From IMG/VR virus record IMGVR_UViG_3300027668_000061, positions 1 to 30,928 of that record: a stretch of DNA of 30,928 nucleotides; one strand, written 5' to 3'. A program made the translations under genes and the position numbers. Position 1 is the first letter of the stretch; each line of letters begins with the position of its first letter. This document shows positions 1 to 30,928 of the stretch, one piece after another. Source of the DNA: a virus. A model generated the notes under the pieces. It had not been told where the DNA came from. It saw only the letters and a list, made by a program, of their open reading frames with translations, and made no database searches.

Positions 1-27
1 TTTTAAAACGGGTTTTTACACCCCGTT
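1..27 (-). terminator. Hairpin after the 34-264 gene
   Basis: On the minus strand, AACGGG (27-22) can pair with CCCGTT (12-7) across a nine-base loop, followed by TTAAAA. It begins just after the stop codon of the 34-264 gene. In the right-hand copy the stem becomes GGGG/CCCC followed by TTTT. The T-tract is short, so this is a modest terminator candidate. Confidence 0.45.
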
Positions 28-135
28 GTTTTTTTAGTTATTTATTAACCATTTATCTTTTAATCTAAAAGTTTTTCTTATTATTTCAATATTTATAATA
101 TTGTTTTTAGGATTTAACATTTTGATAATGCTATT
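1..135. repeat. Terminal direct repeat, left copy
   Basis: Bases 1-135 match 30794-30928 at a constant offset of 30793 with one mismatch (C at 9, G at 30802); bases 10-135 are identical. It contains the 3' part of the gene at 34-264 and the hairpin after it. This is what a circular contig with overlapping ends looks like; a genuine short terminal repeat is the alternative. The mismatch suggests a sequence variant or a read error at the very contig end. Confidence 0.95.
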
Positions 136-264
136 CATTTCTTTTTTGTTTGAAGGTAACTTTTCCATAAACCAAGTATCTTTGTCGGAAAATTTTACCG
201 CTACATCTACATAACTATAATAAGTTTTGTTTTTATCTAATTCGATTTCTGTTAAATAATTCAT
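34..264 (-). CDS. Hypothetical 76-aa protein
   Basis: Small unrecognised protein, rich in Lys, Asn and Ile, with no membrane segment or cysteine motif. It starts with ATG after an A-rich leader (AACAAAAACAAAACAAG) of the kind used throughout this genome. A TAGATTTG box lies 23-30 bases upstream and a strong terminator closes the capsid gene before it, so it probably has its own promoter. Across the circular junction the next gene is the 42-aa ORF at 30656-30784, so it may begin the block of small genes. Function unknown. Confidence 0.7.
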   Translation of the reverse strand: MNYLTEIELDKNKTYYSYVDVAVKFSDKDTWFMEKLPSNKKEMNSIIKMLNPKNNIINIEIIRKTFRLKDKWLINN

Positions 265-286
265 CTTGTTTTGTTTTTGTTCCCTA

Positions 287-294
287 CAAATCTA
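287..294 (-). promoter_or_regulatory. Candidate promoter -7 box, TAGATTTG
   Basis: Exact match to the Bacteroidota -7 consensus TAnnTTTG, 23 bases upstream of the ATG at 264 and downstream of the capsid terminator. No clear TTG -33 element is seen at the usual distance, so support rests on position and the -7 box only. Confidence 0.4.
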
Positions 295-381
295 CAACGC
301 ATTATTGAATTAAAAAAATATTTTCACTTTTATTTTAAAGTTTTTTTTCATTTTGTTTGTTAACCCCTATAAATAAAGGGC

Positions 382-415
382 AAAAAAAAAGGCCCGAAAA
401 TTAATTCAGGCCTTT
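382..415 (-). terminator. Rho-independent terminator after the capsid gene
   Basis: On the minus strand AAAGGCC (415-409) pairs with GGCCTTT (394-388); beyond a mismatch, GAA/TTC extends the stem. A run of nine T follows. It lies 22 bases after the capsid stop codon and should end the head-gene transcript. A weaker CCCT/AGGG hairpin follows at about 362-380. Confidence 0.85.
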
Positions 416-436
416 CAAAATATAAAATTTTAACGA

Positions 437-1621
437 TTATGGAGTTTCCAAAGCCGCTCTTCCAACTGCGAAAGTTCCCGTAACAAACGCATTTGGTAAA
501 TAGTTAGTTAATGCTACTCTTTCAGATACTCTAACAGTAACAAAACCATCTCTTACGTTAGTTCCATCCTCTCTAAAGAATTCAACATTTACGCCATCTC
601 TAACCCAAAGTTGTGTTCCAACTGCAAAGTTACCGATTAAGAAACTTCCCGCAGCTATTGAAGTATTTAAAACAACTTTAACACCCATAAATGAAGGTTG
701 TAACCCGCCATAAACTTGGTCTTTAATATAGTTGTTTGTAGTATCTTTTAATAATAATATTTTATGAAAATCTGTAGGATTTAATAAAATACAATCTGCA
801 TTATAGTTTGCTAATGCTAATTGATTTAATGATGCAACAATTACATCAAAATCATTTGCACTTTCAACTGTATCAGCAAAAGAACCCGCAGCAAATGCAG
901 CCGCATCAGTCATAATACCTTTTAATTGAGAGTTTGCACCCGTTCCGCTTAATATTTGCGTATCTTCAACTTCTAATAATTTTTCCGGCGCACGCGCTGA
1001 AAGATATGAAGTTAATTGAGGCGTATCAGCTAGCATTTCTTCAGAAATACGGAAATAAGTTCCGATTTTTCTAACGTTTGCATCGCTTGCAGTCATATCA
1101 AAATCAGATTGTGCTAATGTAGCACCTTCGGCAGCAATTGCAGCACCGTTAGTATATCCTGATTCTTTTACAAATCTTACAACATCGCTTTGAGTTGACC
1201 CCATTGCAAGTAATTGTCTAATGTGAACCGGTCTTGTTGGGTCGAATTTATATCCCGCAACTCTATCAGCCGGTATAACTTCTCCCGTAAAATCAGCGGC
1301 GATAGTCATATCTGCTTTGATTTCAAAAGATGCACTTCTTGAATTTCCTTTTGCTATTCCTTCAATCGCTCCGTTTTGGATTGCTTCGTTTAAAGCGCCT
1401 TTGAATGACATTTTTTTATTTGAATTAAATTGCTTTTTGTTTGCGATTTCCATTGCATCCAAACGCTCGTTTAAATTCTTGTTTACTAAACTTACTTCGT
1501 CTTTTAGTAATTCACTTGCTTTTATAATAGTAGCGTTGTGAACTTCTTTGTTAGATTTTTCAATCTTTGAATCAATAGCCATGTTTAATTGGTCTAATTG
1601 ATTTTTTACATTTTCTTCCAT
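437..1621 (-). CDS. Major capsid protein, HK97 fold
   Basis: 394 aa, a normal length for an HK97-type capsid precursor. Residues 1-100 are charged and predicted helical (coiled-coil-like), matching the delta domain that scaffolds assembly and is removed by the protease. The remainder has the pattern of the phage major capsid family: an Ile-Arg-Gln-Leu-Leu stretch near residue 134, an E-loop-like region, 'AGSFLIGNFAVGTQLWVRDG' and a C-terminal Arg-Val-Ala-rich strand. It directly follows the prohead protease (7-bp gap), the classic HK97 order, and ends at a strong terminator. Assignment is by family pattern and context. Confidence 0.93.
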   Translation of the reverse strand: MEENVKNQLDQLNMAIDSKIEKSNKEVHNATIIKASELLKDEVSLVNKNLNERLDAMEIANKKQFNSNKKMSFKGALNEAIQNGAIEGIAKGNSRSASFEIKADMTIAADFTGEVIPADRVAGYKFDPTRPVHIRQLLAMGSTQSDVVRFVKESGYTNGAAIAAEGATLAQSDFDMTASDANVRKIGTYFRISEEMLADTPQLTSYLSARAPEKLLEVEDTQILSGTGANSQLKGIMTDAAAFAAGSFADTVESANDFDVIVASLNQLALANYNADCILLNPTDFHKILLLKDTTNNYIKDQVYGGLQPSFMGVKVVLNTSIAAGSFLIGNFAVGTQLWVRDGVNVEFFREDGTNVRDGFVTVRVSERVALTNYLPNAFVTGTFAVGRAALETP

Positions 1622-1628
1622 CTTTTTT

Positions 1629-2318
1629 TTAGATTTTTAAAGAATTAATTAAATACTTATACACTTCAGAATCATCGTTTTTTATCTCAACATTCGGCAA
1701 AGTGATTTTTTCAACCGGCTTTGTGAATTCAATAAATAATGATTTTAATTTTAAAATTTCCGCTTCAATAGCAAAACCCATATCGTCCGAAATTTGTCCT
1801 TTTTTTAATAGTTTCGCTAAATTATCATAACGCTTTGAAAGTTTATCCAAATCCACGTTTCCTTTAACGTCTAATATTTTGGCTTGGTCGTTTGCTGCTA
1901 ATGTAACCGCGCTAATTTCGTAAAGTTTAACTTCGTTAATTTCGCGATAATCGCCTTTATCCTTACCTTGTATTGGTAAAATACCGACACTATTTTCAGT
2001 AATTACGCCGGATTTCATAAGTTCCACAACGTCTTTTCCTAATTGAGTTTTTGCAATTTGTGCAACAAACACCAAACCTTTATCGTCTTCGTACAATTCG
2101 AGCATTTTCCCGATTGGTTGGTTCATATCGTGCTGATACAAGTACTTAACACGTTCACCATTTTCGGCAATTGTCTTTTTATAAGCGCCTTTTGTTATAA
2201 TATCATTATCGGAATCTTTGTTTCCAAAAATACTTCCGTAACCTTTAATAATTCCGGCGTTTTCGTCCGCATCAATTAATTCATTGATTGGCGCCGCTTT
2301 GTAAAGAATTTGATTCAT
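1629..2318 (-). CDS. Prohead protease, HK97/U35 family
   Basis: 229-aa serine protease that matures the capsid shell by removing the delta domain. The N-terminal half shows the family pattern: 'IIKGYGSIFGNKDSDND' (23-39), a catalytic-His context 'LYQHDMNQPIGKML' with His63, and a Ser context 'ITENSVGIL' with Ser110. The segment 'LYEISAVTLAANDQA' (132-146) is typical of the family. It sits between the minor head gene and the capsid. A TATATTTAC box 14-22 bases before the ATG may be a promoter for the protease-capsid pair. The C-terminal ~60 residues are lysine-rich and may be a self-processed tail. Confidence 0.92.
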   Translation of the reverse strand: MNQILYKAAPINELIDADENAGIIKGYGSIFGNKDSDNDIITKGAYKKTIAENGERVKYLYQHDMNQPIGKMLELYEDDKGLVFVAQIAKTQLGKDVVELMKSGVITENSVGILPIQGKDKGDYREINEVKLYEISAVTLAANDQAKILDVKGNVDLDKLSKRYDNLAKLLKKGQISDDMGFAIEAEILKLKSLFIEFTKPVEKITLPNVEIKNDDSEVYKYLINSLKI

Positions 2319-2331
2319 AAAAAAAATTTTT

Positions 2332-2340
2332 GTAAATATA
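2332..2340 (-). promoter_or_regulatory. Candidate -7 box, TATATTTAC, before protease
   Basis: TAnnTTT box followed by ACAAAAATTTTTT and the protease ATG. The same TATnTTTACAAAAATT arrangement recurs before the tail tube gene (22363-22371) and before the 70-aa gene at 28930 (29156-29164). No -33 element is evident. Confidence 0.3.
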
Positions 2341-2353
2341 CGGTTTTTGTAAT

Positions 2354-2536
2354 TTATATTTCTTCGGGTTCACCACGTTCAAAAACAATATTGTTTTTTT
2401 GTTCAGGTAAAGGTTTATCATGTTGAAATAAAACACCCATTCCGAAAGGTATATCTTCAGGGAACGCCTTACAACCTCCCATTATTGGCCTTAAATGTTT
2501 GCAATTATTACAAATATAATCTTCTTTTGGTGACAT
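2354..2536 (-). CDS. Small cysteine-containing protein of the head module
   Basis: 60 aa with Cys9, Cys12 and Cys22 (C-x2-C-x9-C) in the first third and an acidic C-terminus; the cysteines could bind a metal, though only three are present. Its stop lies 35 bases before the protease ATG and its start 3 bases after the minor head stop, so it is cotranscribed with the head genes. Short proteins with a similar 'CNNCKHLRP...GCKAFP' pattern are common between head genes of Bacteroidota phages, but no function is known to me. Confidence 0.75.
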   Translation of the reverse strand: MSPKEDYICNNCKHLRPIMGGCKAFPEDIPFGMGVLFQHDKPLPEQKNNIVFERGEPEEI

Positions 2537-2539
2537 TAT

Positions 2540-4120
2540 TTAAAATTTAAATGTTTCATCTATTAACTCACCGACTAAACGCGCATATTTTGAAGGGTTT
2601 GAATGAAGGGTGTATTCCGTAAATGCTTCGGCTAAAAATTCATCGATATTTGTATTCGCGTAACGGCCTAAAAATATTTCGTTAAATGATTTATAATTTG
2701 AATCGTTACGAAATTTTAATATATCTTTTCTATATTCGGCCCTTATTTTAGATAATTTATTAAAAAATTCACGTTGGCTCATAAGTTCAGAACGCGCCAT
2801 AACATGGCCCATTTCATGCACCGTTGTAGCAATGTCAATATTTGACTCATTAACCGCACTTTTAAATCTTTTAGAAAACCTTTTTTTGAAAATTAATCGC
2901 TCCCGATTAGAAAACGCGTCGGTTAAATCGCCAAGATTTATTTTTCTTAAGTCACCACTAAAACGCCCGATAGATATACTACCATAAGCTCTTGTACTTG
3001 ACTTAAAACGCAAAGTAATTTTATTAGTAAAGTTACCTGACGAGCCAAAATTGTATTTTGAAAATAATTTATTTAATATATTTATTCTTTGATTATAGTT
3101 TTTTATTTGTAATGTTCGGGAAAACTGTGTTTTTTCTACAATCCAACCTTGCTTTTCAAACATGCTTAAAATACTTTTCTTAGCTTCTGAAATTGTTTTT
3201 ACCGCACCTTCAACAACGTTTTCAGCCGCACCAACTAACGTTGAACTAATCGCCGAAACAACATCAGTCAAACCAAATCCGGTTGACGCCGCACCACCTA
3301 ATCCGAAGTTTATATCTGTTATTTCTCCAACTGTTTGCGCTCCTTTTACCGGAAAAGGCGCTACACTACAACGGCAATTAATAACCTCAGAAGACGGACC
3401 GCTCGGGTCTCCCGGATACATCATAGAAGAACCACCAACCATAAACGCTTCATTAAATGGTATTGGTTCACTTGCGCCCGCTTCTGAATGTGTGCTTCGG
3501 GTTCTGTCGTCAAATGATGCTATCCACTCCTTACGCATTTGTGCGCCCGGAAATATTGTTTTTGAAGATTCCATTGTTGCAAAGTTTGCCGCGTTGGTTG
3601 CTTCCGTTCGAACTAATCGTTCCGATTGATATTGCGAATATCTATTAAATTGATTTCTTAATATTCGGCCCTTTTCGGTGTTACCTAACGCCTGAAATTC
3701 AGGGTCTCGCATTAACTTTTCAGTTACTTGAATAAGTGTTTTTTTTGCGGTCCCTGAGACTAACGTTACACGCTGCGCACCAACCGCCGAACCAAAAGAG
3801 GCAAACGAGTTTTCCCAACCACTAACGTATTGGTTAGGATTTACGCCTTTAGATAAAAATTTATCAAATCCTTTTGCGTACCATTTAGCAAAATTTAAAC
3901 CGATTTCAACATATAGGTTTCTATATATTTTTTGTAATTCGGTCGCATTAAAAAGTAATTGAAAATTGGTTTGATTTTCAGATAAAAAATTCTCTATACC
4001 TTTATTGTATTCGCTTTTATAATAGCGCTTTACTTTTGATAATTGGCGTTTTTCTGATTTATCTAATTCCTTTTCGAATGCAGTTTGCCACTTATTTTTG
4101 TTTATCGTCATACGTTGCAA
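2540..4120 (-). CDS. MuF-type minor head protein fused to a zincin-like metalloprotease domain
   Basis: 526 aa. Residues 1-260 are the SPP1 gp7/Mu F head morphogenesis domain: 'RLVRTEATNAANFATM' (168-183), 'DDRTRSTH' (204-211) and the family's terminal 'NCRCSVAPFPV' (248-258). A Gly/Ala-rich linker (about 265-310) leads to a separate C-terminal domain carrying the zinc-protease signature HEMGH (435-439) and a downstream 'IDEFLAEAFTEY' (492-503), whose glutamates could supply the third ligand as in gluzincins of the anthrax lethal factor (ATLF) type. The MuF part joins portal and capsid. Tethering enzymatic or toxin domains to MuF is a known theme of phage polymorphic toxins. The gene overlaps the portal stop by 29 bases; Met4 is an alternative start. 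Confidence 0.88.
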   Translation of the reverse strand: MQRMTINKNKWQTAFEKELDKSEKRQLSKVKRYYKSEYNKGIENFLSENQTNFQLLFNATELQKIYRNLYVEIGLNFAKWYAKGFDKFLSKGVNPNQYVSGWENSFASFGSAVGAQRVTLVSGTAKKTLIQVTEKLMRDPEFQALGNTEKGRILRNQFNRYSQYQSERLVRTEATNAANFATMESSKTIFPGAQMRKEWIASFDDRTRSTHSEAGASEPIPFNEAFMVGGSSMMYPGDPSGPSSEVINCRCSVAPFPVKGAQTVGEITDINFGLGGAASTGFGLTDVVSAISSTLVGAAENVVEGAVKTISEAKKSILSMFEKQGWIVEKTQFSRTLQIKNYNQRINILNKLFSKYNFGSSGNFTNKITLRFKSSTRAYGSISIGRFSGDLRKINLGDLTDAFSNRERLIFKKRFSKRFKSAVNESNIDIATTVHEMGHVMARSELMSQREFFNKLSKIRAEYRKDILKFRNDSNYKSFNEIFLGRYANTNIDEFLAEAFTEYTLHSNPSKYARLVGELIDETFKF

Positions 4121-5543
4121 CCTTAATCCCTTTTATTTCTTTTTTAGGTGTTTCCGTTGGTGTTAAAAACTTATTAACGTCAACATCTATTGACTCAATA
4201 GGCGCATCGATTTCGTTAGCTTTTACAGGAATTAAATTTGCCGGCACAAAATAATCATTTAAAGTTTCGTTTTCTTCATCAACCCCGTACGACATTACAG
4301 AACGTTTTTCGTTAGGTGTTATCCACCAAGCCTTTGCTAATTGGTCAACTACTTTATCGGCTTCCTCTTGAAGTTCCGGTATAACTGTAAAATCAAATTC
4401 AATACATAGTTTATTTCCATACTTTGGAGCCAACCAACGATTTAATTCGTCTTTTATTTTAAGTAGTTCAGGAATAACCGCATTTTGATAAAGAGCCTTT
4501 TTAGCCTCTCTCATGTTATTATAAGAACTCGAATCAGTATTGTTTAATAATTGAACAGGAACGTTGTAAATATTACATAAATCCTTGACTGATGCGTTAT
4601 ATTGTTCTATTAAAGAAATATCCGCAGCATTTAAACCAAAGTTAACCCATGATAATTTTTTCGGTGTAATAATTACATCACCGGCATTGTCGGAACCTTG
4701 AAATTGTTTTCTAAATTTATCTTTTAATTGTTGCGCTTGCACTTCGTTTAAATCACCTTCCTCTGACATTAATAAACCTCTTGCCGTTTGATTCTGTAAA
4801 TATTTAACTCCGGTTTGTACCGCTTCATTATTAGTTGTTAATGAACGTAAACCCGCACGCAATGGCGATTGACCGTATAAATGCGACCCCGTACCGTCAT
4901 AGTAAGGGTTAAAATCTTTTATATGGCATATTTCAGAAGCCGGAATTTCAAACGTTCCATTGTATTCTAATTTATATTTTGAAACCGGTTGCATAATACC
5001 GCCCGAAACAATTTCCATTGCTTGCGATGGCATTACATACATTTCAGAAATTTTACCAATTTTAGGCCCTGACTCCGGGCCAATTCCATAAATGTAACGG
5101 TTTCCGGTTAATTTACCGAATGAAATAACTTCGGTTATAAAAGAATTATAAGATTGAGCCGGATTAGGACGTTCTAAAAGTTCGTGCAAATCGGTATCGC
5201 TTAATTCAATTAATGATTTCTTTTGTAATAAAGCGGCTTTATTTATAGTCGTCGAATCTATGGTTCCGCTTGTTAATGCTTTATATCTTTTATAATCATT
5301 TTCGCTTTTAACTTCATAAATTTGAAACGGAATTGTTGTCGCCGCTTTTGTTATTAAATTAATTAATGAATAAATAGTCGAATTTTTTCGGTAACCTTCC
5401 GTAATATATGAATCGTCATTTTCTGAATTCCAAACAATCGACTCACCTAACCAATTATAAATCGCTTTATTATAATTTATATTTGTGTTTTGTGATTGAT
5501 TTTTGCTAACGATTGATTTTAATTTGTCTAAAAATGAAGCCAT
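4092..5543 (-). CDS. Portal protein, HK97 family
   Basis: 483 aa, normal for the HK97-like portal that forms the dodecameric DNA entry vertex. Family features include 'LHELLERPNPAQSYNSF' near residues 130-150, 'GNRYIYGIG', the 'SEICHIKDFNPYYDGTGSHL' region, and the C-terminal clip/stem segment with 'DSSSYNNMREAKKALYQN' followed by 'PELLKIKDELNRWL'. It follows terminase and overlaps the minor head gene. The tail beyond residue 440 is Pro/Glu/Lys-rich and probably disordered. Confidence 0.93.
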   Translation of the reverse strand: MASFLDKLKSIVSKNQSQNTNINYNKAIYNWLGESIVWNSENDDSYITEGYRKNSTIYSLINLITKAATTIPFQIYEVKSENDYKRYKALTSGTIDSTTINKAALLQKKSLIELSDTDLHELLERPNPAQSYNSFITEVISFGKLTGNRYIYGIGPESGPKIGKISEMYVMPSQAMEIVSGGIMQPVSKYKLEYNGTFEIPASEICHIKDFNPYYDGTGSHLYGQSPLRAGLRSLTTNNEAVQTGVKYLQNQTARGLLMSEEGDLNEVQAQQLKDKFRKQFQGSDNAGDVIITPKKLSWVNFGLNAADISLIEQYNASVKDLCNIYNVPVQLLNNTDSSSYNNMREAKKALYQNAVIPELLKIKDELNRWLAPKYGNKLCIEFDFTVIPELQEEADKVVDQLAKAWWITPNEKRSVMSYGVDEENETLNDYFVPANLIPVKANEIDAPIESIDVDVNKFLTPTETPKKEIKGIKVATYDDKQK

Positions 5544-5567
5544 ATTTTATTTTGATATAAAATTTTC

Positions 5568-5584
5568 GTAAAAATACAAAATTA
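5568..5584 (-). promoter_or_regulatory. Candidate promoter before portal (TAATTTTG / TATTTTTAC)
   Basis: Two overlapping-range TAnnTTT boxes lie 25-41 bases upstream of the portal ATG in the 50-bp gap after terL: TAATTTTG (5584-5577) and TATTTTTAC (5576-5568). No TTG element is seen at -33. The AT-rich context makes chance matches likely. Confidence 0.25.
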
Positions 5585-5593
5585 AAAATTGTT

Positions 5594-6949
5594 TTAAACT
5601 ATGAAGAAATTGTTTATTAAGTTTCGTTCTATTGAATAGGAAGTGACGTCGATATGCTCATCATGTTTAGCATTTGGAAACGTACTTACTTGTTGTAAAT
5701 AAGCATCATTCCAATTATCTCTAATCAATACAACGCGTCCACCTTCAATAAAAGGCGATGACGCACGCGCCCTTTCAATCTTTGAATATCTAACGAAATT
5801 TGTTTTTAATTCCGAAACATTAAAACTTGTTTCACGCCTTAATAATTGAACTAAAGATTTACCGGACGCTTTGGGTTCAACTAATATTTGCGTTATATTA
5901 ACACCGCAAGACTTAACAAAGTTAGAAATAAAAGATTTTAATTCCGGCATCTCTAAATATTTATCTATGCTTTTAAATATATATAAATTATCACCACTTT
6001 TACCGCTTATTTGTATCCCGGTCGGGTCGTTTTTAGTATCTTTTGTATAAGCGCCATCAATATACATCTCCCAAACGATATCTCCCGGCATTTCTGCTTT
6101 ATTAATGATTTGAAACCAACCTTTACGCCATTCGCCACCTTCGGGCGGTGACGGAAGTTGTAAATATTGGCCCGCAAACGTATAACGGTCGGCTTGCCTA
6201 ATTGATTCAAGTTCTTCAAATGAATGCTTTTCCGGCCACAACGGATTGTTTTCGTCATCTAATGCGGGCAATTTTAAATGATGCCAATGCTCACCCGAAC
6301 CGCCGTCTAATAAATAACCGCTTAAATCCTCTTCATGCAATCGTTGCATAATAACAATGATAGGCACCTCTCTGCTATTAACACGCGAGCGAATAGTTGT
6401 ATTATACCGATTATTAATAAAAGACCGTTTAACGTCGGATAAAGCATCGTCAGGCTTCAAAGGGTCATCAATAATTATAGCGCCACCACTTCCGGCCCCA
6501 AAACCCGTAATTGCACCCCCTGAAGACGTCGCATAAACTCCGCCTCCTTCGGTTGTGTACCATTTCTTTTGACTTTGTGAATCTTTTTTTAAATCTATAT
6601 TCCAAACTCTTTGGAATGAATCGGAATTAATATATTCTTTTGTCATGGAACTGTTATCCAATGCCAACGCGTCGGAATAGCTTAAATGTATAAACTTTGA
6701 AGATGGGCGCTTTGCTAAACTCCAAGCTATAAACATTTTTACCGCGATTTCTGTTTTCCCATATCTTGGCGGAACGTTAATAATTAATCTTTTGATTTCG
6801 CCATTATAAACGCGTTCAAGCGTATCGACTAAGGTTTTATGAAATTCAGCGGCTTCAAACTTTTTTCCGGTGTTTTCTTTAAAAATATAACGCGTAAAGA
6901 ATAACAAGGAATTTTCACATTTTTCCTTTATTATTGTATTAATATTCAT
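5594..6949 (-). CDS. terL: Terminase large subunit (ATPase and nuclease)
   Basis: 451 aa DNA-packaging motor. The ATPase domain has a Walker A-type PPRYGKTE (60-67), a Walker B 'GGAIIIDDP' (155-163) with acidic residues 161-162, and the coupling segment 'MQRLHEEDLSGYLL' (201-214). The C-terminal RNase H-like nuclease offers Asp298 ('YIDGA'), Glu358 ('VEPKASG') and the Asp/His cluster 'KHDEHIDV' (428-435) as metal ligands. It overlaps terS by 11 bases, so translation is probably coupled. It acts at the portal, cutting and translocating DNA into the prohead. Cut-site type (cos or pac) cannot be read from this protein. Confidence 0.96.
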   Translation of the reverse strand: MNINTIIKEKCENSLLFFTRYIFKENTGKKFEAAEFHKTLVDTLERVYNGEIKRLIINVPPRYGKTEIAVKMFIAWSLAKRPSSKFIHLSYSDALALDNSSMTKEYINSDSFQRVWNIDLKKDSQSQKKWYTTEGGGVYATSSGGAITGFGAGSGGAIIIDDPLKPDDALSDVKRSFINNRYNTTIRSRVNSREVPIIVIMQRLHEEDLSGYLLDGGSGEHWHHLKLPALDDENNPLWPEKHSFEELESIRQADRYTFAGQYLQLPSPPEGGEWRKGWFQIINKAEMPGDIVWEMYIDGAYTKDTKNDPTGIQISGKSGDNLYIFKSIDKYLEMPELKSFISNFVKSCGVNITQILVEPKASGKSLVQLLRRETSFNVSELKTNFVRYSKIERARASSPFIEGGRVVLIRDNWNDAYLQQVSTFPNAKHDEHIDVTSYSIERNLINNFFIV

Positions 6950-7313
6950 CGTTTAAAATATCGTCAATTTTCTTTTGCGCTTCCGTTGATAGCTTTGTTG
7001 TGGATACTTCGGCTCTCATTTCAACTTCTTTTCGTTCAATATATCCGCGCTTTTTACCTTTTGTTTTTAGATAAAATATTGTTGCGGTTGTATTGCCGTC
7101 TTTAATTTGTTTATGCAATTGCGACTCTGCAAAGTCTAAAGTTATATTTTGTAAGTCATCAACTGCGGCCCTAAATTCAGAATCCCGGTTATAGTGTCCG
7201 TAAAAAGTTGAACGGTTGCAACCGACTATTTTACACGCGGTTGTGACAATTCCCAATGATTGTTCTAACGCGTCAAGTAATCCCTTTTTTAATATGTTTG
7301 TTTTTGTTGCCAT
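6939..7313 (-). CDS. terS: Terminase small subunit
   Basis: 124 aa. The N-terminal third is a homeodomain-like HTH with 'VTTACKIVGCNRSTFYGHYNRD' character (about 23-44; a 'GCNRSTFYGHY' recognition helix), followed by a helical oligomerisation region 'LDFAESQLHKQIKDGNTTA' and 'TIFYLKTKGKKRGY', typical of phBC6A51-type small terminases. It recognises the packaging site and feeds DNA to TerL, whose start it overlaps. A TAACTTTG box lies only 5 bases before the ATG, so a transcript from it would be nearly leaderless. A terminator at 7343-7371 isolates it from the gene before. Confidence 0.9.
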   Translation of the reverse strand: MATKTNILKKGLLDALEQSLGIVTTACKIVGCNRSTFYGHYNRDSEFRAAVDDLQNITLDFAESQLHKQIKDGNTTATIFYLKTKGKKRGYIERKEVEMRAEVSTTKLSTEAQKKIDDILNDEY

Positions 7314-7317
7314 ATTG

Positions 7318-7325
7318 CAAAGTTA
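7318..7325 (-). promoter_or_regulatory. Candidate -7 box, TAACTTTG, before terS
   Basis: Matches TAnnTTTG and lies between the terminator at 7343-7371 and the terS ATG at 7313. The distance implies a leaderless or near-leaderless transcript. No -33 TTG is seen 20 bases upstream. Confidence 0.3.
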
Positions 7326-7342
7326 AATAAATAAACGGATAT

Positions 7343-7371
7343 AAAAAAACTCCCTTATTTTGGTAGGGAGT
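7343..7371 (-). terminator. Rho-independent terminator before terS
   Basis: On the minus strand ACTCCCT (7371-7365) pairs perfectly with AGGGAGT (7355-7349), nine-base loop, then seven T. The stem overlaps the stop codon of the upstream small gene. It separates the packaging/head operon from the replication side. Confidence 0.88.
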
Positions 7372-7570
7372 CAATTGTCTTTATTTTGGCTTTTATTATT
7401 TCGTAATCAATTTGCAACTCTAACAATTCTATTTGTTTAACTAAAAACGTGTTGTCCATTAAATTAGCTAAATACTTAATTCGCTCTATTGTTTCGTTCA
7501 TAGTATCGTTCTTAATAGTATCTTTTTTATCTTCATAGCTTTTATACAATAAGTCTTTCCAATCTTCCAT
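7355..7570 (-). CDS. Small helical protein upstream of terS
   Basis: Read from the ATG at 7570 the protein is 71 aa, beginning MEDWKDLLYKSYEDKK; the C-terminal half (heptad-like Leu/Ile in 'VKQIELLELQIDYEIIKAK') suggests a coiled coil. The open frame extends to a TTG at 7633, but that segment lies inside the folded element at 7604-7669, and the ATG follows an A/T-rich leader like those elsewhere, so the ATG is preferred. It ends inside the terminator stem. Position next to terS resembles that of the coiled-coil peptide before the exonuclease (14381-14506). Function unknown. Confidence 0.65.
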   Translation of the reverse strand: MEDWKDLLYKSYEDKKDTIKNDTMNETIERIKYLANLMDNTFLVKQIELLELQIDYEIIKAKIKTIDSLPK

Positions 7571-7603
7571 AATATTTATTTTTAAATTAAGTTTTTTTAC
7601 ATT

Positions 7604-7669
7604 AAAAAAGGGATGCTCTATTTTGCTCCGCAACGACCAAGTTTAAAAAGCTAATAGTTACACCCCTTT
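7604..7669 (-). other. GC-rich folded element between small genes (RNA structure or packaging-site candidate)
   Basis: On the minus strand AAAGGGGTG (7669-7661) pairs with CATCCCTTT (7615-7607) over 9 bp with one G-U pair. Inside, CTATT (7657-7653) pairs with AATAG (7622-7618) and GCT (51-49) with AGC (27-25). Six T follow. The interior is unusually GC-rich for this genome. It could be a terminator with a branched top, a structured RNA, or a DNA site such as cos/pac, since it lies about 300 bases before terS. No named RNA family was recognised. Confidence 0.5.
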
Positions 7670-7675
7670 AGTTAT

Positions 7676-8044
7676 TTAGTTATTAGATAATATAGAGTTG
7701 TACAAATACCATATCGCATCTGATTTAGTTTCGTGTTCCATAGATTCGAAATCTAAATCACCTTCCACTACATCAATGGCCCAATAATCAGTAACACAAC
7801 CATCTAACCAAAGCTCTGCAACTATCCCTTGAAACTCAACCTTGTAACCTACTCCACTCTTAGAAACCTTAAGACCATCTCTTTTCATAATGTTAGTAGA
7901 ATTGTCGTAATTCTTAATTTGAGACTTAAGACTTTTCCATTTCTTAGCAAATGAATTATACTCTGTTCCCATTGGTAACGGATTAGCTTTATAGTTAGTC
8001 TCAAGTGTTATGAACTCTTGTTTTAATGTTTCTAATGTTTTCAT
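7676..8044 (-). CDS. Hypothetical 122-aa protein
   Basis: The frame is open to 8101, but the promoter at 8079-8109 lies within that extension, so the start is taken at the ATG at 8044 (MKTLETLKQEF), preceded by AACAAATATATT. The first ~50 residues are helical; the second half is a mixed region with 'GYKVEFQGIVAELWLDG' and an acidic C-terminal part. No known domain recognised. The start region is nearly identical to that of the 62-aa gene at 14562 (shared ACAAATATATTATGAAAAC). The stop is followed by the folded element at 7604-7669. Confidence 0.7.
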   Translation of the reverse strand: MKTLETLKQEFITLETNYKANPLPMGTEYNSFAKKWKSLKSQIKNYDNSTNIMKRDGLKVSKSGVGYKVEFQGIVAELWLDGCVTDYWAIDVVEGDLDFESMEHETKSDAIWYLYNSILSNN

Positions 8045-8078
8045 AATATATTTGTTTTGTTCCGTATTATTGACACTA

Positions 8079-8109
8079 CAAATATAAAAGAATATTTTCA
8101 ATTACACAA
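8079..8109 (-). promoter_or_regulatory. Promoter with 23-bp conserved motif (site A)
   Basis: -7 box TATATTTG (8086-8079), with TTG (8109-8107) 20 bases further upstream, a good Bacteroidota promoter. The -7 box is also the end of a 23-bp motif (8101-8079): TTGAAAA, six bases, TTTATATTTG. The same motif occurs at 14771-14793 and 15943-15965. It decides the start of the downstream gene (8044). Confidence 0.6.
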
Positions 8110-8137
8110 CTTTTTAAAAGAATTTTTTCATTTATTT

Positions 8138-8159
8138 ACGAAAACTTTACGAAAACTTT
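8138..8159. repeat. Tandem 11-bp repeat
   Basis: Two direct copies of ACGAAAACTTT (8138-8148 and 8149-8159) lie just after the ParB-domain gene and about 30 bases upstream of promoter A. Could be an operator or chance in AT-rich DNA. Confidence 0.5.
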
Positions 8160-8602
8160 TATTTACCGCACATTTCACAAACGTGTTTATCATCATCATT
8201 TGTTTCGTCTTTAGGTTGTTCATCATCTAAAGGTAAATCAAAAACCGGTAAATCAACACCCCATTCAATTAGTTGTTTTACATCCCATTCATTTGCTAAA
8301 ATATCCCAATCCCATTCACCAAACCCGGAATTGTCTTTTATTATAAACTCGCGTTTTTGCGCTTCAGTCAATCCGCTTTCAATATGAATAGGAATTTCAA
8401 ACAACCCGGCCGATTTGCAAGCCTTTAAACGCATATTTCCGCCTAATATTGTCATTGTTTCATCAACAACAATTGGCCGAATATTCATCATCCAAGGAGA
8501 TTTTTTAATTGACTGAACTAATAGCTTAAATTTTGCGTCTTTAATAAAACGAGGATTGCCGGGCGTTTCATTAATAGTTTTTATATTAACTAATTTTATC
8601 AA
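8159..8602 (-). CDS. ParB/sulfiredoxin-domain protein
   Basis: 147 aa. The N-terminal ~100 residues carry the ParB N-domain pattern: 'NETPGNPRFIKD' (10-21), then 'IRPIVVDETMTILGGNMRLKA' spread over 41-61 (GGNMR is the GxxR-like nucleotide-binding box) and 'EAQKREFIIKDNSGFGEWD'. ParB-type folds bind CTP or act as nucleases; phages often carry this domain beside terminase, sometimes fused to a methyltransferase, which is missing here. The C-terminus is acidic and ends in a C-x2-C pair. It overlaps the preceding membrane-protein gene by 4 bases (ATGA). A partition role is unlikely because no ParA is present; exact function uncertain. Confidence 0.85.
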   Translation of the reverse strand: MIKLVNIKTINETPGNPRFIKDAKFKLLVQSIKKSPWMMNIRPIVVDETMTILGGNMRLKACKSAGLFEIPIHIESGLTEAQKREFIIKDNSGFGEWDWDILANEWDVKQLIEWGVDLPVFDLPLDDEQPKDETNDDDKHVCEMCGK

Positions 8603-8793
8603 TTTTTTTCTTTATACCATACAAAAGAAATTCCAACAAATAAAAACATAAATTGCAAACAATGTTCGGTTTCGTTAATTAAATCGTTTTCATCAAAATC
8701 TTCATTCATTTCAGAGTTCCAATAATTAGCGCCTAACATAAATCCATAAATAGGAAAAATTATTGTATTAAAATTAAAAATCATACGGTCCAA
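8599..8793 (-). CDS. Small membrane protein
   Basis: 64 aa with two hydrophobic stretches: 'MIFNFNTIIFPIYGFMLGA' (4-22) and 'CLQFMFLFVGISFVWY' (about 45-60), joined by an acidic loop. This suggests an inner-membrane hairpin. The start at 8793 overlaps the upstream gene by 13 bases; Met4 (8784) is an equally good start. A TATCTTTAC box (8810-8802) lies just upstream. Translation is coupled to the ParB gene by ATGA overlap. Function unknown. Confidence 0.65.
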   Translation of the reverse strand: MDRMIFNFNTIIFPIYGFMLGANYWNSEMNEDFDENDLINETEHCLQFMFLFVGISFVWYKEKN

Positions 8794-9008
8794 TATTTAT
8801 TGTAAAGATACAAATAAAGTTCCCAACACTTATTTAAGGCTTCTTCATTATTGTAGTACTTAGGAGAACAAATTTTTCTACCATTATCATTAATTTCAAC
8901 TTTTAAACCTGAATGCGAAGGGTTAATATAAACTTTTATATTATTTTTCAAACACCATTGCATGGCCTTACGGTGTTCATCGGTCACCCTATTAATTTTT
9001 TTCATCAT
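8781..9008 (-). CDS. Hypothetical 75-aa protein following the primase-helicase
   Basis: Starts at a TAATG overlap with the primase-helicase stop, so it is translated from the same message; Met2 could also serve as start. The sequence looks like one compact alpha/beta domain with 'GLKVEINDNGR' and 'NEEALNKCWELYLYLYNKY' at the end. No known family recognised. Confidence 0.7.
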   Translation of the reverse strand: MMKKINRVTDEHRKAMQWCLKNNIKVYINPSHSGLKVEINDNGRKICSPKYYNNEEALNKCWELYLYLYNKYWTV

Positions 9009-10681
9009 TAAAACGGTAAATTGTCGGTTATAACTTCAAACTTTTTATTTGCCAAATCAATATCCTTATAAATTCCGCCGGCTTCAAAATCCGGAGCAAT
9101 CTCGAATTCACCTAATTGCCCGTTTTCCTTACGCTTAACCTTTTCTATATACATTTTAACAATATCCGATTTATATTGCGTCTTTTGCCCGATACATCTA
9201 AAAACAATAATTCCGTTATAAGCCTTGTTAAAGAAATCCGCACTTCCTGAAATATCATACAACGTTGGTTTTTTATAGTTACCATTTTCAGATTCAATTT
9301 TTCTTGGATGTGCTACCAAAAATAAATGTGTGTTAGTTTGTTGGCAAAATTGCGTTATAGACGAAAGCGCTTTTCCAATATATGAATGGTCCCTTTGGGC
9401 CGAATGGTCGAGCATATTCCAAGGGTCAATGACTACAACGTTAACCCCTTTTTGAAATACTAATTCACGAAAAGAATTTAAAATCCCTTCTAAAGACAAA
9501 TTTTCTAAGTCAATTTTAATCCAAAAAAAATGGTCTTCAATAAAATCTTTTGTTTGGTTTAAATCATCGTTATTACAATTTTTTTCATTTAATTTGTTTG
9601 CAATTCTTTTAATATGGCCCTCATATGGAAATGATTCGGGTGCAAACATTGCGCATCTCATGCCGTAATTTATCGCCATGTTACAACAAATTTGGTCTAC
9701 AACGTCCGATTTACCTGAATTAGGTATTCCGGTAACAACGGTCCACTCACCAAAAGCAAGTTTAAAATAAGTATCGGAATTAGGTAAGCCTATCGAATAG
9801 TTTTTTACACCGTTTTCATTATAATTTAAAACATTTTGCCAAATATCATTTATATTTAAAACGCCTTCCAATGGAAAGTTTTTAGCACCTTTTATAAAAT
9901 TTCTTAATACTTCGCCGCCTTTAGATATTAAAACCTCGTTAGCGTCCTTAAAATCGCCAAATTCAACATATTTACACTTATATGCTCCGAACCTTCGCGC
10001 TAATTCATTACGCAATTCCAAACCGGCTTCGTCGTTATCGGTGCAAAGAATAATTTGTTTTTTATCTTTAAAGTATTCAAAACAATTATCTAAATATTCT
10101 AAACGCGCATTTCCTTTAGATGCTCCATTGGGTACACTACAAACCGAATAAATACCGGCTTCATGTAACGAAAGCGCATCCATTTCGCCTTCAACAATAT
10201 AAACCGTTTCCATTTCTGTAATATTATCCAAACCATAAAAAACAAGTTCAGCACCCGAAACCATTTTAAAATTCTTTTCCGCGTCACGAAATTTAACGTT
10301 TACTAATTCTTTATTTCTGTAATAATTAAAATTTACGGCGCGGCGTTCTTTTCCAACTTGTGGGAAATATTCTTTTGATTCGCCAATTTTCCAATGTAAT
10401 AAAGTAGCTTCCGATATTTTACGGGACGCAAACCAATTTATAAGTTCTTTACTTAAATTTACTTCAATTTTTCTTGGTTTAATATAGTCGGGTTTCTTTT
10501 GGAATTTTGTTGTACCGGACCAACCGCAATTGTGACAATTAAATAAACCTTGGTCAATATCAACCGACAATGATTTATCTCTTTTATTTTTTCTTGAATC
10601 GCTACATTTTGGGCATTTAGTTTTTAATTTTCCGGCGGATTTATTGCCGACGTCAATATTAAAATCGTTAAAAGTTTTCAT
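9008..10681 (-). CDS. DNA primase-helicase, T7 gp4/Twinkle type
   Basis: 557 aa replication enzyme. An N-terminal zinc ribbon has C23-P-K-C26 and C49-H-N-C52; the TOPRIM primase core has 'YIVEGEMDAL' (161-170, Glu164) and 'ILCTDNDEAGLEL' (211-223). A DnaB-like RecA domain follows with Walker A 'TGIPNSGKSD' (317-326), Walker B 'VNVVVIDPWNML' (413-424) and 'LFLVAHPRK' (453-461). It unwinds DNA and makes primers at the fork. It is the longest replication gene and lies downstream of the initiator. A weaker copy of the 23-bp motif sits 21 bases before its ATG. Confidence 0.95.
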   Translation of the reverse strand: MKTFNDFNIDVGNKSAGKLKTKCPKCSDSRKNKRDKSLSVDIDQGLFNCHNCGWSGTTKFQKKPDYIKPRKIEVNLSKELINWFASRKISEATLLHWKIGESKEYFPQVGKERRAVNFNYYRNKELVNVKFRDAEKNFKMVSGAELVFYGLDNITEMETVYIVEGEMDALSLHEAGIYSVCSVPNGASKGNARLEYLDNCFEYFKDKKQIILCTDNDEAGLELRNELARRFGAYKCKYVEFGDFKDANEVLISKGGEVLRNFIKGAKNFPLEGVLNINDIWQNVLNYNENGVKNYSIGLPNSDTYFKLAFGEWTVVTGIPNSGKSDVVDQICCNMAINYGMRCAMFAPESFPYEGHIKRIANKLNEKNCNNDDLNQTKDFIEDHFFWIKIDLENLSLEGILNSFRELVFQKGVNVVVIDPWNMLDHSAQRDHSYIGKALSSITQFCQQTNTHLFLVAHPRKIESENGNYKKPTLYDISGSADFFNKAYNGIIVFRCIGQKTQYKSDIVKMYIEKVKRKENGQLGEFEIAPDFEAGGIYKDIDLANKKFEVITDNLPF

Positions 10682-10701
10682 TTGTTTTGTTTTTGTTTTT
10701 G

Positions 10702-10724
10702 CTAAAGTAAAAGAATTTTTTTAA
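10702..10724 (-). promoter_or_regulatory. Degenerate copy of the 23-bp motif (site D)
   Basis: On the minus strand TTAAAAA, six bases, TTTACTTTAG: two mismatches to the motif shared by 8079-8101, 14771-14793 and 15943-15965, and the middle AATTCT is identical to site B. It lies 21-43 bases before the primase-helicase ATG. The final A in place of T in TTTG weakens it as a promoter. Confidence 0.35.
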
Positions 10725-10739
10725 TTACATAATATTTAT

Positions 10740-11078
10740 TTATAAAAGTTTGTCAAAAAATACAATTCCTTTTTTACGGACAATTTCTATATTAGAAATA
10801 AATTTATCTACAAAGTCACTTAGTAAAATATTGTCGTCTTCGCTTAAACTTGCTAATTGTTTAATCATCCGTTCTTTTCGTTTTGAAGCGTTTTGAAAAA
10901 ATTCTTCGTCATGTAACATGCATTTATCTACTATTTTATTCACATTTGATTCAATAGAATTTCTAAATAAATTAGCTTTATTTTTTACGGGTCCTTTTAA
11001 ATTATAATCGTCCATTGTTGCAATAATTAAATCTAATAATAAGACTAATTCTAAGCCTTTTTTTAATTCTCTATTCAT
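10740..11078 (-). CDS. Hypothetical helical protein in the replication block
   Basis: 112 aa, mainly alpha-helical, with a Leu/Ile-rich N-terminus ('GLELVLLLDLIIATMDDY') that is amphipathic rather than clearly transmembrane, and a basic centre ('ASKRKERMIKQLASL'). It starts 2 bases after the preceding nuclease-like gene and ends 58 bases before the primase-helicase. No family recognised; context suggests an accessory replication role. Confidence 0.65.
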   Translation of the reverse strand: MNRELKKGLELVLLLDLIIATMDDYNLKGPVKNKANLFRNSIESNVNKIVDKCMLHDEEFFQNASKRKERMIKQLASLSEDDNILLSDFVDKFISNIEIVRKKGIVFFDKLL

Positions 11079-11080
11079 TT

Positions 11081-11500
11081 TTAATATTTTATAAATTTAA
11101 ATTTGTTTTTAGTTATATCATTTACATAGTAAGCCATTAATTCAATATCATTTGACGAACCTTTTCGCGGTTTACGTCCGCCAATTTTTATCTCACCTTT
11201 TAAATCTTTTACTTCGGAGAATATAATGCCATCAAAACACGCCCAAATAATAACGGGATTTATTTTTTTATCTAATAACTTAGTTAATTTTTTTACTGAA
11301 ATGGGTAAAGGAAATGAATTGTCTATATTTCTCAATCTACCTTTAACTTCAACAAAAGCCAAAATAGCTCCTTTAAGGTCATAAACTATAAAATCAATAT
11401 CATTGCGACCCAACTTTTTAAAAGTACCGTTAAAGGGTTTTAAAAACGCTTTAATGGCTTTGTTTTCCCTTTCAATATCTTTTTGATTTTCAAATCTCAT
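11081..11500 (-). CDS. PD-(D/E)XK-fold nuclease-like protein
   Basis: 139 aa. The core 'GRNDIDFIVYDLKGAILAF' followed by 'VEVKGR' gives Asp34/Asp36 and Glu51-x-Lys53, the D...ExK signature of the PD-(D/E)XK fold, with an N-terminal helix rich in Glu. Proteins of this shape include Holliday junction resolvases and restriction-type nucleases. It lies between the initiator (1-bp gap) and a helical protein in the replication block, so a role in resolving or processing replication DNA is plausible. Substrate unknown. Confidence 0.72.
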   Translation of the reverse strand: MRFENQKDIERENKAIKAFLKPFNGTFKKLGRNDIDFIVYDLKGAILAFVEVKGRLRNIDNSFPLPISVKKLTKLLDKKINPVIIWACFDGIIFSEVKDLKGEIKIGGRKPRKGSSNDIELMAYYVNDITKNKFKFIKY

Positions 11501-11501
11501 T

Positions 11502-12425
11502 TTATTTATTTTTAATTACATAATCTTTTAATTCATTAAATTCGTTTGTGTGCATTAATTGTTTAATATGAAATTCAAATAATTGACCGCCTTTTGTTTT
11601 TGCGCCTAATTCTTTATTTCCGTCGGCCGGACTATTATAAATAAAGTATTCAATAATTCCTTTTACTTTTGAATATCCAACGGGTTTTGTTTTTGCCTTT
11701 TGATTTAACATAAATCTATCAATATATTTAATACCGTTTTTATCTAAATTTCTAAATTTTAAAATACTTAAAAAATTAGTTTGCCAAAAGTCATCATTTC
11801 GAAGTGATTTTGTAACCTCGTAAACATCCCTTAAATCATATTTATCAATTCTTTGTATTTTATCTAAACAATCCAACCATTTATTTTTTTGTGTTTCGCC
11901 TTTTGGTTTATATTGATTAGGAAATAATTTTATAAAATGCGGAAATGCCTTAATTATCATTTCATTGTATAATGGCGTTTTTGATTTTATAGTTGTTTGT
12001 ACTTTAGTATTTCTTTTATTAGTTATTACATTAGTGTTTATAGTATTACTTTGTTGCGGATTAACCGGGTCCGGTTTTACCGCCGCGGTTTTTCCGGTTA
12101 CGGTTTTTCCGGTTGCGGTGATTTTCTTAGGCTTATCGTTTAAATAATAATTATAACCGGCAAATTTTCCACCCGTTCTTAACTCCTTACGAACTAAAAA
12201 ACCTTCTTTTATTAATTCTTTTATTCGTTTATTAATGGCGTCTTTTCCGTCTTTAAAATGGCCACATATAAATTGAACCGTCATTTCCGTTTTTGCATCA
12301 TGTGAAAAAAGCCAACAATATAAACCGGTTGCACTTGCTGATATTTCTTTGTGCCTAAAAATATTATTAGGTACAATTGTAAATCTTGAAAATTTCTTTG
12401 GTTTGTAAATTTTGTTTATTTCCAT
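11502..12425 (-). CDS. Phage replication initiator with winged HTH
   Basis: 307 aa. Residues ~10-95 form a replisome-organizer-type winged HTH: 'FTIVPNNIFRHKEISASATG' (16-35), 'LYCWLFSH', and 'INKRIKELIKEGFLVRKEL'. A Lys/Thr-rich linker (~98-150, with TGKTV-TGKTA repeats) joins a C-terminal helical domain ('DFWQTNFLSILKFRNLDKNG') reminiscent of DnaD-like or Rep C-domains. The linker DNA contains iteron-like repeats (12086-12114), suggesting that, as in lambda O, the origin lies inside the gene. A folded leader precedes it. It probably loads the primase-helicase encoded downstream. Confidence 0.78.
   Translation of the reverse strand: MEINKIYKPKKFSRFTIVPNNIFRHKEISASATGLYCWLFSHDAKTEMTVQFICGHFKDGKDAINKRIKELIKEGFLVRKELRTGGKFAGYNYYLNDKPKKITATGKTVTGKTAAVKPDPVNPQQSNTINTNVITNKRNTKVQTTIKSKTPLYNEMIIKAFPHFIKLFPNQYKPKGETQKNKWLDCLDKIQRIDKYDLRDVYEVTKSLRNDDFWQTNFLSILKFRNLDKNGIKYIDRFMLNQKAKTKPVGYSKVKGIIEYFIYNSPADGNKELGAKTKGGQLFEFHIKQLMHTNEFNELKDYVIKNK
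12061..12170. repeat. Iteron-like repeats inside the initiator gene (candidate origin)
   Basis: On the minus strand AACCGGAAAAACCG occurs twice at a 15-bp period (12114-12101 and 12099-12086). Related AACCGG or ACCGG words lie on both sides (about 12150-12160 and 12061-12080). These are GC-rich blocks in an AT-rich gene, and a very AT-rich stretch (about 11940-12060) follows, a layout like lambda-type origins placed within the initiator gene. Confidence 0.5.
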
Positions 12426-12441
12426 ATTTTAATAAAAGTAA

Positions 12442-12485
12442 AACCCTATCAATTCAGCGGTCGCGGGCGCTTCATCAATAGGATT
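12442..12485 (-). other. Folded GC-rich leader of the initiator gene
   Basis: On the minus strand AATCCTAT (12485-12478) pairs with ATAGGGTT (12449-12442), 8 bp with one G-U; inside, AGCG (71-68) pairs with CGCT (59-56) around the loop CCCGCGAC, leaving an internal loop TGATGA / GAATTG. It lies 17 bases before the initiator ATG and downstream of a TATATTTG box. It could control translation of the initiator, or be an origin element. A frame of 18 codons without a start passes through it. Confidence 0.45.
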
Positions 12486-12524
12486 CCATTAATTTTTTTT
12501 ACGATATCCACGACAATATCACAA

Positions 12525-12532
12525 CAAATATA
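12525..12532 (-). promoter_or_regulatory. Candidate promoter for the initiator, TATATTTG
   Basis: Exact TAnnTTTG, 100 bases before the initiator ATG and just after the stop of the 81-aa gene. The upstream bases (AAATATCTTTATATTTG) resemble the 23-bp motif with one base missing. No TTG element at -33. It would give a long leader containing the fold at 12442-12485. Confidence 0.35.
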
Positions 12533-12543
12533 AAGATATTTCT

Positions 12544-12789
12544 TTATAAAGTGTAATTATTCTTTACAGAATCACAAAAAGTTCGTAATTCTTTAAATAT
12601 TTTTTTTAACTCGTTTATATCAATAAAAGTATCTTCATACTTATACCAAAGTAACTCAATAAACAAGTCAAATTCAACCCTTGTTGTGGAACCTACATAC
12701 TCGTAAGTTACTGCAATACCTTCCGGCGCGGATTGAGTCCATCTAATTTTTTGATTGGTATTATCAAAATAAACATCATTATATTTCAT
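12544..12789 (-). CDS. Hypothetical 81-aa protein
   Basis: Unrecognised. The first half is beta-rich and aromatic ('IRWTQSAPEGIAVTYEYVG'), the second half a helix-rich segment ('DINELKKIFKELRTFCDSV'). ATG start 11 bases after the VRR-NUC gene with no SD sequence. It is the last gene before the 118-bp leader region of the initiator. Confidence 0.65.
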   Translation of the reverse strand: MKYNDVYFDNTNQKIRWTQSAPEGIAVTYEYVGSTTRVEFDLFIELLWYKYEDTFIDINELKKIFKELRTFCDSVKNNYTL

Positions 12790-12800
12790 TTTATTTAATT

Positions 12801-13178
12801 TTAAATTTCATTGTTAAAATAATCGTCAATTGTTTTTATACAATCATCGAAATTATTATGCCAATTAACCGCCCAATTACTATTTTCAAGCCATTTAAGC
12901 CAATCTTTTTGATTTGGTGTCGGTTTATTATACTTATATTTTAATTCAAGCGCTAATCCGTTTTTATTTTTATTTGGTGTAAAAATTAACAAGTCAGGAA
13001 TTCCGGGTTTTGCTCCTAAATATTTCATTTTATATTGTTCAAAAGGAGTTCGTTTACCTTCATTCATTGGATGCGTAAAAATAACTTTAGGATATTGCAT
13101 TTTAATATAATTCATAACGGCACGTTGCAATAAATCTTCGCCTTTTAAATATTTTTCAAACGGATTTATTTTTGCCAT
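12801..13178 (-). CDS. VRR-NUC domain nuclease
   Basis: 125 aa. Glu14, 'KPGIPDLLIF' (57-66, Asp62) and 'LALELK' (75-80, Glu78-x-Lys80) followed by 'PTPNQKDWLKWL' with Gln90 match the stand-alone VRR-NUC nucleases, a PD-(D/E)XK branch common in phages near replication genes, where they process branched DNA. It follows the DnaA-IV protein gene by 46 bases and is oriented with the recombination genes. Length is normal for the stand-alone type. Confidence 0.9.
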   Translation of the reverse strand: MAKINPFEKYLKGEDLLQRAVMNYIKMQYPKVIFTHPMNEGKRTPFEQYKMKYLGAKPGIPDLLIFTPNKNKNGLALELKYKYNKPTPNQKDWLKWLENSNWAVNWHNNFDDCIKTIDDYFNNEI

Positions 13179-13224
13179 TATAAAACGTTTTTTAAAGTTT
13201 GTATAATTAATTTTATTTCTTTTA

Positions 13225-13620
13225 TCATTTCTTATTTTTTAATTGTTTTTTTAAACTTAAAACCTCATCCGTTAATATTTCATTTGCAATTTTAAGAAAT
13301 TTATATTTTAATAACAATTTTTCTTCTGTTAGTTTTTCAACGCTAATCTCGTTAAAAAGCAAAACTTCTAATTTTTCAAACTCATTTTTAAAATGCAAAT
13401 CGGAATTAACCCAATTATCAAAATTTTGCATTGAATAAACAACCGAAGAATGGTCCCTATTAACAATTGAACCAATTCGTTGTAGTGTGTGTCCGGTTTT
13501 TTCTCGTGCAAACCAATAAAATACTGCGCGGGACATTACATCCCGGCGTTTTCTTGAATTTAGTGAAATATCAACGTTAAAATGTTGATTTACTTTTTTT
13601 ATTAAAAATTCTAACTCCAT
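13225..13620 (-). CDS. DnaA domain IV-like DNA-binding protein
   Basis: 131 aa without any ATPase domain. Residues 22-70 match the DnaA C-terminal DNA-binding signature: 'SRKRRDVMSRAVFYWFARE' (22-40), 'LQRIGSIVNRDHSSVVYSM' (46-64), including the NRDHSSV motif that contacts the DnaA box in host DnaA. A charged C-terminal helix pair (75-131) replaces the rest. It is placed between the exonuclease and VRR-NUC genes (2-bp gap to the exonuclease). It may bind DnaA-box-like sites in the phage or host origin, either to recruit replication proteins or to compete with DnaA. Confidence 0.85.
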   Translation of the reverse strand: MELEFLIKKVNQHFNVDISLNSRKRRDVMSRAVFYWFAREKTGHTLQRIGSIVNRDHSSVVYSMQNFDNWVNSDLHFKNEFEKLEVLLFNEISVEKLTEEKLLLKYKFLKIANEILTDEVLSLKKQLKNKK

Positions 13621-13622
13621 AT

Positions 13623-14384
13623 TTATAAAACTAAACTTCCGTCATCATTAAAATCATTCCAATTGTAACCCGAAATTATACCCGTTTCTACGTATATTTT
13701 CCAATCGTTAAAGGCCCTTTTCCAACCCTTACGCCCTTGTTCAATCATTTCATTACTCAAACCATAAACCTCAACCGAAAACGGATAATTTGTTTCAACG
13801 GCAATAAAACGAAAGTTTTCCGCCGGAACTCCTAACATATCCGAATAAAACGCCGCTTGTAGGTGATAGCCATATTTATAAACATCCCTTTTAAATGCCA
13901 TCGGTGCGTTATCTTGGCACGTTTTAACATCTGAAATAAAGTTTTCTATTCTATTCAAAGCGTCGGGCCTTATTCGTACATCAATATTTTCATGTTTTTT
14001 ATAGTGTGACAATTCAATTTCGCCTTGACAATATTTTTGCGCCAAATCGTGATTTCTAAAGTTCTTTAATATTTTCGTGATTTTATCGTGTTCTTCTAAA
14101 GCTAATAATAATTTACCATCCGATTTTTTTGTTTCAATTTCAAACGCTTCTTTTCCGGCTTTTGTACGCCTATCTATTTTTGGCATTACATGATAATCTT
14201 TGTAATACAATTCAGGCTCTAACATAGCGCAATGAACCGCAGAACCTAAAGCCATCGCCGAAGATTCAAAACGTTTTTGATTTAAGAAATGATAAACCGA
14301 TTTTTTAAATATTGTTTTTAAACCTGAAGCGCTAATTCCGGGTGACGAATGATAAATTTCGTTACTGTCAAATAATGTTTTCAT
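13623..14384 (-). CDS. RecE/YqaJ-type exonuclease (PD-(D/E)XK)
   Basis: 253 aa. 'SSAMALGSAVHCAMLEPE' (41-58) gives the family's G-x-x-x-H motif; 'VRIRPDALNR' (136-145, Asp141), 'FISDVKTCQDN' (149-159, Asp152 and Lys154) and 'YGYHLQAAFYSDMLG' (171-185, Gln176, Tyr180) complete the RecE-like active site. It degrades one strand of double-stranded DNA ends to give tails for the ERF annealing protein encoded upstream, a two-gene phage recombination system. It overlaps the preceding coiled-coil gene by ATGA. Confidence 0.9.
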   Translation of the reverse strand: MKTLFDSNEIYHSSPGISASGLKTIFKKSVYHFLNQKRFESSAMALGSAVHCAMLEPELYYKDYHVMPKIDRRTKAGKEAFEIETKKSDGKLLLALEEHDKITKILKNFRNHDLAQKYCQGEIELSHYKKHENIDVRIRPDALNRIENFISDVKTCQDNAPMAFKRDVYKYGYHLQAAFYSDMLGVPAENFRFIAVETNYPFSVEVYGLSNEMIEQGRKGWKRAFNDWKIYVETGIISGYNWNDFNDDGSLVL

Positions 14385-14506
14385 GATTCTTTTTTTTGTT
14401 CGCCCAAAATATAATTATTTTGTTCGGTTACGGTTTGTTCTAATTCATTTATTCTTTTTTCTAAGGCTTGAACCCTATATTCTAAAAATTCAACTAATTT
14501 TTCCAT
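14381..14506 (-). CDS. 41-aa coiled-coil peptide
   Basis: ATG at 14506 (MEKLVEFLEYRVQALEKRIN) and stop overlapping the exonuclease start (ATGA), so translation is coupled. Leu/Val/Ile heptads run through residues 4-28, a clear short coiled coil. The leader is A-rich (AAATAAAAACAAAAACAAATATC). Too short for a family call; may be an adaptor for the nuclease. Confidence 0.7.
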   Translation of the reverse strand: MEKLVEFLEYRVQALEKRINELEQTVTEQNNYILGEQKKES

Positions 14507-14536
14507 GATATTTGTTTTTGTTTTTATTTATACTTA

Positions 14537-14558
14537 ACGGGATATCGAACCCCGGTTT
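14537..14558 (-). other. T-arm-like GC-rich hairpin
   Basis: On the minus strand AACCGGGGTTCGATATCCCGTT can form CGGGG/TCCCG around TTCGATA, which copies the T-arm of a tRNA apart from a G-U closing pair. It lies right after the stop of the 62-aa gene, where the 7604-7669 element lies after the 122-aa gene. No full tRNA can be drawn around it. Confidence 0.45.
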
Positions 14559-14561
14559 TAT

Positions 14562-14750
14562 TTAGTTTTCTAATTCTTCTAATTCAGTAGATATTTTACT
14601 CATTTCTATTTGTATATTTTCTAATTTCTCTGACAAATCCATTTGTTCAAAATCAGTATAAACTACTGTGTTTTTTTCAGTTCTTAAATATTTTTTATTT
14701 AAAGAATTAAACTTCTTATTTAAAGTTTCGATTGTTTTTAAAGTTTTCAT
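14562..14750 (-). CDS. 62-aa coiled-coil protein
   Basis: Taken from the ATG at 14750 (MKTLKTIETLNKKF). An upstream ATG at 14768 lies only 3 bases from the -7 box of promoter B, so it would be outside the transcript. The protein is helical and charged, with heptads in 'MDLSEKLENIQIEMSKIST'. The start region (ACAAATATATTATGAAAAC) is shared with the 122-aa gene at 7676, and the N-terminal codons are alike. Function unknown. Confidence 0.7.
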   Translation of the reverse strand: MKTLKTIETLNKKFNSLNKKYLRTEKNTVVYTDFEQMDLSEKLENIQIEMSKISTELEELEN

Positions 14751-14770
14751 AATATATTTGTTTAACACTT

Positions 14771-14802
14771 CAAAAGTAAAAGAATTTTTTCAATTTACCA
14801 AA
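14771..14802 (-). promoter_or_regulatory. Promoter with 23-bp conserved motif (site B)
   Basis: -7 box TACTTTTG (14778-14771) and -33 box TTTG (14802-14799) at a 20-base spacing, a close match to the Bacteroidota promoter consensus. The 23-bp motif 14793-14771 reads TTGAAAA, AATTCT, TTTACTTTTG. It follows the terminator at 14822-14852 by 20 bases and decides the start at 14750. Confidence 0.65.
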
Positions 14803-14821
14803 CTTTATTTAAAAATAATAC

Positions 14822-14852
14822 AAAAAAAATGCGATTCAATTAAGAACCGCAC
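14822..14852 (-). terminator. Rho-independent terminator after the SSB-like gene
   Basis: On the minus strand GTGCGGTTC (14852-14844) pairs with GAATCGCAT (14837-14829), 9 bp with two G-U pairs and a six-base loop, followed by seven T. Located 22 bases after the stop codon of the gene at 14875. Confidence 0.85.
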
Positions 14853-14874
14853 TAATTTTAAAAGAATTTAATCC

Positions 14875-15138
14875 TTAAAAAGGTAAATCCGATTTAACTT
14901 CTTGAACACCTTCTGAACCTTGTGTTTTAGGTTTCCAAGTATTTAATTCGGCGTAACATTTACCGGATTGTCCACGTTTTAAATCGATATTAACCCAACC
15001 GTTACTATTGTTCGCCTTAATAAATCCAATCGCTTCGTCAACTTTTAACGATACTGACGCCAAAACGAAATCGGGCGCGGAATCATTTCTTTTAACAATA
15101 AAACCATCTGCAAAAACTTTGTCTGTTTGTGTACTCAT
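14875..15138 (-). CDS. Putative single-stranded DNA-binding-like protein
   Basis: 87 aa, beta-rich: 'KVFADGFIVKRNDSAPDFVL' (7-26), 'LASVSLKVDEAIGFI' and 'GWVNIDLKRGQSGKCYAELN'. The C-terminus ends in Asp-Leu-Pro-Phe, like the acidic DxPF tip by which SSB proteins bind partners. It follows the ERF gene by 8 bases and ends at a strong terminator. Similar small proteins lie beside recombinases in other Bacteroidota phages. SSB function is inferred from the tip and context; no OB-fold match was verified. Confidence 0.65.
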   Translation of the reverse strand: MSTQTDKVFADGFIVKRNDSAPDFVLASVSLKVDEAIGFIKANNSNGWVNIDLKRGQSGKCYAELNTWKPKTQGSEGVQEVKSDLPF

Positions 15139-15146
15139 AATATTAA

Positions 15147-15698
15147 CTATTTATTTAAATTAAACTTACTTACTATTTTGTCTTTATATTCTTTTTTCAT
15201 CTTAAAAGTATTTAAAACTTTTTGCGCTTGTACTTCAGTCGATTTTAATGTTGCATTCAACTGCGCTTCCGTTAACCATTTTCGATTATCCGTTTGCACT
15301 TCTTTTAAAGGCGCTTTATCATGGGTGTTTGTACTGTCGGAATCTTTTGTGTCATCGATTAAAAATAAACCGTTTAAAGCGTATTTTCTTGAATAAGAAC
15401 TGCTACTTCCAAAACTTTGCGCAATATCCATTCCTTTCCGATTTGGGTCTATTCCGGCTTGCGCTTTTGTGTGAACTTGGTTTTCGTTATCGGATATAAC
15501 CGCCATAGATTCAACGTAAGTAATACCGTTAACACTATGTATTTCATCTGAAATTGTTAATGTACATTTATACTTATTTAAAAGCGGTTTTACGGCCTCT
15601 AAAATATCTTCGCAACTCCTATAATTATATTTACCAAAGTTATTACGTTGGTTTTTAGGCGCCTTTAATTCAGATTGAATTTTAATTAATTTTTCCAT
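15147..15698 (-). CDS. erf: ERF-family single-strand annealing recombinase
   Basis: 183 aa. The ERF signature is clear: 'LKAPKNQRNNFGKYNYRSCE' (12-31), 'DILEAVKPLLNKYKCTL', and the conserved 'GSSSSYSRKYALNGLFLIDD' (97-116) followed by DTKDSD. ERF proteins anneal complementary single strands and pair with a 5'-3' exonuclease, here the RecE-type gene at 13623, with an SSB-like protein between. The C-terminal tail (130-183) is Lys/Gln-rich and may carry the partner-binding region. It starts 24 bases after the HTH regulator, so it is probably in the same transcript. Confidence 0.92.
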   Translation of the reverse strand: MEKLIKIQSELKAPKNQRNNFGKYNYRSCEDILEAVKPLLNKYKCTLTISDEIHSVNGITYVESMAVISDNENQVHTKAQAGIDPNRKGMDIAQSFGSSSSYSRKYALNGLFLIDDTKDSDSTNTHDKAPLKEVQTDNRKWLTEAQLNATLKSTEVQAQKVLNTFKMKKEYKDKIVSKFNLNK

Positions 15699-15722
15699 TG
15701 TTATAAAGTTTTAGTTTTTGTT

Positions 15723-15920
15723 TTAAATGTTTAGAGTTTCCGAAATTCCTGAAATAATAAAATCGTTATTTTGCAATAAAATAATTTCTGAAATTGTAAA
15801 GGTCATCGGATTTTTAAGACGTGATTTTAAGGTTGGCATCGTGCAACTCAATAACTTACAAACTTCATAACGCCTTAAATTTAGTCGTTTCATTTCTTCT
15901 TTAAATTTTTGTTCAAACAT
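15723..15920 (-). CDS. Small helix-turn-helix protein
   Basis: 65 aa. Residues ~12-50 look like an XRE-type HTH lacking its outer parts: 'LRRYEVCKLLSCTMPTLKSR' (16-35) as the two core helices, then 'PMTFTISEIILLQNN'. First gene of the recombination-replication block, preceded by the 23-bp motif at 15943-15965 and by the tail terminator. It may regulate this promoter and the other copies of the motif; that is an inference. It is too small for a lambda CI-type repressor with an oligomerisation domain. Confidence 0.72.
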   Translation of the reverse strand: MFEQKFKEEMKRLNLRRYEVCKLLSCTMPTLKSRLKNPMTFTISEIILLQNNDFIISGISETLNI

Positions 15921-15942
15921 AATTTTTTGTTTTTATTTAATG

Positions 15943-15965
15943 CAAAACTAAAAATAAATTTTCAA
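15943..15965 (-). promoter_or_regulatory. Promoter/operator with 23-bp conserved motif (site C)
   Basis: On the minus strand TTGAAAA, six bases, TTTAGTTTTG; the -7 box TAGTTTTG lies 23-30 bases before the HTH gene ATG. Same spacing and flanks as sites A and B. There is no TTG at the usual -33 position, so the TTGAAAA half may be a regulator site or an alternative upstream element. Confidence 0.5.
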
Positions 15966-15984
15966 TAAAAAAAATATATAAGCA

Positions 15985-16025
15985 TAAAAAAACCGCCAAA
16001 ATGTTAAAAAAACAAATCGACGGCT
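15985..16025 (-). terminator. Rho-independent terminator after the tail-tip gene
   Basis: On the minus strand AGCCGTC (16025-16019) pairs with GGCGGTT (15997-15991 region) with G-U pairs; inside, TGTT pairs with AACA. At least seven T follow. It separates the tail operon from the HTH/recombination block. Confidence 0.75.
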
Positions 16026-16050
16026 GACAAACAAAACAAAAAAAGTTATT

Positions 16051-18246
16051 TTAATCTGTTATTCTTACGGAAATAGATAAATCATTATCATTGTTAGGAA
16101 GGTGAGAAACAACATTAAACTCCCCGGTTTTCACATTGTAAACCATTCCGTCTATAATTGTCGGTTCGGGGTCCGTTAAAACATTTTTCCAATTAAACCA
16201 AATCTTATTGTTTAAAGTTAAAGGAGTCGGCGTTTTACCTCTAAAGGACCCACTATATCTTGTACAAAATTCACGAAAATCATTCATAATATTTTGATTT
16301 GAGATATTTGTTGCGGTTTTATAATCATTTAAACCCCCGGTTCCATTTGCAAAATCTCGGCTTCTAATCCACGACGTATTAAATGCAACTCCGGGCGCTA
16401 AAACTGAACTAAAACTTTTGGAAGCGCTATAAGAACTTACATCGGTTCTTAATCCGGTTATATTTGTTTTTGATTGAACTTCCGAAGCAAATTCAGAAGT
16501 AACGGTATAAAACTGCGAGTTATTTTGCGAAAACCCTACATTATCAAAAAACGTATTTAAATATCCGGCTCCGGTTTGACCTAAAGCGGTATTAAAAATA
16601 ATTATTTTCAAATATCTTTGTTGATTTGCCGTCCCTTGTCCGTTCCCAAACGGGTTTGTTAATTTTCCTGATAAATTCACAAATTGATTATTTGTAAAAT
16701 TTTCAAAAGAATTTATTACGGATTGAGATTGCCAACTTCCGGAATTTGTATTAAAATAAATATCCGGAGCCGTTCCGATACCTTCGGAATAAATTTGAAA
16801 ACGTATTTCCATCCCTAAAGTTGGAATTGTTGATTCAATAAAAAAAGACATTTCATACTTAATTTCGGGAAATATTGAATTAAAAAGGCTATTCACGTTT
16901 TTTGATGCAATACATTCTAAATTCCCACTTGTAGACGCATTTAATTTAATAGCTTTTGCGCCTTGTTTATCGATTCCGTTTTCTTCAATTACGGCCCTTC
17001 CTGATTGGACCACCCAACCCCCTAAGCCATACTCAAACCCCGGGTTTACATTGTAAAATGATTTTGCAAATTGCGTCGTTTGTAATTCTCTTGTAACACT
17101 TTGTAGCGGTTGTAAAAACTCTCTATTTAAATTATTATTAATTGGTACCAAATGTTTTGGCGCAATTTGAACCGGTGCATTATTTTCGGTTTGTTGAAAC
17201 ACGCCCAAATAATTATATCGAGGCGAAAGGATAAATTCATTCTCTAAAGAATTTAAACGTCGCGTAATATTTTCACGAATATTTGTAATTGGTGATTGCG
17301 TTGTGTTTCCGTTTCTAATATTTAATTTAATAGTTGAATCAAAATTATTTGAATTTTCAACAATGTACCATTTACCAAAAGATTGGTAAATTCTCATATT
17401 ATACATTGTTAATATAAGTTCTAATTGTTTTTTTGCAGTATATAAATTTAAACCATCAACTAATTCGAATTTTTGCGTTTCTAAAGTTACCTGATTCGGA
17501 TATGTTCCGGTTCCGCCACTTGTTACAAAGTTTAAATCATTGATAAAAACAATATCTAAATCTAAATCTAAATTTTGTAATATTTGCGAAATTCTTTGTA
17601 AGTCTGTTAATCCTAAATTTGTAACCCCTTCAACATAAGGCGTAATAGGTGAATTGTAATTTCCTAAAGTCCCAATACCATCAAACGCATTAAATGAGAT
17701 ACTAAAGGGCGTTGTAGTCATTCGTTCTCTAAATCTATCGACAACTAACCAACCAACCCAATAGTCGGCCCATACATTAACACGCTCGTCATTTATTGCA
17801 TTTGAAACACAACTTAAGGATTCAACAAAACCCTCGTCATTGTTTATTCTGTTATTGTATTCGGTTGAAATTTTATAAAAATAATCACCAAAAAATGCAT
17901 CAACACATTCTAACGATTCATAAATTCCGGCGTTTGCAATAACTCTATTCGCATATGTTTCGGAAATACTTTTTGAATATGAAACTTTAACTTTGTATTG
18001 TCGCTCATCAAATTTATAAAAATCATCATATTTAACCGTATCGGTAACCATTAAATTTAAGGTACATTGTGAACCTATTAATGGCTTATAGAACTCATCT
18101 TTTGCGCTCCATTTTATTGTGACCGGATTAGCGCCACCTATCATTGGTAAAACTACTCCGGTGTAGTTTTTGGATAATATTTCAACTTTTTTTCCGTACC
18201 CTAAAACATCGGAAAATTCTAATCTATATTTTACGCCGTAAGCCAT
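16051..18246 (-). CDS. Tail-tip/baseplate protein with internal carbohydrate-binding-like domain
   Basis: 731 aa. The N-terminus ('MAYGVKYRLEFSDVLGYGKK') and residues to ~390 follow the pattern of Bacteroidota phage tail-tip proteins encoded after the tape measure, with 'ELILTMYNMRIYQSFGKWYI' near 276-295. Residues ~398-575 look like an inserted jelly-roll of the CBM_4_9 type: 'NVNPGFEYGLGGWVVQSG' (399-416), 'GAKAIKLNAST', and 'YLNTFFDNVGFSQ' (562-574). The C-terminal part (575-731) returns to tail-tip-like sequence. It probably forms the distal end of the tail and may bind host surface glycan. It starts 12 bases after the tape measure stop. Confidence 0.8.
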   Translation of the reverse strand: MAYGVKYRLEFSDVLGYGKKVEILSKNYTGVVLPMIGGANPVTIKWSAKDEFYKPLIGSQCTLNLMVTDTVKYDDFYKFDERQYKVKVSYSKSISETYANRVIANAGIYESLECVDAFFGDYFYKISTEYNNRINNDEGFVESLSCVSNAINDERVNVWADYWVGWLVVDRFRERMTTTPFSISFNAFDGIGTLGNYNSPITPYVEGVTNLGLTDLQRISQILQNLDLDLDIVFINDLNFVTSGGTGTYPNQVTLETQKFELVDGLNLYTAKKQLELILTMYNMRIYQSFGKWYIVENSNNFDSTIKLNIRNGNTTQSPITNIRENITRRLNSLENEFILSPRYNYLGVFQQTENNAPVQIAPKHLVPINNNLNREFLQPLQSVTRELQTTQFAKSFYNVNPGFEYGLGGWVVQSGRAVIEENGIDKQGAKAIKLNASTSGNLECIASKNVNSLFNSIFPEIKYEMSFFIESTIPTLGMEIRFQIYSEGIGTAPDIYFNTNSGSWQSQSVINSFENFTNNQFVNLSGKLTNPFGNGQGTANQQRYLKIIIFNTALGQTGAGYLNTFFDNVGFSQNNSQFYTVTSEFASEVQSKTNITGLRTDVSSYSASKSFSSVLAPGVAFNTSWIRSRDFANGTGGLNDYKTATNISNQNIMNDFREFCTRYSGSFRGKTPTPLTLNNKIWFNWKNVLTDPEPTIIDGMVYNVKTGEFNVVSHLPNNDNDLSISVRITD

Positions 18247-18258
18247 TATTTATTTTGT

Positions 18259-21081
18259 TTAGTATAATCTATTTGCCGTATCGTTTGCGCGTTCTATTGC
18301 AATTAATAAATCTTGACCTTCTAAGCGTATTTGTCCGCCAACTGTTACGTTAGTAGTACCGCCGCTTTTATCAATCATTCCTTGCAATTTATTTAATGGT
18401 GCGATAACTTCCGGATTTGATTTTGCGCCCGGATATTCCCCAACTAATCCCATTGTAGGACCGGATACAATACCACCTTTAGCAAATGCAGTCGCACCGC
18501 CACCGCCTGAACCAATTTTTCCGGCTTGCGAACTTGCAAACGCTCCTAATGCTAGCAATGCAACACCGGCCGCAATTGCACCAACTCCCTTAAATACAAG
18601 TAAAGATTCTTTGATTTTTTCAATACCAATACCAATTCCAATTGATAATTTCCCCATTTGCGAAGCCATATTTCCGATTGTCTTTAAAACAACCTTTGAC
18701 AAACTTTGCGCTAAATTTCCACCGCTTGACAATGCTTTACCTAAAGCCTGACCAATTCCAACCGCTAAGTCATTTAATCCGCCGGTTATAATTGAATTCA
18801 TGCCTTCGTTAAAAGCTAAGGCCTTTTCCATTGCTGACGCTCTTTGTTCGTCGTTTACTAATGCTACGGCTTCACCTTGTGCCTTTAATAATTCAACCGT
18901 TGATAACCCGTTTTCTGTCGCTAATCTAATTAAATCCTGATAATGTAACTTTATTCTTTGAATTTCTAATTTTTTACGTTCCGCATCACTTGAATGTGTA
19001 GAATCGGCAATTCTTTGTTTTATTTCTAAAAGTCTATTTTCTTCGTCCGATTCGATTTTTGCTAATGACGCCGTTTTTGCTTTTAATAAAGCCTTTTGTT
19101 TTTCCGCGTCTCCTTTAGCTGCTTTTATTAAATCGTTATAATACTTTGTTTTTTCTTGTTTTAGCGCCTTATGTGCTAATTTTTCGTTTGTTATAAGCGC
19201 TTTATTTATCTCATCGCTAATAGCCTTTATTTTTTCCGCGGCTTCAGGGTCTATAACGGGAGTTATTTTAAATTTAGAGCCTTTTGGTCCACCATTACTA
19301 TTACTACTGTCACCGGTTCCGACAACGGTTCCGCCACTATCTGAAGTTTCGGCCTTTGGTACAACTTCGGCCTCAACTTTTATTCTTTCAATTGTTTTTT
19401 TCTTAATAGAATCGTTAAAATTATCGACAACCGTATTCGCTAAGACTTTAGCATTTGATTTTACGCCATCTAATGCGTCTGAAACACCACCACTTAACGC
19501 ATCGCCTATTCCTGAAAAACCCTTTTTTATTCTTTTAGTGTCTAGCGTAAAAATACCTATTAAGATATCGCCCACACTTCCCAAAACTTTTAATGCTGCT
19601 TTTCCGTACGCTTTAATTATAGCAATTAAACTTTTAAAAACAAATTTAGCAACTGCAAACAAAGTCTTAAATCTAAAAATAAGGTTACTAATTGCAAACT
19701 GCAAAGGCAAAACATTGTTATATAAATCAATGAAATAATTAGCAATGCCAATAATTATTTTTTTTATTGGTTTCCAAAATGTAATAATCACCGCAGCTAC
19801 CGCCGTTAATCCTATTATAATTAAACCTACCGGCCCCATCATCAAAGTAATTGCCGCACCTATTGCCGGCGCCATCGTTAATAAAGTCCCAAGTACAAGA
19901 AGTACGGGACCAATTGCCGCAACAATTCCAACAAATGCAAGTATCATTTTCTTAGACCTTGCTGAAAGACTGTTAAAAGAATCGCTTAAACGCGTAAAAA
20001 ATGCGCCTATTTTTTCAATTGCCGGTGCTACCGAAACTAATATAACTTGACCAATTCCTAACAATGATGATTTCATTGCGTTTAATCCTTTTGTCATCTT
20101 AAAAGACGCGGCTTTCGAAGTCGCTTCAAACGCTTTATCTGTGGCACCCATTGAGTTAGATAATGCGCCAAACAATCGACGATTATCTTCTAATCCCGCA
20201 CCCGTTAAATCTAAAACCCCTTTTAATGCTCTAATATTTGGAAAAATTGCCGTTGTATCTTGGCCGGTTTGTTTTAACCCGCTTTGTAACATTTCTAACG
20301 TTTGCAAAAGTCCGTCATCTCTCAATGATTTTTGGACGCTTTCCGTTGTCATGCCCATTTGTGCCAACGCTGCAACCGCTCCCGTAGTTGGTTTCTTTAT
20401 AGACGCTAAAATTGCGTTTAACTGTGTTGCACCTTCTGACGCATTGGTTCCGGTTTTACTCATTGCAGCCATTGCCGCACCTATTTGGTCAAAACTAACA
20501 CCCATATTTGAGGCGATAGGAATAACACCACCCATCGCGCCCGCTAATTGAGACGCTTCTAATTTACCTTCTCGAACCGCAGCCGTTAATATATCGGTTG
20601 CACCGGATGCGCTTAAATTTTCCGCTCCGTACGCATTTAATGCCGACGTTGATAAATCCGCGATTGTTTTCGTATCACCTAATCCAACCGCTGCAGCCTT
20701 TAAAGACATGTTTAAGACGTCCATTGCATCAGAACCACGTAAACCCGCCGAAGTTATAAAGAAAAGCGCTTCGGCGGCATCATTTGCACTTTGTCCCGTA
20801 TCAACCGCCATTTTTTTAGCAGTTTCACCCATTTTGGAAACCTCACCTTCAGCAACTCCAACTAACGCCGTTATTGACGTCATTGATTTATCAAAATCAA
20901 ACGCCATTTTTGTAGCCGCAGCACCTACCGCAACTAACGGCAACGTTAATGACATTGTCATTTTTTTACCGGTTGCCTTCATTTTAGTACCAAAGGCCGA
21001 AAGTTTGGCGCTTGCGCCTTTAATTGCAGTATTTAACCCCGAGGCGTCTCCGGTTATTTTTACTCTTAAATTTTCGCTCAT
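18259..21081 (-). CDS. Tail tape measure protein, TP901 type
   Basis: 940 aa, the longest gene. Residues ~1-60 contain 'LRVKITGDASGLNTAIKGAS'; residues 60-350 match the TP901 core: 'FDFDKSMTSITALVGVAEGE' (62-81), 'GQSANDAAEALFFITSAGLR', 'LEASQLAGAMGGVIPIASNM', 'TGTNASEGATQLNAIL'. Hydrophobic segments cluster at ~380-440, then coiled-coil Lys/Glu-rich helices (~600-740) and a Gly/Ala-rich end. It sets tail length and helps DNA entry. It follows the chaperone pair, as in other siphoviruses. Plus-strand open frames inside are shadows. Confidence 0.95.
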   Translation of the reverse strand: MSENLRVKITGDASGLNTAIKGASAKLSAFGTKMKATGKKMTMSLTLPLVAVGAAATKMAFDFDKSMTSITALVGVAEGEVSKMGETAKKMAVDTGQSANDAAEALFFITSAGLRGSDAMDVLNMSLKAAAVGLGDTKTIADLSTSALNAYGAENLSASGATDILTAAVREGKLEASQLAGAMGGVIPIASNMGVSFDQIGAAMAAMSKTGTNASEGATQLNAILASIKKPTTGAVAALAQMGMTTESVQKSLRDDGLLQTLEMLQSGLKQTGQDTTAIFPNIRALKGVLDLTGAGLEDNRRLFGALSNSMGATDKAFEATSKAASFKMTKGLNAMKSSLLGIGQVILVSVAPAIEKIGAFFTRLSDSFNSLSARSKKMILAFVGIVAAIGPVLLVLGTLLTMAPAIGAAITLMMGPVGLIIIGLTAVAAVIITFWKPIKKIIIGIANYFIDLYNNVLPLQFAISNLIFRFKTLFAVAKFVFKSLIAIIKAYGKAALKVLGSVGDILIGIFTLDTKRIKKGFSGIGDALSGGVSDALDGVKSNAKVLANTVVDNFNDSIKKKTIERIKVEAEVVPKAETSDSGGTVVGTGDSSNSNGGPKGSKFKITPVIDPEAAEKIKAISDEINKALITNEKLAHKALKQEKTKYYNDLIKAAKGDAEKQKALLKAKTASLAKIESDEENRLLEIKQRIADSTHSSDAERKKLEIQRIKLHYQDLIRLATENGLSTVELLKAQGEAVALVNDEQRASAMEKALAFNEGMNSIITGGLNDLAVGIGQALGKALSSGGNLAQSLSKVVLKTIGNMASQMGKLSIGIGIGIEKIKESLLVFKGVGAIAAGVALLALGAFASSQAGKIGSGGGGATAFAKGGIVSGPTMGLVGEYPGAKSNPEVIAPLNKLQGMIDKSGGTTNVTVGGQIRLEGQDLLIAIERANDTANRLY

Positions 21082-21101
21082 AATATGTATATGTAGTAAG
21101 G

Positions 21102-21109
21102 CAAAAATA
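21102..21109 (-). promoter_or_regulatory. Candidate -7 box, TATTTTTG, before tape measure
   Basis: TAnnTTTG match 21 bases before the tape measure ATG, immediately after the terminator at 21111-21144. No TTG at -33, since that position falls in the terminator loop. May let the tape measure be transcribed separately. Confidence 0.3.
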
Positions 21110-21110
21110 C

Positions 21111-21144
21111 AAAAAAAAAGACGCCCTATCCGAACGTCTTTTTT
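21111..21144 (-). terminator. Rho-independent terminator after the tail chaperones
   Basis: On the minus strand AAAAAAGACG (21144-21135) pairs with CGTCTTTTTT (21123-21114), a perfect 10-bp stem with an 11-base loop, ending in nine T in all. The stem is symmetrical and could also work on the plus strand. It overlaps the chaperone stop region and may attenuate transcription into the tape measure. Confidence 0.8.
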
Positions 21145-21482
21145 ACTGTCATTTTATTATATTTTTCGGAAAACGCTTCCATTTGTTTAATAGTTGATTT
21201 TGGTGCGTCCCTTTTCTTTTTTCTTAAATTATCAATAGGCAACTCAAATAAATCGTGAGGCTTTAACATTTGCGATTTTTTTTCACATTGGACATTATAA
21301 ATCATCGATGCCAAATATCGAGTTTGCTCCCAATTTAAATTTGTTTTACTATGGTACGCTTCAGCCATTAAAGCATTTTCGCGCCACGTTTGCCGCCAAA
21401 AATTATCAGGCAAAACCCCAATTTGCCCAATATAATAATCGGTTAAAGTTTCAAAATTTATTGTTTCTTTGACGGCTTCGGC
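21126..21482 (-). CDS. Tail assembly chaperone, frameshift-encoded C-terminal part (gpT-like)
   Basis: This frame has no good start of its own: the only candidate near the conserved part is TTG at 21413. Instead it stays open upstream through the end of the gene at 21458-21838 in the -1 frame, joining at the slippery site 21482-21488. The extension encodes 'ETINFETLTDYYIGQIGVL' just before 'PDNFWRQTWRENALMAEAYH', which reads as one domain. The fusion product would be about 237 aa (119 + 118). In lambda the GT fusion bridges the tape measure and tail tube during assembly. It lies directly before the tape measure, as expected. Confidence 0.82.
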   Translation of the reverse strand, partial: AEAVKETINFETLTDYYIGQIGVLPDNFWRQTWRENALMAEAYHSKTNLNWEQTRYLASMIYNVQCEKKSQMLKPHDLFELPIDNLRKKKRDAPKSTIKQMEAFSEKYNKMTVKKTFG

Positions 21483-21838
21483 TTTCCCGGAATTTTTGAT
21501 TCGGCCGGCGCTAATGCGTTACCTAAAATTTTTGATTCCGACATTGTTTCGACAATACCATTAATTGTATCGGCGTCGATTTCGTCCATCCATTGACCGA
21601 CTGAATAAACATTGTAATCAACTTCATTACTATTTTCTAAGTCGTAAGCCAAAGCCGCGGAATAGATTAAAGACCTTAAAGCATTAATTGAAATTCCTGA
21701 TTCGAAAACTGAGCCAATTTCTTGTAATGAAATATTCATTTGTTCGGTAAATTCCGACCAAAAATTCATTGAAAAATGTAGTGTTTTCTTTTTTCCGTTT
21801 ACGGTTATATCAATATAACCTCTTTTTTTGTTTGTCAT
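21458..21838 (-). CDS. Tail assembly chaperone, short form (gpG-like)
   Basis: 126 aa: 'GYIDITVNGKKKTLHFSMNF' then a helical core ('SEFTEQMNISLQEIGSVFES', 'LRSLIYSAALAYDLEN') and a Lys/Pro-rich tail (104-126). Small acidic-core helical proteins at this place, between tail tube and tape measure, are the gpG-type chaperones that coat the tape measure during tail assembly. A GGGAAAG site at codons 118-119 lets some ribosomes enter the -1 frame. A terminator precedes it (21867-21898), so its promoter must lie in the 29-bp gap or read-through occurs. Confidence 0.82.
   Translation of the reverse strand: MTNKKRGYIDITVNGKKKTLHFSMNFWSEFTEQMNISLQEIGSVFESGISINALRSLIYSAALAYDLENSNEVDYNVYSVGQWMDEIDADTINGIVETMSESKILGNALAPAESKIPGKPKPSKKQ
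21482..21488 (-). promoter_or_regulatory. -1 ribosomal frameshift site, GGGAAAG
   Basis: Read in the chaperone frame as G GGA AAG (codons 118-119), the X XXY YYZ layout, and identical to the lambda gpG/gpT slippery heptamer. After the slip, reading continues in the frame of the 21126 gene without a stop to 21126. It sits 22 bases before the zero-frame stop. A GCC-rich stretch follows, but no clear downstream pseudoknot was found. Confidence 0.85.
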
Positions 21839-21866
21839 TTTTTAAAAGATTTGATTAATAAAAATA

Positions 21867-21898
21867 AAAAGGCATCGCAAAAAAATACGGTGCCTTTT
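21867..21898 (-). terminator. Rho-independent terminator after the tail tube gene
   Basis: On the minus strand AAAAGGCACCG (21898-21888) pairs with CGATGCCTTTT (21877-21867), 11 bp with one C-A mismatch and a ten-base loop, followed by a T-rich tail (TATTTTTATT). It lies 25 bases after the tail tube stop codon. High tail tube expression with a sharp stop is typical. Confidence 0.82.
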
Positions 21899-21922
21899 AT
21901 TATGTAAAAACTAAAAATAAAT

Positions 21923-22330
21923 TTAGTTTTGTGATTTTACTACTGCACCCGTTAAAGTGATTGAACCGCTATAAGTTACCGCTGATTCCATTTCTGCGCT
22001 CATTTCTACGCTTGAAAGAAAACCTTCTGCCGTATATATTGCGTCTCCCGTTTCTGCCGTTCCAAAAACACAAGTTAATGAAGTTCTTGCTAATAAAAAA
22101 TCCGCCATTTGAACCGCGTTCGATGCATCATCGTAAGCAATTAAGCCTTCAAATGATACCTCACCCCCTTTAACACCGCCGATAAACTCAGAAAATCCGT
22201 TAGAATCTTTTGTAGTCGCTTCGGGTGTGTCCATTGATAATGATAGTGAGCAAGACGTTGTGTGTCCTACGGTTACGGTTTCAACTTTTAAAAGTAAGTT
22301 CGTTCCGTTAAATACTCCGGTTGTAGCCAT
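21923..22330 (-). CDS. Major tail tube protein, TP901-1 type
   Basis: 135 aa, all-beta: 'GVFNGTNLLLKVETVTVGHT' (5-24), 'SLSLSMDTPEATTKDSNGFS' (28-47), 'GGVKGGEVSFEGLIAYDD', and the terminal 'SAVTYSGSITLTGAV'. This is the pattern of TP901-1-like tail tube subunits that polymerise into the tail. It follows the endolysin and precedes the chaperones. Its own terminator and a TATATTTAC box 33-41 bases before the ATG suggest it is transcribed as a single strong unit. Confidence 0.88.
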   Translation of the reverse strand: MATTGVFNGTNLLLKVETVTVGHTTSCSLSLSMDTPEATTKDSNGFSEFIGGVKGGEVSFEGLIAYDDASNAVQMADFLLARTSLTCVFGTAETGDAIYTAEGFLSSVEMSAEMESAVTYSGSITLTGAVVKSQN

Positions 22331-22362
22331 TTTATTTAAATTTTAATGTTATTTAATTTTTT

Positions 22363-22371
22363 GTAAATATA
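22363..22371 (-). promoter_or_regulatory. Candidate -7 box, TATATTTAC, before tail tube gene
   Basis: Box followed by AAAAAATTAAAT, 33 bases before the tail tube ATG in a 64-bp gap made almost only of A and T. An inverted pair TTTGTAAA / TTTACAAA spans 22361-22402. The composition makes chance likely; the same TATATTTACAAAAA word precedes the protease gene. Confidence 0.3.
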
Positions 22372-22394
22372 CTAATTATTTATTTATTTAATTT

Positions 22395-22832
22395 TTACAA
22401 ATTACTTAGATATTTATATTCTTTTTGAACGTCAAAAGACGGACACGCTTTATTAGAATATTCGTTATGACCTTGAATTTTAGAATTAGGATATTTAATT
22501 AATAAATCTTTTAACAAGCAATCTAAAGAAATTATTTGCTCCGGTGTCCTCGTATCTTCTGCGGGAAATTTTTTCCTTTTGTTCTTTATATTAGAAACCC
22601 CGCCAACGTATGAAATACCGATTGAATTTTTATTCTGTCCTTTTGTATGCGCTCCAATTCTTTTCTCGGGCCTACCTTCTATAATAGAACCGTCTAAATA
22701 AATTAACCAATGATAACCGATATCGGACCAACCTCGACCATCTACGTGCCATCTACGAATTTCGTCAACATCATAATGTTTACCTTTAGATGTTGCGGTA
22801 CAATGAATAATTATTTTATTTATTTTTCTCAC
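22395..22832 (-). CDS. Endolysin: N-acetylmuramoyl-L-alanine amidase, T7 lysozyme type
   Basis: 145 aa, one Amidase_2 domain that cuts the MurNAc-L-Ala bond of peptidoglycan at lysis. 'IIIHCTATS' gives zinc ligand His10; 'HNEYSNKACPSFD' gives His122 and Cys130 with catalytic Lys128; Tyr40 in 'DIGYHWLIY' corresponds to T7 Tyr46. H122, K128 and C130 share the spacing of T7 lysozyme. The start codon is GTG at 22832, overlapping the membrane-protein gene before it by 17 bases, so translation is probably coupled. No signal peptide, so a holin is needed for release. Confidence 0.93.
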   Translation of the reverse strand: MRKINKIIIHCTATSKGKHYDVDEIRRWHVDGRGWSDIGYHWLIYLDGSIIEGRPEKRIGAHTKGQNKNSIGISYVGGVSNIKNKRKKFPAEDTRTPEQIISLDCLLKDLLIKYPNSKIQGHNEYSNKACPSFDVQKEYKYLSNL

Positions 22833-22980
22833 TTCTTTTTGCCATTAAGTACCATTTATGAATCGTGTATAAAAGTACTGTAAGCGTTAAAATAATTTTT
22901 AAACCGATTTCAATTGCTGAAAAGTTTAAAGCCATGGCGATACCATTTAAACCATATATTTTCAAATCAAGTAACTTCAT
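22816..22980 (-). CDS. Small single-TM lysis-cassette protein (holin or spanin candidate)
   Basis: 54 aa with one hydrophobic segment, about residues 24-45 ('IEIGLKIILTLTVLLYTIHK'), and a basic C-terminus (MAKRSEKNK). Its ATG overlaps the stop of the 110-aa gene (TAATG) and its own end overlaps the GTG of the endolysin, so it is translationally tied to it. Position and topology suggest a lysis role; the classical 3TM-type holin lies at 26730, so this could be an antiholin or a spanin-like protein. No lipobox cysteine is present. Confidence 0.7.
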   Translation of the reverse strand: MKLLDLKIYGLNGIAMALNFSAIEIGLKIILTLTVLLYTIHKWYLMAKRSEKNK

Positions 22981-23312
22981 TAGAATTTATATTCTTGGTA
23001 GTCTAATCCCATAAATTGGTGTACTCCTTCGCCCGTTGGTATATCTACCGATAGAGTCCCCCATCCCGTCGGGTCTGTATCTAAGCCGTACCAAACCGCA
23101 TCAACACAATATTTTTTAGATAAAACTGCGGGATGTTCTTTGCCCTCATCATCAATATAAGCCTCTTCTAAAATGATATGCCCTAATTCTACGATAGCAA
23201 ATTTGAACTTAGGGATTTTTCGCCCTTCGTTATCTTCTGTAAAAAGAGCGTTGTACTTAGTATCAAACGTTTTTTTGCTTGTAAACTCGTATTTTGCAAT
23301 GTTAAATTTCAT
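22980..23312 (-). CDS. Hypothetical protein between fibre and lysis genes
   Basis: 110 aa, soluble, alpha/beta: 'MKFNIAKYEFTSKKTFDTKY' (1-20), 'FKFAIVELGHIIL' and 'CVDAVWYGLDTDPTGWGTLS'. No known domain recognised. It lies 11 bases after the LamG protein and overlaps the small TM gene at TAATG. Similar proteins occur beside tail fibre and lysis genes of Bacteroidota phages. It may be a tail accessory or fibre chaperone; that is only context. Confidence 0.72.
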   Translation of the reverse strand: MKFNIAKYEFTSKKTFDTKYNALFTEDNEGRKIPKFKFAIVELGHIILEEAYIDDEGKEHPAVLSKKYCVDAVWYGLDTDPTGWGTLSVDIPTGEGVHQFMGLDYQEYKF

Positions 23313-23323
23313 AATTTTATATA

Positions 23324-25021
23324 TTATATTGTTGTTAATGCTATTAATTCTGAATTTGTTAAAAGGGTATTAAAAAGTTTAAATTCTCTCATAATACCTT
23401 TACCACCATAGGCATTATATGCTGAGGCCGTATCCATTAATCTAACCCCATCAGCTAATCCAATAGGTAAAGTAAATGTTGCGGTATTTGTGTTTTCTAA
23501 AACTCCATTTACATAAATTTTTAAATCACCACTTTTATAGCTTAAAGCTATTTTTACTCTAACACCTAAAGCAAAATTTTGAGTAGATACACTATAAAAA
23601 GTACCACTTGCAAAAACACCGGCAACGTATGCGTTAGATAGTTGTTTAATTATAACGAGAGTTGATACAGTTGAATTATGACTGATAATATTTGTTGTTG
23701 TTTCTATTAAACCATTTATTCCATTGCCCAAAGGCGTATAATCAACAAAAAGAACTCCTTCCGTTAAACTTACTTGTTTTGATAAATTTTGTGAATTAGT
23801 TTCGCCTAACCTTGTAACTCCCGCCGATTCGCCATAATTAGGGATGTAACTTGTACTATAAGGTTTTTGTTCTAATTGTGCGCCGAATATGTAAACTCCC
23901 GAAGTTCCGTTTCCCGTGTATGAGTCAGAACCATTCGCATCAGCTAAGTAAACCCTTGAAAGGTATGATGTTCCGTTTGTAGTACCCGTAATAGAGCATC
24001 TATACCATCCGTCAGAAATTAACTCTATTTTTGCAGTACCCGAACCTATCGTCCCAACTACTCCATTTTTAACATCAAACCAAACATTTGCTTGTCCACT
24101 TCCTACTCCCGCATTTTCTAAACGCATTTTAATAAAATCTCTACCATCTGCTTTCGCTAAAAGACTAAAAGTGTGAGCTACTCCGCTTACAGTAGTTTCT
24201 TGAGATCTTATTGTATGAACTGAATTAGAACTGTTTTCAACCAACTTAAAAGCACCTAAAGGAGTATTTGCACTTGGCGAGGCGAAACCTTGTACTTCTT
24301 TTACTGAAACGTTGTCGATTTCGTAATCACTACCGTTATTATTTGCAGAAATAATACCTATTGACAAATAGGTGCTTTCAGCATAAATATTACCTATATA
24401 TGTTGTTGTTGATGAAGTAGGTGTTAAATTAAAACTTTCTGAACTTGAAGAATTTGAAGTAAATCCACCAATTTGAACAGGTGTTGCTGTGCCTGTATTT
24501 AACCTTACTGTTAGTGAAATTAAATACGTTTTCCCTATCGTTAATTTATTAGGTAATTTAACTTGTTGATTTCCTGTTGTAAAATTAATAAACATTTTAT
24601 TCGAAACTGTCGAGTTAATATTAAAAGTTGGTGTACCAATTCCTTGAATCCAATTATTAGCACCACTCATATCACTATCAGTACCTGTAATCAATTCACT
24701 TCCCGCAGTACTCGGGTCTCCTTCAATACTCGCACCGCTTTTTGTCCAATAACTTTGACCAAACGCTTCTGAATATTGTATTAAGTTTGTAGACTGAGGC
24801 TCTGTTAACAAAGCACCTTTAGTATTCCCTAAATAATCCACTCTTGCAATTCCGTTTTCTACCTTTTCAATTAATCCCGCTTTATTTATTCTTGTAGCGG
24901 TTGATGCTCTTGAAGTCGTAAAAGGTAAAGGTTTAAAGTTTGCATTCTCATCATTATAAGCAAGAATAGAATCCTTTTTTGCCGCCCAATTTCCTGAACC
25001 AAATTTTACTGTGTTTGCCAT
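23324..25021 (-). CDS. LamG-domain fibre/receptor-binding protein, long paralogue
   Basis: 565 aa. Residues 1-100 form a phage spike/fibre N-terminal module with 'FTTSRASTATRINKAGLIEK' (34-53), 'RVDYLG', 'LLTEPQSTNLIQYSEAFGQS'. Two carbohydrate-binding-like beta-sandwich regions follow (about 105-240 and 250-400; both end with 'SYL' or 'DNVSVKE'-type strands). The C-terminal ~150 residues are a LamG/concanavalin-like domain with 'IYVNGVLENTNTATF' and 'MREFKLFNTLLTNSELIAL'. Its N- and C-terminal modules match those of the gene just before it, from which it is separated by 1 base. Probably binds host surface glycans. Confidence 0.83.
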   Translation of the reverse strand: MANTVKFGSGNWAAKKDSILAYNDENANFKPLPFTTSRASTATRINKAGLIEKVENGIARVDYLGNTKGALLTEPQSTNLIQYSEAFGQSYWTKSGASIEGDPSTAGSELITGTDSDMSGANNWIQGIGTPTFNINSTVSNKMFINFTTGNQQVKLPNKLTIGKTYLISLTVRLNTGTATPVQIGGFTSNSSSSESFNLTPTSSTTTYIGNIYAESTYLSIGIISANNNGSDYEIDNVSVKEVQGFASPSANTPLGAFKLVENSSNSVHTIRSQETTVSGVAHTFSLLAKADGRDFIKMRLENAGVGSGQANVWFDVKNGVVGTIGSGTAKIELISDGWYRCSITGTTNGTSYLSRVYLADANGSDSYTGNGTSGVYIFGAQLEQKPYSTSYIPNYGESAGVTRLGETNSQNLSKQVSLTEGVLFVDYTPLGNGINGLIETTTNIISHNSTVSTLVIIKQLSNAYVAGVFASGTFYSVSTQNFALGVRVKIALSYKSGDLKIYVNGVLENTNTATFTLPIGLADGVRLMDTASAYNAYGGKGIMREFKLFNTLLTNSELIALTTI

Positions 25022-25022
25022 A

Positions 25023-26201
25023 TTAGTATATTGTATAATTAAAGTTTAACGCCATAGCGTTGAATGTGGTAAAACTACTTAACGTCTCTAATTCTAAATC
25101 TGTTAAAGCGGTGTTGTAAACTCTTAAATCTTTTATTTTTCCTAAAAATGGAAACTCACCACCACCATAACTTGCGTTTATTTGATTAAGTCCCGAAAGA
25201 GATATTGCATTCGTATTTACTGCAACTTTCAAACCATTTACCCATAAAGCAATATCATTTGATTTATATTTTATAATTAATTTATTAAAGTTTGCTTGCT
25301 CTAAAAAAGACATTCCATAATTTAAAATTTTTACTCCCGACGAACTAAATATATCAACTACAATGCCCGAGTTTGCATAATACATACTTACCGCGTTACT
25401 GTTTGAGCCATTACTTAAACTCCATATACTCGACCCCGTTTGCCCTTGGTTTAATCTTGAAATTTCAAGATAAAAAACACCCTCTGAATTGTTTATATAA
25501 GCGTCAACCCCCGTTTTAAAGGCTGTTTCTGCATTTCGTGTTACACTTGTTCCCGTAGTTTTTATGTAAGATGTTGGATACGAGCCTTGTTCTACTTGCC
25601 ATCCCCATACTAAAACTTCATCCCCTACAACTGCGGGGTCGGGTATTTCTAATCCCGTATTTAAAGAACCACTTGTCATTATTGCAGTATGTTCAAACCT
25701 TGTCCATTCAGATGTAATACTAAATCTATCTGATGAATTTCCCCCTAATACAACTCTTAATTTTTTACCTATCGAACTACCAATACCTTTTACATAAATT
25801 GAGGCAGTATAACTACCCGCAGAAAATGATACAGCTTGATAAAAAAACGGGTCAGAAGTTGTTGCGGTTAATTTAGTTGCGTTTTGAGTGCCATCAGGAC
25901 TAATTGAAAAATTATCTAAAAATGTTCCATTCTTTGTCGGTGATAGGGATATTGCTTGAGAGTTTAATATAAAATTAGATCTCTGAGGCTCTAAAAGTAA
26001 ACTCGGACAAGTACTATCTAAATAATCTAAACGTGGAAAATTCGATTGTACGTTAGAAATTAAACCGCTTTTATCGACTCTCGTTGCAACGCTTCCACGT
26101 GAAAACTGTAAATCTGCGTCCCCGTTTGTAGGTAAAACAGAATATATTTTTTCCAATCCGTAACCCGAAGGTATCATTGCAATTGTTGGTTGTGTAGGCA
26201 T
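25023..26201 (-). CDS. LamG-domain fibre/receptor-binding protein, short paralogue
   Basis: 392 aa with the same layout as its neighbour but only one middle beta-sandwich: N-terminal module 'LQFSRGSVATRVDKSGLISN' (32-51), 'RLDYLDST', 'LLLEPQRSNFILNSQA'; a carbohydrate-binding-like region at ~90-230 ending 'VWGWQVEQGSYPTSYIKTTG'; and a LamG domain (~240-380) with 'ALWVNGLKVAVNTNAISL' and 'KIKDLRVYNTALTDLELETL'. The two may be duplicates that diverged to recognise different receptors or to occupy different places on the virion. Confidence 0.83.
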   Translation of the reverse strand: MPTQPTIAMIPSGYGLEKIYSVLPTNGDADLQFSRGSVATRVDKSGLISNVQSNFPRLDYLDSTCPSLLLEPQRSNFILNSQAISLSPTKNGTFLDNFSISPDGTQNATKLTATTSDPFFYQAVSFSAGSYTASIYVKGIGSSIGKKLRVVLGGNSSDRFSITSEWTRFEHTAIMTSGSLNTGLEIPDPAVVGDEVLVWGWQVEQGSYPTSYIKTTGTSVTRNAETAFKTGVDAYINNSEGVFYLEISRLNQGQTGSSIWSLSNGSNSNAVSMYYANSGIVVDIFSSSGVKILNYGMSFLEQANFNKLIIKYKSNDIALWVNGLKVAVNTNAISLSGLNQINASYGGGEFPFLGKIKDLRVYNTALTDLELETLSSFTTFNAMALNFNYTIY

Positions 26202-26228
26202 ATTATTTTTTTATTTTATATTTTAATT

Positions 26229-26375
26229 CTAAAACGAAAGTCGTGTTTGTAAACATTCTATTGATTCAACAATTCCGCCGGCCGCTTTAACTCTAATAAC
26301 ATAATTTCTTACGATTAAAGACAAAAAAAAGGTTCCTAATTGATTAATATGTATTCTTAAACCTAATCCAATCAT
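26229..26375 (-). CDS. 48-aa small protein before the fibres
   Basis: ATG at 26375, stop at 26229: 'MIGLGLRIHINQLGTFFLSL' then 'RNYVIRVKAAGGIVESIECL'. The ending 'RVKAAGGIVES..CLQ' is a pattern I associate with short ORFs before tail fibre genes in Bacteroidota phages. It starts 6 bases after the 90-aa gene and its coding sense is supported by an undisturbed frame and normal local codon use. Function unknown. Confidence 0.65.
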   Translation of the reverse strand: MIGLGLRIHINQLGTFFLSLIVRNYVIRVKAAGGIVESIECLQTRLSF

Positions 26376-26381
26376 AATTTT

Positions 26382-26654
26382 TTATCTTAAATAAGCAACT
26401 ATTTTTCCCGCCGCAATACTTACGTCATCAAAACTTCCGTAAATAACACCGCCCGCAACTAAAGTTAATGAAGTAATTGAAGTATCACCCCCAACCGTAT
26501 CAATATCACAACTAATTGTTGAATTTTCAATCGCTTGAATTGCGCAAAAATTTTCTCCGGTAACTGAAGTTGAACCGGCACTTATAATTCTTAAACCCTT
26601 GTCGCCAAATGATAGTTTTTGAAATTCGCTTGTACTATATAAATTTGAACTCAT
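26382..26654 (-). CDS. Small structural/decoration-like protein
   Basis: 90 aa, beta-rich, Ser/Thr-rich: 'GDKGLRIISAGSTSVTGENF' (17-36), 'CAIQAIENSTISCD', 'ITSLTLVAGGVIYGSF', 'VSIAAGKIVAYLR'. This is a common phage small beta-protein pattern found near fibres and heads and often called a head fibre or decoration protein. Adjacent genes are a holin and fibres. Two TATTTTTG boxes (26674-26681 and 26682-26689) stand 20-35 bases before the ATG. Confidence 0.7.
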   Translation of the reverse strand: MSSNLYSTSEFQKLSFGDKGLRIISAGSTSVTGENFCAIQAIENSTISCDIDTVGGDTSITSLTLVAGGVIYGSFDDVSIAAGKIVAYLR

Positions 26655-26673
26655 AATAATTTTTTATTTATCA

Positions 26674-26689
26674 CAAAAATACAAAAATA
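26674..26689 (-). promoter_or_regulatory. Candidate promoter: two adjacent TATTTTTG boxes
   Basis: CAAAAATA occurs twice back to back on the plus strand, giving two TAnnTTTG boxes on the minus strand 20-35 bases before the ATG at 26654 in the 75-bp gap after the holin gene. No TTG at -33. Confidence 0.3.
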
Positions 26690-26729
26690 TAAGTAATTAA
26701 AAATTTAACCTAAAACTTTTAGAATAGTT

Positions 26730-27215
26730 TTATTTTTTCCAACTTTTTACAATCTTTTCAGCCGAACGAGCGCCAAAATAACCGCCATAAACTAAAAGTA
26801 ATAACGAACTTAGTAAATCAATCCATTTATCGCTGATTTTAAAGCCATTTAAAGAACTATCTAATACAATATAGATAAATAGGGTTAGGGTTAAAAATGC
26901 TAACGTTAGGGGCCTGATATTTTGCGTTAAAAAACTGTCTGTTTTATTATCTGACTCCCAACGTTTAGTTACTTCATTCATTTCAATCAAATCGAATTCT
27001 AATTCTTTTAACAAAAGTTCTTTATCTTTTGGCTCAATATTATCATCGTTTTTTATTTTATTCGCTAATAATTTTAAGGAATCAATACCGGTAACATTTC
27101 CGGCAATTGTAAGAATTTCCGGCGCAATGTTTTTCCCTTGTTTAAATAACCACCTCAAAGCATCACCAACGCGAGTTGTGCCGTTTCTATCTTTGTATGA
27201 TTTTTTATTTGACAT
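26730..27215 (-). CDS. Holin, 3TM_holin family
   Basis: 161 aa. The N-terminal half is soluble and charged (helical, with a Lys/Glu-rich segment 70-105), followed by two hydrophobic segments, 'IRPLTLAFLTLTLFIYIVLD' (about 115-134) and 'DLLSSLLLLVYGGYFGARSA' (about 141-160), and a basic end 'KIVKSWKK'. This order is typical of 3TM_holin-type proteins of Bacteroidota phages, which open the inner membrane so the amidase at 22395 can reach peptidoglycan. It is 4 kb away from the amidase, with fibres between. Confidence 0.82.
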   Translation of the reverse strand: MSNKKSYKDRNGTTRVGDALRWLFKQGKNIAPEILTIAGNVTGIDSLKLLANKIKNDDNIEPKDKELLLKELEFDLIEMNEVTKRWESDNKTDSFLTQNIRPLTLAFLTLTLFIYIVLDSSLNGFKISDKWIDLLSSLLLLVYGGYFGARSAEKIVKSWKK

Positions 27216-27223
27216 ATTTTTTT

Positions 27224-27667
27224 TTATGTAACTATTTGCTCAATTTTATTTGATATTTCTATAATGGCCCTAAAATATGTATAATCACTTAAATCATCTT
27301 CAATATATTTAACTCCTTTATTTACAGAAGTATATACTTTGAAACCGTTTGCGCTTAAATTAACATAACCACTTGAACGGGTTCTTATTAAATTTAAACA
27401 TTGCGAAACCATTAAATTAACATCTAACTCGCCACCGTCATCTGAATAAAACCGGGTTACACATTCAATTCGTGTAATTGTTTCCGTCATGAAAGAAGTT
27501 TGATTTTGTATATCTTCATCTGTCGAAACACTATAAACCCTAATTAACGGATACGTTGCACTTGTTGGAATTCTACCATAAATCGGAACTATGGACCCGT
27601 TTAAAGTAATTGCATTATTTAATTTTGCAATAATTCCGCGCCTCAAAAAATGTATCGCTTCTAACAT
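27224..27667 (-). CDS. Tail completion/terminator protein (DUF3168-like)
   Basis: 147 aa alpha/beta protein with 'GSIVPIYGRIPTSATYPLIR' (24-43), 'ETITRIECVTRFYSDDGGEL' and a C-terminal strand pair 'VKYIEDDLSDYTYFRAIIEI'. The pattern and its place directly after the HK97 gp10-like gene (2-bp gap) match the DUF3168/gp17-type tail terminators that cap the tail and join it to the head connector. Confidence 0.8.
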   Translation of the reverse strand: MLEAIHFLRRGIIAKLNNAITLNGSIVPIYGRIPTSATYPLIRVYSVSTDEDIQNQTSFMTETITRIECVTRFYSDDGGELDVNLMVSQCLNLIRTRSSGYVNLSANGFKVYTSVNKGVKYIEDDLSDYTYFRAIIEISNKIEQIVT

Positions 27668-27669
27668 AT

Positions 27670-28104
27670 TTATTTTCCTTTATTTAATTTTGTTTTTAAC
27701 CGTATCATTAAATCCCTTAAACCCTCACGCGCTGAACTAAAGAAAAAAGGCCTTGGCGGTAAATTAACTTCTTTTATCCCTTGACCCCTAAATTGTTCGG
27801 CATAACTTGACGGAATGCCAAGTTCTAACATATCATCTAACTTGACTAATCCACCGGTCCCAAATTCAACATAAGGAGCATATTTTGCGCCCGCGATTAC
27901 TTCAACCGTTTTTCCTTTTACTTCGGCCCTTATGGATTGCTTTAACGTTCCTTTATCAACCGGCGCCGCTTGTTTTGCTTTTCTTGAAATATCTAAACCG
28001 GTTCTACCTAATTCTACCGAAAGAGTTTTTGAATCAAAACGACGTAAATAATTTAACTTTTTATTTAAGCTATTTAAATCGGATTGATTTATTTTAACAC
28101 CCAT
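27670..28104 (-). CDS. HK97 gp10-like head-tail protein
   Basis: 144 aa. 'LDISRKAKQAAPVDKGTLKQ' (37-56), 'EVIAGAKYAPYVEFGTG' (69-85) and 'LPPRPFFFSSAREGLRDL' (118-135) are the family hallmarks. Proteins of this kind act in head-tail connection or tail completion. It starts immediately after the head-tail joining gene and is cotranscribed with it. Confidence 0.92.
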   Translation of the reverse strand: MGVKINQSDLNSLNKKLNYLRRFDSKTLSVELGRTGLDISRKAKQAAPVDKGTLKQSIRAEVKGKTVEVIAGAKYAPYVEFGTGGLVKLDDMLELGIPSSYAEQFRGQGIKEVNLPPRPFFFSSAREGLRDLMIRLKTKLNKGK

Positions 28105-28431
28105 TTAATTAGATTTTGTGGCCGTTAATTTTGTTAAATAATCCAAATCAAATTGATACTTTTCGTTTATTCTATATTTTTGAGTTCCGTTTTGTACAAT
28201 AAAAATATCACCTATTAAAATCAAATCCGCCGTCTTCTTACGCATTAATACTTCAACTTGAATCTCATGTTCACGTTTACCAAACTTTTCGTTAATTTCG
28301 CCGCTAATTTGCTTTAAATCACACCAAACCGTTGCAACATCTGACAAAGTAGAAGTAAACCCCCCAAAATTGTCGGCCGTTTTTACCAAACGTTTAATAA
28401 TAATCTTTGAATTTAGTTTTCCGCTTTGCAT
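28105..28431 (-). CDS. Head-tail joining protein (SPP1 gp16/HK97 gp7-type)
   Basis: 108 aa: 'LNSKIIIKRLVKTADNFGGF' (6-25), 'VATVWCDLKQISGEINEKFG' and 'RKKTADLILIGDIFIVQNGT'. This is the phage head-tail adaptor pattern (beta-barrel with a Trp strand 'VWCDLKQISG'). Its ATG overlaps the stop of the gp6-like gene by one base (TAATG). It forms a ring below the connector. Confidence 0.9.
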   Translation of the reverse strand: MQSGKLNSKIIIKRLVKTADNFGGFTSTLSDVATVWCDLKQISGEINEKFGKREHEIQVEVLMRKKTADLILIGDIFIVQNGTQKYRINEKYQFDLDYLTKLTATKSN

Positions 28432-28949
28432 TATAAAAACATTGCTTTATAAGAAGTTAAAATCTTTTTTGTTGACGTTGGTATTTCTTCAACCGAACCC
28501 GAATCACTTGTATCATAGTCGGCGCGATTGTCGTAATACGTTGATATTAATTGCAATATCGCTTGTTTGATTAATGAATCATTTAATCCGCTTGTTATAT
28601 AATTAATTTTAACCCGGTCCGCTGAACCGCCGTCTAATTCAATTGTTTCATTATCTAATCCTAAAATCTCAAAATCAGTAGTGGCAATTAAATTAACTGT
28701 TATAGCAACTATACTTGACACCGGCCCAAAAGGTAAATCAAAAAGTCCGTTTGTAGAATCTAAATAATACGTTCTATCTTTTGAAACAATATCGCGCGAA
28801 ATATAGTTTTCACACCAAATTCGTGCTTGCGTAATCATTAACGCAATTAAATTATCATCCGAACTTGTATCTATTCGAACGTAATCTTTAACCTCTTGAA
28901 CCGTTATTATTTCGCTTCCTATTGTTGAATTAATTTTTATTTGGCGCAT
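28431..28949 (-). CDS. gp6-like head-tail connector protein
   Basis: 172 aa: 'EIITVQEVKDYVRIDTSSDD' (13-32), 'NLIALMITQARIWCENYISR', then 'LDSTNGLFDLPFGPVSSIVA' and the C-terminal 'IKQAILQLISTYYDNRADYD'. This is the HK97 gp6 connector family that docks under the portal. Its start overlaps the 70-aa gene by 20 bases. Confidence 0.92.
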   Translation of the reverse strand: MRQIKINSTIGSEIITVQEVKDYVRIDTSSDDNLIALMITQARIWCENYISRDIVSKDRTYYLDSTNGLFDLPFGPVSSIVAITVNLIATTDFEILGLDNETIELDGGSADRVKINYITSGLNDSLIKQAILQLISTYYDNRADYDTSDSGSVEEIPTSTKKILTSYKAMFL

Positions 28950-29142
28950 TATCTTTTGTTTCTATGTATTCAACTTTTAATTCTTTGGTTTCAAACTTTG
29001 CTTTGTTATTCTTTTTAGTGACTTTAGATGCAAGGCCCTTTTTTATCCAAACGATTGCGATATTTTCAGGCAAATCTATACTATCACCCTCATTGTATCG
29101 CTTTCCATTTCTTAAAATTGACTGCTTAATTTTTAAATTCAT
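28930..29142 (-). CDS. Small phage protein preceding the connector genes
   Basis: 70 aa: a compact beta-type start ('SILRNGKRYNEGDSIDLPEN', 8-27, then 'IAIVWIKKGLASKV') resembling the small YqbF/DUF7210-type domain found before head-tail connector genes, with a charged tail. It follows a strong terminator (29164-29201) and a TATCTTTAC box (29164-29156), so it probably opens the connector-tail transcript. Role unknown. Confidence 0.72.
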   Translation of the reverse strand: MNLKIKQSILRNGKRYNEGDSIDLPENIAIVWIKKGLASKVTKKNNKAKFETKELKVEYIETKDNAPNKN

Positions 29143-29155
29143 AATATAAATTTTT

Positions 29156-29164
29156 GTAAAGATA
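29156..29164 (-). promoter_or_regulatory. Candidate promoter box TATCTTTAC for the connector operon
   Basis: TAnnTTT box 14 bases before the ATG at 29142, abutting the terminator at 29164-29201. Same TATnTTTACAAAAATTT word as before the protease. The position makes sense for restarting transcription of the connector genes; -33 not seen. Confidence 0.35.
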
Positions 29165-29201
29165 AAAAAAAAGCACCACTAATAAATTAGCGGCACTTTT
29201 T
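29164..29201 (-). terminator. Strong rho-independent terminator before the connector operon
   Basis: On the minus strand a 16-bp stem (29201-29186 with 29183-29168) forms with three G-U pairs and a tiny loop; the core is GTGCCGCTAAT / ATTAGTGGTGC. T residues run to nine. It lies 23 bases after the stop of the gene at 29225. Confidence 0.88.
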
Positions 29202-29224
29202 AAACAAAAACAAATATGAAAACA

Positions 29225-29587
29225 TTATAACATCGCAAAGTTATTAAAATTTTTTGAATAAATCCCGCCTTTATTAATAACCATCGTTTTATTTAAATTT
29301 TCATTTTTAAAAATATAAAATCCATTATGATATTGAACCCAAACCGCGAAAAAATCGACATCTTCTTTTTTATAAGCATTTCTATTTGAATCTAATAAAT
29401 AACATCGGGCCTTGTCTTTACCCGTTGAAATTGCTTTAATTTGTATTTTTTTTAGAACTTTTTTTGTTTCAATAATACAATCATAAGGAGACGAATGTAT
29501 TAAAGGAAACGAAACATTAATTCCGTATTCCATTGCCATAACTGCAAACTTATACTCCGCTAAACAACCGAATAAATTAACATTCAT
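29225..29587 (-). CDS. PD-(D/E)XK endonuclease-like protein
   Basis: 120 aa. 'FGCLAEYKFAVMAMEYGINV' (6-25, Glu11), 'LIHSSPYDCIIETKK' (29-43, Asp36) and 'IQIKAISTGK' (48-57, Gln49-x-Lys51) give the E...D...QxK signature of the PDDEXK_5-like nucleases that include resolvase-like and intron-associated enzymes. It is flanked by terminators on both sides (29164-29201 and 29601-29635) and has a TAGTTTTAC box 4-12 bases before its ATG, so it is a single-gene unit and looks like a mobile accessory gene (moron). Substrate unknown. Confidence 0.78.
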   Translation of the reverse strand: MNVNLFGCLAEYKFAVMAMEYGINVSFPLIHSSPYDCIIETKKVLKKIQIKAISTGKDKARCYLLDSNRNAYKKEDVDFFAVWVQYHNGFYIFKNENLNKTMVINKGGIYSKNFNNFAML

Positions 29588-29590
29588 ATT

Positions 29591-29599
29591 GTAAAACTA
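29591..29599 (-). promoter_or_regulatory. Candidate -7 box, TAGTTTTAC
   Basis: TAnnTTT box between the terminator at 29601-29635 and the ATG at 29587. A transcript would be nearly leaderless. No -33 TTG, as that position lies in the terminator. Confidence 0.3.
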
Positions 29600-29600
29600 C

Positions 29601-29635
29601 AAAAAAAACCGTCTTCAACAAAGAAAACGGCTTTT
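29601..29635 (-). terminator. Rho-independent terminator after the small membrane peptide
   Basis: On the minus strand AAAAGCCGTTTTC (29635-29623) pairs with GAAGACGGTTTTT (29616-29604), 13 bp with two G-U pairs and a six-base loop, followed by TTT for eight T in all. It ends the cluster of tiny genes. Confidence 0.85.
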
Positions 29636-29663
29636 AAACAAAATCAAATATTAATAAAAAGAC

Positions 29664-29810
29664 CTATAAAACATCTTCTTTTTTATTTAATGCAATAGAA
29701 ATTCCTATTACTGAAAGGAACGTTCCGGCCCAAATATCATTGAAAATAAAAAATTGTCTAAGTCCAAATAACATAAATAAAATAAACAAAATAACTTTAA
29801 TAGCTTTCAT
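29664..29810 (-). CDS. 48-aa membrane peptide
   Basis: ATG at 29810 after ACTATT. Two hydrophobic segments, 'AIKVILFILFMLFGL' (3-17) and 'WAGTFLSVIGISIAL' (27-41), separated by a short turn, with a charged C-terminus (NKKEDVL): a helical hairpin in the membrane. It follows the 40-aa zinc-ribbon-like peptide and is closed by a terminator. Role unknown. Confidence 0.65.
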   Translation of the reverse strand: MKAIKVILFILFMLFGLRQFFIFNDIWAGTFLSVIGISIALNKKEDVL

Positions 29811-29821
29811 AATAGTTTTTT

Positions 29822-29944
29822 TTAAAGGTTATTAATTTGCCAACATTTCTCAGAACAAACCCCGGGTTCATCAATGGCTTTATCACAAATATTGCAAGCG
29901 AATTCCTTTTCGTCTTCAGGATAGAAATTGTCAAAATAACTCAT
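29822..29944 (-). CDS. 40-aa zinc-ribbon-like peptide
   Basis: ATG at 29944 (MSYFDNFYPEDEKEF) with 'CNICDKAIDEPGVCSEKCW', giving C-x2-C-x9-C-x3-C, a likely zinc-binding treble-clef or ribbon. It starts 2 bases after the DUF3310 gene stop, so it belongs to the same transcript. Small zinc peptides of this kind are frequent in phage early regions. No specific function. Confidence 0.68.
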   Translation of the reverse strand: MSYFDNFYPEDEKEFACNICDKAIDEPGVCSEKCWQINNL

Positions 29945-29946
29945 AT

Positions 29947-30162
29947 TTATTTTTTATATTTAATTTCAGTCTCTAAATAATAAAGTTCACGTTCTAAATA
30001 ATCAATTGCCTTTTCCAAATCTTGAATTTCATTTTCCTTTTTACCGGCGCGGCAAACGTACTTTATCACATTGCCTAAATTAAAGTTTAGATTATAATGC
30101 TTTATAACATCAATTAAATCGTAATCCTCGCCACTTTCATAATGTTCGGGTGTATTGCTCAT
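29947..30162 (-). CDS. DUF3310 protein (T7 gp1.7-like nucleotide kinase family)
   Basis: 71 aa: 'PEHYESGEDYDLIDVIKHYN' (5-24), 'LNFNLGNVIKYVCRAGKKEN' and 'DLEKAIDYLERELYYLE' match DUF3310, the domain of T7 gp1.7, known to have nucleotide kinase activity in T7. This copy is a stand-alone version, much shorter than T7 gp1.7, so activity is uncertain. Its ATG overlaps the stop of the gene at 30159 (ATGA). Confidence 0.9.
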   Translation of the reverse strand: MSNTPEHYESGEDYDLIDVIKHYNLNFNLGNVIKYVCRAGKKENEIQDLEKAIDYLERELYYLETEIKYKK

Positions 30163-30308
30163 AATTTAAAATTTAGTATTCTTAAAACGCTTCTTTTTAA
30201 TTTATTAAAAAACGTTTGGTTTTGTATTTCTTTTAATTGCGCTAAACTATGAATAAAAATTCTTTTCTTTTTATGAACGATAAATAATTTATTCGAATCG
30301 TTTTTCAT
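30159..30308 (-). CDS. 49-aa basic peptide
   Basis: ATG at 30308 (MKNDSNKLFIVHKKKRIFIH), 49 aa, very basic, then 'FFNKLKRSVLRILNF'. TGA overlaps the DUF3310 start (ATGA), and it begins 10 bases after the preceding gene's stop, supporting it as real. No family recognised. Confidence 0.6.
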   Translation of the reverse strand: MKNDSNKLFIVHKKKRIFIHSLAQLKEIQNQTFFNKLKRSVLRILNFKL

Positions 30309-30318
30309 TAGGCGCCTT

Positions 30319-30654
30319 TTATAATATTTCTTTTATATTGATTTCAATATTTTTCAACCATTCTTCAAATCTGTTTTGTCTTGTCAAAACTATTTCAAAT
30401 CTTCTTGAATCATTCATAATTTCAATATTTATTTTATCCGAAACCTTTTCTTTAAATCCCTGAACTAAATAATCTAATTGTTTTAAATCTCTTTTATATT
30501 TTGTTCCGAAAATGTATTGATTCTTAAAAACTTTATTCAATTGCTCTCGTGGTACTCTAAATTTTTGTGTTATTGTTTTACCATTAAGCAAAAATATTCC
30601 GGTCCTATTTAATTTAACAGACAACTCGAACTCAAAATGCGTTGATTCATTCAT
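30319..30654 (-). CDS. Hypothetical 111-aa protein
   Basis: Unrecognised soluble protein with a beta-rich start ('FEFELSVKLNRTGIFLLNGK', 8-27) and a helical end ('FEEWLKNIEINIKEIL'). It starts 1 base after the 42-aa ORF and is the largest of the small-gene cluster. Could be an early host-takeover protein by position; no evidence in sequence. Confidence 0.7.
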   Translation of the reverse strand: MNESTHFEFELSVKLNRTGIFLLNGKTITQKFRVPREQLNKVFKNQYIFGTKYKRDLKQLDYLVQGFKEKVSDKINIEIMNDSRRFEIVLTRQNRFEEWLKNIEINIKEIL

Positions 30655-30655
30655 T

Positions 30656-30784
30656 TTAAATGACTTTTACGTTACCATTAGCATAATGCTCGCAGATTAT
30701 ACCGGTTTTTAAAATAACCGTCTTAAATGGCTTAATATTAAGATTTACTAATTGAGCGATAATTTTTCTTTTAATTCCTTTCAT
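30656..30784 (-). CDS. 42-aa basic peptide
   Basis: ATG at 30784 after AAAAAAACAAG (A-rich leader), stop TAA one base before the start of the 30319 gene. Sequence 'MKGIKRKIIAQLVNLNIKPF' then 'KTVILKTGIICEHYANGNVK'. In the circular genome it follows the 34-264 gene. Tight spacing supports it; function unknown. Confidence 0.6.
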   Translation of the reverse strand: MKGIKRKIIAQLVNLNIKPFKTVILKTGIICEHYANGNVKVI

Positions 30785-30793
30785 CTTGTTTTT

Positions 30794-30928
30794 TTTTAAA
30801 AGGGGTTTTTACACCCCGTTGTTTTTTTAGTTATTTATTAACCATTTATCTTTTAATCTAAAAGTTTTTCTTATTATTTCAATATTTATAATATTGTTTT
30901 TAGGATTTAACATTTTGATAATGCTATT
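30794..30928. repeat. Terminal direct repeat, right copy (with truncated gene copy)
   Basis: Second copy of the first 135 bases. Positions 30827-30928 on the minus strand repeat the C-terminal codons of the small gene at 34-264; this is an assembly overlap and not a separate broken gene. The only difference, G30802 against C9, falls in the stem of the hairpin that follows that gene. Confidence 0.95.

Follow-up and report, generated by a model that had tools for sequence, protein, structure and literature searches.

A predicted programmed -1 frameshift site followed by a covarying RNA stem in the tail chaperone genes of a phage family

The window analyzed here is in itself a virus record of 30,928 bases, and all the features described below lie on its minus strand. 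Between an upstream gene for a tail tube protein (21923-22330, PF06199) and a downstream gene for a tape measure protein (18259-21081, PF10145) lie two overlapping reading frames: a zero frame encoding a G-like tail assembly chaperone of 126 aa (21458-21838; stop codon 21460-21458), and a T-like part of 118 aa plus stop in the -1 frame (21126-21482), which is predicted to be read only as part of a 237-aa fusion product. The order tail tube, G, T, tape measure, together with the family matches, fits a lambda-type G/GT chaperone pair. All 46 G members examined matched PHROG 2115 (tail protein), and the G model searched against a viral model library gave, at rank 7, a hit named tail assembly chaperone (E 2.8e-4). 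In the fold search with G, the HK97 chaperone 2ob9 had the top VIA Z, but its value of 3.0 (rmsd 4.7, 79 residues aligned) was level with those of unrelated rows; Foldseek against the PDB with G gave no match at E 0.001, and a PDB sequence search using the G profile gave no relevant match. The T part matched PHROG 16333 (unknown function) and, weakly, Phage_tail_T and Phage_TAC_6. At E 0.1, Phage_TAC_6 was hit by 10 of 47 T members (best E 0.0018) and Phage_tail_T by 5 of 47 (best E 0.0058), with the scores of the window's own T falling below the curated cut-offs.

Neither the G nor the T protein of the window had a match among 50,697 phage records, and with the tail tube protein as query the only named phage retrieved was Streptomyces phage phiSASD1 (two records). 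A search at relaxed settings pointed to Cellulophaga phage phi10:1, in which a candidate chaperone pair stands in a +1, not a -1, relation. In that phage (L346:2986-3685), the annotation omits the chaperone-like ORF that comes first behind the tail tube gene (gp085 missing); the next ORF lies in the +1 frame, and seven A in a row stand close to the overlap. A Bacteroidota host is hinted at, weakly, by a Cellulophaga phage protein that the G model matched. Contigs of the same phage family are also found inside MAGs labelled Rhodobiaceae, Gammaproteobacteria, and Woesearchaeota (L082-L084), a placement that is probably due to misbinning.

In the window, the -1 frame stays open between 21518 and 21126, past the ORF1 stop. 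Because it is open only from 21518, and ORF1 ends at 21458, the shift must fall within 21518-21458. The sole in-frame X_XXY_YYZ in this overlap is the heptamer G_GGA_AAG (21482-21488), whose first G is the third codon base of the ORF 21838-21458 and which lies 28 nt before the G stop. A sequence-only reading of this DNA had proposed that GGGAAAG at this position, identical to the lambda G-T site and in the correct frame, leads into an open -1 frame with 23 extra codons before the TTG of the next gene, and that the second gene is not independent but yields a fusion of about 237 aa. Each of these points held: the heptamer and its phase are those of lambda, 23 codons separate the slip from the TTG at 21413, a shift at AAG gives 119 + 118 = 237 aa, and frame anatomy and relatives agree on the fusion. 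As a measure of chance, in-frame GGGAAA occurred at 3 of 6721 codon positions when the last 25 codons of ORF1 were left aside in 66 cluster representatives, compared with its presence inside the overlap (mean 11.5 codons) in 52 of the 66 clusters. Judged from these sequence features, a programmed -1 frameshift fusion in the window is very likely.

Relatives (L002-L345) were collected by five scans of virus contigs with G proteins and one scan of genome contigs. They are metagenomic contigs, and each virus scan contributed the best 80 of 180 to 427 relatives, so the counts given here are samples of larger sets. The 345 sources are the window plus 344 loci; L001, which repeats the window region, was excluded from the later set, and 4 of 164 were dropped from the earlier one. 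We set aside 16 of the 345 loci in which a complete ORF1 or the FW motif was missing: 11 lacked the FW motif (all ending GGGAAAG-TAA), 4 ran off the contig, and 1 had no ORF1. Both gene parts were found in 329 of the 345 loci listed, and ORF2 stood in the -1 relation to ORF1 in 329 of 329. All 224 unique sequences listed carried a shift-prone site inside the permitted overlap: GGGAAA(G/C/A) in 146, a run of nine A (A9) in 51, L337 being counted here, and N_GCA_AAG or G_GTA_AAG in 27. In L123, and likewise in L052-L054, the -1 frame opens exactly at the heptamer; in L025 it opens exactly at G_GCA_AAG, which places the shift there or later.

Conservation of the heptamer in related phages had been suggested as a check on the sequence-only reading, and loss of the heptamer together with an ATG of the second gene's own as evidence against it. 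GGGAAA(G/C/A) stood in 146 of the unique sequences and was replaced in the others by A9 (51 unique) or by N_GCA_AAG or G_GTA_AAG (27 unique, including the window's nearest). These 27, all among the 63 unique sequences of the window clade, had no conserved start of gene 2; their first ATG in the -1 frame came at codon 19 or later. Only one half of the contrary evidence was therefore present, and it does not overturn the reading. The clade comprised 36 sequences with G_GGA_AAG, 26 with N_GCA_AAG, and 1 with G_GTA_AAG, the last two kinds retaining only A_AAG of the heptamer. The Lys codon at the slip was AAG in 63 of 63 (21 of 21 clusters), as against 20% AAG elsewhere, and the codon before it ended in A, also in 63 of 63. 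A second A_AAG further on (TCA AAG) was rejected as the slip site: it is missing in the AGG-bearing L004-L006, L010, L014-L016, and L018, which leaves the first A_AAG as the only one that all share. Heptamers rich in A upstream of the site (A_AAA_AAC/T, e.g., in L004, L007, and L026) were likewise discarded as an explanation of the N_GCA_AAG class, being missing in L014, L017, L019, L023, L025, L030, and L034, among others. A review presents the A_AAG tetramer as the minimal -1 site, with IS1222 using a site of the NNA_AAG type (PMC5009743). In the trees, the window lineage (row L002), with G_GGA_AAG, nests inside the N_GCA_AAG clade (bootstrap/SH-aLRT 96/92 and 98/91). A single clade for all N_GCA/GTA_AAG rows was not rejected (p-AU 0.2), so regain of the heptamer and its parallel loss fit alike.

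Downstream of the slip site lies a long-range RNA stem. After a spacer of 5 nt (21477-21481), the 5' arm GCCGUCAAAGA (21466-21476) pairs with the 3' arm UUUUUGGCGGC (21392-21402), which encodes Phe-Trp-Arg. With q denoting the final base of the AAG at the slip and F the first base of the Phe codon, q+6 to q+16 (21476-21466) pairs with F+9 to F-1 (21402-21392), giving eleven pairs; the large loop of this outer stem holds an inner hairpin (21404-21432), which in the window also has 11 pairs. The 90-nt piece of the window starting at the stem folded at -25.8 kcal/mol (z -4.43). The z value of the window was weaker for a 102-nt piece with both flanks (-1.73), and 50-nt pieces gave averages of only -0.67 and -1.63. 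Measured against synonymous-codon shuffles, 33 of 66 clusters fell below -1.64.

Two main registers of the stem were recognized. Type I is that of the window clade and of outer sequences with different letters (e.g., L084, L094, L104, and L136). In type II, which characterizes a second branch, q+7 to q+13 pairs with a nearer partner, F-16 to F-22, in Gly-Gln-Val-Gly codons; a version longer by one codon (register -10) occurs in L251, L340, L342, and others. The 224 unique sequences listed divide into 81 of type I, 81 of type II, and 62 others (51 A9, 8 with register -10, and 3 with five-pair runs), against a background of 1.9% for a six-pair run at any other register. The stem begins 4-6 nt after the slip in every type seen. 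The spacers of the window (5 nt) and of the second branch (6 nt) lie within the 5-9 nt usual for frameshift signals (PMC7618472). The stem is retained where the heptamer is lost and is absent where the site is A9. The stem is likely to be a stimulator of frameshifting. The earlier lambda-type reading was right about the anatomy of the locus but took no account of the RNA stem conserved 3' of the slip site or of the slip site's own turnover.

Support for the structure from covariation was strong in the second branch and modest for the window's own type. In an alignment of 65 type II sequences (A2), the seven-pair helix was paired in 455 of 455 cells, 48 of them with double changes, a level reached by 0 of 500 shuffles; when the helix was slid by one column, pairing fell to about 50%. 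The number of pairs with double changes (3, reached by 105 of 500 shuffles) and the number of pair types (7, by 106 of 500) were not distinctive. RNAalifold predicted exactly the seven-pair type II helix. With substitutions placed on the tree, both sides of pair n=7 had changed 8 times, on an identical set of 8 branches, as a G-C/C-G flip (p 0.0025, the floor of 400 simulations), and pair n=11 showed 5 and 5 changes, three of them shared (p 0.0025). The codon combinations at n=7 were AGC/GGC in 39, ACC/GGG in 18, and TCC/GGG in 8, with 0 exceptions in 65. Since AGC and TCC both encode Ser, and GGC and GGG both encode Gly, the covariation at n=7 is not explained by selection on the protein. In type I, pairs n=6 to 9 were associated at p 0.005 or less, but with few changes (1 to 3 each), and the paired fraction taken alone clearly beat the null at n=9 only. 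The Arg codon of the type I 3' arm was CGG in 62 of 62 window-clade sequences versus 27 of 446 Arg codons elsewhere. The MAFFT alignment of the window's stem type (A3) misplaced the 5' arm of outer rows, and this type was therefore counted by fixed offsets. L088, L090, and L091, with five-pair runs, were added to the type I set by hand, and L083 and L166 (G_GGA_AAC), which were typed by register and fold as a local hairpin instead, were kept outside the covariation sets.

Frameshifting in tail chaperone genes is a standard textbook example and is generally presented as a slippery heptamer alone. In lambda G/GT, the gene order and the -1 shift at an identical in-frame G_GGA_AAG are the same as in the window, with the slip site 22 nt rather than 28 nt before the G stop; in the window's family a conserved, covarying 3' stem follows. 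The lambda sequence itself (L347:510-610) can form a long-range 8-bp stem starting from +8 (z -3.12 for 90 nt, 0.21 for 50 nt). Among 161 sequences, lambda and 160 near relatives, 21 were distinct, with 0 compensatory changes in this stem and some breaks; the set is too similar to decide. Alteration of the slip site of Lactococcus phage TP901-1 gives capsids without tails (PMC4493119), and in a survey, constructs with phage tail chaperone genes from an HK97-like cluster showed 6-7% shifting (PMC3711429). The gpG/gpGT pair of TP901-1 shares with the window an in-phase GGGAAAG but has no stable fold after it. The frameshift signal of E. coli dnaX also carries a Shine-Dalgarno-like stimulator. 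It resembles the present signal in having a slippery site followed by a hairpin stimulator (PMC3711429) and differs in gene and heptamer. The A_AAG shifts such as that of IS1222 (G_CGA_AAG) resemble the N_GCA_AAG relatives, not the window, in that only A_AAG is kept; NNA_AAG sites shift at a low level (PMC5009743), whereas here the gene is a tail chaperone gene and a conserved stem follows the site. Among the papers listed on tail chaperone frameshifting and RNA structure, none dealt with this phage family.

We weighed other ways in which the second frame could be expressed. Independent translation of gene 2, either from the TTG at 21411-21413 proposed by ORF callers or through coupling at the ORF1 stop, is very improbable. 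That TTG is present in the window, and among the 223 unique relatives listed an in-frame ATG lies between the slip and FW in 46, and some ATG, GTG, or TTG in 95. However, 128 of the 223 have none of these codons there, and the TTG is not conserved, being replaced by other codons in many relatives, so we rejected it as a start. Coding conservation, moreover, reaches past the TTG up to the slip site. In the 13 codons before FW that follow the ORF1 stop, mismatches between cluster representatives at the first, second, and third -1 codon positions numbered 606, 233, and 1063 in the window clade and 735, 673, and 2239 in the outer clade; their concentration at the third position indicates a -1 frame that is already coding before the TTG. 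Immediately after the slip, every window-clade sequence listed has the peptide xAVK(E). Production of the fusion by transcriptional rather than ribosomal slippage is a still more remote prospect for the window. All 51 unique A9 relatives listed have exactly nine A, always in the same phase, and nine is a known length for slippage by bacterial RNA polymerase, as in Thermus dnaX with its nine identical bases (PMC5009743). The A9 rows have no type I or II stem, their four clusters gave a mean z of -0.16 against synonymous shuffles (one at -1.75), and on a quick tree the A9 label needs two changes. The A9 lineages may use polymerase slippage, which would there be the putative counterpart of the Thermus case. 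The window and 172 other unique relatives, by contrast, lack an A9 run at the site, and GGGAAAG is not a run on which polymerase slips; transcriptional slippage can thus apply to the A9 relatives only.

A plain lambda-like shift, in which the heptamer suffices and the stem is incidental or serves, for example, mRNA stability or the damping of internal initiation in gene 2, is the more serious competitor, though we regard it as unlikely. In its favor, the shift in certain tailed phages, lambda-type shifts among them, seems to need no stimulator according to a review, which gives a ratio of 30:1 for lambda (PMC5009743); TP901-1 has the same heptamer with no stable fold behind it; and the function of the stem is a prediction from sequence. 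Against it stand the onset of the stem 4-6 nt past the slip in all types seen, pairing kept by covariation that includes synonymous changes, and the persistence of the stem where the heptamer is lost but not where the site is A9. We therefore strongly favor a programmed -1 signal of the lambda G/GT kind, accompanied by a long-range stem; events of this kind are known, but the signal is unusual. Most ribosomes would complete the 126-aa G-like chaperone, and a minority would slip back one base on G_GGA_AAG to make the 237-aa G-T fusion. The stem starts 5 nt past the slip, and its 3' arm, within the Phe-Trp-Arg codons, lies about 70 nt downstream; this structure probably makes the ribosome pause and thereby sets how often the slip happens. 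On the lambda model, G would be expected to coat the tape measure protein, with the T part recruiting the tail tube protein.

A history can be sketched tentatively, one that we think somewhat less than evenly likely, in which a single orthologous gene pair has had its signal rebuilt in several ways. The common state would be the canonical heptamer with a covarying stem. One clade would have kept the stem and lost the P-site half of the heptamer (N_GCA_AAG), leaving A_AAG and the stem to carry the shift, and the A9 lineages would have swapped the ribosomal shift for slippage by RNA polymerase and dropped the stem; between branches, the stem would have changed its 3' partner at a constant distance to the slip. 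With hundreds of natural variants, the slip site, spacer, and stem can be followed together on one phylogeny. Provided that the stem is functional, the family illustrates a critical protein ratio being held by the phage while its slip site changes, and provides a natural test of whether a stem compensates for a weak slip sequence and whether slippage by the ribosome and by the polymerase are interchangeable in one gene. For gene callers, the locus is a caution that gene 2 should not be taken as a separate gene started at TTG.

Scans for sigma-70 and Bacteroidota-type promoters near the slip site found nothing above chance, and Rfam had no match in the window. A terminator-like hairpin of 13 pairs followed by a T run (21144-21114, minus strand) overlaps the T frame at its end, just ahead of the tape measure gene. 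Elsewhere in the tail module, two adjacent genes (23324-25021 and 25023-26201, minus strand) each match PHROG 5939 (tail protein) and Laminin_G_3 and look like a duplicated lectin-bearing tail gene. An amidase gene and a holin-like gene (22395-22832 and 26730-27215, minus strand) lie within the same module, flanking the lectin-like genes.
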